Below the pieces are notes generated by a model. The model saw only the letters and a program-made list of their open reading frames with translations, was not told the origin of the DNA and ran no database searches. Shown here in pieces: positions 1 through 59,865 of a DNA stretch of 59,865 nucleotides. Each line of letters begins with the position of its first letter. The stretch's first letter is position 1. A program made the position numbers and the translations under genes. Origin of the DNA: Caulochytrium protostelioides (taxonomy: Eukaryota > Chytridiomycota > Caulochytriomycetes > Caulochytriales > Caulochytriaceae); the NCBI GenBank assembly GCA_003615045.1, contig ML014228.1, positions 1 through 59,865 on the forward strand, written 5' to 3'.

Positions 1-95
1 CAAATCCTATGGATGACAACGGAAAGCCTATGGATGACGCAACATTTCTTGCGACATATTTCGACTATAATCCCGATGAACCTCCTTTCGACCCC
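1..95 (+). repeat. 95-bp terminal direct repeat, left copy
   Basis: Bases 1-95 are identical to 59771-59865 with no mismatch. The repeat lies inside the coding frame of the secreted-protein gene and keeps that frame. A perfect overlap of this size at both ends is what a k-mer assembler leaves on a contig that closes into a circle, or on one that stops inside two copies of the same repeat. Confidence 0.95.
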
Positions 96-1766
96 CAGGC
101 TTCTTCACGTGACGACCCCGAGAGCCCCATCGTCACGGCCCCAGAGCCTATGACTGCGGAACAAGTCTCGCCCGAGTTGCTCGGCCATGATTCAGTGGGA
201 CATCGCTCCGAACGACATCGGTCCAGCAGCATGGGCGCTCCTTATGGAGACCAAGCGCTTCCGCCGCAGCGATGGACGGGGAAGCGGAGCTCTGGGAACC
301 GTGAACCCGCTCCAAAAAGGCACCGAGGCACCGAGCCACCGGGGCATGACTCAAGTCGCGAAGCAAACCCGGCCGTTCAGCTTGCGACGCCTGCTTCAAC
401 TAAGAAAGACACAGAGGAATCGCAATTTTGGAGAGCAAAACAAGAAGAGATCCAACGGGTGCTCACACGTCTTCTAGAGTCTGGGAGCCTCACGTACTCC
501 AAGGTTGTGGACGAGGTCTTTGCGCCACTTCGGGCTATTCAGGACGATCCTGTTGATAACCCTTTTGATGACCTGCCCGTGACGCCGGTCCTGATTCACT
601 CTGTCAAAGCTCTCCAGGCAGCTTGCTCCGAGTTCGAACCCGGGACTGACGTGCTTAGCTCTTACATCGCGCCAATCAGTAGGTACAGCTCTGCACTGCT
701 GGATCTTTACGATCAATCTCTCTCGTATAGAAAAGCAATTGTGCCCAAACTGGTTGCGGTCACGTGCACGATAGTCATCTGGCTATATACCCGTGTAGTA
801 GTCTCCGAACCTTATACAAACCATGTTTTCACACCGTCACGACCTTCCAAAGCGGCCATGCAATTCGGTGACCAATATCGCCAACTCAGAGCGATAAATC
901 ATCAGCGTATGCCATATCTCAGCGATAAATTTCTTGAATTGCTGGTGAGTAGGCTTTATGGCCAGATCGCTCCACCCAATGAGCCATTGGTTAGTGGTAC
1001 ACCACAGCGCATGAACCACGAGCGCTATGGCCTTGGCGGCGCCGAGGCTGAAGGTGGACCGATTGTTCCAGAAGACTTTTTACAGAGAATTTTGGACTTT
1101 GTCACACCGCTGGCGCCGTATGATTCGGGGGCCAAATTCATCTCTGGCATCCTGCAGCCGGAAAACGCCGAGTCGCCGCTGAAAGTCGACGAACTCGATC
1201 CCGTTCTTTTTTCTCGTCTCGAAGATCTTATAGGGGTTGCTGATCAATCCGTCACGTGGATGCTGAAGTTCGTTGGGCTTCCGCACACTCACTTGAAACC
1301 CTCTGTGAAGCAATGTCTCACAATGAAAAGTATGGACCAGCCTTATAAGCGACTCCTCAAGATATCACAGCGCCTGATAGGGGATGATGAAAATTGCAGC
1401 CTGGGCCCCTCTGTTGATGAGGCTCGTGGGTATGGTGCGGTGGTCGAAGAATTCAATACGGTAGTGTCTCAGATCACATCGATGCATGAATGCCCCAACA
1501 AGTTTCCCATCGAAAACGTTAAAGGACCACTGGATTTTCCGTTTCCGTTTCATCTCCGCAACCTGTTTCGAAACGAGTTGACGACACCATCGCAGAGTTC
1601 CCAGGCGACGATCAGGCCACATTCTCTTGAGGAGCCACACGCTGGCGCCCTGTCTACTACAAGAATCGGAACGAGCGACCCCGCCCAGGCTGGATCTTCC
1701 GCGGCAAGGCAGCCCTGGAGCCAGGCTCTCGAGCGCCAAAGGCTTTTCGGGCGGGGTCCTGGATAG
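1..1766 (+). CDS. Secreted protein of unknown function, 5'-partial (start lies at the other window end)
   Basis: An open frame enters from base 1 and stops at TAG 1764-1766. The first internal ATG is at 9, but the frame is already open before it and matches, base for base over 95 bases, the end of the window, where the same frame follows a start codon and signal peptide. The mature part is about 587 residues. An acidic, Pro/Ser-rich, poorly ordered N-terminal 140 residues is followed by a more helical body, with one hydrophobic stretch near residues 240-260 (KLVAVTCTIVIWLYT). I recognise no domain or catalytic motif; it lacks the LxLFLAK motif of Crinkler effectors. Codon use and base composition are far less GC-rich than in the neighbouring core genes, which suggests a different history. 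A role outside the cell is inferred only from the signal peptide. Probably one member of a repeated family, since the window begins and ends inside it. Confidence 0.7.
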   Translation, partial: NPMDDNGKPMDDATFLATYFDYNPDEPPFDPQASSRDDPESPIVTAPEPMTAEQVSPELLGHDSVGHRSERHRSSSMGAPYGDQALPPQRWTGKRSSGNREPAPKRHRGTEPPGHDSSREANPAVQLATPASTKKDTEESQFWRAKQEEIQRVLTRLLESGSLTYSKVVDEVFAPLRAIQDDPVDNPFDDLPVTPVLIHSVKALQAACSEFEPGTDVLSSYIAPISRYSSALLDLYDQSLSYRKAIVPKLVAVTCTIVIWLYTRVVVSEPYTNHVFTPSRPSKAAMQFGDQYRQLRAINHQRMPYLSDKFLELLVSRLYGQIAPPNEPLVSGTPQRMNHERYGLGGAEAEGGPIVPEDFLQRILDFVTPLAPYDSGAKFISGILQPENAESPLKVDELDPVLFSRLEDLIGVADQSVTWMLKFVGLPHTHLKPSVKQCLTMKSMDQPYKRLLKISQRLIGDDENCSLGPSVDEARGYGAVVEEFNTVVSQITSMHECPNKFPIENVKGPLDFPFPFHLRNLFRNELTTPSQSSQATIRPHSLEEPHAGALSTTRIGTSDPAQAGSSAARQPWSQALERQRLFGRGPG

Positions 1767-1922
1767 AGCTATCGCTTGACGAGCCGACCCCGAGATTCTG
1801 AAGCTGCTGGGAACTTGCCATGACCTTTTCACACTTCGAAACCAACATTTTTGCCGATCCTTCTTTGAAACACGAATCTGTATTTGTGCTTCTTTCTGTA
1901 TTTCGCTAAAAGCGATCTGTAT

Positions 1923-2190
1923 TCATCTCGGAACAGGGATGGTCTGCCAGGCGAGCAATCTGGCGTAGGGGTGTAAGCGCAGCTGGAACGGCTGCAGCAG
2001 GGTGACCATTACCTGCCGTAGTCCGTGAGGCCTTTCCTCAAGATAAACCTGCCCGTCGTCGGCGAACACGACGGGGGCGTCGTTACAGAAACGCGATCTC
2101 CTTCTCGACGGCGGCGCGCAAATCGACCGGCAATCGGTTGGGCCCGACCGTGTGTTTTTCCGCTATAAGCGTTACTCTCCCTAGATGAGT
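1923..2190 (-). pseudogene. Decayed coding remnant of unknown family
   Basis: Read on the minus strand, 2187-2083 gives a plausible protein segment (RVTLIAEKHTVGPNRLPVDL, then RAAVEKEIAFL) that hits a stop. A shift of frame at about 2082 continues it as NDAPVVFADDGQVYLEERPH and onward to TGA at 1923-1925. Amino-acid make-up is balanced, unlike the Arg/Ala/Pro-rich chance frames of the GC-rich core, so this looks like a once-real gene broken by a small indel. Its 5' edge abuts the Fanzor fragment on the opposite strand at about 2181, so one may have been inserted next to, or cut off, the other. I do not recognise the family. Confidence 0.35.
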
Positions 2191-2738
2191 GGCTGGAGCC
2201 GAATGACCTGCTTTGAATGGAGTACCTCAAGCTGCGCTGAGCATGCTGTACGGCGGCAAGCAGCGCACGTTTGCCGCCCTCCTGAACGGGGCGGCGACGG
2301 AGGAGAACCTCGTGTTGGTTGCCTATGGCGCAGCCACGATTTCCCCCCGAGGCAAGGGCGTGATCGCCGTCCGAACGGCTCGCGCGTAACAGGCGTGTGC
2401 CCAGCGCTTCTTCACTAACCTAGTCGACGAGTTCAGCACGACCCATGTCCATGCAGAGACGAATCTGGTCCTGTGCAAAGCCGGCGCACGCATGCCGCAG
2501 TCCGAGGTCTACAGTAATGTGATTCCAGCAACGGCAAATTTACCAACCGCGACCTCAATGTCACCCTGAACATCCGACGCTACTTGGCCTCGCCCGTCGG
2601 GCCTACTGCGTTGGGTGGCGTCCACCGGCATGTCACGTTGCAGTCGAGGATCGGCAGGCGCATCCGGCACTAAACCTAAACCTCGGATTGCCTCCACGGG
2701 AGCCACCCGTGGGGGCGCCAAACAGGGCATGGCGTTAG
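2181..2738 (+). pseudogene. Fanzor (TnpB-like RNA-guided nuclease) C-terminal fragment, broken
   Basis: Three-frame reading gives an ordered series of Fanzor motifs on +: LYGGKQRTFAALLN (from 2246), LVAYGAATISPRGKG (from 2315), an ARA-stop-QACAQRF block, LVDEFSTTHVH (RuvC-II; Glu codon 2429-2431), then after a frame change at about 2460-2497 AVRGLQ-stop-CDSSNGKF and TNRDLNVTLNIRRYL (RuvC-III; Asp codon 2551-2553). A last frame change leads to a Pro-rich tail (LNLNLGLPPREPPVGAPNR) ending at TAG 2736-2738. Fanzor proteins are the eukaryotic relatives of transposon-encoded TnpB, with a split RuvC active site (D, E, D). The RuvC-II Glu and RuvC-III Asp survive, but the half with RuvC-I is gone and there are at least two in-frame stops and two frameshifts, so it cannot make a working nuclease. 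It is homologous to, but diverged from, the copy at the right end. Confidence 0.72.
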
Positions 2739-2763
2739 TGTTGAATTGTCTCCGGGCCGTCTA

Positions 2764-2797
2764 GATAGCTCCTACATCCCCCTTGTTGGGGGCTATC
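2764..2797 (+). other. Stem-loop just downstream of the Fanzor fragment
   Basis: GATAG (2764-2768) pairs with CTATC (2793-2797), enclosing an inner stem CCCCC (2778-2782), loop TTGTT, GGGGG (2788-2792); the bases between the two left arms bulge out. It starts about 25 bases after the Fanzor stop. In TnpB and Fanzor loci the guide RNA overlaps or follows the 3' end of the gene, so this could be a remnant of that RNA or of the element end. That is inference; the stem itself is seen. Confidence 0.4.
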
Positions 2798-2942
2798 AAT
2801 GTATGTATATACACAAGCGGGGATCATGGGGATGAAGACCCAGTGCACGAGTAGGCTGTGGGCCCCAGTGAAACCTGACGGGTCAACCTGAACGATGCAA
2901 TGCAACAGGCCGAACCTGTCGGGAGCAGCCTCCGCCGATCGC

Positions 2943-4277
2943 TTAGGCACCGCGTCGTGGCGCGTCTTGGGCGTCAGAGACCGGGTAATGGTAGGGAGCG
3001 AGTCGGGCCGCGGGGGCGCCGCCTGCCAAGCCGCTGGATAAATGAGCGTGGTGTGCCGCCGGGATGGCGGCCGGTGCCACGGCGTAGGCGGGATGCGACG
3101 CCGACGCCGGGCGCTCGGATGCCGAGGCGGGGGCAGGGGCGGCGGCCTCCTGCTTCTTGCCACGGACCTTGCTGCTGCCCTTTTGATTGCGCTCGGCGCG
3201 CTCGTCGCGCTCACGCTCGCGCTCCTCTTCGGCATCACATCGCAGGAGCGTCTGCGCCAAGTGGGGGATGAGGAGCAGCTGCGATGTCGACAGGACCCAG
3301 CGGTCCCATTCGGCCTTGCTGACGGTGATGTTCCAGCTCAGGTGCTGGAGCAGCTCGCGCTCCATGCGGTTGACTTCGTCAGTGGTGAAAAGGCCGTAGC
3401 TGATGCTCACCCAGGCGGCATTGTCGTACGTATCGTCGTAGAGCGTCTTGGCAGCCACGATGAAGGCGCTGAGCAGCAAGCGGTAGGGCGACTCCTCGTT
3501 GCCCTTGCTGTCGGGGAAGCGGAGCTTCAGACGGTGCAGCAAGAGCAAGCCCATCAGCACGGTGGTCGAGGAGATCCGCGTGCGGTTCACCAAATGTGAG
3601 ATGAAGGTGAGCACAGGCGGAACCGCGGCGACGCGACGGTGCGCGAAAGGACCCGGCACAGCGCGGCGGGCGCCGCGCTCGTGGGCCGAGCCCGGCATTT
3701 GCTTCAGGGTCATTGACGCGGCCGCCGCGGCCGCCGATGCTGGGCTCTCGCCGCCCTGGCGGCTGAACATGCAGCGGATCAAGTGCTCCGAGTACCGCAA
3801 CAGCACCTGCTTCAGCTGCGTCGGACGCAGCTCCATGGGGGCGGGCGCGGATGCCGACGCGACGATGGGCATCGGCACCGAGAGCGGCACCGAGAGCGGC
3901 GGCGCGGCCACCGCCGCCTCGCGGCGGCCCAACGCATGGCTCGGCTCGGCTGCGCGAGCGATCTCGTGATGCGTCGATTGCGACGACTTGTCGTCCACGT
4001 GGCTGGCCGCACTGGTCGCGGGTATGGATGCTGTGGCGACGGCAGCGGCGGCAGCGGCAGCGGCAGCTGTGGCCGTGACGGTGGCGGACGGCGTGATCAC
4101 CGCAACAGTCGGGGCGGCATGGGCGGCGGCCGGCGGCGCCTGCGCCGACCACCGCTTGTGAATCCACGAGGCCCGCTTCTGGGCGTCATTGAGGTCACCA
4201 TGGCCCGGCTTGGCGGACGCCGGGGCAAGGGCCGGGGCGATCATGCCCGCGGGAAGGTTATGCAGCCGGTTGTGCAT
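2943..4277 (-). CDS. Pho80/Pcl-family cyclin
   Basis: 444 residues from ATG 4277 (context STMHNRLHNLP). The open frame runs on upstream to 4340 but without another ATG, so the internal ATG is chosen. Residues 219-332 form a cyclin box of the PHO80/PCL type: a TFISHLVNRTRIS block, then TTVLMGLLLLHRLK, then LLLSAFIVAAKTLYDDTYDN and a WVSISYGLFTTDEVNRMERE segment ending in LLQHLSWNITVSKAEWDRW. Such cyclins partner a Pho85/CDK5-like kinase in phosphate sensing, cell polarity or cell-cycle control. Upstream, residues 35-120 are an Ala-rich linker; downstream is a charged ERERERDERAERNQ segment and an Ala/His/Pro-rich tail, both low complexity. It is the first core gene after the Fanzor fragment and lies on the opposite strand. 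The subclass (Pcl1/2, Clg1, Pho80) cannot be fixed by eye. Confidence 0.8.
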   Translation of the reverse strand: MHNRLHNLPAGMIAPALAPASAKPGHGDLNDAQKRASWIHKRWSAQAPPAAAHAAPTVAVITPSATVTATAAAAAAAAAVATASIPATSAASHVDDKSSQSTHHEIARAAEPSHALGRREAAVAAPPLSVPLSVPMPIVASASAPAPMELRPTQLKQVLLRYSEHLIRCMFSRQGGESPASAAAAAASMTLKQMPGSAHERGARRAVPGPFAHRRVAAVPPVLTFISHLVNRTRISSTTVLMGLLLLHRLKLRFPDSKGNEESPYRLLLSAFIVAAKTLYDDTYDNAAWVSISYGLFTTDEVNRMERELLQHLSWNITVSKAEWDRWVLSTSQLLLIPHLAQTLLRCDAEEERERERDERAERNQKGSSKVRGKKQEAAAPAPASASERPASASHPAYAVAPAAIPAAHHAHLSSGLAGGAPAARLAPYHYPVSDAQDAPRRGA

Positions 4278-4900
4278 GGTGGAAGCGGCGTGTGGCGGTA
4301 TCAAGGGGGGAGATCGAGATAATGAAAATGGTCTGGCCACGGGTGTAGGACGTGTCTAGTGATACGGCTCAAGGTTGAAGGGGTGGAAGGGTTCGCGACG
4401 TCTATGTCTATCGGGGAGCAAGGGAGGGATCGCTATGAATTTAACGGTCTATCGGTGTGATCAGAGTTGGATGGGATGGTTCTTCGCATGATGGCAAGAC
4501 GACTGTCCGCCCGAGCGTGTGCGTTTGACACGCTCCATGATGAACATGATCGTGGTCGTTCCGTCGATCGTCCTCGCGGGCTGCCATCCCCACCACGTCG
4601 TCTCTTATACCGTCGATACCGTTGGCCCGCGAATGGCCGTCTGGGCCATCCTGGATCCGGCATCTCTCCCGCCCGCGGACAGGGGTCGCGGCGACGGCCG
4701 GCGCCGATACCGTCATGGGTGCCGCCGTTGCTGCCGCCCATGTCAACGCGCTTTCGTGATCATCTCGCCGCCGCCGCCGCCGCCATCGTCATGGCCGACA
4801 CCACCGCGCACCGTCCGATGCTCGGCACGGCCCCTCGTCGTTGCGGAGTTTCCTCTTCGTTCATTGATCCCGCCGTCGGCTCGATGGGTTCGACGGGCGC

Positions 4901-4925
4901 CTGGCCTGGCCTGGCCTGGCCTGGC
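4901..4925 (+). repeat. CTGGC pentamer tandem repeat, 5 copies
   Basis: Five perfect head-to-tail copies in the cyclin upstream region. Confidence 0.9.
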
Positions 4926-5162
4926 CTCGCGACGCGTCGTGGCATCTCCATCCGAGCGGCCGTCGCGAGGACGTCGGGGCCGACGTCGACATCGAGGCGC
5001 CGGGATCGCGGCGACGGGGACGACGGCGGCACCGACACCGGCGGCGGCGCGCGTTCTACGTCACGAGGATCTCCGCTACGCCGGCGTCCTTTGGCCGCGA
5101 CGGGCGGCGTGGGGATGATCGCCCGTGCGGCCGGCAGCCGGCGCGGGGGGCCAAGACGGCGT

Positions 5163-5195
<33 letters not shown>

Positions 5196-5630
5196 GCACG
5201 CGGCCTGCCGTGCCGTGCACCCGCCGCGCGCGCGCGCGCGCCCAGCGGCATGGCCTTCCGTGCTCTGCCGTGCCGCGCCGCGCTGGACGGGCGTGCGGCC
5301 GTCCTGGACCCCGTTGCCGGTACGCCGAGAACGTGCCGCGCCGCGGCGTGACGACCGGAGGTGACGCGCATGAACGCCTCGTCCGGCGGGTCGCCGTCCC
5401 GCCGTGATCGCTGCCGCCGCTGCTGCCGCCGCCGCCGCCGCCGCGGCGGGCCCGGACCCGGTCGTCGCGCGTGTGCGCCGATCGCCGCCGCCGCCGCCGC
5501 CGCCGCCGCCCCCCACAAACCCCGCTCCGCCTTCCGCCGCAGCCGCTTCCGACGGTCAACGACGGCGGCGCGATTGGATCGCCGCCCGCGACGCGCGGCG
5601 GCGTGCCGCGCCGTTGCGATGCGCGGCGCT

Positions 5631-5655
5631 GCGATGCGCTGCGATGCGATGCGAT
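5631..5655 (+). repeat. GCGAT pentamer repeats
   Basis: Copies of GCGAT start at 5631, 5641, 5646 and 5651. The same pentamer recurs at 17111-17120, 34724-34763 (as GCATC) and 57378-57407, always between genes. Confidence 0.8.
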
Positions 5656-6145
5656 ACACGGCGAGCGGAAGCCGCCGCCGCCGCCGCGGTTCACGCGCGA
5701 CCCTGCGGACGGGTGCGAGGCGTGGCGCGGCGCGGCGCGGCGTTGCGAGGCAGAGGCCGGGCGGCCGTCGGTCGGCGGCCGTCTCGAGGCGCCGGACCTG
5801 CCCAGCGGCGGCCGGATCAGCACCGCCGCGCTGCCGCTTGCGCCGCAGCGGCGCGTGGACGGCCACCCCGCCGCGCGCTTGACTCGCGCCCGTCGGGCGG
5901 CATCGCAACCGCCCGGCGCTCTCCCCATGATGCGGACGCGTGACATGCGCTGCGCGAGGGGGTGATGTGACGGCGCGATGCGCGATGCGCGAGAGCGCCG
6001 TCACAAGGCTGAAAAAAAAAGACAATTATCGGTTGAATCGATCGGTGGAATCACATGGAAAGAACAGGATGGGCGTCGGCGTCGGCGCCGTTGCGATCGA
6101 CGTGAACCACGTTGTCATGATCCGTAAGGCCCGCGGGCGGATGGA

Positions 6146-9100
6146 TTAAACAGCGGTAGCGGCAGCAAAGGCCGAGCGCTCGCCGGCGCTCGTGGCTGCG
6201 GGACGCAGCGCGCTGGCCTCGAGCGGCACGCCGAGCTGCATCTCCGCCCAGACGGCTTTGTAGAACTTGCCCTTCGCGAGCCAGCGCTGCGTCTGCGCCC
6301 CAAAGCGGCGCTGGGCCGCCGTCGTCATCCCCGACGGCGCCGACCCCGCCGCGGCTGTCGCGGCGGCGGCGGCGGCGGCGGCAGCGGCGCGGGCGTGGTG
6401 CCGGGCCTTCGCATGCATGAGGCGCCCCCACGCGCGGGCAATCGACGGCAGCAGGACCTCTTCGGCGCCCCACGTGAGCGCGAGGTCCACGGCGGCGGCG
6501 GCGAGAATGACGAAGCGGGCGACGGGCGGGAGGTCCATGAGCTCGAGGAGGTCGCGGATCCATGGCGAGGGCGCGAGCGTGAGCCAGATGTTGAAGAGAG
6601 CCAGGGCGCCGAGCGTCAGGATAAAGGGCCGGTTGCGCCACGCGGGCGCACGGAAGGGGCGGCCCGCGTTGAAGACGAGCGCGACGATCAGATACTGGAA
6701 CGCGCTGAGCAGAAAGACGACCGTGTTGTCGTAGCTCCGGAAGCCTTTCTCGTCGATGTCCGTGGCCGGCGGCGCATACCACGGCTGCTGGTGCGTCCAG
6801 CGGAAGAGCGCGACCTGGAGCGCTGCCTGGATCGCGATCTGGCCAAACAGACTCGTCAGGATCTTCTTGGAGACGAGCGTCGCCGTCGGACCCTTGAGGG
6901 AGACCGTCTGGGCGGCTTCCGCTTGGCCCATGAAGACGGCCACGGGGATGATGATGGCGAGGTCAATGTAGAGGAACTGGAAGTCGCCCAGGTTCGAGAC
7001 TTGGCTGTATAGCAGGGACACGGACGTGAACTGGATCAGCGAGTACAGTGCCATATACTTGAAGCAGCTGAAGCTCGTCACCAGCGCCGCGCGGCCCTCG
7101 CGGATCGTTGTCAGCACGCACTCGAGGTCCGTGGAGTGCGAGGTGAGCGGCGCCGCGACCGAGGCCTCGGCCTCCGACAGCGAGATGCCGACGTCCGCGG
7201 CCTTGAGCGCGCCGCAGTCGTTCGCGCCGTCGCCACAGAAGCCAACTGTGTAGCCGAGGCCCTGGAGACGTTCGACCAGAAAGTGCTTCTGGTCGGGCGA
7301 CATGCGGGCAAAGATCTGGGCCTTGACCAGCAGACGCGCCAGCGTCTGCTCGGACGCGTAGTCCAGGTAGTGCTGGAACACCTCGCCTGTGACGGCCAGC
7401 TCATACTGGCCCGTCGAGCCGGGCGCAAACAGCGGCGGGTCGAGCCCGCTCGCGAGGCTGGTCTCGGCAGGCGCCAGACCGGCCACGGTCGTCGCTGGCA
7501 TCGCCGTCGCCGTCGCCGGCGTCGCCGCCGCCACCATCGTCGTCGTTGACGCCGTTGTCGGGGCATGCACCCCGCTCTCGATCGCGTGTCCCTCCTCGCC
7601 GGTGCTGTCGTCGACGTCGACGACGTGGTCGCTGCTGTGGTCGCGCGCGTTCTGGGAAGGATGCGCATGGCCAAAGTCTGAGGTCTGCAGCTGGAACGAG
7701 TCCTCGTGACGCGGCTGGTGGGCGGTGGCTGGGATCGGCATCAGCGTCAGCGGATCGAGACGGACGCCGCTGCCGTCGACGTCTTCCCACATGATCGATT
7801 GCGGGCTCTCCTCGAACGCACGCGCGGCGTCGGAGGACCAGTCGTCGTCGGGGCTGAGGAAGCGCGGCACAAAGATGCGGCTCGACGGGTTGACGAGGCC
7901 ACACTCCCGAGAGACCGAGAGCCCGGTGAGGACGTTGTCGCCGGTGCACATGGCCTGCCGGATCTTGGCGCGGCGGAGCGACCGGACGACCGCGGGCGTC
8001 GTAGCTTTGAGCTTATTCTCGAACACAATAAAGCCAAGGAAGGAGCAGTCGTTCTCGACGGCATCGCGCTTCAGCTTGTAGACCTTGCTGGTCGACATGT
8101 TGATGCGTTTCCACGCGCACGCAATTATGCGGTAGCCGTGGTGCGCGTAGGCGCGCAGCTGCGCGTCGTAGTCGGCCGGCAGCGACGCCGGCGAGCAGAT
8201 CTGGCGCATGACCTCGGGCGCACCCTTGACAAAGCACTCGAACCACCGGTTCGCCATCGCGTAGCCTTCGCCTGTGTCGTCGCTCGCTACGCCGCCAACC
8301 TTCTGCACGCGCCGCACGATCACCGACATGCGCCGCAGATTCGAGACAAAGTCAAAGGACCGCAGCACCGCGAGCTCCACTTTCGGCGCCTCCGGTAGCA
8401 GGCCCGGGCGGAGCTGACTGAAGTGGACCGTCGGCGGCTTCACGATCATCTGCACCTGGCGGTTCTTGGCGCGTGCCCCGCCCACGGCGGCGGCGGCAGC
8501 GTCGTCGGCCAGCGTGGCGGCCGCCGCTGCCGCCGCGACTGGCGTCGCGCTGGCCACGATATGGTCGCGCGCTTTGCCGTGGCCGCGCGGCCGGATGGTC
8601 GCCAGCGTCATCGCGTTGTCGGCGGCGATTGACCAGCCCGTGAACTCGAACATCTTCAGATCCAGCGGGTCACCGATGAGCTCGTCGTCCACGAGGCTCA
8701 GCGAGTGGCACGTCGCCATCGCGCACACGATCATCGGGTACGGGAAGTCCATCTCCTGGCTCGGGTACTTGGGCTCCACCACCGTCAGGAACACGGACGA
8801 CGGCGACCGCGACATGAGCGCGTCGTCGGCGGCGTCCTGGCTGAGGCCGGCGGCCACGCTGTCTGCGGACCCGTCGATCGGAATCGCACCCGCCGTATCG
8901 GAGAGGGGCAGCGAGCTCGAGTCCCATGAGGGTCCGTGGCAGCCCGGAGAAGAAGACGCGGCGGCGTTGTCCGTGGACGCCAGCCGCGGCGCGTCGGCGC
9001 CGTGTGAGGGCAGCACGGCCTGCATAGACTGGTAGAGCTCCGAAAAGCGGAGCTGTTTGAGGTGGTCTGGATGCGCGGTGGTGGCGCCCGGCTTGACGCA

Positions 9101-12100
9101 CGGCACCGTGAAGCGGAATCCGAGAACGTCGAGACCCTCGAGCGTCAGGGTGCCCGTTTTGTCAAAGCACATCATTTGGATCTTGCCCGCGATAATGACA
9201 CGTGGCGGGCTCGTGCAGAAGATGGCGTGCTTGCGAAGCCGCGCGATGGCGAAAGAGACGCCGATGCTCATCGTCGCGGGCAGTGCCGGCGGCACAACGA
9301 TCGTGATCAGGTCGGCGGCGCGCAGCAGAATCGTCGTCAGCGGTACGTGGAGACGGATAAAGTTGTAGAAGCTCGCCGCGAAGCCGATCAAGGCGATGAT
9401 AAACAGAACCCCGATAAAGCGGAAGCTGTCCTGGTAGAACTTGAACTTGTTGGGCTTCGGGAAGAGCATGGACCGGATCAGGCTGCCCTTCGTGGTGTTG
9501 AAGCCCGTGCGCATGCACATCCCTAGCGCGCCCATCGGCCGCGCCGTCGACAGCGCCTCAGCGGCCGCGGCGGGGGCCGCGGCGGGGACGGACGCAGGAA
9601 CGGAAGTAGCCTCGCCTGCTACGGGAGCCCCTGCGTCAGACGCCGTCGGGGGACGGGACTCCGTCGCCGTGGCCTCGTCCTGACTGCTGCCCGCCGGCGC
9701 CGCGGCCGCGGTCAGCAGGGGCGGCGTGGCACGGGACTCGCCATAGGTGCGGGGCTCGGCGGCCGGCAGCTCGAGCAAGGGCTGGGTCGTGCTCAGAGGC
9801 GACGGAACGGTGCTGGTCACCTCGCTTTGGAGGGCGCTGGCCGCAGCGCTCGCCGTGGTCCGGCCGAGCGCTGCAGCGCTCGCGTTGGCGCCGTCACCGC
9901 GGACGCGGATCATGCGCGTCCCGTTGAATAGGAAGAAGCGCGACAGGCGCGCGGAGCTCGCAGGCTCCTCCTCCTCGAAGTTCAGGGTGCGCAGCTCGAC
10001 GTCGTTCAGCGGCGTCCGCATGCATGGCACGGACTCGCCGGTCAGCATACTCTCGTTGACGATGCACTCGCCCGCGAGAAGAACGGCGTCGCAGGGCACT
10101 AGGTTAGAATGCGCGCTGCTGACCTCGAAGATGTCGCCCGGTACGACGTCTTCGCTGGCGACCGTCGTCCACGTGCCGTTGCGGCGCACGCGCACGGGGC
10201 ACGTGAAGTACGCCATCTTCTGGAGGCGGCGCATCGTATGCCGCGTCTCGAGCAAGGTCTGGATGGCCGAGACGGTCGAGATCACAAAGATGCACGCCGC
10301 GTAGTAGTAGTAGTCGTCCAAGCTCCACAGAATGATGGAAGCGACCTGGAACATGTAGAACGGATGGAGGACCTCGCCGGCGAGCAGGTCCATCGTCGAC
10401 TTGGTGCGCAGGGCCAGCGCGTTGGGGCCAAAGATCGCGCGGCGCTGCGCGACCTGGGCGTCCGTCAGCCCGCCCATGACGTGGGCCTTGCGGGTCCACG
10501 CCTCGTCGGCGAAGGAGTAGTTCGGCTCAAAGAGCGACGTGACCGGGTTGTAGATGAAGCGGATGTACCGGTAGTCAAACATGATCAGCTGCGTCATGGG
10601 CTGCTGCCGCGCAGACACGAGCGCGGGGCTCCGCGCTGCCCGCGCGCTGGCGCGGCGGTCGAGATCGGGGAACACGTCGGCCACGACACCGTCGAAGGGG
10701 ACTGTCACCGTCTGGATCAGCTCGACTTCGCCATACTGGTTCTCGACGCCCACCAGCGTCGCGTCGCGAATCAGGCACCGCTGTACGTTGAAGAAAGTGT
10801 AGATCGAGGAGATCCAGCGCGCCAGCAGATACACCAGCCCCCCCGACGCGATACACAGCAAGGCAAAGATAATGCGCTGCCACAGGTACGACTGGTAGCC
10901 CACGATCGTGACCGACAGATCGTCGTCCACATCATACTCTTGCTGCATGAGGCCCTCGTCGTCATCGTCGTCGTCGTCGTCGTCGTCGCCTTGGTCTTCG
11001 ACGCCCGCGCTGCTCAGGAACGCGCCGTCATCCTTGCTATCAACGCTGTGCGTCGCATCGCTCCGCGACGCGCGGCGACGGCGCCGACGCATCAGCGGGT
11101 CGTGCTCGCCGAGTTCGTCCGCGTCGCGGTCGTGGCGCTGCTGCGCGCGGACCCGGACGCGCTCACGCTGCCGCTCGCGCGCGCCTGTTGGTGCAATCTG
11201 GTTCGGGAACGTGCGGCGGATCCATCGCGACACCGGCCGCGGGAACCACGCCAGCAGGCCGGCCTGCCGCGTCGCCGTGAGCCGGCCGCGCGTCCGGCCC
11301 GTCCCGCCGCCGCGCGCCAGTAGCAGCGCGTCCTCGTCCGCTTCGTCATCGCCTTCGCTGTCGCTGTCGCTGTCGTCCTCATCGCTCTCGTCGTCGTCGT
11401 CATCGCTGTCGTCGTCGTCGTCGTCGTCGGGCGAGAGGCCTTCGCTGCGGCCTCCGATGCGGACGCGCGGATGCGTTCGCTCGCCAATGGCGTCGCCGGG
11501 CCCGAGGCTGCTGAGCGCCGTGCTGCGTCGGCTGCGACGCGAGGGGGCGCGCGCCGCGGCGCTCCCGTCGACGGGGTACGCCGCCACGTCGTGCGCATGG
11601 ATCTGGTAGGCGTCCGGCAGATCGGGGATGCGGTCGGGCGGCAGCACGGACGCCGACGCCGACGACGGGGGCGCGCCATCCCCGACCCCGGTCTTCTGGG
11701 CATCGGCATTCCCGTCGGCAGCGCCGTCACCGTGGGGCGGCTGCGGCCCGCCGACGCGGTCCTCCCAGCTGTTGTAGGACGAAGCGAGACTGCCTGCGTG
11801 CTGGTCGAGGACCGAGAGGTGCTGCGAGAGCTGGCTCGCATACGCGTGGCCCGAGGCCGCCGACTGCGGGATTGCGAGCGGCTGATCGGCAGCAGCCGTA
11901 GCGTCGACGTCGGCGCCGCTGCTGGGGGTGGTCGCAGCAGCGGCAGCGGCCGGGTCGTCCGAGGTCGCGAGCGACGTGCCTTTGCGGGAGGGGCCCGTGG
12001 CACGCCAGGAGCGCGCGGCGCGCGCCGCATCGCGGGGGATGCTCGTGTGCGTGGCGGCGCGATGCTGCTGCGTGAGCCGCGGCGGCGGCGGCGGCAGCGA

Positions 12101-13144
12101 AAGTCCCGCGAGCCCCGGGCCGCGGCCGACTGGCAACGATTTGCCGAGCCGGACAAGTCCGAGCCCCCGCGTATCGGACCGGCCCCCGGCGTCGTCATCG
12201 TCGTCGTCGCTGTCTTCCGAGAGCTCAAAATCAGCGATCCCGATGCCGTCTTCCATGCGCTCGCCGTAGACGGTGTCGAACTCGTCGAGGTCGTTGGTGC
12301 CGAAGGGTTTGTCCGAGGAGGACGTCGTGTCCGTCGAGGACGTGGCGCTGCCGCCGTCGATCGACGAGTCGGGGCCCGAGAAGGTCATCATGCGGTCGAC
12401 GACGAAGTCATCGTGGACGACATCGGGGATGCGCGGGTCGGATCGCGAACGCGCGCCGCGGCGGCCCGGCGGCTGCCGGCGCCCGAGACGGACGGCGGCA
12501 AGGGCGCCGCCGCCGCCGCTGCTGCTGCCACGGTCGCCCGCCGGCGAGACCGACGGACGCCGCGTCCGCCGCGGCGGGCTCGTGGCCATCGCGATCGCCG
12601 CGATCGCCGTCGCTTGGTCACGCGGTGGCGGGTGCTGCTGCGAGGAGCGCCGGCGCTGCGGCGGCACGATCGCCGCGCCGCGGTCGCCGCTCGCCACGGC
12701 CGCTTCGCGCGCGCTCCAGAGCTCGCCGATGCGCTGGCGTAGACTCGGCGAGACTAGCGCTTCCGTGTGCGCCGAGGGCCACGCGCGCTCGGCCGTGGCC
12801 GCGGTGACCGACGCTGTGGTCGCCTCCGACGGCGGCAGCCCCGTGCCGGCTGGACGGCCGCCGGCCGCCGTGGGCGGCGCGGGCGACGAGGCCGAGCGGA
12901 CGAGCGCCAGATGCCGGCCCGTGGGACCGGCGCTCGGGGGCTGCCTGGCGGCATCCGTGTCTGCAGCATCCGCATCAGCATGAGCATCAGCGTTCGCATC
13001 AGCGTGAGCAGCATCAGCAGCGGCGGCGCCGGCGCCGGCCGCGACACGCTGCGCGGCGGGGTGAGTGTCGGGGTTGAGACGGGAGCGAGTGCGGCTGGAC
13101 CCGGGCCCCGCGGCACGGCCTGCGGCGCTTTTGCGGGACGGCAT
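6146..13144 (-). CDS. P5B-type cation-transporting ATPase (ATP13A2/Ypk9-like)
   Basis: 2332 residues from ATG 13144 (MPSRKSAAG); the frame upstream of it has no ATG. P5B pumps sit in vacuole, lysosome or endosome membranes and export polyamines from the lumen. The first 740 residues are disordered, with long Asp/Glu/Ser runs. Membrane spans begin near 747, followed by the family-typical MFDYRYIRFIYN segment, the A-domain TGES (ESMLTGESVPC), the M4 motif VPPALPATMSIGVSFAI (PPALP marks P5B; P5A has PPELP), the phosphorylation site CFDKTGTLTLEG (Asp about 1328; codon 9161-9163), and the hinge FCGDGANDCGALKAADVG (about 1976), followed by the remaining spans. All key catalytic residues are present. 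It is unusually long (family about 1,150-1,500) because of the N-terminal tail and Ala/Thr-rich inserts in the cytoplasmic loops, e.g. around 1090-1210. No introns are needed over 7 kb. Confidence 0.93.
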   Translation of the reverse strand: MPSRKSAAGRAAGPGSSRTRSRLNPDTHPAAQRVAAGAGAAAADAAHADANADAHADADAADTDAARQPPSAGPTGRHLALVRSASSPAPPTAAGGRPAGTGLPPSEATTASVTAATAERAWPSAHTEALVSPSLRQRIGELWSAREAAVASGDRGAAIVPPQRRRSSQQHPPPRDQATAIAAIAMATSPPRRTRRPSVSPAGDRGSSSGGGGALAAVRLGRRQPPGRRGARSRSDPRIPDVVHDDFVVDRMMTFSGPDSSIDGGSATSSTDTTSSSDKPFGTNDLDEFDTVYGERMEDGIGIADFELSEDSDDDDDDAGGRSDTRGLGLVRLGKSLPVGRGPGLAGLSLPPPPPRLTQQHRAATHTSIPRDAARAARSWRATGPSRKGTSLATSDDPAAAAAATTPSSGADVDATAAADQPLAIPQSAASGHAYASQLSQHLSVLDQHAGSLASSYNSWEDRVGGPQPPHGDGAADGNADAQKTGVGDGAPPSSASASVLPPDRIPDLPDAYQIHAHDVAAYPVDGSAAARAPSRRSRRSTALSSLGPGDAIGERTHPRVRIGGRSEGLSPDDDDDDDSDDDDDESDEDDSDSDSEGDDEADEDALLLARGGGTGRTRGRLTATRQAGLLAWFPRPVSRWIRRTFPNQIAPTGARERQRERVRVRAQQRHDRDADELGEHDPLMRRRRRRASRSDATHSVDSKDDGAFLSSAGVEDQGDDDDDDDDDDEGLMQQEYDVDDDLSVTIVGYQSYLWQRIIFALLCIASGGLVYLLARWISSIYTFFNVQRCLIRDATLVGVENQYGEVELIQTVTVPFDGVVADVFPDLDRRASARAARSPALVSARQQPMTQLIMFDYRYIRFIYNPVTSLFEPNYSFADEAWTRKAHVMGGLTDAQVAQRRAIFGPNALALRTKSTMDLLAGEVLHPFYMFQVASIILWSLDDYYYYAACIFVISTVSAIQTLLETRHTMRRLQKMAYFTCPVRVRRNGTWTTVASEDVVPGDIFEVSSAHSNLVPCDAVLLAGECIVNESMLTGESVPCMRTPLNDVELRTLNFEEEEPASSARLSRFFLFNGTRMIRVRGDGANASAAALGRTTASAAASALQSEVTSTVPSPLSTTQPLLELPAAEPRTYGESRATPPLLTAAAAPAGSSQDEATATESRPPTASDAGAPVAGEATSVPASVPAAAPAAAAEALSTARPMGALGMCMRTGFNTTKGSLIRSMLFPKPNKFKFYQDSFRFIGVLFIIALIGFAASFYNFIRLHVPLTTILLRAADLITIVVPPALPATMSIGVSFAIARLRKHAIFCTSPPRVIIAGKIQMMCFDKTGTLTLEGLDVLGFRFTVPCVKPGATTAHPDHLKQLRFSELYQSMQAVLPSHGADAPRLASTDNAAASSSPGCHGPSWDSSSLPLSDTAGAIPIDGSADSVAAGLSQDAADDALMSRSPSSVFLTVVEPKYPSQEMDFPYPMIVCAMATCHSLSLVDDELIGDPLDLKMFEFTGWSIAADNAMTLATIRPRGHGKARDHIVASATPVAAAAAAATLADDAAAAAVGGARAKNRQVQMIVKPPTVHFSQLRPGLLPEAPKVELAVLRSFDFVSNLRRMSVIVRRVQKVGGVASDDTGEGYAMANRWFECFVKGAPEVMRQICSPASLPADYDAQLRAYAHHGYRIIACAWKRINMSTSKVYKLKRDAVENDCSFLGFIVFENKLKATTPAVVRSLRRAKIRQAMCTGDNVLTGLSVSRECGLVNPSSRIFVPRFLSPDDDWSSDAARAFEESPQSIMWEDVDGSGVRLDPLTLMPIPATAHQPRHEDSFQLQTSDFGHAHPSQNARDHSSDHVVDVDDSTGEEGHAIESGVHAPTTASTTTMVAAATPATATAMPATTVAGLAPAETSLASGLDPPLFAPGSTGQYELAVTGEVFQHYLDYASEQTLARLLVKAQIFARMSPDQKHFLVERLQGLGYTVGFCGDGANDCGALKAADVGISLSEAEASVAAPLTSHSTDLECVLTTIREGRAALVTSFSCFKYMALYSLIQFTSVSLLYSQVSNLGDFQFLYIDLAIIIPVAVFMGQAEAAQTVSLKGPTATLVSKKILTSLFGQIAIQAALQVALFRWTHQQPWYAPPATDIDEKGFRSYDNTVVFLLSAFQYLIVALVFNAGRPFRAPAWRNRPFILTLGALALFNIWLTLAPSPWIRDLLELMDLPPVARFVILAAAAVDLALTWGAEEVLLPSIARAWGRLMHAKARHHARAAAAAAAAAATAAAGSAPSGMTTAAQRRFGAQTQRWLAKGKFYKAVWAEMQLGVPLEASALRPAATSAGERSAFAAATAV

Positions 13145-13868
13145 GGTCGGTGCGCGCGCGATCGCGCGGGGCGGCAGCGGAACCGATGTGATGGAGGGGG
13201 AAATCGACCGCACGATGTCAGGAGGTCAGACAAGGGCGGTTGGAAGCAGCGGTGGAAGCAGCGGTGGCGACGGCTCGGATGTCCGACAGGGCAGGGCTCA
13301 CGAATGTCGCGGACCGCTTGACGACGAGCGATGCACGCGGCCGGTGGACGCCGCAGCCGGTATGATACGTGGCAGATGATCGGTGATACGTGGCGGGGGG
13401 AAAGGATTCGCGCGTGGGATCGCCGCTGAGACGAGGGTCTGCCCTTTCCATGCGCTCCCGATGTCTCCTGCTCATGCGGGGATCATGCCTGCCGCGCCGT
13501 CCCGAGGCCGCCGACGCGTCGGCCTCGACGCCGGCCGCATCTGTTCCCGCGCGATCGCGGATGGGTTGGCTTGTATACGCGTGATGTTACGTGATAGAGT
13601 GGTGGTTGTCTGTGGGTGTGTGGGTGATAGAGATACAGGCAGGGCGGTACACCCTATGAATCGGCGGCGGGAGCGGGCGGCGGCCGCCAGCACCGACGCG
13701 AGGCGGGACGGCGGTGGCGGGGTAACGGGGGCGGCGGCATGGGCGCGCAAGGACCCGCGGCAACGGCGGGGACGGCGGCCAAGCCTGCGGCGAGGGCGAC
13801 GGCGGCGGCGCCGTCCTCCCGGCGCACGAACGCCCCCGTCCCCCGACCCGCGCCGACTTCCGCGGGAT
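13145..13868. other. Intergenic: ATPase upstream region and CHMP1 3' flank
   Basis: About 720 bases. The ATPase promoter must lie here. No gene, tRNA or convincing TATA element seen. The upper half (13560-13640) is lower in GC than the surroundings. Confidence 0.5.
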
Positions 13869-14492
13869 TTACGTGTTGCGAAGTCGCGCGAGCCGCTCCG
13901 CAAGCTCGTCTTCCTTCTGGGCGGTGACTTTGGCAGCGCCCGCAGCGACGGCGGTGGAGCCGACGGCACCGGCGGCGACGCCCGGGAGGTCCATCTCGAG
14001 CGCGAGGCCGTTCTCCTCAGCGACTTGGCGCATGAGGTCATCGACCTGGTCCTGCGGCGTGGTCTGCGCCGTGGTCTGACCCATGGCGTTCTCCATGTAC
14101 TCGGTCTGGACGTCGAGGTCCTCGAACTGGTGCTCGAACTTGTCCATGATCATCGACATCTGCTCGAGGTTCATGGAATTCATCGCCTTCTCGAGGCTGG
14201 TGACGACGCCGGCCATACTTGTCGAGACTTTGCGCATCGCCATGGCGGTCTGGAGGCGCGACGAGACGGCGTCGATGCGGCTGGCGAGGCGTAGCAGGTT
14301 CAGGCCCTCGTTCTTCTTGCGGATCGCGTTGGCCGCATAGATCCGCGCGCCCTCCGTGTTGCCCTGCTGGATGGCCTTCTTGAGCCGCGCCTTCTCGGCC
14401 GTCTCGTCCTTCGCGGCCTTCTTTTGCTGCCGCTGCAGCTGCTTCGCCGTAAACTTCAGCTGGAACAGCTGCTTGTCCATGGCCGCCGACAT
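13869..14492 (-). CDS. DID2: ESCRT-III-associated protein CHMP1/Did2
   Basis: 207 residues from ATG 14492 (MSAAMDKQLFQLKFTAKQLQ), the usual family length (about 200). The basic N-terminal helix (QLFQLKFTAKQLQRQQKKA), a long helical hairpin with NAIRKKNEGLNLLRLASRID and MAMRKVSTSMAGVV, an acidic FEHQFEDLDVQTEYME segment, and a C-terminal MIM1 (DELAERLARLRNT) are all in family order. CHMP1/Did2 recruits Vps4, whose MIT domain binds the MIM1, and helps disassemble ESCRT-III on endosomes and at cytokinetic necks. The frame remains open upstream to 14717 and would add a 75-residue Leu-rich leader that mimics a signal peptide. That leader comes from CAGCGGCAG-type repeats and does not fit a cytosolic protein, so the internal start is preferred. 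Confidence 0.92.
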   Translation of the reverse strand: MSAAMDKQLFQLKFTAKQLQRQQKKAAKDETAEKARLKKAIQQGNTEGARIYAANAIRKKNEGLNLLRLASRIDAVSSRLQTAMAMRKVSTSMAGVVTSLEKAMNSMNLEQMSMIMDKFEHQFEDLDVQTEYMENAMGQTTAQTTPQDQVDDLMRQVAEENGLALEMDLPGVAAGAVGSTAVAAGAAKVTAQKEDELAERLARLRNT

Positions 14493-15054
14493 GGCCTGCG
14501 CGGCGTATGCGTGGCGGGCGGCGAGGAGGACGGCCACGAGGAGGACGGCCACGAGCGGCGCCAGCAGCAGCAGCGGCAGCGGCAGCGGCAGCAACAACGG
14601 CAGCAGCGCCGTCGGCGTGGACAGAATGGCGGATCGCGGTCGGGAGATCAGAAAAGTGAGAGATCCGGCCGAAGCAGCGGCGGCTGGAGGAGTGGGAGCG
14701 GAAGAGGAGATCGTCACGCGCGGGAGGAGGAAGCGGCGATATGACGGCGGTTTTTTCAGGTGACGCGTCGCTCAGGCGCCACAGCATGCGCGACATGCCC
14801 GTGACCATGGCGATGGCCACAGCCGTCGCTGATCCGTCGCCGTTGCCGTCGCCGTCACCGTCGTCGACACCGCGCCACGCTTGTATCACCTGGTCGGAGC
14901 CGCAGAACGCGGACGCCGCGCGTCGGCGGCATCGCCACGCTCGTGGCCCGCCAGCGGATCGGCTTCGATCGGAGCCGCGACGCCACAGCGCCCCGCGGGC
15001 CGTCCCACCGGGGCTGCGCCACGGCCGCCGCGGGGCTTTGCCCGCCGCCGCGGC
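14493..15054. other. Intergenic: CHMP1 upstream region
   Basis: About 560 bases between CHMP1 and the 3' end of the FAX-like gene, both on -. Contains a GGCAGC-type repeat (about 14555-14610) and a CCGTCGC repeat (about 14829-14866). No gene supported. Confidence 0.5.
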
Positions 15055-16869
15055 TTAACGCTTCTTGCGCTGTGAGCGGCGACGGCGGCCCGACCCCGCC
15101 GAGGAGTCGGACGCGCGCGAGGTCGCAGTTGACGACCGCAGGCGTGGCGACGACACGGCGTTCGAGACGAGCACGGCCTCGTCGTCGTCATCGTCAACCG
15201 TCTCGCTCGTGAGGGCGTCGTCGTCGTCATCGAGGCTCAACGCGTCGGCCGCGGCGGCCCGCGTCGTCGTCGGCGAGCGCGACGGCGAGCGCGAGGATGC
15301 CGCCGCCGCCGGCGACGCCGTCATCCAGGCCGGCGCCGCCGTCTGCTGGAAGGCCTCGGGGAAGTAGGCCGTCGCCATCGCTTGCACATACCGCACGAGC
15401 GCTGGGCACGCGTCGCGGACGTACGCCCCGAGGGGGTCGTCCTTCAGCACCGCCGCGTCGACGAGCAGGATCTGCGCGAGCACGGCAAACACGGCGCAGT
15501 CGGCGGTCGTGACGCCTGCCGCCGGGTCCATGCCGCCGCTGCCGCTGCCGCCGGCGATGGCGTCCGCGAGCGCGTGCAGGGCCCGCCGGCCGAGCCGCAG
15601 ATGGGAGGCGCGCGACCCGGTGCGGCGCACACGGCGCCGCACGAGCCACGGCGCTACGCGCGCCTTCACGACGGCCCACCAGGCCCACGGCGAGACGGCG
15701 CTCAGCCAGGCCGTCGCCGCCGCGGCGCGCGGGGTTTGCGTGACGGCGCGCCGCGCCGCGCCGCGGAAGTTCGGGCGCGGCACCCATCGGAAGTAGGCGG
15801 CGTGCGGCCATAGGGCGCGCTCGGCGAGGGCGCGGTACGCCACGGCGCGGCTGCGCTGCGCGGGCGTCAGCAGACGGTCCAGATCCGGCGGCGTCTCCGG
15901 CATCCAGCGGCCGAACGCGTCGAGAGCCGCGGCGTCCGTCGCCGCGGACGTGGTCGCGGGGTCCGTGGGCACCCCATCGCCAGCATCGCCAGCCGTGGCG
16001 TCCGCGATAGCGGCGACGCGCAGCGCCGCAAGGATGGCGTCGACGCCGCAGTACAGGTGGCCGTGGACGGCGGCGACGGGCACCGCTTCATCATCGAGCG
16101 CCATCGGCTCGTCGCGCCGGCCGCTACGCGCGCACCGCATGCAGCAGCCGGCATCCGCGCCGCCCGCGCCGTCCATCGCGCGCCACACATACGGGATGTT
16201 CGTCACCCGCAAGTACGTCTCGACCATGAGCGAGGCGGGCGACGCATTCGCGAAGGGCCCGCTCGTCTCGGGGCCGCCGCGGGCATACAGCACGACCGCT
16301 TCGGCAGCAGCGTCGGTCTGGGGGGCAAGCGGCCGCGCATGGTGGTGGTGGTGGCCGCCGCTGTCGGCCCTGGCGGCACGGGCGCGCCGACGGCGCGCCG
16401 GACGGCAGTGGTCGCACCGCGGCGGCGCCATCGCGGCTGCGGCCCACCGCACGACGAACGAGCCGAGCAGCAGCAGCAGGCTCGCGGCCATGACGGCGCT
16501 GACGTAGAACGGCGTGGACGACGTCGCGTATACGCCGGAGCGCTGCGCATGGAACACGCGGGTCCAGCCGCAGAGCCCCGTGGCGGCGCCGTCGGCGTCC
16601 GCGGCGCCGGGACACTGGGCCTCCACGTGCGACGCGAGCCACTGCCACGCCGGGACCGGGACCGGGCCCGGCGGCGCTGCGGCATCAAGGGCGGGCCGGA
16701 CGGCCGCCTGGGCGGCACCGCCGCTGCCGCGGCGGAAGGGACAGCGGGCGGCGGCGGGAGGCGCGCGCACTGGCGGGTGGTTCGGCGGCAAGATCGGCGG
16801 CGCCACGCCCGCAGGCGCCGCCGCGGCAGCGCGGTCGGCGGTGGCAGGTGCGGCAGGTGCAGCCTCCAT
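15055..16869 (-). CDS. FAX/metaxin-like GST-fold membrane protein
   Basis: 604 residues from ATG 16869. One membrane span at about 122-147 (FYVSAVMAASLLLLLGSFVV) is followed by a thioredoxin/GST-like N-half (about 190-235), in which PFANASPASLMVETYLRVTN and IPYVWR resemble the substrate-side strand-helix of the failed-axon-connections (FAX)/metaxin group. A C-terminal GST helical half follows: LTPAQRSRAVAYRALAERAL and AAYFRW (333-360), then RRALHALADAI, TTADCAVFAVLAQILL (about 448-463) and ACPALVRYVQAMATAYFPEAF (to about 503). Members are organelle-membrane or cytosolic proteins with a non-enzymatic GST fold; metaxin/Sam37 acts in mitochondrial outer-membrane import, FAX proteins are poorly known. 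The N-terminal Pro/Ala segment and the acidic then basic tail (DDDDD, RRRRSQRKKR) are low complexity. FAX-like is the better fit than Sam37; assignment by eye only. Confidence 0.7.
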   Translation of the reverse strand: MEAAPAAPATADRAAAAAPAGVAPPILPPNHPPVRAPPAAARCPFRRGSGGAAQAAVRPALDAAAPPGPVPVPAWQWLASHVEAQCPGAADADGAATGLCGWTRVFHAQRSGVYATSSTPFYVSAVMAASLLLLLGSFVVRWAAAAMAPPRCDHCRPARRRRARAARADSGGHHHHHARPLAPQTDAAAEAVVLYARGGPETSGPFANASPASLMVETYLRVTNIPYVWRAMDGAGGADAGCCMRCARSGRRDEPMALDDEAVPVAAVHGHLYCGVDAILAALRVAAIADATAGDAGDGVPTDPATTSAATDAAALDAFGRWMPETPPDLDRLLTPAQRSRAVAYRALAERALWPHAAYFRWVPRPNFRGAARRAVTQTPRAAAATAWLSAVSPWAWWAVVKARVAPWLVRRRVRRTGSRASHLRLGRRALHALADAIAGGSGSGGMDPAAGVTTADCAVFAVLAQILLVDAAVLKDDPLGAYVRDACPALVRYVQAMATAYFPEAFQQTAAPAWMTASPAAAASSRSPSRSPTTTRAAAADALSLDDDDDALTSETVDDDDDEAVLVSNAVSSPRLRSSTATSRASDSSAGSGRRRRSQRKKR

Positions 16870-17708
16870 CACGGCCGCGAGCGCTGTCTTGGCGGCGCGA
16901 GAAGACGACGTGTTGGATCACGAAGCGATGGGACAGGAAGGGCGTCGGCGTCGGCGTGACGCGGAAGGCGGCAGTTGAGGACGATCTGCAAGAGTAGCAA
17001 GCTCGGGTGGCGATGGTCCGTCGTTGCGGATGCTTCGCCACATGTGATGCTGTTGGCTCTGGTCGGCGGGTCTCCGAAACGTCTCATACGGCATCTCTGA
17101 CGCGCGATCCATGCGATGCGATGCGTTGCCATGTCGTCCTCGCTGACTGGCCTCGCGAACCGCGCGGGAGGTGGGGGCTTTTACATGAACGCCGGCGGCG
17201 GGGGTCCTCGGCCTCGTGGGCCGCCATGGGCGGCGTCCGTCACCACGAAGGCGCGGGGGGCGCCCTTTTCGCCCTCCATCAGGCATCGGACCCCCGGTAT
17301 ACACGCAACACCGCGTCCAGGGATCTTCCAGGATGCCGTGATGACCAACATCAGGCCACCCTTGACCACGATGTGCCGACGCTTGCTGGACCCATGCTTG
17401 CGCAGCTTGACATGGCCCGTGCGTCCAGCCTCAGGTAGAGCCCTTGTGCTGCGACCACGGCTGACAGGCGTCGCTGTGGTCGTGGTCGTGGTCGGGGTCG
17501 TCTACGCTACATGACTCGGCCATGGGTCACCTCTTGCTGTTGCGCTGTGGTTATTTTTGCAGCCAGCTCAGCACAGTCGCATCGCGATGGGATCGACCCG
17601 CGACTGGTCGCGACGCGATTCATCATCCATGAGGCTGAGGCTCGAGTGGGTATCGAGTACACAGCCGTGGCGTGAAGGAAGAAAACGAACAATTTCCTCG
17701 CCGCGGCA

Positions 17709-17732
17709 ATGGCGATGGCGATGGCGATGGCG
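17709..17732 (+). repeat. ATGGCG hexamer tandem repeat, 4 copies
   Basis: Four perfect copies followed by ATGATGATG, in the large gene-free region. Confidence 0.85.
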
Positions 17733-18870
17733 ATGATGATCTCTCTCAACCGCTGTGCGCGGGATGGGTCACAGCAGGAGCAATGAGTATGGACAGCGCG
17801 AAGCCGCCGCCCCTGGCCTGATCGCAGCCATCGCGCAGAGTGGACGCCGCGTGGGGGGGCAGCCGGGTTGACAGCGGCGCGCTTGCCGCCGCGATTCTGC
17901 GCATGCACAAGAAGACATGACATCGGCGCCGCGCGGCGAGTATACTTTGAGACATGTCAACTGCCTTCGCTTTGCTTCCCTTCCCCCTTCCCCTCCTTCC
18001 TCCGCTCGCCCTCTTCGCCTCGGACGGCCCACTCCTCGGGGCTGTTGTCTTGCGCGTCCGCAGCGGCTGACGGCACATGTCACGACAGGTCGTTTCTTCT
18101 TGGCAGCCGCTGATCGGAGCGCCTATCTGGCGCATCGGTGGCGCACCAACGGCGATGTCTCGGTAAAGCGGGGTTTGACAGACGCGCGCGGCCTTGCGTG
18201 GCGCTGCCGGCCGTCATGATACGGCGAGTCCTCAGCAGGACGTCCCTTCAGGCGACCCCGCCCTCGCGACGTCGATCTCGTGCCCTCCGTCGGCCTAAGG
18301 GTTCCTGCTGAGCGATGCTTGAAGCATGCAGCCCCATGTGCGGACTCCACTGCCGCGCGGCCTCTCGGCGCGACGGTGGAGAACTCCCCGAGCGGCAAAA
18401 GCGCCTTGCGATGCCCCAGGGCGATGGCATACATGCATGCCGTCCGCCCATGAAACGTCTGCGCCGTTTTTAATTCGGAAAAGGCCATCATGGCACATTG
18501 GTCCTGATTTCTCGTCCAGTACGTGTGCCGCGCATGCCCGGCTTCATCGGCACCATCCGTCTGGGCCAGCGAGCCCGCGCGTTATCTGAAAGGCGCGCCA
18601 TCCATCACCACGCCGACGTGTTTCTTGGTGCCGAGCTTCAGCCCTTGCGTTCTGCTGAGCTGTCCGCAGCTGGATGCAGCGTGGCTCTGTGCTGTTCCGC
18701 TTTTGCTCCGCTGAACGTCGCTTTGCTCCGCTGGACTCGTTGCGCTGTGCCTACAGCCGATGGTCACCGACGCGTGAGTTAGAAAGTCAGTTCGAAAGTG
18801 ACTGATTCGCGTCATCGCGCGTCATTCCCTTACCGCCGGCCGTCCGTGGCGTCATTGAAAACGGCCCCGC

Positions 18871-18940
18871 CGCCCGTCGCCCGTCGCCCGTCGCCCGTCT
18901 CCCGTCTCCCGTCTCCCGTCTCTCGCCTCTCGTCTCCCGC
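18871..18940 (+). repeat. 7-bp tandem array (CGCCCGT / CTCCCGT), about 10 copies
   Basis: Ten head-to-tail heptamers: four CGCCCGT, three CTCCCGT, then CTCTCGC, CTCTCGT, CTCCCGC. The ordered change of variant along the array suggests stepwise local duplication. It is a minisatellite; it does not resemble the common TTAGGG telomere repeat. Confidence 0.85.
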
Positions 18941-20216
18941 GACCGCGACCGCGGCTGGCACGCCGTCCGGGCCGACGGCCTTCTCCGCCCCGCCGCCGAC
19001 GAGGCCCGCCCCAGCGCGCGTTTCGCAGGCCCACGCACGACGTTGACCCCTTTTCTTGGTCATCAGCAGCGCGCATGCACAGACCGCGACGACACCGACA
19101 ACGGAGGTGATTGGTTCTTTGTCTTCTGTTGGGTTTCTGACGTCGAATCCCGCCTTGGGGCCGGCCATCACGCTGCCGCCGCCGCCGCCGCCGCCGCCGC
19201 TGCCGACCCTGCAGTTCCGGTCGCTCAGGCAGGGGTCCACGGCGGTCGCCCGCCTTCCGCGTTGACGCGCGGACACCCGACGCGCCTACCCTGCGGGAGA
19301 CCGCGCGTCCGCACGTCCGCACGCCGTCGCTGGCGCGTCCGCACGCCGCCGTCGCACCCCGCGGCCGCTGCCGCCGCCGCCACCGCTGCCGGCGCGTGTG
19401 CCCGAGCGCCACTGACTTCCCGCCGCTCCGGGGGGCCGTCCGCTGCGGAAGGTGCGCGGCGTCGGCGTGCGGGGCGACCGCCCGGCCGTGCTGACGCGTC
19501 CCTCGCCGGCGCCCGTCCCCGCCCCGGCCGGCGGCACGAGAGCCTTCCGACGCCCCCAGGGGGCGTGCGCCGCCGGCCTCGAGTGGTCCCCGGCGCGGCC
19601 GGCGCATCTGACGAGCGCAGGCCTTCCTCGTCTACGGGCCTTCCGCCCTTCCGTACACGCGCGAAGGCGAAGGATCGGCGTCATTCGGCCGCGGGCCGTC
19701 GACGTGAACGAAGACCTGCTGCCGCTGGCACGCCGGCTGCACCGGCGTGCATCTGCGCGTGCTGCTGCCGGCTCATGAGCGCGCGTACCGGCAGGTGGGG
19801 TTGACCGTGAAACCCAGCAGCAACCAGCGCGTCACTGGGCAGGCGCTCACGACCGGACGGTGCACCCACCATCACAAAGGGTCCACGCAAGATCACACGA
19901 CCCCTGCCAGAGACGGACGGCTGCAGGCAGCGCGTGAAGCCTTGTTTCAAAAACGACGGACGGGAGACGCGTGTGTTCACTTAGGCCGTTCGCTCAAGTA
20001 GAAGCCCGCGTGCAGCAGCGTCAGAAAAAAATAAACAAGGGTATGGCCAGGCGATCACGGTCGCTGCACGCTCATTCGCTGTGGTCCGCCCCGCCCGCCC
20101 CTCGTGACTCCGCCACGGCTTTTCGCTCGTCGTCGAGAGGGGACTCGGACGCGGTTCGGCTTATAACGCGGCATCAGCGCGGGTTCTGACGCTGTCGTTC
20201 GTGCACCGTCGCCACC

Positions 20217-21971
20217 ATGCAATCCGTCCACGTCGGCGCGCGGCCCTCGGTGGCCGTCGTCGCGCACGCGCACGCGGACCCGGCTCCGACCCACTACCCG
20301 CTGCACCATACCGCGGTCCTTGTTGCCCCGGGCCCACGGGTCGACGCGAAGCCGACGCCGTCGCCGTCGCTGGTGCCCCACGTCGCAACCGCCCACACGA
20401 CCCCGCTCGCCGCCGTCACCGCCGCCGCCGCGCCGCCCCACGCCGTCCTCGATCACGCCCAGCCGCCGTCCGCCCCCTCACAGGCCTCCTCGGTGACCTC
20501 CGCGTACATGTCCCACCCGTCGTCGGTCGCGTCGTTGTCGTCGCCACAGTCGCCGCACGGCCGCGCCCGATCCGCGTCGCAGAGCAGCGCCCCGCTGCCG
20601 CTCGTCCGCACCCTCGGCAACACCAGCAGCACGTCCAGGCGATCCGGCGCCTCGACGGCCTCCAGCGCGGCCGCGGCCGCGGCGCCCGGTCACGCGGAGC
20701 TTCCACCCCACGCCGCGGACGACGACGCGACCGCCGTGTCCGAGACGGCGGCGGCGTATGGGGGCGGCGCGCCGCGGCCGTCCGGCGAGCGCCACGTGAC
20801 GCATGCCGCGCAGCACGGGGACGGCTCGCCGCTGCACGACCCGGAGGGCGCGTGCGGGACGCCGCCGCAGCAGCGGCTGACGGTGGGCTCGTCGCCGCCG
20901 TGCCGCCCGCAGCACCTGGAGCGCCCGCTGTGGCTGTCGGCGGCGCTCGTGCCGATCTGCCTCTTCAGCGTGTCGATGGCGCTCTTCCTGGGCCTAATCC
21001 TGCTGTGGGCCGTGCGCGACCACGCGGAGCAGTACCGCTCCGACAGCTCCACCATCATCACGCTCAGCGCGATCGGCGCGCAGCACCAGGCCTACTTCAT
21101 CACGCTCGGCACGCTCACGGCGATTCTCTTTGTCGCGAGCCTGATCCTCGACTACAAACTCCGACGCCAGGCGCGGCTCCCGCCGGGCCGGCGCAAGAAG
21201 CGCGAGACCATCATGGCGCGGCTGTCCATCGCGTTCGGCGTCGTCGCCGCGATCGGTCTCATCGGGCTGACGATTGCGAACGTGAACGAGTCCACGGGCA
21301 CGCACTACGCATTTGCTGGCGTGTTTTTCGTGTGCCTCGTGCTGTCGGGCGCCGCGAACGCGAGCGAGATCACCGCCATCAGCCACGACTACCCGCGCCT
21401 GCGCGCCGCGCGCATCAGCAAGTACATGAAGCTGCTCGTCGTCCTGCTCGGCGTCGCCTTCCTCGTCTGCTTCGTGGCGCTCGCGACCGTCTGCGACAAC
21501 GACAGCACCTTCGGCAACCGCTGCAACGCGCAGGACAGCGCCGCCGCCGTCTTTGAGTACCTGCTTGCGTTCGTCTTCGTGCTCTTTACGCTGACGCTCG
21601 TCGTCGACCTGCTGCCCGAGCGCCGCAAGGGCGGCTACGACACCTGGGCCGCGCGCTTCTCCCAGATGACGCCCGCCCAGCGGTTCCGCGAGCGCACGGG
21701 GCTCTCCACCATGACGCTCGTGCCGGCGCCCGCGCCCGACGCCCCCGAGATGGCCCTCACCCGCCCGCACGCCGACAACCGCCCACCATCCCCGGAGATC
21801 GACCCGGAGCTCGGCGCCGTACCCACGCCGCCGCCGCCCCTCGCCGCCGCCACGGCCCTCGCGGCCCACCGCGACGTCGAGGCCGCCCACGCCGGCCACG
21901 CGGGCGCCCCGCTCGCGCCGCCGCCCCATCTGGCCACCACCGCCTCGCCAGCGCGGCCGACGGCTCGGTAA
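20217..21971 (+). CDS. Frag1/DRAM/Sfk1-family membrane protein
   Basis: 584 residues from ATG 20217, which has a near-ideal start context (GCCACCATG). Residues 1-230 are disordered, rich in Ser/Ala/Pro/His. Six spans follow: about 236-265, 291-315, 336-358, 364-386, 403-425 and 446-468. The first loop carries the family hallmark in which a serine-isoleucine-gly segment precedes span 2 (LSAIGAQHQAYFITLGTLTA), and ILDYKLRRQARLP follows span 2. Sfk1 in yeast supports PI4-kinase Stt4 and lipid asymmetry at the plasma membrane; DRAM acts in lysosomes and autophagy; Frag1/PGAP2 acts in GPI-anchor remodelling. The C-terminal 110 residues are Pro/Ala/His-rich. An A-rich run follows the stop at once (21971-21981). 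Confidence 0.8.
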   Translation: MQSVHVGARPSVAVVAHAHADPAPTHYPLHHTAVLVAPGPRVDAKPTPSPSLVPHVATAHTTPLAAVTAAAAPPHAVLDHAQPPSAPSQASSVTSAYMSHPSSVASLSSPQSPHGRARSASQSSAPLPLVRTLGNTSSTSRRSGASTASSAAAAAAPGHAELPPHAADDDATAVSETAAAYGGGAPRPSGERHVTHAAQHGDGSPLHDPEGACGTPPQQRLTVGSSPPCRPQHLERPLWLSAALVPICLFSVSMALFLGLILLWAVRDHAEQYRSDSSTIITLSAIGAQHQAYFITLGTLTAILFVASLILDYKLRRQARLPPGRRKKRETIMARLSIAFGVVAAIGLIGLTIANVNESTGTHYAFAGVFFVCLVLSGAANASEITAISHDYPRLRAARISKYMKLLVVLLGVAFLVCFVALATVCDNDSTFGNRCNAQDSAAAVFEYLLAFVFVLFTLTLVVDLLPERRKGGYDTWAARFSQMTPAQRFRERTGLSTMTLVPAPAPDAPEMALTRPHADNRPPSPEIDPELGAVPTPPPPLAAATALAAHRDVEAAHAGHAGAPLAPPPHLATTASPARPTAR

Positions 21972-22215
21972 AAAAAAAAAAGGAAACTCCCGCGCCCCTG
22001 CTCCGGGGATCCTCCCCGCTCCCTCCTAAGTGATTGCCCGCCCGCCCGCCGCTCGTCTGGCGGGTATAGACGCGGGCGCTTCCCCGACCGCCGCCGCTTT
22101 CCTCGTCCTGGCTGCCGCGCGCCCCCGTTCCGGCCATGCGCATGCGGGGCGGCTCCTCCCAAGTCTCTTTACTTATAGACATCGTGATTCGTACGGACCC
22201 GACGGAGCTGCAGGT

Positions 22216-23856
22216 TCATGTCGGAGAGGCCGGATGCGTCGCCGCATGGGCCGCGTGGGCGTGGTGCTCGTGGCGATGCGACCCGGCGGACCCGCCGCTG
22301 CTGCTGGTGTGGTGGTGGTGGTGCCGGTGGTGGTGGTGGTGGCCCTGGGAGGCCGACCCGCTGCCGCTGCGGTGGTGTCCGCCGCCGCCGCCGCCGCCGG
22401 TGCTGGTGCTGGTGCTGCTGCCGTGGTGGTGGTCGTGGTGGTGGGACGCAGCCGGCGACACGGGCGTGGGCGCGGGTGCCGGTGCCGGTGCCGGCGGGGG
22501 TGGCGGCTGGTGGTGCTGCTGGTGGTGGTGGTGGTCGTAGTAGAAGAGCGTCGTGACGTACTTTTCGCGGTAGCGCGTGGTGCAGGCAACGCCCATGACA
22601 CCGTCGCGGATACTGCAGGTATAGAGGTGGTTGAGGTTCACGTGCTGCGGGACACCCAGGGTGCTGGGGTCGTGGTCGTCGAGCATGGGCGCGTTGAGGA
22701 TGACTTTCTCGAGGTGCGGCGGGAGGTGCGGCGGGGGCTCTTGGGGCAGCTTGGGCGGCGACGCGGCGGCGGCGGCGGCGGCGGCCTGCTCGGCGGCGGC
22801 CTGCTTGCTCCCGCGCAGGATCGACGGCGGCTGCGGCTGGTGCATCGCGCTCAGATATGCCGGGATCTCGTTCGTATACGTCCCGAGCGGGCTGTGCGAG
22901 AGCGGCGGCGTGACGGGCTTGGGGACGTCCCAGTCCGTCTCGCCGAAGCGCGCGAGGTCGTCTAAGCCGTCCTGCTGCTGCTCGCCCGTCTCGTCGGAGA
23001 CCTGGAGGTAGTTCACGAGGTTGCCGTCGGCCTCGCAGGCCACAGGCAGGTCCTCGCTGCACTTCCACTCGTCGTCGACGATGAACTTCAGCATATGCAT
23101 GCCGGGGGGCATGTCGATGACGGCCGTGAAATCGGTCGTGCTTTTGCTCAGCCGGACCTTCTGCTTCCACTGGTTAAACGTGCCCGTGATGTAGACCACA
23201 TGGCCCGCCTGGGCCCAGTTGACCATGATGGGAATCACGTTGCGCGCTTTCGCGTCGCCGCTGCGCAGCCCCGCCAGCGGAGCCAGGCCCGCCGGGCCAA
23301 AGTTGTGCACGATCTTGGAGCTGTTCGAATACGGACGGACGACCCGTGGCACCGGCCGGATGGGGACAGGGGCTGCGATCTCTTGTGGCTGCTGCTGCTG
23401 CTGCTGCTGCTGCGGTGGTGGTGGTGGTGGTGGTGGTGGTGGTGGTGGCGACTGCGGCGATGGCTGTGCTGGCGCGTGGGCCGCCGACGCCGCGGCGGGC
23501 ACCAGCGCCGGCGCTATCGATGCGTCCTGCATGGCGATGTCCTGGCTGCTGACGCGGTGCTGGACGGGCGGCACGTACGTGGACGGCGCGGGCGCCGAGG
23601 CCGGTGCGGGCGGCGCGTCGGAGGGACGGTCTGCCTGCGGTGGCCGCGGCGCGTCGCTGTTCGCAGCGCCGTTCGCGGCGCCGTCCGAGGCGGCGGCGGC
23701 ACCGGCGTCCGGGTGGGCGTGGGCGTGGGCGTGGGCGTGGGCGTGGGCGTGGGCGTGGGGATGCGGCGGCGAGGGCCGCGGCGGGTAGCCGGCGTCGGGG
23801 TATGCGGCGTAGGGCGACGACGGGCCCGGCTGGCCATGCGTGGGCACGTTGCCCAT
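22216..23856 (-). CDS. AMPK/SNF1 complex beta subunit (Sip2/Gal83-like)
   Basis: 546 residues from ATG 23856. This start is chosen because MGNVPTHGQPG is a classic N-myristoylation signal (Gly2) found in AMPK beta; the frame is open upstream to 24180. An Ala/Pro/His-rich region with a His-Ala repeat, a poly-Pro and a poly-Gln run leads to a CBM48 glycogen-binding domain at about 203-287 (VIPIMVNWAQAGHVVYITGT, FNQWKQKVRL, MHMLKFIVDDEWKCSEDLPV). The ASC domain follows at about 310-440 (EIPAYL; LPPHLEKVILNAPML; PQHVNLNHLYTCSIRDGVMG; TTRYREKYVTTLFYYD), the part that bridges the alpha and gamma subunits. In other species the protein ends a few residues after the KYVTT strand; here it continues for about 105 more His/Pro/Gly-rich residues. 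Confidence 0.93.
   Translation of the reverse strand: MGNVPTHGQPGPSSPYAAYPDAGYPPRPSPPHPHAHAHAHAHAHAHAHPDAGAAAASDGAANGAANSDAPRPPQADRPSDAPPAPASAPAPSTYVPPVQHRVSSQDIAMQDASIAPALVPAAASAAHAPAQPSPQSPPPPPPPPPPPPQQQQQQQQPQEIAAPVPIRPVPRVVRPYSNSSKIVHNFGPAGLAPLAGLRSGDAKARNVIPIMVNWAQAGHVVYITGTFNQWKQKVRLSKSTTDFTAVIDMPPGMHMLKFIVDDEWKCSEDLPVACEADGNLVNYLQVSDETGEQQQDGLDDLARFGETDWDVPKPVTPPLSHSPLGTYTNEIPAYLSAMHQPQPPSILRGSKQAAAEQAAAAAAAASPPKLPQEPPPHLPPHLEKVILNAPMLDDHDPSTLGVPQHVNLNHLYTCSIRDGVMGVACTTRYREKYVTTLFYYDHHHHQQHHQPPPPPAPAPAPAPTPVSPAASHHHDHHHGSSTSTSTGGGGGGGHHRSGSGSASQGHHHHHRHHHHHTSSSGGSAGSHRHEHHAHAAHAATHPASPT
23713..23754 (+). repeat. GTGGGC hexamer tandem repeat, 7 copies, coding
   Basis: Seven perfect copies inside the AMPK beta gene; on the minus strand they encode an alternating Ala-His run in the disordered N-terminal part. 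Confidence 0.9.
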
Positions 23857-24509
23857 GGCGGTCGGCGGCAGATCGAGCGAGCGCGACGCGGCAGCAGGTC
23901 TCGACGGCGCGTCAACGCCGGCCATGAAGTGGCCGTTCAGGAAGGCGCGGGTGCCGCGGCGATGGTGCAGCGGCGACGGTGCAGCGGCGACGGTGTAGCG
24001 GCCCGGCCGACGGCGCCGCGCGGCGGCGCGCGTAGCGGCGCTCCGGCACGCCGCGGCAGCCGCGGCCGCCCTCGGAGCGTCCACGGCCGGCGCGGCGCGC
24101 TTTTCGTTGGCGTTGGCCGGATCATACGCGAGCCGCCGGGCGACGGCACGCACGGTGCACGCGCGGGCATCGGCGAGCACGCGCGGGCCGCCGTCGTCGC
24201 CGTCGTCGCCATCGGCTCACTCGCCCCCCGGTCGGCGCGGGCTCCGCCACTTGCCGCGTCCGCCACACACGCCCGTGGCGTCGAGGGCACCGAGAAGGGC
24301 GACGAGCCCGAGAAGGCGATCGCCGCGGCCGTCGACACACGCCCGTGGAGCCGCGGCGCACCGGTGCTTGGGTGTCCCCCCCTTCCGTGCCCTCGTGGCC
24401 TGTCCGTTCAGGGGGCGTCACCCGGTCGACCACGACCCCTTGGTTTGATTGATGGCATCGTTTGCATTGGTGTGTTAGGAAAGGGAAGGGGGTTGGGGGA
24501 GCCGGAGCG
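23857..24509. other. Intergenic: AMPK beta upstream region
   Basis: About 650 bases between two minus-strand genes. The AMPK beta frame stays open up to 24180, but as Arg/Ala-rich sequence without motif. No other gene, no clear TATA element. Confidence 0.5.
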
Positions 24510-25121
24510 TTAACGGTTCATCCGCGTGGTGCGGTTAATGTCGAGCAGCAGCTCCGAGTCGAGCTCGCGCTCGGCAAACAGCACGGTGTGCCAGGTCTTG
24601 CAGTCGAGCACGAAGCCGACAAGGAAGCCGGCAGTGGTGAAGCCGGCCCAGGCAAGGAACCAGTTGTACAGCGGGCACGGCGTCGTCGTGCTGAAGGAGG
24701 CCGGGCAGCCCTTGCCCATCTGGATGATTCCGGCCAGGAAGCCGAAGCCCCAGACGAGCAGCTGCAGAAAGTCGAGGATGGTCTCGGCGGTCAGGATGCG
24801 GCGCGAGGACCACGCTTTGGTGAACACCGACCAGATGTAGATGGCGACGCAGAAGCCGACACAGAGCGGCGTCAGGACGCTCATGATCAGCATCGAGTTG
24901 ACCGTGCTGGTCACGCCGTGCTCGCTGAGGAAGGCCTCCTCGTTGAACAGCTTCGCGAGGAAGAACATGGCGCCAAAGTTGGTCGCCGCCTGGAAGAACC
25001 GTGCCGTGAAGCGGGCCTGCTTCGGGATATAAAAGTTTTTGTTCTCATTGTAGCTCTTGAAGAAACTCGACTTGAGGTCCGTCGCCTTCAGCTTGCGCTG
25101 GATCTCGCTAAAATTGACCAT
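24510..25121 (-). CDS. MARVEL-like four-span membrane protein
   Basis: 203 residues from ATG 25121 (MVNFSEIQRKLKATDLKSSF); the frame upstream to 25202 is low quality and the internal start has a good context. Four spans at about 45-62, 75-103, 117-137 and 155-177. Between spans 3 and 4 is a short luminal loop with two Cys (MGKGCPASFSTTTPCPLYNW), and span 3 is preceded by AETILDFLQLLVWGFGFLAG, which fits fungal MARVEL-domain proteins of the plasma membrane or Golgi. The C-terminus (ERELDSELLLDINRTTRMNR) is cytosolic and charged. Unlike its neighbours it has almost no low-complexity sequence, a sign of strong constraint. MARVEL assignment is by pattern; the exact orthologue is unknown. Confidence 0.65.
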   Translation of the reverse strand: MVNFSEIQRKLKATDLKSSFFKSYNENKNFYIPKQARFTARFFQAATNFGAMFFLAKLFNEEAFLSEHGVTSTVNSMLIMSVLTPLCVGFCVAIYIWSVFTKAWSSRRILTAETILDFLQLLVWGFGFLAGIIQMGKGCPASFSTTTPCPLYNWFLAWAGFTTAGFLVGFVLDCKTWHTVLFAERELDSELLLDINRTTRMNR

Positions 25122-25538
25122 GGTGCCGGTTCCAACGGGCGGGGGATGGGAAGGAGGCGAGTGACTATCAGAAATGGGGGCGTTCTGGAACGAATGATAC
25201 AAGGCGCGGGGCCAATGGAGCGGCGTCTGCTAGAAGAATGAACACCCAGACCGGAATGACGGCCATGCCGATTCGCAAGTGAATGATACCCCGTATCACT
25301 CGCGTCTGATGAATTCATGCGCCCATGAACATGGTCATTTTCATGGCGTGGTCCACGAGGAAAGAATCTGGCCACGTGCACCCGACGCACCGGTGGGCTC
25401 GACGCGCCGCTCCGCTGAGCGCATTCATGCCGACAGCCAAACGACATGAACCCATGCCGCCGGGCGGCGCCGCCCTCGTGCGACATGGCATACCCGCCGA
25501 CGGCGTCGGACGGCTTTCCCCGCAGCGCTCTCGAGGAT

Positions 25539-25581
<43 letters not shown>

Positions 25582-26435
25582 ATCGGCGGGCGGACGGGCG
25601 GCAGCGAGGTGAAGCTCATTGATGAAACTCCGCCGGACATCGAAATAGACTGTCTGGTGATCTCTCCGCACCCGCCGCACTCGTCGCCGCCGCCGTAGGC
25701 CTCCTCGCTGCTGCCCGCCATCAGCCCTGGACACCCTGGCGGCGGGACTCGGCCACTTGGGGAGGTTTTAAGACGATTGCCCATCGATCGCTGGCGACGC
25801 CCCGACACGACGTCGTTGCCACGGCCTGATTGGCCAAGGATGCTATTTCATAAATTTCATAAAAGCTTCCTTCTTTCTATCCAGGCACTCTTCCAGGTCC
25901 TTCATGGATGATAGTAAGCGAGGCGTCAAGGTGGTCGATACGGTATCAAATCCAGCGCTCGCAATAGATCGCACGCGGTATCCCTGGCGCGGACGGTAGT
26001 CGGTCGGTCCACGCGTTGGGCGAGGCCGGTGGCGGGGCCGCGGATGGCAGGCGCCGTGGCGTCCGCGACTGCGCCTCCCACGCGGGCGGGCGGGCGGTCG
26101 TCCCTTTCTCGCGATGGCGAGCGGCGATGGGGGACTTTGGCCGTGGCGGCGGCACCATGTTCAAGGCGCGGGCCTGCCGCGCCGATCGCCGTCCGGTTGG
26201 GCCGCCAAGGCCATCGTGCGCACGTGGCCAGCGCGCGTGGCATCGCCACGTGCCAAGGGTGCAGCGGCGATGCCCGTCGACGCGTCTCGTCCCTCCTGCT
26301 CCTGCTGCTGCTGCTGCTGCCGCCACCCCAGCAGCTCCGGATCGCTCATCATTGTCCGCATCGCATCCAGCGTTCCCTTGCTCAGGATGACGGCGTTCGC
26401 GACTGCCCGCGCGTCCCGAGACCCCCGCCGAGACC
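25122..26435. other. Divergent intergenic region
   Basis: About 1.3 kb between the divergent MARVEL-like (-) and arrestin (+) genes; both promoters must lie here. Contains a GGC run (about 25541-25580) and a local AT-rich patch at 25840-25905 (ATTTCATAAATTTCATAAAAG), unusual for this region. A CTGCTG run lies at 26300-26320. No gene supported. Confidence 0.5.
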
Positions 26436-28451
26436 ATGCCACCATGCGTGTCGCTGCGGCCGCTCCCGTCGTATGAGACGTTCGTGCACGGCTGCTACGG
26501 CGTCGGCCCCGTCTTTGTGCGCGGGCTGGCGACCATCGCGTCGCGGCCGCGGTCGACGGCCCCGCTGCACCTGCAGTCGCTCCGCATCGTGCTGCGCGGC
26601 GACATCGCCGCCACGTGCACCCTGCCGACGCAGATGCTCGAGACTGTCACGTGCACGCGGCTCCTCTTCGAGCGGGTCGTCCACGTCTTCCGCGATCCGT
26701 ATGTCCTCGCCGCCGGGCAGACCCTCGACATCCCCTTCGAGTTCGAGTGGCCCGACGCGCACGCGTCCGTCTCGAGCGCCGTGCCGCGGCTGCACCCGGC
26801 CTCGGGTCGCGTCGTCGGCCGCGCCCACCAGATGTACCCCTACAACGCCGCCATCCGCTACGAAGTCGCGGTCGAGTACGTCGAGACGCGCCTCGTCGAC
26901 AAAGTCTACGCCGCTCTCTTTGGCGCGCCGCCCGATGCCATCGCCGCGGCCGCCGCCGCCCAGCGCGTGCCCACCCGCGTCGCCGCCTCGCTGCACCCCT
27001 TCGACGTCTACGACCCGCGCACCGTGCCCGCGCTCCTGCTGCCGCAGCCGCGCCACTGGCGCTCTGCGCCGGACGCCGAGCCCGCCGAGTACGATGTCGA
27101 GCTCGAGGGGACGACCTTCGGCCCGGGCGACGTCCTCCACTTCGGGTACCGCATCGCCGTGGCGCCCATGGCCCGCGGCGGCGGCGGCGGCGGCGGCGGC
27201 AGCGGCCGTGACGCGGGCACGCCGCGGCCGCCCGTGCGCATCCGCCGCGTCGTGTTCGTCCTGCGGGAGCACCACCTCGTGGGCGAAGCGAACGGCGAGA
27301 GCGTCGGACGCTATCCGCGGCGCGCCCGCGGCTCCCGCGAGCTGCTGCGCTGGCAGCAGGAGGAAGGTCCGGTGGTCCCGCCGCTCGACGGCCGCCGTGG
27401 CGCGGGCGCGGCGGACGCGCGGGCGGCGGGCCGCGGCGGGCCGCCGGCGGAGGCCGTCGAGCTGGCGGAGATGGCGGGCACGCCGTCGCGGCGGCCGTCG
27501 CCGCGGCTGCCGTCGGCGCCGCGCGACGCCGCGAAGCGGGCGGCGGCGCAGGCGCGGCCGTCGTGGGGCTGGGGCTCGGGCGGGTATAGCTGGCGGCAGT
27601 CCGGGTCGGGCGGCGGCGTGTACGCCGAGACGGACGTGGCGCTGCACATCCCGGACCGTGACGCATTCGTGCCGACGACGGCGCGGCCGGGCGACGCGTC
27701 GCTGCTGTCGCTGCCGCTGCGCGGGCCGATGCCGGCGCTCGTCGACGTCAAGCACTCCGTCCAGATCACGCTCCACTTCGACCACGCCGACCCGGTCGTG
27801 CTCGAGTGCGGTGTCACGCTGACGTCCGTCAGCCGCAGCGACTGCCTCGCGCTGCTCGATGCGGACCCGGAGCGCGTCCCGCCGCTCGACTACGACCGCA
27901 TCGTCGGCTCCGCCGGGTGGGTGCCTGCGTACGCGCGCCACGACCCGCGCTGCCCGCCACCGTCGTATCTGCCGCACGGCCGCATGGCGGCGCGGGTTCC
28001 GTGGCGCGCGCTGCTTGACCGCGAAGCGCGTGAAGCCCGAGAAGCTCGCACAGCTTCCGACGCTGCCCGCGCGCGTGAGGCCCGCGAAGCAGCCGGGTCC
28101 ATCCCTGGCGGCGTGCCGCCTCAGACGCGGCACGTCGCCACGCCGGCATCGCCACGACCATCGGGGCCCGCCGCAACCATCGTGTCGCCGGTTCAGATGT
28201 CGAAAGGGCCACCATCGCCGCCTGTGGCGCCCTCCCCTGCCTCGTCCGTGTCCTCGTCGTCCTCGTCGTCCACGATCGCTTCTTCAGTGAGGTTACCCAC
28301 GCGGCAGCAGATTCGGCTAGCGCTGCGGCGGAAGCGGCAGCCGCTGGGCGAAGGCGCTGTCAGTGACAGTGACAGTGATACCTGTGACAGTGATCCATAC
28401 CTACTTTCCTCCTCCTGTGCCTCATCGCAATCGTCGCTCTATTTCTTGTAG
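26436..28451 (+). CDS. Alpha-arrestin-like protein
   Basis: 671 residues from ATG 26436 (MPPCVSLRPLPSYETFVHGC). The N-terminal beta-sandwich shows LHLQSLRIVLRGDIAATCTL, a FERVVHVFRDPYVLAAGQTL strand pair, a typical PFEFEWP block, then YPYNAAIRYEVAVEYVETRL. The second sandwich holds EYDVELEGTTFGPGDVLHFG, IRRVVFVLREHHLV and, after a disordered insert, ALVDVKHSVQITLHFDHADP and VVLECGVTLTSVSRSDCLAL. The closing LPPYD-like PPLDYDRIV is also arrestin-like. Alpha-arrestins are adaptors that bring Rsp5-type ubiquitin ligases to plasma-membrane transporters. No clean PPxY is obvious; the tail has Ser/Asp repeats (SDSDSDTCDSDPY) from a CAGTGA-like DNA repeat. Inserts of Gly and Ala/Arg are unusual for the family. 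Confidence 0.75.
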   Translation: MPPCVSLRPLPSYETFVHGCYGVGPVFVRGLATIASRPRSTAPLHLQSLRIVLRGDIAATCTLPTQMLETVTCTRLLFERVVHVFRDPYVLAAGQTLDIPFEFEWPDAHASVSSAVPRLHPASGRVVGRAHQMYPYNAAIRYEVAVEYVETRLVDKVYAALFGAPPDAIAAAAAAQRVPTRVAASLHPFDVYDPRTVPALLLPQPRHWRSAPDAEPAEYDVELEGTTFGPGDVLHFGYRIAVAPMARGGGGGGGGSGRDAGTPRPPVRIRRVVFVLREHHLVGEANGESVGRYPRRARGSRELLRWQQEEGPVVPPLDGRRGAGAADARAAGRGGPPAEAVELAEMAGTPSRRPSPRLPSAPRDAAKRAAAQARPSWGWGSGGYSWRQSGSGGGVYAETDVALHIPDRDAFVPTTARPGDASLLSLPLRGPMPALVDVKHSVQITLHFDHADPVVLECGVTLTSVSRSDCLALLDADPERVPPLDYDRIVGSAGWVPAYARHDPRCPPPSYLPHGRMAARVPWRALLDREAREAREARTASDAARAREAREAAGSIPGGVPPQTRHVATPASPRPSGPAATIVSPVQMSKGPPSPPVAPSPASSVSSSSSSSTIASSVRLPTRQQIRLALRRKRQPLGEGAVSDSDSDTCDSDPYLLSSSCASSQSSLYFL

Positions 28452-28869
28452 TCGTCAGTCGTCATTAATCGTCTTGCACGGGTCAATCATGGGAAATCGG
28501 AAGCTCTGAAGGAAGCGTCAACGTCACCGCCCCGCGCGCTGTGGCGCAGCCTGTGCTGATCATGGGGCGAGACCCCTCGTTTCCGTCGCCCCGGACGGCA
28601 TCACGCCACGGTCCCAGCGGCGCTCCCGACGCAACGTCTGCCAACCAGCGATGCGTCTTGATCACCGACAAGCATCCCATGCATGAAACTCCGCTCCATA
28701 CCGGATGGGCTGCTTTGTGAAGCTGATGCGTCGAACGTCAGCACTTCGGAACTAGCGCACCGCCTCAACCCTTCGTCAAGCCGATCGTTGCCGCGACGCG
28801 TCGTGGCTCGTCTCCCCGTTGACCGACCCGCCGAGCCGATCGCCGTAGAACACCCGCGCGCGCCGCGCC
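28452..28869. other. Intergenic, about 420 bases
   Basis: Between two plus-strand genes; lower in GC than the coding parts. I see no gene or clear promoter element. Confidence 0.5.
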
Positions 28870-29739
28870 ATGGCCGCGACGTCGACGTCGACGCCGACGC
28901 CGACGCAGCGGCTGCACTTTCTCCAGGTCACACCGACCCACTACGTGCCGCTGACGCTCACGGTGCAGCCGCGGCCGTCCGATGCGGACCGCGGCGACGG
29001 GCGGCGCCCCGAACTGACCGCCGCCGCCGACTGGTTCTCGGAGCCCCACCTGCAGGGTTTCCTGGCCGCGCTGTATCCCGAGCTGCGCCACATCCTGCGC
29101 GAGCATGCGATCGCCCGACGGACCGCGGCTCTCGCCGCCGCCCGCGCCGCGACGCCGGCGGCTCTCGCCGCCGCCGCGGCGCCGCCACCGCCCGTCGCGA
29201 TCGCCGGCGACGCCGAGCACCCGGGGCTCGGGATCGAGGTCGGCGCTGGCGCCGACGACGACGCCGCGCGCCGCGCCCGCCAAGCGCTGCTCGCGCGGTA
29301 CGGCCACCGGTGGTGGTGGTGGCGCGTGACCGTGACGCCGCTCGCCGCGCGCGGCCTGCAGGGCCGCAGCGGCGGCCACGCCGTGCTCCTGCGCCGCGTC
29401 GACGCCGCGTACGCCCGCCAGCCCCTGCGGCGGCTGCCGCTGACGCTGCATGCGACCGTCTGCATCGGGCGCGTGCCGGCGCACGCCCGTCTCCCGACGC
29501 AGCCGCGGCCGGCCTACGCGGGGGCCGGACGCGCCGCCGCCGCCGCGGCTGACCACGCCGCCGCGGCGCTGACGAACCGCTTGGCGCTCGACCCGTTCCT
29601 CCCGCCGTCCGGCGGACCGATGGGGCCCACCGGACGCCCGCCGACGCTCGCCGCCAAAGCCGCGGCGAACGCTACGCCGGCCGCGGCGCCGCCCAAGCCC
29701 GTCGATCCCGAGGACGCCCTCTTCCCCGAGGACCTGTGA
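28870..29739 (+). CDS. Conserved-looking protein of unknown function
   Basis: 289 residues from ATG 28870 (CGCCATGG context). The N-terminal part LHFLQVTPTHYVPLTLTVQP, FSEPHLQGFLAALYPELRHI and the centre RYGHRWWWWRVTVTPLAARG show ordered strand/helix patterning with aromatic residues. Then comes a VLLRRVDAAYARQPLRRLPL segment; the last 90 residues are Ala/Pro-rich and end acidic (DPEDALFPEDL). I do not recognise the family. It is convergent with the next gene, with only about 108 bases between stops. The frame is real rather than a shadow in view of the non-random residues and clean ends. Confidence 0.55.
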   Translation: MAATSTSTPTPTQRLHFLQVTPTHYVPLTLTVQPRPSDADRGDGRRPELTAAADWFSEPHLQGFLAALYPELRHILREHAIARRTAALAAARAATPAALAAAAAPPPPVAIAGDAEHPGLGIEVGAGADDDAARRARQALLARYGHRWWWWRVTVTPLAARGLQGRSGGHAVLLRRVDAAYARQPLRRLPLTLHATVCIGRVPAHARLPTQPRPAYAGAGRAAAAAADHAAAALTNRLALDPFLPPSGGPMGPTGRPPTLAAKAAANATPAAAPPKPVDPEDALFPEDL

Positions 29740-29847
29740 GGCTCGCTTGGCCGCAACGTCCTCCCCGCGCCGTGACGGCGCCACCCATGCCGGCCCGCTC
29801 GGGCGGGCGTCGCTGGCCAACCGGAAAGGCCATGGCCATCGCGGGTT

Positions 29848-32800
29848 TTATTGAATCAGACGATGCAATACACGGCGCAGCTGCGCTTCTTGGTATCGTC
29901 CGCGCTCCTCGGGATGGGGCGCCGGCGCGCCGGCCGCCGGCCCCGTCGCAGCGCCCGCGGCCTCCGACCGCGACCGAAACGGCATCTCGAGCGCCGAGTG
30001 GCTGCCGTCGGGGCTCTCGCCGTCGCCGCGACCCTCCGGGCCGGACGCGAACGCGTGCGGCAGCGGCGGCGTCGCATGGCCGCTCGCGTCGGGGCCGTCC
30101 TCGCTCCCGCGCGTGTCGACGTCGGCGCTGCTCGCGCCGTGGCCGAGCAGGCCCGGCTCGTCGTCGCCCACCGGCATCGGCGTCGGCGGGCCGCCGCGCA
30201 GCAGGTCCTGGTAGAGGGCGTTGTGCGCGACGGGGTCCGTGGCGTCGGAGCCGATGCCGGCGATCGCGTCCGCCGAGTGGCCCAAGCCTGTCGGGGGCGC
30301 GGCGCGCTGCGGTGCCGGGGCGCGGAACACGCCGTCGCCGCCCGCGGGGGTGCTGCCGGCGGTCCGGCCCGTGGCGGCCGCGGCCGCGTCGCCGGACGGC
30401 GGGTCCCACTCGACCTCCGACGCCGAGGACTCCGCGGTGCTGCCCGATCCGCCGCCGCCGCCGCCGCCGTGCGCGAGCCCCGAGGAGCCGGCGAGGCCGG
30501 CGGCCGAGCGCTGCAGCGCTTCGTCGGGGTCGCTGCCGTCGACGCACACACACAGGATGCCGAGGGCCTCGATGCGGGCGACGTCGACGGCGATCTCGGA
30601 CGCCGGGTGGTACAGCAGATGCGTGATGTACGCGCTCGGCGGATACGGGCTGACGCAGTAGGTGTTGCCCGACTCGCTGGCCATGACGGCGATGTCGCTG
30701 GCGGCGAGGGCGCCGGAGGTCGTGCGGCGGGAGGCATGGTGGGCGCCGGCGCCGGCGCCGGCGCCGTGCGCCATGGGTGGCGTGCCGCCCAACTCGGCGC
30801 CGTACCCGCCGTGCGCGCCGTAGCCGCCGTAGCCGTCGCCGTGGAGGCCCAAGCGGATGGCGGAGGCCATAGGGTAGGGCGCGAGCATGACGGCGCCGGC
30901 GCTCGTGCCCATCAGGGCCGGGTCGGGCTGCCAGCTGTGCGGGCTCGGCGACCGCAGGGCGCCGTCGCCGGAGGCGTTCGACGCCGCGTACGGCGGCGCG
31001 GGCTGCGACGGATGGAGCGACGAGGGCGGCGGCGGCGGCGGCTGGAACGGGAACGCGTGGGTGCTGCTGGGGTACCCGCCGTGGCCGTGAGCCATGGCCA
31101 TCGCCATGGGCATGCCTGGCGGGGGCCCGTAGCCTCCGCCGCCGCCGTGGTGGTGGTGCGGGCTCGGCATGGGTCCACCGCCGCCATTTTCGTAGCCGCT
31201 GCCGCTCCAGCCGCTGCCGCTTTGGCCATACGCGACGGGCTGGCCAGCCATACCCATGGGCGCTGGCACGCCATTGATGAACGTGGGCGTGCTGGTGGAG
31301 TGCGGCAGATGCGGTTCGGCGAGCAGCGAGCCGCCGTGGGGCATGTGCAGCGAGGCCGAGGGGTGGTGGGCGTGCAGCGTCTGCAGACTCGGGCGGAGGT
31401 CTGAGAAGGCGGGCGGCGGCGTGTTCATGTTGAGGAAATTGTTGAAGGAGCGGCTCGTGCCGAGCGTGGCGGCGCCGCCGGGTCCGCCGCCGGCATGGTG
31501 GTGGGCCTGCGCGGCCTGCGCCAGCTGCTCGCGGCGCTGCCGCTCCATCTGGACCGAGTAGTTGCACGCGTCCGTGATGGCCAGCACAAAGTCGAGCGCC
31601 GTGTAGTCGGGCGTCTCGCGGTCGGCGATCCCGTTCAGCATCAGGATCTTGACCTTCTTGCGCCGGTGCGACGCCGAGGACGCGCCCGTCCCGGCACCCA
31701 GCCCCGACAGCGACGTGCTGGACGTCGGGACCGAGTGCAGGCCGCTGGCGGTGCCGCTGAAGGGCAGCGGCTCGGCGCCATGCGGCGATCCGCACTCCGA
31801 GCCCACGGCGAAGCGCGTGCGCTGGGCCTGCGCCTGCGCCGGATGAGAGGACGCTGCTGTCGGCTTTGTGGCGGCGGCGGCGGCGCGAGCGGCGTGGCTG
31901 TGGTGGGACGCGTTCGTCGTGGCGGCGGCGGCGTCGTCGCCCTCATGGACCCAGGGATCGGCGAGCAGACTGCCGACGCCCGGCACAATGAGGCACGGCA
32001 GGATACTGGTGTAGAGCGACCCGATCGAATAGATGACGGTCGCCTTGTGGCGGAGATGGTCTTTGACGATGGGGTTGAGGACGGGGCAGGTTTCCTGGGC
32101 CTCGTTGTTGATGTAGTAGATGCGACGGATGGCGCAGGGCAGCGGCGGCGCCTTGTCCTTGTCGAAGATCAGGTTGCTGACGCCCTCGAGCGGGTTGTCC
32201 GCGAGCAGGTCCAAGTCGTCGGAGGGCGCGCCGCCGCCGCCACCGCTGTGGCTGCCGCCGCCGTCGAGGCTCTCGGAATGGACGTCCGTCGGGTTAGTCG
32301 AGATGCCTGGATGGCTGATCTCGCACTGGCCAAAGATGCGCTCGCCGTTGCGGAGCAATGCCGCGATCGAGTAACTCTGGCGGCTCTGCGTTTCGATGAT
32401 CGAATGCACACTGCTGCGCGCCGGCGCGCGCGTAATGCGCAGGAACTGGAAGATCGCGGCCTCGAGACTCTCAAAGAAGAGCCGGCAGCCGCTCACAAAG
32501 AAGTTGCCGATGCTGCCGCCGCGGAAGTCGAACGAGTAGTGCGAACGGCCCGAAACGCGCGTGATCTCGTGATGAAAGTGCGCCAGGAACGCGCGGATGG
32601 TCTCGCGGTAGGCGGCGGAGATGCCGCGCCACAGCGGGTGCTTGCCCTCGACGAGATCATACCAGACGCTCTTCGCATAACGGTGCGCGGGCATCCCGGG
32701 ACTCACCGACTCGACGGGCAAGCGGTAGCTCAGAAGCTCGTGGACGGCGCGGGCCTCGGGGCTCTTGTTGTCCGCGAGCCGGACGAGGCGCGAGCGGATG

Positions 32801-34212
32801 TCGCCGATGCCGGGCCCGCCGACGGCCTTGATGATTTCGCTGGTGGAGCCGCCGTCGTCCGAGACCGGCATGATGTAGGCCGCGTTGTCGGTGATGTGCT
32901 GCAGAGTATGCACAAAGGGGTTGAGGGCGCTGCCGCCACTGAAGGCGACGAAGCTGCGCCGCGAGATGGACGCGACGACCGACGGCGACCGCGCCAGCCG
33001 CGAGCTCTGTGTGAGCGTCTGGCACAGCAGCGGGTTCGGCGGCGGCCCGGGCCCCCGCGCAACGCGCTGCGAGAACGAAGGGTGGGCGCTCCGCGCCGGC
33101 AGCACGCCGCCGACGCTGCCGGGAGCAACGACCGCAGCGACCGCGGCCGCGCCGCTGTCGCGGCTGCTCACGCTGCTCTGGCTGCCGCCCTCGCCGCGAC
33201 GCGTGGCCGGCAGCGGCAGCGGCGCGGCAGCGCGCGACGGGTCCGTGACGGCCACGACGACGGCCCGCGCGGCGGACGCCGGCGGCGTCGCGGGCGGCGG
33301 CGGCAGCGGGGCCACGGCGGCGGGCGCGGGCACGGGCGCGGGATTGGCGGCGGTCTCGGGCACCGGGGACGCGGTCGTGACAGACGCCGCCATCGGCGAC
33401 TGGATGGCTTGCTGGAAGAGGGTGCTGGTCGTGGCCGTCGGGCGCTGCACGGGGCCGTCCTTGCCGATGCCGAAGTAGTCAGCCAGGGGCGCGTCGGGGA
33501 CGGCCGCGGCGGCGGGCGTCGCGACGGAGGCGCGCGGCGTCAGCGTGCGCGGGCTGGCGACGATGGGTGCCGCGGCGATCGTGGCCGGGCGGCGCGTGGC
33601 GGGGCTGGCGGCGCCGTCGCACTCGCAGCGGGGAAGCGTCGGCTCCGCGCTCGCGGTGCTGGCGCGCCGCGCCGCGCCGTTAAGGGGGACGTGGCCGACA
33701 GCCGTCGACGGCGGCTTCGCCGTGGACGCGGCGCTGCGGCTGGAGAAGGGGCTGCCGTAGGGACTGGTGGCGTCGGGCGCCGGCACGTGGTCGTGGTGGA
33801 GTCCCGAGTTGGCGCGGCTGAGGCTGTGGGTACTGCGGTGTCCCCAGCTGTTTCTGGCCTCGTTCGGCGGGAGGTCGCGGTACTGGTTCGGCAGCGATGC
33901 CGAGACGGCGTACGGTGGCGCGATCGAGGGTTCTGGGCACGCGCGCGCGAGCCGCGGCGACGGCAGCGGCTGTTTCTGGCGGGAGCGGTCCATGGATGCG
34001 ACGCGTGTCGACAGGAGCGACACGGGGGATCCTGCCGGGGCCGCCGTCGTGGGCGCCGATGCGGCGGCGGCCGTGGTCGCTGGTGGCCGCATGGTGGCGA
34101 CGGACGGACCGCCGTGGGCAGGCTCCCACGAAGGATCGGGTGACGATGCAGCGAGAGCGCTAGGCGTCGCGGATGGGCCGGGCGCCGGCGATGGCGCCGG
34201 CGATGGCGCCAT
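29848..34212 (-). CDS. CofD/YvcK-like (UPF0052) family protein, very long
   Basis: 1454 residues from ATG 34212. Residues 1-410 are disordered, Ser/Pro/Ala-rich. The core starts at about 418: RSFVAFSGGSALNPFVHTLQ, then YIMPVSDDGGSTSEIIKAVG and GPGIGDIRSRLVRL, the nucleotide- and phosphate-binding start of the CofD/YvcK family. Further family blocks are RGGSIGNFFVSGCRLFFESL, HLRHKATVIYSIGSLYTSIL then PGVGSLLADP (about 711-750), VKILMLNGIADRETPDYTAL (about 851) and YITHLLYHPAS...ARIEALGILCVC (about 1190-1230). Bacterial YvcK supports gluconeogenic growth and cell-wall control; CofD makes coenzyme F420 precursor. Fungal members are uncharacterised, so the reaction is unknown. Three large Gly/His/Pro inserts split the C-half. 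The domain is several times shorter in bacteria (about 320 residues in all). Confidence 0.8.
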   Translation of the reverse strand: MAPSPAPSPAPGPSATPSALAASSPDPSWEPAHGGPSVATMRPPATTAAAASAPTTAAPAGSPVSLLSTRVASMDRSRQKQPLPSPRLARACPEPSIAPPYAVSASLPNQYRDLPPNEARNSWGHRSTHSLSRANSGLHHDHVPAPDATSPYGSPFSSRSAASTAKPPSTAVGHVPLNGAARRASTASAEPTLPRCECDGAASPATRRPATIAAAPIVASPRTLTPRASVATPAAAAVPDAPLADYFGIGKDGPVQRPTATTSTLFQQAIQSPMAASVTTASPVPETAANPAPVPAPAAVAPLPPPPATPPASAARAVVVAVTDPSRAAAPLPLPATRRGEGGSQSSVSSRDSGAAAVAAVVAPGSVGGVLPARSAHPSFSQRVARGPGPPPNPLLCQTLTQSSRLARSPSVVASISRRSFVAFSGGSALNPFVHTLQHITDNAAYIMPVSDDGGSTSEIIKAVGGPGIGDIRSRLVRLADNKSPEARAVHELLSYRLPVESVSPGMPAHRYAKSVWYDLVEGKHPLWRGISAAYRETIRAFLAHFHHEITRVSGRSHYSFDFRGGSIGNFFVSGCRLFFESLEAAIFQFLRITRAPARSSVHSIIETQSRQSYSIAALLRNGERIFGQCEISHPGISTNPTDVHSESLDGGGSHSGGGGGAPSDDLDLLADNPLEGVSNLIFDKDKAPPLPCAIRRIYYINNEAQETCPVLNPIVKDHLRHKATVIYSIGSLYTSILPCLIVPGVGSLLADPWVHEGDDAAAATTNASHHSHAARAAAAATKPTAASSHPAQAQAQRTRFAVGSECGSPHGAEPLPFSGTASGLHSVPTSSTSLSGLGAGTGASSASHRRKKVKILMLNGIADRETPDYTALDFVLAITDACNYSVQMERQRREQLAQAAQAHHHAGGGPGGAATLGTSRSFNNFLNMNTPPPAFSDLRPSLQTLHAHHPSASLHMPHGGSLLAEPHLPHSTSTPTFINGVPAPMGMAGQPVAYGQSGSGWSGSGYENGGGGPMPSPHHHHGGGGGYGPPPGMPMAMAMAHGHGGYPSSTHAFPFQPPPPPPSSLHPSQPAPPYAASNASGDGALRSPSPHSWQPDPALMGTSAGAVMLAPYPMASAIRLGLHGDGYGGYGAHGGYGAELGGTPPMAHGAGAGAGAHHASRRTTSGALAASDIAVMASESGNTYCVSPYPPSAYITHLLYHPASEIAVDVARIEALGILCVCVDGSDPDEALQRSAAGLAGSSGLAHGGGGGGGSGSTAESSASEVEWDPPSGDAAAAATGRTAGSTPAGGDGVFRAPAPQRAAPPTGLGHSADAIAGIGSDATDPVAHNALYQDLLRGGPPTPMPVGDDEPGLLGHGASSADVDTRGSEDGPDASGHATPPLPHAFASGPEGRGDGESPDGSHSALEMPFRSRSEAAGAATGPAAGAPAPHPEERGRYQEAQLRRVLHRLIQ

Positions 34213-34723
34213 GGCGGTCGCGGTGGCGACGGCGCAGCGAGACGGTCGGCCAATGGAAGCCGACGGGATCCGAAGCCCTCAACACCGGCAACGACGGCTT
34301 GCTCGTGAGCGTCTTGAGCGCAAGACGAGCTCCCGGGATCGTGCCCGACACGAGCGCGACGATGGCGGCGGCGGCGGCAAAGCCGTGATCACGAGCCCGA
34401 GGACCCGCGCTAAGAAGCCGGTGGTGGCGGCGGCGGCGGCGTGGACGAGAAGGGCGCGGCGCACGGGCACGAGGAACAGCGAGCGGCGGTCGCATGGGAC
34501 GGAACGGCGGTCCGCTGCATGGCGCGGCGCTGCATCCGCATCGGCCGTTTCGGAGGCGGCAGCCAGGGTCTTGCGGCCGGCGGCGGGCAGCGCGCATCGG
34601 CACGGCGGCGGCGATCGGGAGGCCGGCGACGCGTGGCCTTGAAACGCCCGTCGATCCTGCGCGCGCGCGCGCGTTCGAGGTCCTGCGGAGTATGCCTTCA
34701 TACGCGGCGACGGCCCAAACCGC

Positions 34724-34763
34724 GCATCGCATCGCATCGCCTCGCATCGCATCGCCTCGCATC
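34724..34763 (+). repeat. GCATC pentamer repeat, 8 units
   Basis: Eight head-to-tail units, six GCATC and two GCCTC. Read on the other strand this is the same repeat as the GCGAT arrays elsewhere in the window. Confidence 0.85.
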
Positions 34764-35070
34764 GTCTCGTGCTGGCGACGGCGGCCGCGCCGTGGCGGGC
34801 GCCGCGCCCCCTCGCTGCGAAGGCGACGACCCCCCGCTCTCGAGTGGGCGGCCGGGGCGGGCGGACCGCTGGTCTGACAGGCGCCGCGGCCGCCGCCATC
34901 GCCGCCGCCATCGCCGCCGCCGCCGCCGTCGCCATCATCATCATCATTATCATCACTCTCCGCATCATCACCACGATTAGCACGATTGACCCGGCCGCCT
35001 GCAACGGTGCACCCCTGCGGGATGGGCGGTGCTTCGACGGCGGGGCGCGCCTTCGAGCGCGGGTCCGGCG

Positions 35071-35115
35071 GCCGCGACGGCGTCGGCCGCGACGGCGTCG
35101 GCCGCGACGGCGTCG
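35071..35115 (+). repeat. 15-bp tandem repeat, 3 copies
   Basis: Three perfect copies of GCCGCGACGGCGTCG followed by a partial GCCGC. The unit contains the palindrome CGACGGCGTCG-like core (GACGGCGTC), so each copy can fold back on itself. Confidence 0.85.
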
Positions 35116-35351
35116 GCCGCAGGGGTGTCCCGTCCGATGGCGCCATCGCGTCGCTTCATGGAGGGGCGAGCGCGGCGTGGGCGCGACGGCGCGAGCATGA
35201 TACCTGTGCGGAGGGTGGTAGCGGTCCTGGAGCCGACGGCCCAGAATGGCGATGAGCCGTCGTCGGCGTCCGCCAAAACCGGTGCTGCGGCGATGATGAC
35301 CCGCGCCCACGAGGGTCCGCGGCGGTAGCCTCGATAGCTGCCGATCCCCCC

Positions 35352-35382
<31 letters not shown>

Positions 35383-35703
35383 TGGCACCGGCGGCTCCGG
35401 CGGCCGTGGCGGGCAAAGAACAAAGGCGGTGCTCAAGCGCGGGCTTTCAAGGGTCCGACCGCGCGGCGGTTCCTTGGGTGTCCCTGGCTCGTAACGACGT
35501 GTCCAGAGAGCGAGAGAACAGTCACGTCGAAACGTTGATCCGTGGTCAGCGCAGGACGAGTCCATGGCGGCGACGCGCCGTCTGTGGCCGAACGATTTTC
35601 TCCTTGCTTGGCCGTGAGACCGCGACGACGACCACGTTCCCCGGTCCATCGCCGCCGCTCGCTGAGAGCCGACCGACCCTCCGAACGCCACGAGCCGTCC
35701 AGC

Positions 35704-36828
35704 ATGGCCGAGAACGTCGTGGAGCTGCTGCACCGGCAGCTGGAGGGCGTGCGGGCGCCCGCCGTGGTGCAGCAAGCGCAGGACCTGCACCACGCGCTGC
35801 TGAAGCTGTCGCCGCATGCAAACGACATGACCGGCGCCCGCGTCGCCGCCGTGATCGCGCTGGACATCACGTGCCGCGCGGCGCTCGCGCGGGCGGCCGC
35901 CACGCGCCTCGCCACCGACGCCGCCATGCCCGCCCGCAAGGACGCGCTCGACGTGCTGCACCTCTCGGAGCCCGTCTTCCGGCGGTATGCCGAGGGCGTG
36001 CTCAACGCCATCCCGATGGCGTCGCCGCTGCACCGCTACTTCCCGCCGCCATCGATCGCGGCCGTCGCGACGCGCCTCGGCGCCAACACGCGCCTGCCCG
36101 TCGCCCCGCTGACGGCCATCCACGACGCCATGGCCGCCGCCCTCGGCCCGCAGAACGTGCCCGCCACGCGCCATACGCTGCCGCTCGCCGTCTGCGCCGC
36201 CGCCTGCGACGCGCTCGGCATCAAGGTCCCGCCGTCGCGGCTCCTGCAGCACGCCGTCGCGCCCTCGCGCACCCTCCAGCACCTCACCCAGCTCGTGGCG
36301 CAACGGCACGGCGACGCGCTCGCCCAACTCGCGCTCGCGCCGCCGCCCGCGGCCGCGGCCGCGGCCACCGCCGCCACGGCGCGACGACCCGCGGCGGCTG
36401 CCACGGCACGACGACCCGCAGCGGCCGCCACGAAGGCCGCCAAGGTCAAGACGCTCGTCGGCGGGACCAAGCGCGCCCGTGCCGCCGCCACCGCCGCCGC
36501 CGCCGCGCCGACCACGAACGCCGCGAACGGCCCTGAAGTGGCCGACGCCGCGGCGCCCGCAGCGGCCGCCGACGCCGCCGCCACCGCCGACGCCGCCGAC
36601 CAGAAGCCCGTCCCTGCACGCCGCGGCCGTCGCGCCCCCGGCCGCCCGAAAGGCGCGGGAGCGCGCGGCGTGACGGTCGTGGCGCCGTCGGCGCGGCCGC
36701 CGGCGATGGCGCTCATGATGGACGCGCCGTCGGCCGAGCGGCTGCGCGCGCGCACGGCGGCGTGGACGGCGCGCCTGGCGGCCCTGTGCGACGCGCGGCT
36801 GGCCGCGCTGGCGCCGGCCGCCGCTTAG
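35704..36828 (+). CDS. ORC6: Orc6-like origin recognition complex subunit with AT-hook-like tail
   Basis: 374 residues from ATG 35704 (MAENVVELLHRQLEG). Residues 1-200 have the double cyclin-like (TFIIB-like) helical pattern of Orc6: VVQQAQDLHHALLKLSPHAN, RVAAVIALDITCRAALAR, DVLHLSEPVFRRYAEGVLNA, IAAVATRLG, and in the second half LPLAVCAAACDALGIKVPPS then RLLQHAVAPSRTLQHL. These line up with metazoan/fungal Orc6 in order and spacing, including the LALDLA-like and CKxLKLKVDK-like blocks. Orc6 is part of the six-subunit complex that marks replication origins and helps load MCM. After an Ala-rich linker, residues about 303-318 read PARRGRRAPGRPKGAG, an AT-hook-like GRP core in basic context. The last 50 residues are helical, as in Orc6 C-termini. 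Assigned by pattern, not by search. Confidence 0.68.
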   Translation: MAENVVELLHRQLEGVRAPAVVQQAQDLHHALLKLSPHANDMTGARVAAVIALDITCRAALARAAATRLATDAAMPARKDALDVLHLSEPVFRRYAEGVLNAIPMASPLHRYFPPPSIAAVATRLGANTRLPVAPLTAIHDAMAAALGPQNVPATRHTLPLAVCAAACDALGIKVPPSRLLQHAVAPSRTLQHLTQLVAQRHGDALAQLALAPPPAAAAAATAATARRPAAAATARRPAAAATKAAKVKTLVGGTKRARAAATAAAAAPTTNAANGPEVADAAAPAAAADAAATADAADQKPVPARRGRRAPGRPKGAGARGVTVVAPSARPPAMALMMDAPSAERLRARTAAWTARLAALCDARLAALAPAAA

Positions 36829-36945
36829 AACCCCCCCGTGAGACCGATGCATGCCGTCGCATCTCCGTGTAGATAAAAAAAAACAAAGACAGAGCCGACG
36901 CGTCGCGGGGACGACGGCGTTCACAGCGGGTGACCCGTCGCATGG

Positions 36946-37580
36946 TTAAGCGGCGTGGGCGCCGCGGAGCAGGGCCGCACGCAGGTCGAGCAAGGTGGCG
37001 TGCGGGTCGGCGGCCGAGAGGATGACGGCGAGGCTCGCGACGGGTTTGCGCGGGATCGGGACGATTGCAAAGCCCCAGAGCTCATGCGTCTCGGTGTCGC
37101 TGTAGATCTGGAGGCGGCGGCCGTCGACGTCGCGGCGGTGGACGAGGACGGTCGGCCGCTGCGGATCTGTGGCGGCGGCATCGGCGGCCGGCGCCGCGTC
37201 CAGCAGCGGGTACCGGTGCCGGTAGAGCGCCGTGCCGCAGCCGAGGTCGTGGACGCAGTCCATATCGTGGTCTGCGTCGGCCTTCAGGGTCGCGAACGCC
37301 GTCTCAGGCGCGACGCCCGGCAGCTCGACCATCGCCTTCCACATCTCGCGCGTGTGGTGCTTCAGCACCACGAGCCGCGGCTGCGCCTCGCGCGCCGTCT
37401 CGGCCCAGTTCGCGTCGGCGCTCGTGATCACATTGAGAAACTCGCCGACCTGCCGGTTCAGGTCGCCGAGGTACCGGGACAGCGGCGGCGGCGGCGGCTC
37501 GCTCGACGACGCCGTCCCGGACTCGGAGCTCACCGCCGGGGGCGCCGCCGCCGTCACCCGCACGCGCGACGTGCCCGAGC

Positions 37581-37618
<38 letters not shown>

Positions 37619-40530
37619 AGGGACAGCGCGGCGACGGCGCCCGAGCGCGCGAGCCGGGCCTCGGTCCATTGCTCGTGGAACGGCAGGTCGCTCGGCAGCG
37701 GCGGGCACGCCATGGCGGCCATCGCGTCGGCGATGCGGGACGCGCGCCGCGGCGCCGGCGCGGACGGCTGCAGCGGCGGCAGCGCGTCCGGGTCCGAGCG
37801 CTGGCGCGAGCGCCGGCGCGCAGCGGCCTGCGGCGTCATGACGGCGGCGTCGGCCGCGGCTGCGCGCGGCTCGTGCGGCGGCAGGGCCGGCGGCATCGTC
37901 TCGACGAACGGCGGCGGCGTTGGGACCACGGGGGCGTGCGACGGCGGCGCGGGCATCGCGGGCGGCAAGGCGGGCGCCACCGCGTCCAGCGCCGCGGACG
38001 GCGCGGCGAAGTCGCGGTAGCCGCGGGCCAGGAAGGCGCTCATGGCCGACGGGAAGGGCGGCGCGCGGTCGAGGGCGCGGACCAGGGCCGTAGCGGCGGC
38101 CGGGAGAGTCTGGGTGGTGATGAAGTGCAGCGCGGCATTGGCGGCGGCGCTGTGGGACTGCGCGGGCCGCTGGACGAGCACCATCGTGAGACGGGTGCGC
38201 GGCGCGGTGCTGCCGGGGGCCGGCGGGAGGGCCGCGAGGCGCTGCGCCTGGAGCCGCACGAGCGGCTGGTCGGGCGCCACGGCGGCGTGTGCAGGCAGGA
38301 CCGAGCGCGCGACGACGAGGTACTGCTCCGGCGTGTCGAGCGACCGCGCGTGTGTGAGCAGCGTCATGGCACGCGTCGTCGACGGCCGCACGAGGACGGG
38401 CGAGCGCTGGTTGTCGTCGTTGAAGACGACGGTGAAGAGCGCCGTGGCCGGGTCGCAGACGTCGACGACGTCGACACGCTCGACGGCCGGCTGCCACTGC
38501 GGCAGGGCGGGCAGCAGCGCGAGGCGGTCGAGCGCGTGGGCCGCCGTCTGCCGCACGACGGCGTCGATGCGGTACGTATGCGGCCGCGTGCGGTGCGGCG
38601 CGCAGACGAGCGGCGCCGTCGCCGGCAGCAGCGACGCGTCCCACGCGTCGTCCGCGTCCAGCAGCGCCAAGCTCTCGGCCACCATCGCATCGACGCTGGC
38701 CGCGGCCGCGGCCGCCGCCACCGTGGCGGAGGTCATAATGAGCACATCATCGGCCGCCGAGGAGGCTGTGGCCGAGGGCGCCGTGGCCGAGGGCGCCGTG
38801 GCCGGAGGCGCCGCGGCGGCATCCTGGTCGCCCTTCGGCGACGGGGCCGTCTCGCCGTGGGACGCCGCCTGCGCGCCGCCGGGGCCGGCGTCCGCGGGGC
38901 CGCGCAGCGCCTGGCGCGCCATGCGGGCGAGCAAGCGGCAGCTCTGCTGCCCGCGGCGGGCGGCGGCGACGATGTGCGGGTCGCGGGCGCTCTGCAGGGC
39001 GCCCGGCGGCAGCTTGCCGACGTGCGTGCACAGCAGAGACTTGGTGCCGTCGCCCGCGGGCATGACGAAGGTCGTGGTGGCGTGGGGCTGCGGCAGGTCG
39101 CGCATGCCGGGCATCGGCGGCGCGGCACGCGGGTGGTCCGGCATCGGCTCGACGATGTGGCACGGGATGCGGTCGTCGCCGATGGTCATGCGGTGGAAGA
39201 GCACGACGGTATCATAGACCGACGGGGTCGATGGCGCGGGCGCCGTGGCATCGGCATGAGCAGCGGCCTCGCTCGTTGCCGACGGCCGCCAGCGCAGGTG
39301 GACGACGTCCGTGTGGGGGGTGAGGGACTCGAGTACGGCGGCATGGTCGCAGGTCTCGTCCCAGCTGGGCCAGCGCGCGACGTCGCCGAGCAGCCCCGCG
39401 ACCCGCGACGGCGCGCCCTCGACCTTCGCGAGCTGGAGCCAGTGCCCGCGCTGCTCGCGGTCGCCAAAGACGACGAGCTTGATGTCGGGCAGCTGGATGC
39501 GGAGCCGCGCCCAGCGCGTCGCGGACGGCGTAGGGTGCAGCGTCGCGGCCAGGAGCGCGGCGTCGCGGGCGCGGGCGGCGACGCGCGCCAGGCACTGCGC
39601 GTGCAGCGCCGGGTCGCCGAGGCCCGTGACGACCGGCATCGGCGTCGGCGTCACGACGAGCGTCGACGTGGCGCTCGTGGCGCGCGACCGCGCGTGGTGG
39701 CGGTGGCTGGCGGATGACGGCGAGCGCGAGCGCGAGACCGTCCGTGGCGGCGGCGGCGTCGGGTCGCGGGACGACGACGCCGCCGACGGCGAGCGCGCGC
39801 GGGGGCCGCTCGCCGGCGGCACGGCCAGCGTGGCCTTGCGGGACGCGGCGTCGCGGCCGCCGTGAGCGGGTTCGGCGGCGGCGGCGGCGGCGGCGAGGGT
39901 CGACGGCAGCCCAGCGGCGGCGAGCTCGTCGGGGCTCGTGGCGGCGGCGGCGGCGAGCGTCGCGGGCGGGATCACCGGCGACGGTAGGCGTGACTCGGGG
40001 ATCGTCTTGCGGGCGCGGACCTGGAGCTGCGAGTCCTCGAGGCGCCACCCGCCGACGGGCTGCTCGATGGCGGTAGCGGTAGCGCCATGGCGGCCGGCGG
40101 CCGTCGGGGACGGCGACGGCGACGGCGCCCGCGAGGGTGAATCGCGGGAGCGTGAGCGAGACTTCGAGCGGGAGCGCGACCGGATCGCGTTGAAGGCCGA
40201 GCGCAGCGCTTTGGCGGGATGGGCGTCTTTGCGCGGGTGGTCAGTGTCGTGGAGGCGCGCGTGGAGTCGCGCGTGCGGATGGCTGCGGGTCAGATGCGTC
40301 GGCGCGGGCGGCGCCGGCCCCGGGTCGCCGCGGGTCTGGCGCTCGGCGACGACGACGACGGCGAACGCCGCGACGACGCCGATCTCGTAGAGGACGCGGA
40401 CGGACCAGTGGACGCGCGCGTAGTAGATGAGCTGGTCCACGAGCACGAGCGCCGGCACCGCCTTGGCGAACGCGAGCAGGCTCAGGAGCCCCGGATGCGC
40501 CGGCAGCGTCGGCGGCTTGGACGTGAGCAT
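36946..40530 (-). CDS. START-like multidomain membrane protein
   Basis: 1194 residues from ATG 40530 (MLTSKPPTLPAHPGLLSLLA); the frame is open upstream but Arg-rich. Two spans lie near residues 15-38 and 46-66, followed by an SR-rich basic stretch (RSRSRSKSRSRSRD). Three regions then resemble START lipid-transfer folds: about 323-540 (KVEGAPSRVAGLLGDVARWP then SWDETCDHAAVLESLTPHTD), about 647-840 (VRQTAAHALDRLALLPALPQ then WQPAVERVDVVDV), and about 1017-1194 (HHTREMWKAMVELPGVAPET then AFATLKADADHDMDCVHDLG). The first two show the AxxxxxLLxDxxxxPxWDxxxxxxxVxExL pattern with hydrophobic strands. START domains bind sterols, phospholipids or ceramide; a membrane-anchored protein with several such folds suggests lipid transfer at contact sites. 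Convergent with Orc6, 117 bases apart. Domain count is uncertain. Confidence 0.6.
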
Positions 40531-40808
40531 GGTGGCGATGGCGGCGACGGCGGCGACGGCGGCGCGTGACGGCAGCGGGCGAGCAGGGAAACGACGACGC
40601 CAGTCGCTTACCGAGGACGATCCGCGACGAGTCCTGGCGGAGCGGCGGTGGCGGCCATGGCCATCGGAGGAGCATCGTCGGACGCTGTCATGGATACGAT
40701 GCTTGAGACCGACTTCAGCTGCCAAGGCGACCGCCGATGAGCATCCGCCCGCGCGACCCGCGCAGCCGTGGGACCCCGGTGGCTGTCATCACGAGACCCG
40801 GTCGCCCG

Positions 40809-40845
<37 letters not shown>

Positions 40846-41230
40846 CGGCGTCGGAGTCGCGGCGTTTCAGTCGCGCCGCGTGGCTTGGACGTGGTGGGCT
40901 TGGCTCATCGGCCCCGTGGGAGGCGCATGCCGACCGCGCTTTGGCGGAGTTGTTGCGCGGTGCGGTGGCCGTGCGACGTCGACGCACACGCGACGGACGG
41001 TGGCCGACCGCATCTCCGATCGCACGGTCCAGCATCATCCAGCACCATACGCGCGATGCCGCCACGATGCCCACCATACCCACTGTATGAACCATACGCA
41101 GGAGGATGCGCCGTTCGGAACCGGATCGGCCGCGAGATCCCGGAACGGCGCCCTAGGGGGTCCATGCCACCGCGTCACGCGCCGCTGCGACCCTCGCCGT
41201 CGCCGTCGCCGCCTCGCTCGCCACGGAGGC
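40531..41230. other. Divergent intergenic region
   Basis: About 700 bases between the START-like (-) and the next (+) gene. Contains GTCGCC x6 (40809-40844). No gene supported and no clear TATA box seen. Confidence 0.5.
40809..40844 (+). repeat. GTCGCC hexamer tandem repeat, 6 copies
   Basis: Six perfect copies in a divergent promoter region. Confidence 0.9.
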
Positions 41231-41809
41231 ATGTCGCCGTCGTCGTCGTCGTCGTCGTCGACGCCGTCGCGGCCGCCGGCGACCGCGCCAGCGCGGCCCT
41301 TTGCGCCGCTGCTCGTGCTGCTCCCGCCCGCAGAGCGCCACGCGCTGCGCTGCCTCGCCCGCGGCGGCGGCCGCGCCCGTCCCGGCGATGCCCGCCGCCC
41401 GCCGCCGCCGCCACGGCAACCGTGCAGCGCTCTCGGCGACCCCACGTGGCACGCGGCTCACGCGGCAGGCCGGCGGACGCTGCGGCTCCCGGCCACGTGG
41501 CCGGCGTCGACTCCCGCAGTCTTGTCGCCGCCGCGGCCGCGGTCCGCCGCGGGATGGACGCGGCGCCCGCGATCGCCGCCCTGGCGGATCCCGCAACGGC
41601 GCGCCGCTTCCCCGCGGGTGGTCGCCGCGTCGGGCGCCTTCGATTCGCTGGAGGCCGCCGCGCCGTCGCTGTCGCCGTCGCCGCCGCCGGCGGACCCGAG
41701 GCCCGCCGCGGCGCCTGCCTTCGATGGCGACGCCGTGCTCGACGCCGGGCGGCGGCTCTTTGACCCGGCGGACGGCCGCCTCGCCGCCGTGGCCGCCGCC
41801 GCGATCGAA

Positions 41810-41840
<31 letters not shown>

Positions 41841-42820
41841 ACAGCGCTAGGATGGCCGCGCTGCGGTCGTGGGCGGAGCAGCTCGTGCGCGCGGCGCCAC
41901 TGCCGCCGGCGCCGCCGCCGCGGGGTCTCGCGCGCGACGTGGGGCTCGGCACGACGCCGGACCGCGGCGACCGCGTGCTCGTGCTCGCGGCGCGCCTCGG
42001 CAGCGCCGCGGCCCGGTTGACGTCGCCTGCCGCGAAGGCCGTCTTGGCGCACCACGTGTTTGCGCCGCGCTGCGCGCCCGTCCGCGCGCCCGCGGCGGCC
42101 GCGACGGCAGCGGCGGCGCCCGGCGTCTGGACACGGCGCGAGGCCGCCGCCCTGCAGCAGTGGGACCCGCACGCGCTCGTCGACGGCCTCCTGGTGCCGG
42201 CGCTCTGGCTGTGGCACGAGCGCGCGCACAGCGGCGCCGGCGCCGCCGACGACGGCCAGGAGGCCGCGGGCGCGAGCAATCTCGTGGCCGCGGTCGGCGC
42301 CGTCGCGGCCGCGTCATTGGACGCGTGGGCGGCGCTGTGGCGCGCGCTGGCCGCACCGGCGCCGGACGCCGCGCACGCGGCGTCCGGCGGCTTCCGGCTG
42401 GCGCGGGGCCCGCTGCTGAGCCTCGTGGCGCGCGCGTGGGACGCCGGCGTCGCCGCTGCGGCGGACGCGGTGGCGGCGCCGTCGGCCGCGGCCGAGGCGT
42501 GGGCGCTGGCGCGCGCGCACTGGCTCCGGCTGCTCGTCGCGTCCGACGCGCCGGCTGGCACGACGACGGCAGCAGCGGCGCCACCGACGGCGGCAGCGAC
42601 GGCGGCCATCAGCGACGACGGCGTGTGGATCCGGTGCGCGCTGCATGCGGTGCGGGGCGCCGTCGCGGCCGCGACCGACCCGGCGCTGCCGGCGGCGTCG
42701 GCCGGCGCGCTCGCGTTGTCGGAGGCGCGGGCCGCGACGTGGCCGGTGCTGCGCCGTCTCGCCGCGCAGTCCTCGCAGCGCGTTATGGCTCGCGCCGTCC
42801 TGCGCGGCCTCGACCGCTAG
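41231..42820 (+). CDS. Unknown helical protein
   Basis: 529 residues if it starts at ATG 41231 (MSPSSSSSSSTPSRPPATAP); the frame is open further upstream but only with low-complexity sequence. PFAPLLVLLPPAERHALRCL opens an ordered part, residues 70-190 are Pro/Ala/Arg-rich, and the C-terminal 330 residues are alpha-helical repeats with conserved-looking Trp and Leu (HALVDGLLVPALWLWHERAH; ASLDAWAALWRALAAP; VWIRCALHAVRGAVAA). The end, SSQRVMARAVLRGLDR, resembles the close of a helical-repeat scaffold. I do not recognise the family. Convergent with the lipase gene, about 280 bases between stops. Confidence 0.5.
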
Positions 42821-43102
42821 CCTGGTCGCGCCCGTCTCTCGGCCAATAGGTCAGACCGCGTCGAGATCGGTGGACCTCACGAGTCATCGGGAGAGGCTCC
42901 GTTGATCGACACGAGGGTGTAGCCCCCATGGCCCAAAGACCCCCCTCCGACGATGGGGTTTCCACCGAACGGCCTGCGCCATCACGCGACCGAGGTCGTT
43001 GAATGCAGAGGAATGCAGAGCTATGCAATGTTGTATAAAAAAGAGGACACATGGTGAATGAGGCGAGGAGCTCCAAAGAGCGTGAATGGTGGTAAGAGGC
43101 AT

Positions 43103-45598
43103 TTATGCGTGAACCGAGCGGTGGTGGTGCGCGCGCCGGCTGAGCCGGGCCGGGTGGGGCCGGGCGCGGGTGCCGAGGGCAGGCCACGGCCACGGCTCGG
43201 ACGAGGGCGACGCGAGGTCGCCGGTGGCCAGCACCGACGCCGCCGCGCCGTGGGCGCCGCCGCGCTTGGCGCCGCCCGCTTTGCCGCCGTGGCTCGCGGC
43301 CTGCGGCCGCCCCAGGCGGTGGGCGACGTCCACGTGCTGCGCGGCGAGGTACGCGAGCAAAGGCCGGAAGACGTCGCGCGGCGCGTCGTCGGCCCAGAGG
43401 ATGTCCATGTGCTCGTAGCCCTCGAGCAGGTGGTACTGCGCGTGCGGCGGGAGGCGGGCGCGCGTCCAGTCGACGTCGGACATGGGGTCGGTGCGGCTCA
43501 TGGCCACCCACAGGGGCGCCGTGATGGCCGAGAGGTCGTACTCGGGAGCGTGCGCGATCCGCTCGCGCTCGGGGCCGTCCTGCGCACCCGCAGCGTCCGA
43601 GAGTGAGTCCGAGGGCGCCGCGCGGCCGACCACCGGCAAGCGGCGCACGAGCCGCACCAGCGAGGTCGGCCACCCGCCGCGCGTCGGCTGATACGGGATG
43701 AACCGCTGGGCTGCGATGATCTGGAGCCAGTGCACGACGCCGCGCGTCGAGTTGGCGCCGAAGGTGTGCGTCATGAAGGCCGCGCGGCGGTGGAAGGGCC
43801 GCCAGCGGCTGCCAGTCCACGCAAAGAACGTGAGGAACGTCAAGCTCATCAGCACGACCATCACGAATGCGTGGCAGGACGCTTCCAGCCACTCGCTGAC
43901 GAGCATGAACCCGCCGCGGCCGGGCACGAGCGAGTACACGCGCCCGGGGCGCGCCACGTGGAGGAACGTGTTGATGATGCGCGAGCACGAGGGCTGCGGC
44001 TTGAGGGCTGCGGCCAGCGCGACGCAGCAGCGCAGCGAGTTGTTCAGCTCCGGCTTCAGCGCGAGCCCCATGAGCGCCAGGCAGGCGCCCTGCGAGTAGC
44101 CGAGGTATGTGACGCGCTCCCACTGCGTCACGATGCGGATGTACTCGAGGACGGCCGGGAAGTCGTCGGTCGCGAGGTCCTCGATGTCCCAGTCCCACGC
44201 GGCGGCGCCGTTGTCGCCGCCCGGGCCGCGGAAGCAGCGCGCCAGCCGGTGCATGCGCGTGTTCGGCAGCCACACGTCGTACCCGGCGTCCGCCAGCACG
44301 AGCGCGAGGTTGTGGCTGCGGATGTTGTTGCACACGAACGTGCAGCTGCGGTTCGCCAAGCCGTGCCACAGCACCACGGGCGGGCGACCGCCCGCGGCGT
44401 CGGCCTCGCCGTCGTCCTCGCTGCCGACGTCGCACGCGCCGTCGCCGCCATCGCCGCGGTCATCGTTGTGGCCGTCGACGTCGTCGGGGTCTTCGAGGTC
44501 ACGCTCCGGATCCGGGCACGACGCGCGGCGGTGGCGGCGGCGGCGACGGCGCGGCGTGGCGGCGGAGCGTGGCGGGGCGTTGTGCGGCGCGTGCGGGATG
44601 CGGTAGAGCAGCAAGGTATGCCCAGACGCCGTCAGGACGTGGTGCGTCTCGCAGGGATATCCCCAGAACGCGAGCAGGTCGGCGGTCGTCGGCGCGGACG
44701 CGATCGCCTGGATCGTGGCCCAGTCGTGCTCTAAGGGCAGGTGCGGCACGTTGGGAGGCCCGTGTGACGACGACGACGACGACGACGACGACGTCGGCGC
44801 GTGGCCGGAGGCCGGCGAGGCCGGCAGCGCCGCGCGACGCGGGTGGCGGCCGTCGCCGCTGGCGGCGTCCTGCGGGGCGACGGCGGTCGCCGAGGAGTCG
44901 TTGCTCGTGTCGTGGTCACGCAGCGCGCTCTCGTCGGTCTCCTCGTCGACAGGATCGCCGGCGGCGTCGCGGACGCGCGCGAGGCGTGGCGCATTGCGCA
45001 GCGTGGGCGCCGAGGACGCGGCGTCCGACGACGCCGAGAGGGACGGCGCCGGCGACGGCGACCGCGCGGGGACGCCGCGGCGCGGCGGCGGGCGGCGACG
45101 CGGGCCGTCGGGCGCTTCGTCGCTGCCGTCGCTCGCGCTCGCGCTCACGTCGCGCGGCCACGGGCGCGGCAGGGGCCGCCGCGTGCGGCGCGAAGGCCGC
45201 TTCGTAGCGGCGGCGGCGCCCCACGGCGCGCGCGGCGACGGCGACAACGACGACGACGGCGGCGACGATGGGGACGACGCCGACAGCGGTGGCGCTGCCG
45301 CGGACGGCGGCATGGTGGTCAAGGCGGCGCCGGCGGGAGCGGCAGCGCCGGGCGCATCAGCGCGATCTAAGGGGATCATAGCATCGCCGTCTAATGTGGA
45401 GTCGGAGTCGATGCTGCTGGCATGGAAGGTCTCCAGTGCCGCGGCGCGTCCGTGGAACGCCGACCACGGTCGCGGCAGGTCGAGGGAGGGCGACGGCGAC
45501 GGCGCCGAGGGGCCTGCGGCAGGCGGGCGGGGTCGGGCGGCTGCGAGAGCGTCCGGCCGACACGGAACGGAGCAGGCCGCCACGGCGGTCGTGGTCAT
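43103..45598 (-). CDS. TGL1/YEH-like acid lipase (steryl-ester or triglyceride hydrolase)
   Basis: 831 residues from ATG 45598; the frame further upstream has no ATG. A disordered, Ser/Ala/Pro/Asp-rich N-terminus of about 300 residues leads to an alpha/beta hydrolase of the acid-lipase family. It has the family opening (LLAFWGYPCETHHVLTASGH, TLLLYRIPH), the oxyanion loop VVLWHGLANRS (about 408), DVWLPNTRMHRLAR, WDWDIEDLATDDFPAVLEYI, the nucleophile elbow GYSQG (Ser about 502; codon 44093-44095), the acid in SRTDPMSD (about 705) and the His in EGYEHMDILW (about 727). The triad is complete. A hydrophobic stretch at about 578-594 in the cap may bind a membrane or lipid droplet. Fungal members hydrolyse steryl esters on droplets or the plasma membrane. 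The loop between the first strands and the HG motif carries an acidic/Arg insert not usual for the family. Confidence 0.9.
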   Translation of the reverse strand: MTTTAVAACSVPCRPDALAAARPRPPAAGPSAPSPSPSLDLPRPWSAFHGRAAALETFHASSIDSDSTLDGDAMIPLDRADAPGAAAPAGAALTTMPPSAAAPPLSASSPSSPPSSSLSPSPRAPWGAAAATKRPSRRTRRPLPRPWPRDVSASASDGSDEAPDGPRRRPPPRRGVPARSPSPAPSLSASSDAASSAPTLRNAPRLARVRDAAGDPVDEETDESALRDHDTSNDSSATAVAPQDAASGDGRHPRRAALPASPASGHAPTSSSSSSSSSHGPPNVPHLPLEHDWATIQAIASAPTTADLLAFWGYPCETHHVLTASGHTLLLYRIPHAPHNAPPRSAATPRRRRRRHRRASCPDPERDLEDPDDVDGHNDDRGDGGDGACDVGSEDDGEADAAGGRPPVVLWHGLANRSCTFVCNNIRSHNLALVLADAGYDVWLPNTRMHRLARCFRGPGGDNGAAAWDWDIEDLATDDFPAVLEYIRIVTQWERVTYLGYSQGACLALMGLALKPELNNSLRCCVALAAALKPQPSCSRIINTFLHVARPGRVYSLVPGRGGFMLVSEWLEASCHAFVMVVLMSLTFLTFFAWTGSRWRPFHRRAAFMTHTFGANSTRGVVHWLQIIAAQRFIPYQPTRGGWPTSLVRLVRRLPVVGRAAPSDSLSDAAGAQDGPERERIAHAPEYDLSAITAPLWVAMSRTDPMSDVDWTRARLPPHAQYHLLEGYEHMDILWADDAPRDVFRPLLAYLAAQHVDVAHRLGRPQAASHGGKAGGAKRGGAHGAAASVLATGDLASPSSEPWPWPALGTRARPHPARLSRRAHHHRSVHA

Positions 45599-46770
45599 GA
45601 AGACGATCGCGCGGTGACGAGGCGAGTGAGGCTGAGGACGGCCGACGCTGCGAAAGGAATGTCCGAGATGTCGGTGGATCGAACAGCCCGAACGGACCAC
45701 GCGACGTCGCGCAATGGGATCGGTGTGCGGCGCTGGTATCACTGGAACCGGACGCCGCGACCCAAGCGCGCGACCCGGCGACGGAAGCGCACGAGGCCCC
45801 GAGAGAGAGTAGGATGGTCACGTCTGCCGAGTCGCGACGAGTATACCTTGTCTTGCCGTGATCTTGTTGTCTCCCGTGGATGGGATGGGCGGAGGCCGCC
45901 AACGTGCCTTCGCGGGTGCCGCAGTGGGACGGGGCGCCCGGCCCGACTCGGCGGCGTTCCGCGGCGGCGGCTGACACGAGGCGGCATCGCGCGCCGACCG
46001 TGAAGGCGCCACCGGCGCGTGTGGCGCTGCGGAACGCCGCCCGCGTCGACGCGCCATTGTCTCGGTATGGCCGTTGGACGGTCCCGTGCGGCGCGGCGAC
46101 GGCGAGCGACCGGAGGCAGTGGCCGACGATGGCCGCCGCGCATACGTGCCTCCGGTCGACGCAAACGTCTATGGACCGGTCCACGGGCTCGGTCGACCAG
46201 CGCAGCGCAGCGCAGCGACGGTCGCCGCCGGTCCATCGGCGCGACGGGTCGCCGTCCGGTCCATCGGACGATCGCCCGCTTCTCTGCCTTTCGCCGGCAG
46301 CGCCACCTGTTGAGGAGCAACGATGGGCACCCGCAAACTCCGCACACCGGGTCACGCCACGGCGGGCGGGCCGGCAGGCGAGCTCTGGCAGCGACTCAGG
46401 ACCCGCGACGCGGGTTATCTCCGCCAGGGGGGTCGCTGCGACGCTCCAAGTATCCATCGCGCGACGGAGCATCCCCTCGAAGCGGGTCCATGAGCATGAG
46501 CAGCGACGGACAAGTCGAGGGAAGACGGGCCGGCCACCGCGTCTCTCCCGGCGGCCTCCGATCCGATCCGTCCCGTCCGACGACGACGCCGTTCACGACG
46601 CCGTTCACGACGCCGTTCACAACGCCGTTCACGACCACGACGGCCTCGACGACCCCCCAAGGACGAGCTGACGCACGCTCCGTGAGACGCGTGAGACGTC
46701 GTGCGCGCGGTCACTGAGCGCTTGCCCGCCAAAGGCCTTCTCCCGCCGCAGCTCGGCTGGCGTTGCCGCG
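45599..46770. other. Divergent intergenic region
   Basis: About 1.2 kb between the lipase (-) and PPR (+) genes; both promoters must lie here. Contains a 12-bp tandem repeat (46583-46630). No gene supported. Confidence 0.5.
46583..46630 (+). repeat. 12-bp tandem repeat, 4 copies
   Basis: Four copies of ACGACGCCGTTC, one with a single change (ACAACGCCGTTC), about 140 bases before the PPR start codon. Confidence 0.9.
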
Positions 46771-49299
46771 ATGCGTTGGCTCGCCCGCTTCGGCGCGGCG
46801 TCCGCCGCCGGCCGCGCCGTCCCGTCGGCCTCCCATGCGGCCGCCCTCCCGAGCGCCCGCACCCGGACGGCCTCGTCGCCCCGGCCTCCGACGCGTCTGT
46901 CGGCGCGGGCGCCGTGGCGAACGATCACGGCCGTCACGGCCACGGGGCTGGCCCGGCAGCTCTCCACGAGCGCCGCCGCGCATGCCGCGGCTGCCGCCGC
47001 GCGTACCGTGGCTAAGGCGGATGTGGCCGCCATGCTTGAGCGACAGCACCGCGCCAGCTTCGCCGCAGCGCTGCAATCCGGCCAGCTCGGCAAAGCGCTG
47101 TCGTCGTACGCACACCTCCGCGCGCCGCCCGCGGCGCCGCCGTCGCCCACGCAGATGCTCGCGCTCATGACGCTCATGGCGCAGCCGCAGCACCGCGCGC
47201 ATGAGGCCACGGCGCGGTTCCTGCGCGGCGTCCTCGACGACTGGACCGCGCGGTGCCTCGCGTCCGACGCCGACGCCGACGCCCTCTTCGCCGACGCCGA
47301 CGCCCTCGTCGCCGTGCCGGCCGCCTCCACCACGGACGTCGCGGACGCACCGACGCCGCTGCGCCTCGCGGGCGCTTGGCTGTTGGACGGCCTGCAGCTC
47401 CCGCGGGACCACGTCTCGCCGCAGCTGCTGCACGTGCTCGTGCGGTTCCTGGTGCATGACCAGTGGGACCCGTCGGTGTGGCGGCTGTGGTCGCTCGTCG
47501 AGCGCGCGCAGCTGCCGACGCTGCCGCTGCCCGACACGTATCTTGCGGTGATCGCGTTCGCGACGCGGACCGGCGCCACCGACCGCGCGCTCGACCTCTT
47601 CCGCCAGCTCGAGGACCGCGTCGTGCCGCAGCTCGCGGCCGACCCGGCGCTGCGCACGACGCACGCGCTGACCGAGGCGACGCGCGCGCAGCTGTGGCGC
47701 TGGCTGCTGGCGGCGCTCGGCCGCGCCCGCGCGCCCTCCGACGACCTCGCCGGCGTGTTCCGCGGCCTCGTCCGCAACGACGTCCTGCCCTCGCTCGCCG
47801 TCTTCGACGCGTACCTGTATGCGCTGAAGCAGGCGCGCGACCTGCCCGCGATGGAGCGGCTGTGGGGCCTGATGGTCGCGACGCCGCTGCGCGACGGTCG
47901 CGGGTTCATCCGGCCCAGCGCCAAGACGTACGGCACGATGCTGACGGCGTACGCGCAAGCGAAGAGGACCGAGGACGTCGAGCGGCTGCTGCAGATGATG
48001 CGGGCCGAGGCTGAGGATCCGCGCCGCCGCCACGTGGCGCAGCCGACGACCTTCATCCACAACATCCTGCTGCGCCTGTATGCCGAGACAGGCCGCTACG
48101 CCGACGCCGAGACCGTCTTCCACAGCATGGCGCAGCAGGGGCTGGTCCCCGATCACGTGACCTACAGCACGATGATGGGCATGTACGGCGCGCAGGGCAA
48201 GACGGACGCCGTCGCGGCGACCCTCGCAGCGAGCATTGCCGACGCCGGCGCCGGCGCCGGCAGCGCCGCGCGCGTGAGCCCCAAGACGTGGTCAGCCGCC
48301 CTCGCTGCGTACCGCGCCATCGGCACGCCCGCGGCGCTGGCCCGCTTCGACGCGACCGTCCGGCAGATGGACGCCGCCGGCGTCGCGCCCATCGAGAGCC
48401 ACTTCGTCCACCGGCTCCGCGTGCACCCGGTCGCGGACGCCGACGCCGCCGTCGCCGCCCGCGCCCTGGACCGCGCGTGCGCCGAGGTCGACGCCCTCGT
48501 CCGCGCCGGCGACCGCGTCACGCCGCGCGCGCGGCTCGTGCAGTATGCGATGGCGCTGCTCGCGTGGCGCGCGTACCGCGAGCGCCCCGACGACGCCGCG
48601 CGTCGCATTGTCGGCGCCGTGCAGCCGCTGCTGGCGCTCGCGGGGCCGTGGCGCCTCGACGTGCTCGCGCTGCGGCGGTTCGTGTTCCGCACGCTGCTGC
48701 TGGGCCCGGCGCGCCCGCCGCCGCGCCTCGCCGCCGTCCTCAACGCCGCCGAGCGCCGCCGGCTCGCGCCCGCCGACGGCGGCGCCGCCGCCCATGTCGA
48801 CGAGCCGCTCTTTGCGCCGATCGCGGACGCCGTCGCCGCCTGGACGGCCGCCGACCCGGCGGCCGCCGGCGACCCGGACGCCCTGCGCGCGCTCATCGCG
48901 GCGATCCGCAACCGGCTCATGGCGGCGCGCCACGCGCGCCTGACGGCCGCGACGGCCGCCGCGCACGACGACGCCGCGATCGCCGCCATGGGCGGCGCCG
49001 TCTTCGAGGCTGCGACCGACCCGTGCCCCGTCGACCGCGCGACCGCCGCCGCGTGGGCGCGCGCCCTGCAGACCGTCTGGGCGCCGTTCCAAGCCGCGCC
49101 GCCGGCGGCGATGCCGTCAGGCACGGACGCCGGGTCAGAGCGCGACCGTGCGCCGTGGATCCGCGGCCGCGCCGGCGACACGCCCGTCACGTCCGAGGAG
49201 CGCGCCGTGCTGGCCGCCGAGGTCGGCGAGCTGATGGCCACGCTGGCGCCGGACGCCGCCGCCGCCGCTGCCGCCGCCCCTGAGACTGCCTCCCTTTGA
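46771..49299 (+). CDS. Mitochondrial pentatricopeptide-repeat (PPR) protein
   Basis: 842 residues from ATG 46771. The first 65 residues (MRWLARFGAASAAGRAV..., Arg/Ser/Ala-rich, no acids) form a mitochondrial presequence. PPR-type helical hairpins run from about 255 to 500: DTYLAVIAFATRTGATDRAL, VFDAYLYALKQARDLPAMER, KTYGTMLTAYAQAKRTEDVE, FIHNILLRLYAETGRYADAE and VTYSTMMGMYGAQGKTDAVA, each about 35 residues, with the two middle ones the best matches. The C-terminal 340 residues are helical and Ala/Arg-rich without clear repeats. PPR proteins bind single-stranded RNA in organelles and act in RNA processing, stability or translation. The target RNA cannot be told from the sequence. I cannot say whether it is an orthologue of a named fungal factor. 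Confidence 0.85.
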   Translation: MRWLARFGAASAAGRAVPSASHAAALPSARTRTASSPRPPTRLSARAPWRTITAVTATGLARQLSTSAAAHAAAAAARTVAKADVAAMLERQHRASFAAALQSGQLGKALSSYAHLRAPPAAPPSPTQMLALMTLMAQPQHRAHEATARFLRGVLDDWTARCLASDADADALFADADALVAVPAASTTDVADAPTPLRLAGAWLLDGLQLPRDHVSPQLLHVLVRFLVHDQWDPSVWRLWSLVERAQLPTLPLPDTYLAVIAFATRTGATDRALDLFRQLEDRVVPQLAADPALRTTHALTEATRAQLWRWLLAALGRARAPSDDLAGVFRGLVRNDVLPSLAVFDAYLYALKQARDLPAMERLWGLMVATPLRDGRGFIRPSAKTYGTMLTAYAQAKRTEDVERLLQMMRAEAEDPRRRHVAQPTTFIHNILLRLYAETGRYADAETVFHSMAQQGLVPDHVTYSTMMGMYGAQGKTDAVAATLAASIADAGAGAGSAARVSPKTWSAALAAYRAIGTPAALARFDATVRQMDAAGVAPIESHFVHRLRVHPVADADAAVAARALDRACAEVDALVRAGDRVTPRARLVQYAMALLAWRAYRERPDDAARRIVGAVQPLLALAGPWRLDVLALRRFVFRTLLLGPARPPPRLAAVLNAAERRRLAPADGGAAAHVDEPLFAPIADAVAAWTAADPAAAGDPDALRALIAAIRNRLMAARHARLTAATAAAHDDAAIAAMGGAVFEAATDPCPVDRATAAAWARALQTVWAPFQAAPPAAMPSGTDAGSERDRAPWIRGRAGDTPVTSEERAVLAAEVGELMATLAPDAAAAAAAAPETASL

Positions 49300-50103
49300 G
49301 CGATGGCTTTGATGGCTTGCTCAGGGTCCTGGCGTTCTTGTCATGTATCGATAATGTATCGTCATTGCCTCGATGACGTTGATGAAGCAACGACCCCACA
49401 TCACGTGGATCGGTCGCGATTGCGGGGCTTCGCCGAGGTGCATCGGTGGATCGGCTCGGCCGGAAGCGAAGGACCCGCACAGCGGACCCATCGGCGATGG
49501 TCCATGGCGGCATCGGCGGGGCGGCCGACGGCTCGTGCTCACGGCCCGATGGTCCACGCACCAAGGTCGCACCAGACGCATCCGACTTTCTCCACCCTGT
49601 CGGCGATGGCCGCCGGCGACGGGTTTTCAGGGACGCCGCCTGCATGCAGCCCCGGGCAGCCCATGCGCGTCGATGGCCTGTTCCTGCCGCGGGCATCGGC
49701 ATCAACCCTGGAGACCGCCAGGGCCCAGGGCCGCGCCGCCCTGGCGCGTCGCTGCACCCCTGTCGGTCGTGCATGCGCCGAGGAGCGCCGCTTCCTTCTC
49801 GTGTTGCTTGCGCGCCATTTGGGTGTGCGAGCATGCTGTCGCCTGCCCATCGGCCTTCGCCCCCCTTGTTTCGGCCTCTCTCTCTCCCCTCGCCGCTGCC
49901 GCCGGCCGCCGCCTGCGCATGCCTGTTCGTCAGGGCCCACGCATGCGCGTGCGCCATACGCCGTGCTGCGAGCGTCCGTGCTGCGGAGGCCCGGCGCATG
50001 CTGATGCGCACGCCGCGGCGCGAAGGCCCTCCGCGGCCAGGGCCGAAGGCGGCGAAGGCGGCGAAGGGCTGCTGCTCACGCGCGCCGAGCAGACGGACGG
50101 GCG

Positions 50104-50104
<1 letters not shown>

Positions 50105-50158
<54 letters not shown>
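50105..50158 (+). repeat. CCG trinucleotide run, 18 copies
   Basis: Perfect trinucleotide run between genes; the longest CCG tract I see in the window. Confidence 0.95.
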
Positions 50159-50159
<1 letters not shown>

Positions 50160-50481
50160 ACCTCCGCGCAGGGAACATCCCCGCAGGCCGCCGCGCATCA
50201 TCAGCCCATTTCGGGTGCGGCGTGCTCAGACGACGCGGCGGCCGAAGGCAGCACGGCGCGGCCCGCCGGTCGCGGCAGCCCACGGCGCTGAACACCCCCT
50301 CGGCCGACGGCGAGCCTTTCACTATACCGGCCGCGATAGACCGAGGGAGTCCCAGGGGCGGCGGGCCGTGGGTGGTCCGTGTGCGGCGACGGCGCCGCCG
50401 GCGGGACCGCCCGCCACGGCCGCGGCGCCGTGAGCGCTGCCGGTCGCCTGCCAAGACCCGCCCACGACCCTGCGGGGACGG

Positions 50482-50488
50482 TATATAA
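50482..50488 (+). promoter_or_regulatory. Candidate TATA box (TATATAA)
   Basis: A clear TATATAA in otherwise very GC-rich sequence, about 810 bases upstream of the next start codon. If used, the transcript leader would contain the ACG run. The distance is long, so the link to that gene is uncertain. Confidence 0.35.
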
Positions 50489-50716
50489 CCCATCCGCGCT
50501 GGGTTCACCGTGGAGCGTGAGAGGCGGCGGCCACGGGCCCGCGGGACCCTGGCCAGCGGCGAAGGCGGCGGCCATAGCGGCGGGCGGCGGGCGGGCGGCG
50601 GCGGCGACGGCGACGGGCACCGGGATCGGCATGGGGCTGCCCGCGAGTCTCATCGGCTCGGGTAACGAGCACCTCCCCTGAAGGACTTCTTCACGACGAG
50701 CTGGCGGCGCATTCAT

Positions 50717-50784
<68 letters not shown>
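50717..50784 (+). repeat. ACG trinucleotide run, about 22 copies
   Basis: 68 bases of uninterrupted ACG repeat between genes. Comparable GAC runs encode poly-Asp inside several genes here; this one is outside any supported gene. Confidence 0.95.
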
Positions 50785-51294
50785 CGGCTGCGAGGATGCC
50801 TACTTCGACCTCGTGACGGTGTCCACCGACCGATCGCGTCTGACTGCCACTCTGCTCCCCCGCGTGGTGGGTTCTGTGCCCGCCGCCGCTTGCTGGTACG
50901 GCGCCGCTCCAACGGACCGACCGCGCCAACGTTCCTCCGTGCTGAGCGCCGCCGCCGGCGCCGGCGCCGACGCCGCGGGCACCGCAGCTGTGTTGCCGCC
51001 CGCCGGCCCCCGCCGGCCTCCCGGCCCATGCCCGCGGCGCCGTCGGCCGTGGCGTGGTGATCGCATCTCCTTGCTTGCCGTCGCCGCCGCTGCCGCCGCC
51101 ATCCTCCAGATATCTGCCCTCCCTCCCGCGACACCGCCACGTGGCGGTCGCTTCGCCGCCGCTGGCTCATCGCTGAAGCCGCCGTCGTCGCGGCCTGTGA
51201 CGACGGCGACCCCGTCGACCACGTCGTTGTCGACGACGACCACGGCGTCACGACGGCATCCGAGGCCTCGACGGGAGCGCTCGGCGGCGACGTG

Positions 51295-52063
51295 ATGGAC
51301 CCCTCCGGCGTCGCGGCGGCCACCGCGCCGGCGACGACGCTGGCCACGGCGCCAGGGCCGTCGCCCGCCATCGACGACATGCGCGAAGCCTGGTCGGACC
51401 TGCTGCTGCTGCTGTCGTGCCTAGTGCTGGGCATGATCTGCTTCTTTGTCGTCATCTACCTGCTGGTCGTCTGCGCGCGACGGCGGCGCGGCGCCGAGCT
51501 TGTGGCCCGCGGCCAGCACCACCACGCCCTCGTCCTGCCGGGCGCGCGCGCGCCCGCCACCAAGGCCCCCGCGGCGGCCTGGCTCGACGACCTCACCGGC
51601 GCCGTCGACCTCGACCGCGATCGTGAGCGCGCGTCCGGAAGCGGCGGCCGCGCTGGAACCGGCGGCGGCGCGACGGCCACGGCCTGCGGCGGCCACGGCC
51701 GGTCGCGCGGCGCGCTGTGGCTGGCGCGCCTCGCGGGACGACCGCGCGCCGAGGCCCTCCTCCGCCGCCTGCGCGGCGACGGCCGCGGCTGGGATCTCGA
51801 GACGGGGGCGGCGATGCCCATGCCCATGCCGCCGGCGCCGCACCATCTGCCGGTCCCGCTGCTGCCCGCCGGGTGGTCGAGTCCCGCGCACGCGGCACCC
51901 CGGCCGCCGGGCGCGCCGCGCGCCGCCCGCGCGCCCGTCGTCGCGCACCCGCCGACGGCGTCGCGCGCGGGCCTCTTCCCGGCCGCCGCGGCCGGCCGCG
52001 ACACGCCGCGCCGGCCGTCCAGCAGCAGCAACGACGACGACTTCCCGGACCCTGCGGCGGGCC

Positions 52064-52104
<41 letters not shown>

Positions 52105-52836
52105 CGCAGCGGCGGCGCCCATCCGCACCTCACCGACCTGAGCCGCGACGTCCGCGAGCTCGCCGTGCTCTCGAGCAGCGACCACTCTTTCCATCTGTCG
52201 CCCGTCAGCTCCATCTCCCACTTCACCGACGGCGGCGGCGGCGGCGGCGGCCACGGCAACGGCGGCGACGGCGCCCATGGCGTCGGGACCGCGACGCGCC
52301 GCGGCGTCCACCGGGACGGCGACGGCGGCCCCGCTCGAGGCGGCGACAGCGCCCGCGGCACCGACCGTGGCGGCAGCGGCGGCGGCACGGGCGCTCGGCG
52401 CCACACGTCGCGCCGCACCGATCCGACCGACGTCGCGCGGCCAGAGACGAGCAACAAGCACCGGCGGCAGCGGCGGCAGCTGCTCGCTTGCGCCGTCGCC
52501 GAGAACACGGCGGCAGTCGCCGAGGAAGCCGCCACGCGGGCGGTCGCGGCGGTCGCGATGGCCATGGCGGCGGCGCGGGCTGCCGAGCACGACGGCGAGC
52601 ACGGCGGCGGGGTCGACGACGGCGGGGGCGACGACGGCGCGGCGGCGGCGGCCGGGTTGGCCCACATCGCCGCGGCGGGGCTCGCGCCCGGCGACCCGCT
52701 GCATCAGCTGTTGGCCTCCGACATGGGGATGCTACCGCCGGAGGTCGGCGACGGCCTGTTCATGGTCCATCCGGGCGCCGCGGACCACCGCCTGTCGACG
52801 CCATACCGCGGCAGCGCCTCGCCGCTGATGGCCTAA
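51295..52836 (+). CDS. Single-span low-complexity membrane protein, unknown
   Basis: 513 residues from ATG 51295 (MDPSGVAAATAPATTLATAP). One strong span at about 35-62 (LLLLLSCLVLGMICFFVVIY then LLVVCA) followed by RRRR, so the short N-terminus should face outside or the lumen and the long C-terminal part the cytosol. That part is Ala/Gly/His/Arg-rich with one more ordered block (LTDLSRDVRELAVLSSSDHS and FHLSPVSSISHF) that resembles a short docking motif, and a closing segment HQLLASDMGMLPPEVGDGLF. No known domain. The ordered pieces and the span make a real gene likely. The next gene downstream has the same general plan with the span at the opposite end. Confidence 0.5.
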
Positions 52837-53423
52837 GTGGCCTCGGTGGCCTCCGGTCCAGCGGCGATTGTGATGACTTTTCTTGTGTTTTTTTTTCCTC
52901 CTTTTTCGTTCTGTTTCATTCTGTTTACATTGTACCATCCCACTGGCCCCGGTCGGCGCTGATCATGCGCTCTGATCGCGTCGGCGTCTCCCGCCGCGCC
53001 CGAGGTCCCCGCCAGCAGCGGTGCTCACGCGCGGTGAGCCGAGGAGCCGGATCGGTGGCGGACCGCGGTAGCCATTCACACCATTCCGCGGCGGAGCCCG
53101 TAGGCATCGGCATGGATGGTATCACGCGTGGATCCCTGGTCCGGGGGGGCGCGCCGGCGGGCGCACGAGCGTGATACCGGACATGGCCGCGTCCCGTACG
53201 GGAACGCCATGAGGTCGACCGCCCGTGTCGAATACGCCCACGTCGACTCAAAGGATCCTCGCGCCAACGCGATGGGCCTTATCTCACGGCCGCCATCCAT
53301 CGATGGGCGACCGGGGATCCTGCCCGTCCTGCCCGCTGAGGCTGTCCCCGCTGTGCTGCTCCGCGACAGCGCCGATCTCGGCACTCGCCCCAATCGGCCT
53401 CGACGGGCCGACCGCTCCGTATC
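52837..53423. other. Intergenic region
   Basis: About 590 bases. A T-rich patch just after the stop (52870-52935) probably holds the 3' end and poly(A) site of the upstream gene. No other feature supported. Confidence 0.5.
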
Positions 53424-54411
53424 ATGCGGTCGCCGGACTCGCCACCGTTCGGGTCACGTGCGCTGCCGCCTCCGCCCGCGCTGCTGTCGGCCCATCCGAT
53501 CGCTCCTCCCGCCGCCGCGCCATCGCCCACGGCGCGGCCAGCCGCCGCCTCATGCCGCCTCCCGCCCGCGGCGCCGCTGCCACTCGCGCCCCCATCCGCG
53601 GCCGCGCCGGACGCCGTCCCGCCCCTCCGCCCCCGGATGGCCGCCACGACGCCGCCGTCCACGACGTCGGCGATGGCATCGCCGGTCGCGGCCTTCTCCA
53701 GGCCTCGGGCGCGGTCGCCGCGGATGCGGCGCGTTGCTGCCGACGCGGCGCTCGTCATTGATACCTCGTGCCGCCGTGCGCCCGTCGTCCCCGCCGCCCC
53801 GGTCGCGCGGAGGCCGCCGTCCCCGCCAGGGGCCCGTCGCGCGAGCGCCCGCAGCAGCGCTGCCCTGCCTTCCGCGACGACGATGGCCGCGCCGACCCGC
53901 GGGCAGATGATGGCGATGGCTGCGATGGCCGCGATGGCCGGCCACCCCGAGATCGACGCCGACGACGACGACGACGACGACATGTCGAGCATGATCCTGC
54001 CGCCGTCGATCGTCGCGCCGGACGACCGCCCCCTGGACGGCAGGCCGTCGCTCGCGTCGCGCCGGATGGCCGCCGCCGCCGCTGCCGCGGCCGACAGTGG
54101 CCGCGGCCTGCATGGCGCGGACGGCGCGGCGTCGTCGCTGGGCCGCCTCCCGTTCGCGCGGTCGCGCATCCCCTGGGCCGGGATGGCCGTGACGCCCGTC
54201 CCCTCCGCCGCCGGCGTTGCGAGTCCGTGCGGGCCCGCCCTCGCCACGATGCACGTCGCCGCCGTGCCCGGCGCCGGCTGGGGCGCGCTGCTCTCGGGTG
54301 GCACCGGGCTGCCGGGCGCCCAGAGCCTGACGGCGAGCATTCAGATGCCGTCGCCGGTCGCGGCGTCCAGCGACGTTGGGTTCGGGGCCGCCGCCGCGAC
54401 GCCCATGGCGC

Positions 54412-54442
<31 letters not shown>

Positions 54443-55403
54443 CGGTGTCGACATGTCGTCGCGGACGGGCGTGCCGGCGCCGCCCGCGATGGCGCATCCG
54501 TGGCCGACCGCCGGCCGCGGCATCCCGCCGCCGCTCGCTTGGCCCGCGCGCCCGCCGCCGTCGGCCGCGCCCGCGCCGCCGCCCGCGCTGGCCATGCCGG
54601 GCTGCTACTCGGCGTCGTCCGTCTCGTCCGCGATGGCGTCCCACGCGATGGCGTCGCCGGCCGCCCGCCAGCCCACGGGCGGCGCGAGGCCGGCCGCGCC
54701 ATGGACGGCGGCGGCCGACCGCGCAGCGTCCGCCGCGGGGGGACGGCGCCAGGCGCACCACTTCCGGGTCCCGCCCATCACCGCGGACGCCGGCCTCGAC
54801 GGCGGCGCGAGCGCCGCCCCGTTCATGTCGCCGTCCGGCGCCGGTCTGGCCGGTCTGGTCGGTCTGAGCTCGGGCTCGGCGACCATTGTGCAGCCCCCGC
54901 TCGCGACGCCGGCGGACGGCGCAACGACGATCGCGGTGCCGCTGCCGGCACTCCCGCAGCACGCGGCGTCGTGGTCGTCGTCGCGGCGCGGTCCGGACGC
55001 CACGGCGCATGACGCCGGCGCGGACGGTGCGGACGGCGCTCACGACGGCGACGCCGCGGCGGACGCGGCCGCGGACATCGAGTCGATGCCGCTGGCCTGC
55101 GGCGCGCTGGACCACGACGCGATCAACCGCATCGTCATCATGTGCGCCACGGTCGCCGTGTTCAGTGTCATGTTCGGCGTGGTCGTCGTGCTCGTGACGA
55201 GTATGGCGGCGGCCAAGCTGACGGACCAGATGCACGCCGAGGCCGTCGCCGCGGCGGGCGGGTCCCGCGCGTCGGTCACGTATATTACCCACATCGTGAC
55301 GAGCGCCACAGACTGGCACTGGGTGGCCGATCCGAGCCGCGCCGTCGTCGCCGAGCTCTCGGATCAGCTGGTCGGCGCCGGCTTCCGCGGGCTCTCGGGC
55401 TGA
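53424..55403 (+). CDS. C-terminally anchored low-complexity membrane protein, unknown
   Basis: 659 residues from ATG 53424; later ATGs in frame are possible starts because the first 150 residues are Pro/Ala/Arg-rich. A poly-Asp run (DADDDDDDDMSSMILPPSIV) and Ala/Pro/Met-rich stretches fill most of the protein. A strong span lies at about 568-594 (IVIMCATVAVFSVMFGVVVV then LVTSM), followed by about 65 well-ordered residues (SVTYITHIVTSATDWHWVAD and SRAVVAELSDQLVGAGFRGL). The ordered C-terminal tail is the best evidence for a real gene. No known domain. Convergent with the FPP synthase gene, 246 bases between stops. Confidence 0.5.
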
Positions 55404-55649
55404 TCCTCATCGTCCAATGTCTGCTGCTGCTTCTCTAATGAACCTCATGACCCCCGCGCGGGTCGCCTCTCTCTCTATTTAAGATCGCTCATATCTCCTT
55501 TCTTTCACGGCCAGAGAACAAGACCTTCCCGAAGATACGTCACAGATGTGCAAGACATGATCGTTATGTAAAGTTTGAGAAAAAAAAGGATCGTGTCAAA
55601 GTACGTGCGAGGTGGGAGCGAACGGCATCAAGGGTTGCAACCATCCGTT

Positions 55650-56933
55650 TTAGACTTTGCGCTTGTAGATGCGGTGCGTGAATTCGATAAAGATGTCCGG
55701 CGGCAGCTGCGGATCCTTGAACTCATCGATGAGCGCCAGGATCCGGCGGTACGACGCTTCCTCGTAATCGCGGAAGCACTGCTCGATGTCGAGCTCGCGG
55801 TAGACCTGCTTGACGGCGGCGATGTCCTGCTCGGTCTTGCGGCCGTAGTGGGCGTCGAGACGGGCGCGCTGCTCGGGGCTGGCACGTTGCAAGGCCTGGA
55901 CGACGAGCCACGAGCACTTGTTGTCCTGGATATCGGTGCCGACCTTGCCCATCACGGCGGGGTCACCGTAGCAGTCGAGGAAGTCGTCCTGGACCTGGAA
56001 GTACTCGCCGAGCGGGAGGAGCACACCGCGTGCCTTCGCGAACAGCGCCTCGTCCGTGATGTCTGCGAGCAGCATCGCCGCGGCCACAGGCAAGTAGAAC
56101 GAGTAGTAGGCCGTCTTGTACTCGACGATGTATGCGTGCTTCTCGGCGGAGAACCGCGCGAGGTCCACGTGGTCCTCAGGCGCCGTCAGCAGGTCCATCA
56201 GCTGGCCCAGCTCGGTTTGCATGATCGTCGTCTGGAACAAGTCGACAAAATCCGAGTACCGCGCGTGGCGGCGGAAGTACTTGCGCAGCAGCGCAAACAT
56301 GGCGGCCTCGACGAGGAACGCATCGTTAATCGCGGCAGCGCCGACGCCGGGCAGCTTGTACCAGCACGGCTGGCCGCGGCGGGTGATCGACTGGTCCATG
56401 ATGTCGTCGGCGATCAAGAAGCACGACTGCAGCCACTCAATGGCCCAGCCGAGCACGGCGCAGTGCAGCGCCGCATCGCCCTGCAGCTGCTTCTGGTGGG
56501 TCAGCTGTGCATACGCCGACGCGACCGTGAGGCCGCGGTTGAGCTTGCCGCCGTGCAGCGTGTAGTCGAACATCTAGCGATCGCGTTCATCATTGCCATC
56601 GGTATGGGGTGAGTTGAGCCGTTTATCAGGATTCCGCGTTTCAAGCGCCTGTTTCTCATAGTGACTGGCCATCACATCACATTGCGACGCTTGAGCGATG
56701 CATGGATCCGATCGCCGCTATTCACTTACGCGCTTCACATGGGCCATGCCCTCGGCGGGCAGACGGTAGGAACGGAAGAGATCCAGTATGTCGTCGCGGA
56801 AGACATCGAAGGCCTGTAGGAAGTCGTCGCGCTCGTTCTTGCGCGGCGTCGGAAACGGGTTCGGTGCCGTCGCGGCCTCCAGTGGCCCGGCGGGCGGGGC
56901 GTGCGGCGCCATGGCGGGCTCGGGCGACAGCAT
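55650..56933 (-). CDS. ERG20: Farnesyl pyrophosphate synthase, two exons
   Basis: Exons 56933-56730 and 56573-55650 give 375 residues (yeast Erg20: 352). Exon 1 supplies the N-terminal helices (DDFLQAFDVFRDDILDLFRS, YRLPAEGMAHVKR), exon 2 the rest from MFDYTLHGGKLNRGL. The enzyme condenses dimethylallyl- and isopentenyl-PP to geranyl- and farnesyl-PP for sterols, dolichol, ubiquinone and prenylation. Both Asp-rich motifs are present: FLIADDIMDQSITRRGQPCW and EYFQVQDDFLDCYGD, plus FQTTIMQTELGQLMDL and KTAYYSFYLPVA. The bulky residues four and five before the first DDxxD (Cys, Phe around QSCFLIADD) fit a farnesyl-length product. C-terminus YKRKV is typical. The frame is open upstream with ATGs at 56912 (possible shorter form) and at 57170, which would add a mitochondrial-type leader (RAVHTSSTTRTTRTT). 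Confidence 0.92.
56574..56729 (-). other. Spliceosomal intron in the FPP synthase gene
   Basis: 156 bases, phase 0. The 5' site reads AAGCGC|GTAAGT at 56729 and the 3' site ATCGCTAG|ATG at 56574. Without splicing, exon 1 hits a stop four codons on; with splicing, the protein matches FPP synthases across the join (HVKR + MFDYTLHGGKLNRG). A GGCTCAACTCAC stretch before the 3' end could hold the branch site. It is the only intron I can place in the window. Confidence 0.85.
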
Positions 56934-57254
56934 CGTCGTTCGCGTCGTTCGCGTCGTGGACGACGTGTGGACGGCGCGTGCGGCGGCCAGCGTCGGCGAT
57001 CGCGCGGGGAATCGAATCAGCCGGACCAGCGGCAATCCGATCAGAAGCGGCTGCGAACAACGATGCGGTACAGCAGTATCAAAGGCGTGACAGGAAGCGG
57101 GATTCCAGCGGGGGACGCACGTCGAGGTCCTTGAGTGGAGGAGGAGAGGTCGCAGCGAGAGGCCGGCCATGACGGCGTCGCAGGGTCCTTGGACAGGCGA
57201 TCGCGGCGGCGGCGGCGGCCAAAACCACCGCTGCACCCCACCGCCGCCGCTTCC

Positions 57255-57262
57255 TATTTATA
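57255..57262 (-). promoter_or_regulatory. TATA box (TATAAATA) of FPP synthase
   Basis: TATAAATA on the minus strand, in GC-rich surroundings. A start site 25-30 bases on would fall near 57230, placing ATG 57170 as the first ATG of the message. Confidence 0.55.
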
Positions 57263-57377
57263 CCTCCGACTGCGAAGGCTCCGTCGGGCGCTCGGTTGCT
57301 CCGCGGCAGCCGTTTTGCGGTGGCGACAGCGGGTGCTGTGCATCAATGTGTGGGCGTGCCACGCGACCTGAGCGGAA

Positions 57378-57407
57378 GCGATGCGATGCGATGCGATGCG
57401 ATGCGAT
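57378..57407 (+). repeat. GCGAT pentamer tandem repeat, 6 copies
   Basis: Six perfect copies about 115 bases upstream of the FPP synthase TATA element; same pentamer as the arrays at 5631, 17111 and 34724. Confidence 0.9.
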
Positions 57408-57639
57408 CCGCTTCGCCACATCATCGAGCAACAAGCAAACCACAAAAATGAATAACAAGAGTGAGAAGGCGCGACGCCGAGCATGGGAAGGACGCTCCAG
57501 CGAGCGCCGACGTGCTTCTTTGTTGGGGGCGTCCCATTGTTGTGCGATTTTGTGATTTCCCAAGACCTGGTGGAGGTCGTTGGACCCCGCGGGGGGATCG
57601 TCAGGTCAGGCTTCAAATAAATATAAAAGACCGATCAAC

Positions 57640-59280
57640 GCAATCGCCATGCCCTCCTCGGTGTACCCAAGGGGGCCCCTAAGGAGGCAGTCCGCATTCG
57701 ATTTATCGAGCTTCCTGATATTGAGCCGCAGCGGGTCTTGTCCGGGAAACATGGCACAGCACAGTAGGCCTGACGAGCAAGGCCAGGCAGCGTCGGAGGT
57801 TAAAGTCGGCATTGAGACCGAAGTTCACAAACTTGCCGTCGGTGGCTTCCTACCAAAGCAAACTACGGACCAGGATCCCCCGGCGCCAGCATTTCCCGGG
57901 TTCAGGGCCATATATATCTAGGCATACACCCGAGTCCCATGGATCGGATTGACTGTCGTCGGCACGGTGGAGTGGGGTGCCCGCCCGGGACGCGTGAGAG
58001 ATCGGCACGGCCGTCGAGTCCCGGGTATTCGCCTTGGCCAGGATCTCATCCGTCTCGGCATGCACCTGGGTCGTCCGGAGCTCGTCGGCCATGACCACTG
58101 GGCGCACGCCTTGTACGCGCGAGCGGTTGGAACCGAGATCTCGCTCTTGCCTCCGGGGGCAACCTCGGAGGAGCCATAGGCAACCACCACTCCAGCGACC
58201 ATGGGCTCCATCGCCGCAGCTGCCCCGTTGGCGACGCGGTTCATGAACTTGACAAACACGCGCTGCTTGCCGCTATACAAACGCATTCGCTGGCGCGCCC
58301 AGCGCGGCTTCAGGAACTCGGCCCACAGCGGCTCGTACGTGGCGAGCCACATCTCCAGGTGGTGCGCGTCGAGCGCTGTGCCCTTGGAGCTCCCCTCGGA
58401 CAGCCGCTCCAGCAGCTCTTTCAAATGGCACTGCCACGTCTCTGACTACTTTTGGGCGGCCCTCATGCTGGCTTCCACATAGTATTGCTTTCGACTTAAC
58501 TTCCAGCTAACGACCTGGCCTTTGGGCCCCACCATGGCCATAGAGAAGATGTTGGTGCAGCCCGGGTCGTTCTCGATGATGCAATACTGATCCAGGCGCT
58601 TTGCCAAGGGGTTCTCGGTCTGATCGGCGCTGCCTGCCGCGAGGCGGGGGCGGGGGTGCTTGGTCTGAAGGGGGTCGTCTTCCGGAGGCTGTCCGGCCTG
58701 ATCGGGGCTGGCGAGCAAGAGGTTCGTGGCCCAAGGGGTCGCCCTGACAATCGACGTCAGATACCTTCTTCTTTTGCTCGAAGTGGACGCACACACTGGT
58801 CCCATCGCTGTCGATGTCGCCGGTGAACTTGTGGGCTTTGCTTTCCAGTTTGCGGAACGCCAGGGTGGCCGCCCCCTGCTCTGCGATCATGGCCATGAAG
58901 GCCGCTCAGTCGCAACCATCAATGTGAGGTCCTCCAGCAGGCCTTACTGCTCGGAGGTGTCGATGGTCATGAAGTAGGCGCACCTCGGCACCACCGACAC
59001 CACGTAGATTGCCGACAGCTTAACTACCGCCAGACGATAAAGCGTGGCGCACGAGGGAGCGCAAGGTGACCTTGCTGTTCAGCTAGTCAGGCAGCGCGTT
59101 TTGGTCTTCCTTGAGGCCCAGCATGCGGCGGTGCGCAGCTACCATCAGCTCCAGGGCAGGCGACCGCTCCCCGGCTTCCGAATCCCGACGCAGCGGAGTA
59201 TGATACACGGAGGCGTGGGTTCCCAACGGGAGGATGCAAAGCACGCCAAGGCTGGCGTGCACACGCCACGCCTGGGTTTT
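57640..59280 (-). pseudogene. Fanzor (TnpB-like RNA-guided nuclease) gene, nearly full length, broken
   Basis: Minus-strand reading gives, in order: LELMVAAHRRMLGLKEDQNA, a VVPRCAYFMTIDTSEQ block (about 58995-58945), LAFRKLESKAHKFTG and DSDGTSVCVHFEQKKK, then a long frame (58805-57918, one TAG at 58446-58448) with RuvC-I CIIENDPGCTNIFSMAMVGP (Asp codon 58566-58568), RQRMRLYSGKQRVFVKFMNR and VVVAYGSSEVAPGGKSEISV then PTARAYKACAQ. After a frameshift comes RuvC-II VVMADELRTTQVHAETDEIL (Glu codon 58081-58083); in another frame ILVRSLLW-stop-EATDGKF; and RuvC-III VNFGLNADFNLRRCLA (57834-57784). RuvC-III reads NFGLN where the family has NRDLN, so the third catalytic Asp is lost. At least three stops and several frameshifts make it a pseudogene. 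Fanzors are eukaryotic TnpB relatives spread by mobile elements; no intact transposase is seen beside it. Confidence 0.78.
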
Positions 59281-59688
59281 TCATGATATCCCCTGGCGGG
59301 TGCAATGCGGAAATCTTTGCCAACACGGCTATGTCACGTTAGCAGTGCAGCGCAACCGCCTGATAGCGAGGACGGGGGTGGGTGGCCCAGGCCGTCTCCG
59401 GTAGTGTAGGTATGGACCTCACACCAAAACCCCACCAAAACCCCCCATGTCCCTCCACCAGTGTCCACAGTGAGAGTAAGTAGAATACGCACTTTTGTCC
59501 GTTCTGCCTGTCGCGCTGGTTTCTCAGGTATATCGCACCTGTGCATTGTGACTTCCTAATGATGCATTGTGCCATCTGTTTAGTCGTTCACCGCTCGTTC
59601 TTTTCTACAGGACACCTATCAGTTAGGGCTCGCCTTCCTCGCAGCGGAGCCACTGCGTTCCCGATTTTGTTCAGCCTCTTCCGCCGCC
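59281..59688. other. Upstream region of the secreted-protein gene
   Basis: About 410 bases, lower in GC than the core. Two tandem copies of ACCAAAACCCC at 59423-59444 and T/C-rich sequence before the start codon. This should hold the promoter of the secreted-protein gene. No TATA element that I would call. Confidence 0.5.
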
Positions 59689-59865
59689 ATGCAGCTGATC
59701 ATATGGGGCAGCGATAGGCTGCTGCCCTTCTTGCTGCTGTCCATTCTCATGTGCCTGGGCATCACAGCCGCAAATCCTATGGATGACAACGGAAAGCCTA
59801 TGGATGACGCAACATTTCTTGCGACATATTTCGACTATAATCCCGATGAACCTCCTTTCGACCCC
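59689..59865 (+). CDS. Secreted protein, start with signal peptide (3'-partial; continues at base 1 if the ends join)
   Basis: ATG 59689 in a good context (CCGCCGCCATG). The first 27 residues are a textbook signal peptide: a short N-region (MQLIIWGSDR), a hydrophobic core (LLPFLLLSILMCLGI) and a small-residue cleavage site (TAA before NPMDD). From 59771 the sequence equals bases 1-95 of the window, in the same frame, so the rest of the gene is almost certainly the frame at 1-1766, or a close relative of it. It is divergent from the broken Fanzor gene, whose 5' end is about 400 bases away. Confidence 0.75.
   Translation, partial: MQLIIWGSDRLLPFLLLSILMCLGITAANPMDDNGKPMDDATFLATYFDYNPDEPPFDP
59771..59865 (+). 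repeat. 95-bp terminal direct repeat, right copy
   Basis: Identical to bases 1-95 (see left copy). Confidence 0.95.

What the first reader, a model, noticed from the sequence alone, without database searches (positions are those of the whole stretch)
57640..59280. Near full-length, recently decayed Fanzor nuclease gene
All three RuvC blocks and the pre-RuvC domains can be traced on the minus strand in the right order. RuvC-I (NDPGCTNIF) and RuvC-II (MADELRTT) keep their acidic residues. RuvC-III reads NFGLNADFN instead of NRDLNAAxN, so the active site is dead as well as the reading frame. The main frame is open over about 890 bases with a single TAG, so decay is not ancient. Eukaryotic TnpB relatives of this kind are RNA-guided nucleases; this points to active or recently active relatives elsewhere in this genome.
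Basis: partly seen in the sequence, partly recalled or inferred. Interest (0 to 1): 0.85.

Follow-up and report, generated by a model that had tools for sequence, protein, structure and literature searches.

The report
Truncated dead Fanzor1 in a repeat family
The finding is one broken, front-truncated copy of an RNA-guided-nuclease (Fanzor1) gene that exists in hundreds of mostly front-truncated copies in a chytrid fungus genome, from an unusual Fanzor1 lineage that has lost most of the usual zinc-binding cysteines.

The parts
57640..59195 (-). 5'-truncated, inactivated Fanzor1 copy (protein homology 59160-57748, residues 208-613 of relative P0002)
58545..58571 (-). RuvC-I motif NDPGCTNIF, catalytic D kept
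58069..58092 (-). RuvC-II motif MADELRTT, E kept; HAET follows where canonical Fanzor/TnpB has the first Cys pair
   Evidence: comparison
57799..57825 (-). RuvC-III motif NFGLNADFN; catalytic D replaced by G (sister copies NRDLNAALN)
57630..57705 (-). remnant of the conserved 3' untranslated end of the element; in sister copies this end can fold into a stem-loop (candidate omega-RNA scaffold, not shown)
2181..2667 (+). second, shorter 5'-truncated Fanzor1 copy in the window (residues 453-628; 2 frameshifts, 3 stops)

Best explanation
The region is a dead, 5'-truncated copy of a high-copy Fanzor1 family in a chytrid, most likely Caulochytrium protostelioides. Shown: homology and fold of the family, the lesions, loss of most zinc-ribbon cysteines across the lineage, shared 3' ends and graded 5' truncation. 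Inferred: a full-length source gene of about 2.7 kb (TATA-like box, apparently intronless coding sequence, structured 3' end) made an RNA-guided nuclease; copies were made starting from its 3' end and often stopped early, leaving mostly inert insertions like this one. My estimate of how: about 0.5 that a resident LINE copied its RNA in trans by target-primed reverse transcription, about 0.35 one-ended rolling-circle copying as proposed for the Chlamydomonas CRe elements, the rest other routes. This copy itself most likely does nothing. The confidence below is for the identity and the 3'-anchored copying, not for the choice between the two routes.
Against: Target-site duplications are weak: 3 of 23 copies (one, L052, without a usable flank) score 8 or more against 1.2% of 506 mismatched pairs, but the mean-score permutation gives p = 0.12; an earlier test on 12 copies gave 5.0 against 4.57; none seen by eye in 4 further copies where both ends could be read. 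A single exponential through three counts predicted about 54 sites at residue 311 (about 45 allowing for detection); 91 were found. L010 and L015 start at the same element position with unrelated flanks, so not all 5' ends are random. No shared 3' tail in the two LINE-like loci (7 loci read of 19 RVT_1 matches). Copies with internal deletions that keep the 5' part (L039, L020, L014) and one with only the N-terminal part (L063) exist. The longest copies reach upstream of the TATA-like box, which a simple mRNA copy would not. Helitron and transposase genes were not searched for.
Confidence: 0.8

Rival explanations
1. One-ended rolling-circle (Helitron2-like) non-autonomous element: copying starts at the fixed 3' end and terminates early, as proposed for Fanzor1 elements CRe-1/2/3 of Chlamydomonas.
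For: CRe-1/2/3 show the same pattern: frequent 5' truncation with internal deletions, almost all copies intact at the 3' end, TSDs of about 7-19 bp behind T-rich tetranucleotides (section 8 of PMC3627910). Here 5' flanks are T-rich and some copies carry internal deletions.
Against: A blast of one 5' end against the reverse complement of one 3' end gave no match longer than 10 nt; I saw no clear terminal hairpin, but the 5' terminus is not exactly known. Tail unit number varies. No RepHel gene was looked for, so this is open.
Confidence: 0.35
2. Ordinary cut-and-paste DNA transposon (like SPu-1 of Spizellomyces), truncated by later random deletion.
For: SPu-1 Fanzor1 elements of another chytrid have terminal inverted repeats, and defective copies (passages of PMC3627910 and PMC10432273). 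Internal deletions as in L039 fit it.
Against: No TIR found in the one pair of ends compared; strong 3' bias and sharp 5' junctions.
Confidence: 0.1
3. One reading: a near full-length single gene that decayed recently.
For: Long frame with a single TAG, longer than in 495 of 500 simulations.
Against: Residues 1-207 absent, 4 frameshifts, 5 stops, nearest compared copy 19.6% different, hundreds of sister sites.
Confidence: 0.05

Closest known systems
Fanzor1 proteins SpuFz1, PpFz1, GtFz1 (solved structures)
   Same: RuvC D-E-D order, DPG motif, overall fold over about 490-540 aligned residues
   Different: 78 of 82 relatives keep at most one of the four zinc cysteines; the Caulochytrium copies carry a long Pro/Ala-rich insertion between RuvC-II and RuvC-III
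CRe-1/2/3 Fanzor1 (Helitron2) elements of Chlamydomonas reinhardtii
   Same: 5'-truncated, 3'-overabundant copies, internal deletions, T-rich 5' flanks
   Different: No Helitron2 ends identified here; TSDs only weakly seen; apparently intronless against 5 or 10 exons
CMe-1A Fanzor1 family of Cyanidioschyzon merolae
   Same: Old, high-copy (about 150 copies, about 80% identical to consensus), no TIRs, element class unknown (passages)
   Different: More copies here; a 3' bias is shown here and not described in the CMe-1A passages read
SPu-1 (SpuFz1) of Spizellomyces punctatus
   Same: Fanzor1 in a chytrid with many defective copies and ghost loci (passages)
   Different: SPu-1 has 33-bp TIRs and putative TA duplications; no TIR found here

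Membership tests
Fanzor1 | RuvC-I D (DPG), RuvC-II E, RuvC-III RD in order | tested here: met
   At family level: D 23, E 21, D 19 of 26 copies, the rest changed or unaligned; all three in 12 of 26. In the 49 relatives D586 is invariant and D378, E542 at least 90%. The window copy itself has lost the last D.
Fanzor1 | profile and fold similarity to solved Fanzor1 rather than Fanzor2 or TnpB | tested here: met
Fanzor1 | C4 zinc finger between RuvC-II and RuvC-III (2013 motif definition, passage) | tested here: not met
   0 of 82 relatives assessed (of 120 listed) have all four Cys and 78 have at most one; in the 26 copies the four positions are mostly H, T, Y and T or A. A later paper says only that many have the finger (passage). 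So it is filed as a zinc-poor variant of the Fanzor1 clade, not as a canonical member.
Fanzor1 | RNA-guided DNA cleavage with an omega RNA from the element's end | not testable with these tools
   3' stem-loop predicted (z -1.5 to -2.7); covariation score not above shuffles (219/500)
Helitron2 non-autonomous element | terminal hairpins and asymmetric terminal inverted repeats | tested here: inconclusive
   no end-to-end match over 10 nt in one pair of ends; 5' terminus not exactly known
LINE-mobilised (TPRT) element | 3'-anchored 5' truncation | tested here: met
   but the CRe Helitron2 elements share this feature
LINE-mobilised (TPRT) element | target-site duplications around truncated copies | tested here: inconclusive
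LINE-mobilised (TPRT) element | 3' tail shared with a resident LINE | tested here: inconclusive
   not found in L036 or L055; LINE ends not determined

The most novel reading that the evidence does not exclude
A zinc-poor Fanzor1 lineage spread in this chytrid through RNA: a resident LINE reverse-transcribed the Fanzor transcript from its structured 3' end (the putative omega-RNA end) into hundreds of T-rich sites. The one-ended pattern attributed to rolling-circle copying in Chlamydomonas Fanzor1 elements could then have the same cause, making some Fanzors retro-mobile.
Probability: 0.35. Interest if true: 0.7.

Novelty: new variant of a known kind. Interest (0 to 1): 0.42.

Why it matters
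It turns one pseudogene into a family with 432 detected RuvC-III sites in a 21 Mb assembly, large enough to ask how Fanzor genes are copied when no transposase is attached. It also points to a lineage of intact relatives that keeps the RuvC triad and the Fanzor1 fold but has replaced most zinc-ribbon ligands, which can be tested directly for RNA-guided cleavage.

Tried and rejected
Pfam gave nothing above cut-off for six window pieces or for L029, L011, L033, P0001, P0004, P0010, P0020, P0079; the distant P0117 just passes PF07282 (26.6 against 26.3). Some relatives carry a precomputed PF26935, a model I could not look up. PADLOC gave nothing for P0001, P0002, L029, NCBIfam nothing for these and P0117. 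PF07282 finds nothing in the genome. Single-sequence PDB searches: nothing with two window pieces, one chance profilin match with L029. Viral contigs: 9 and 600 pattern matches, none a relative. Frame voting among copies mixed the frames and was replaced by alignment to P0002. Omega-RNA covariation: A2 too uniform (0 of 23 pairs with changes on both sides); in A3 one pair reads UA 18, CG 8, UG 3, and cells paired (88.3%) exceed all six slid versions and all but 13 of 500 shuffles, but the covariation score does not exceed shuffles (219/500). The exponential prediction failed. TIRs not found. Of 60 N-terminal loci 26 have the residue-311 site within 1.6 kb downstream, and 26 of the 91 residue-311 sites have an N-terminal match upstream; the other 34 N-terminal loci may be interrupted, diverged, at contig ends or 3'-truncated. 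Codon-position differences among copies are only mildly biased (0.249, 0.223, 0.290). The 432 are sites of one motif: a few may not be Fanzor, and diverged copies are missed. Share of copies in hand within 3 mismatches of each word: 0.87 of 23 (residue 588), 1.0 of 26 (458), 0.84 of 19 (311), 1.0 of 5 (17). In the TSD test a few 3' ends were uncertain (L027, L028).

Full report
What is there. The window is the whole of contig C118 of a 20.9 Mb, 337-contig assembly. Contig C6 of that assembly is 260,677 bp, and the protein P0010, named by its source as Caulochytrium protostelioides CXG81DRAFT_23488, lies on a contig of that same length. I take the organism to be that chytrid (taxonomy; counted among mycoparasitic fungi in passages of PMC6784888). 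This is an inference from one length match and one name.

The observation. Sister copies read VDEFRTT and VNRDLNAALNIRR where the window reads MADELRTT and NFGLNADFN, so the lost RuvC-III aspartate is a lesion of this copy. A frameshift-aware alignment to the intact relative P0002 covers residues 208-613 of 629 at 59160-57748, with 185/385 aligned residues identical, 4 frameshifts and 5 stops (same result). The first 207 residues are missing; homology to sister copies begins near 59195. The 969-bp frame with one TAG is real, but only 552 bp of it align in that frame; a frame at least as long arose in 5 of 500 simulated sequences. The nearest of the 25 other copies compared differs at 19.6% of codon bases (L026). 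In the genome the highest DNA identity is 84%, at two places over 661 and 578 query bases, and the best-scoring place has 77%. Recent decay is therefore not supported; no rate is at hand to date it.

The zinc ribbon. The 2013 motif definition of Fanzor includes a C4 zinc finger between RuvC-II and RuvC-III (passage of PMC3627910), and SpuFz1 has a CCCC finger (figure legend of PMC10432273). Of 120 listed relatives, 82 could be assessed at all four positions by pattern: none has four Cys and 78 have at most one. In the second pair the first position is still C in 47 and Y in 25, the second is T in 68. A first, stricter pattern recognised 68 relatives; there the first pair reads mostly H or Y (25 and 22) and D or T (49 and 11), and 66 have no CxxC in the segments checked. 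In the 26 genome copies the four positions are mostly H, T, Y and T or A. The loss is thus shared by intact relatives and is not decay of this copy. A later paper says that many TnpBs and Fanzors have the finger (passage of PMC10711439). I saw no zinc-less Fanzor1 clade described in the passages read or in the listings, which is not a claim that none exists.

A high-copy, 3'-anchored family. With 21-base words at up to 3 mismatches, whole-genome counts (reversed-pattern control) were 432 (0) at residue 588, 148 (3) at 458, 91 (1) at 311 and 20 (2) at 17. A 195-aa N-terminal query raised 94 first-look candidates, all scored, 81 matches in 60 loci; a 187-aa C-terminal query raised 1012, of which 150 were scored. 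Of 26 copies read through, 21 reach residues 626-629; the others are L021 (cut by the contig end), L023, L026, L027 and the window copy. 5' starts are scattered from residue 2 to 452. These 26 were chosen because they matched the window or the C-terminal query, which favours the C-terminus; the word counts are free of that choice, though the words were picked from the same copies. Of 16 copies fetched by their 3' end, 13 have a 5' junction on which at least 6 sisters agree (L039's is the edge of an internal deletion, L053 starts at the edge of the stretch). The junctions lie mostly at different places, but L010 and L015 share one with unrelated flanks. Of the 40 best matches of a 151-base 3' end, the 39 other than the query stop at its bases 140-148, and 64 sites of this 3'-end subfamily were counted (control 0). 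From three counts I predicted about 54 sites at residue 311 (about 45 allowing for detection) and found 91, so one drop-off rate does not fit well. Copies with internal deletions (L039, L020, L014) and one with only the N-terminal part (L063) also exist.

How it spreads. Similar families are in print: the Fanzor1 elements CRe-1/2/3 of Chlamydomonas are 5'-truncated and 3'-overabundant with TSDs of about 7-19 bp behind T-rich tetranucleotides, and the authors infer one-ended rolling-circle copying (section 8 of PMC3627910 read whole). Here TTTT lies within 25 nt of the 5' junction in 6 of 30 copies against 3.7% of background stretches, and a T-rich tetramer in 12 of 30 against 18%. TSD-like matches abut both ends in L048, L019 and L040: 3 of 23 score 8 or more against 1.2% of 506 mismatched pairs, but the mean test gives p = 0.12. 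An earlier test on 12 copies gave 5.0 against 4.57, and 4 further copies with both ends readable, of 6 fetched, showed none by eye. The 3' tail unit CTCAATATA is doubled in some copies. Of 19 reverse-transcriptase matches in the genome I read 7 loci; two look like LINEs with long frames (L036, L055) and do not share the Fanzor tail. I lean to RNA-mediated copying by a resident LINE (about 0.5) over rolling circle (about 0.35). Against the former, the longest copies extend upstream of a TATA-like box.

Activity. Nothing here shows that any copy is active. All three catalytic acids are kept in 12 of 26 copies, yet none of the 26 is both full-length and free of lesions. Two truncated copies (L029, L030) have no lesion over the part that they keep. 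The 3' end can fold into a stem-loop (z -1.9, -1.5, -2.7), and one helix pair changes on both sides in 8 sequences, but the covariation score does not exceed shuffles, so an omega RNA remains a guess.

Verdict. A dead, 5'-truncated copy of a large Fanzor1 family: a new variant (zinc-poor lineage, chytrid host, 3'-anchored spread) of a known kind. In the held papers, Fanzor with Caulochytrium gave 0 papers; Fanzor with retrotranspos and truncat gave 10 (9 listed), with non-LTR 7. Of these I saw passages and one section of PMC3627910 and the Fanzor passages of PMC6338049, which speak of DNA transposons; the rest I saw as listings only. RNA-mediated spread of a Fanzor was not described in what I saw.

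Noticed in passing
window 2181-2667 (+): A second 5'-truncated Fanzor1 copy (residues 453-628, 86/161 identical to P0002, 2 frameshifts, 3 stops); it keeps NRDLN.
   Followed up: yes
window 1-95 and 59771-59865: The first and last 95 bases of the contig are identical, and the same reading frame runs off both ends: an assembly-graph overlap, a repeated gene or a circular molecule.
   Followed up: partly
window 55650-56573 (-): Open frame of 307 aa that looks like a farnesyl diphosphate synthase (recognised from memory, not tested; frame).
   Followed up: no
window about 57376-57410: Short GCATC tandem run downstream of the Fanzor copy.
   Followed up: no
L037 (C144:46500-48116): Fanzor pieces on both sides of what looks like a retroelement fragment with reverse transcriptase.
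   Followed up: partly
L055 (C234:2000-8000), L036 (C311:2500-7500), L056 (C19:149000-154500): Two LINE-like loci with long reverse-transcriptase frames and one telomerase-like reverse transcriptase (types read by eye).
   Followed up: partly
L009 and L016, upstream part: They share a segment of about 340 bases at 87% identity in the place of part of the N-terminal region of L017; unexplained.
   Followed up: no
L010 and L015: Two copies, 89% identical over 1660 aligned bases, that begin at the same element position with unrelated flanks: perhaps a truncated subfamily.
   Followed up: no
P0010 (contig of 260,677 bp): A deposited 554-aa gene model begins with a Fanzor fragment and goes on into other sequence.
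   Followed up: no
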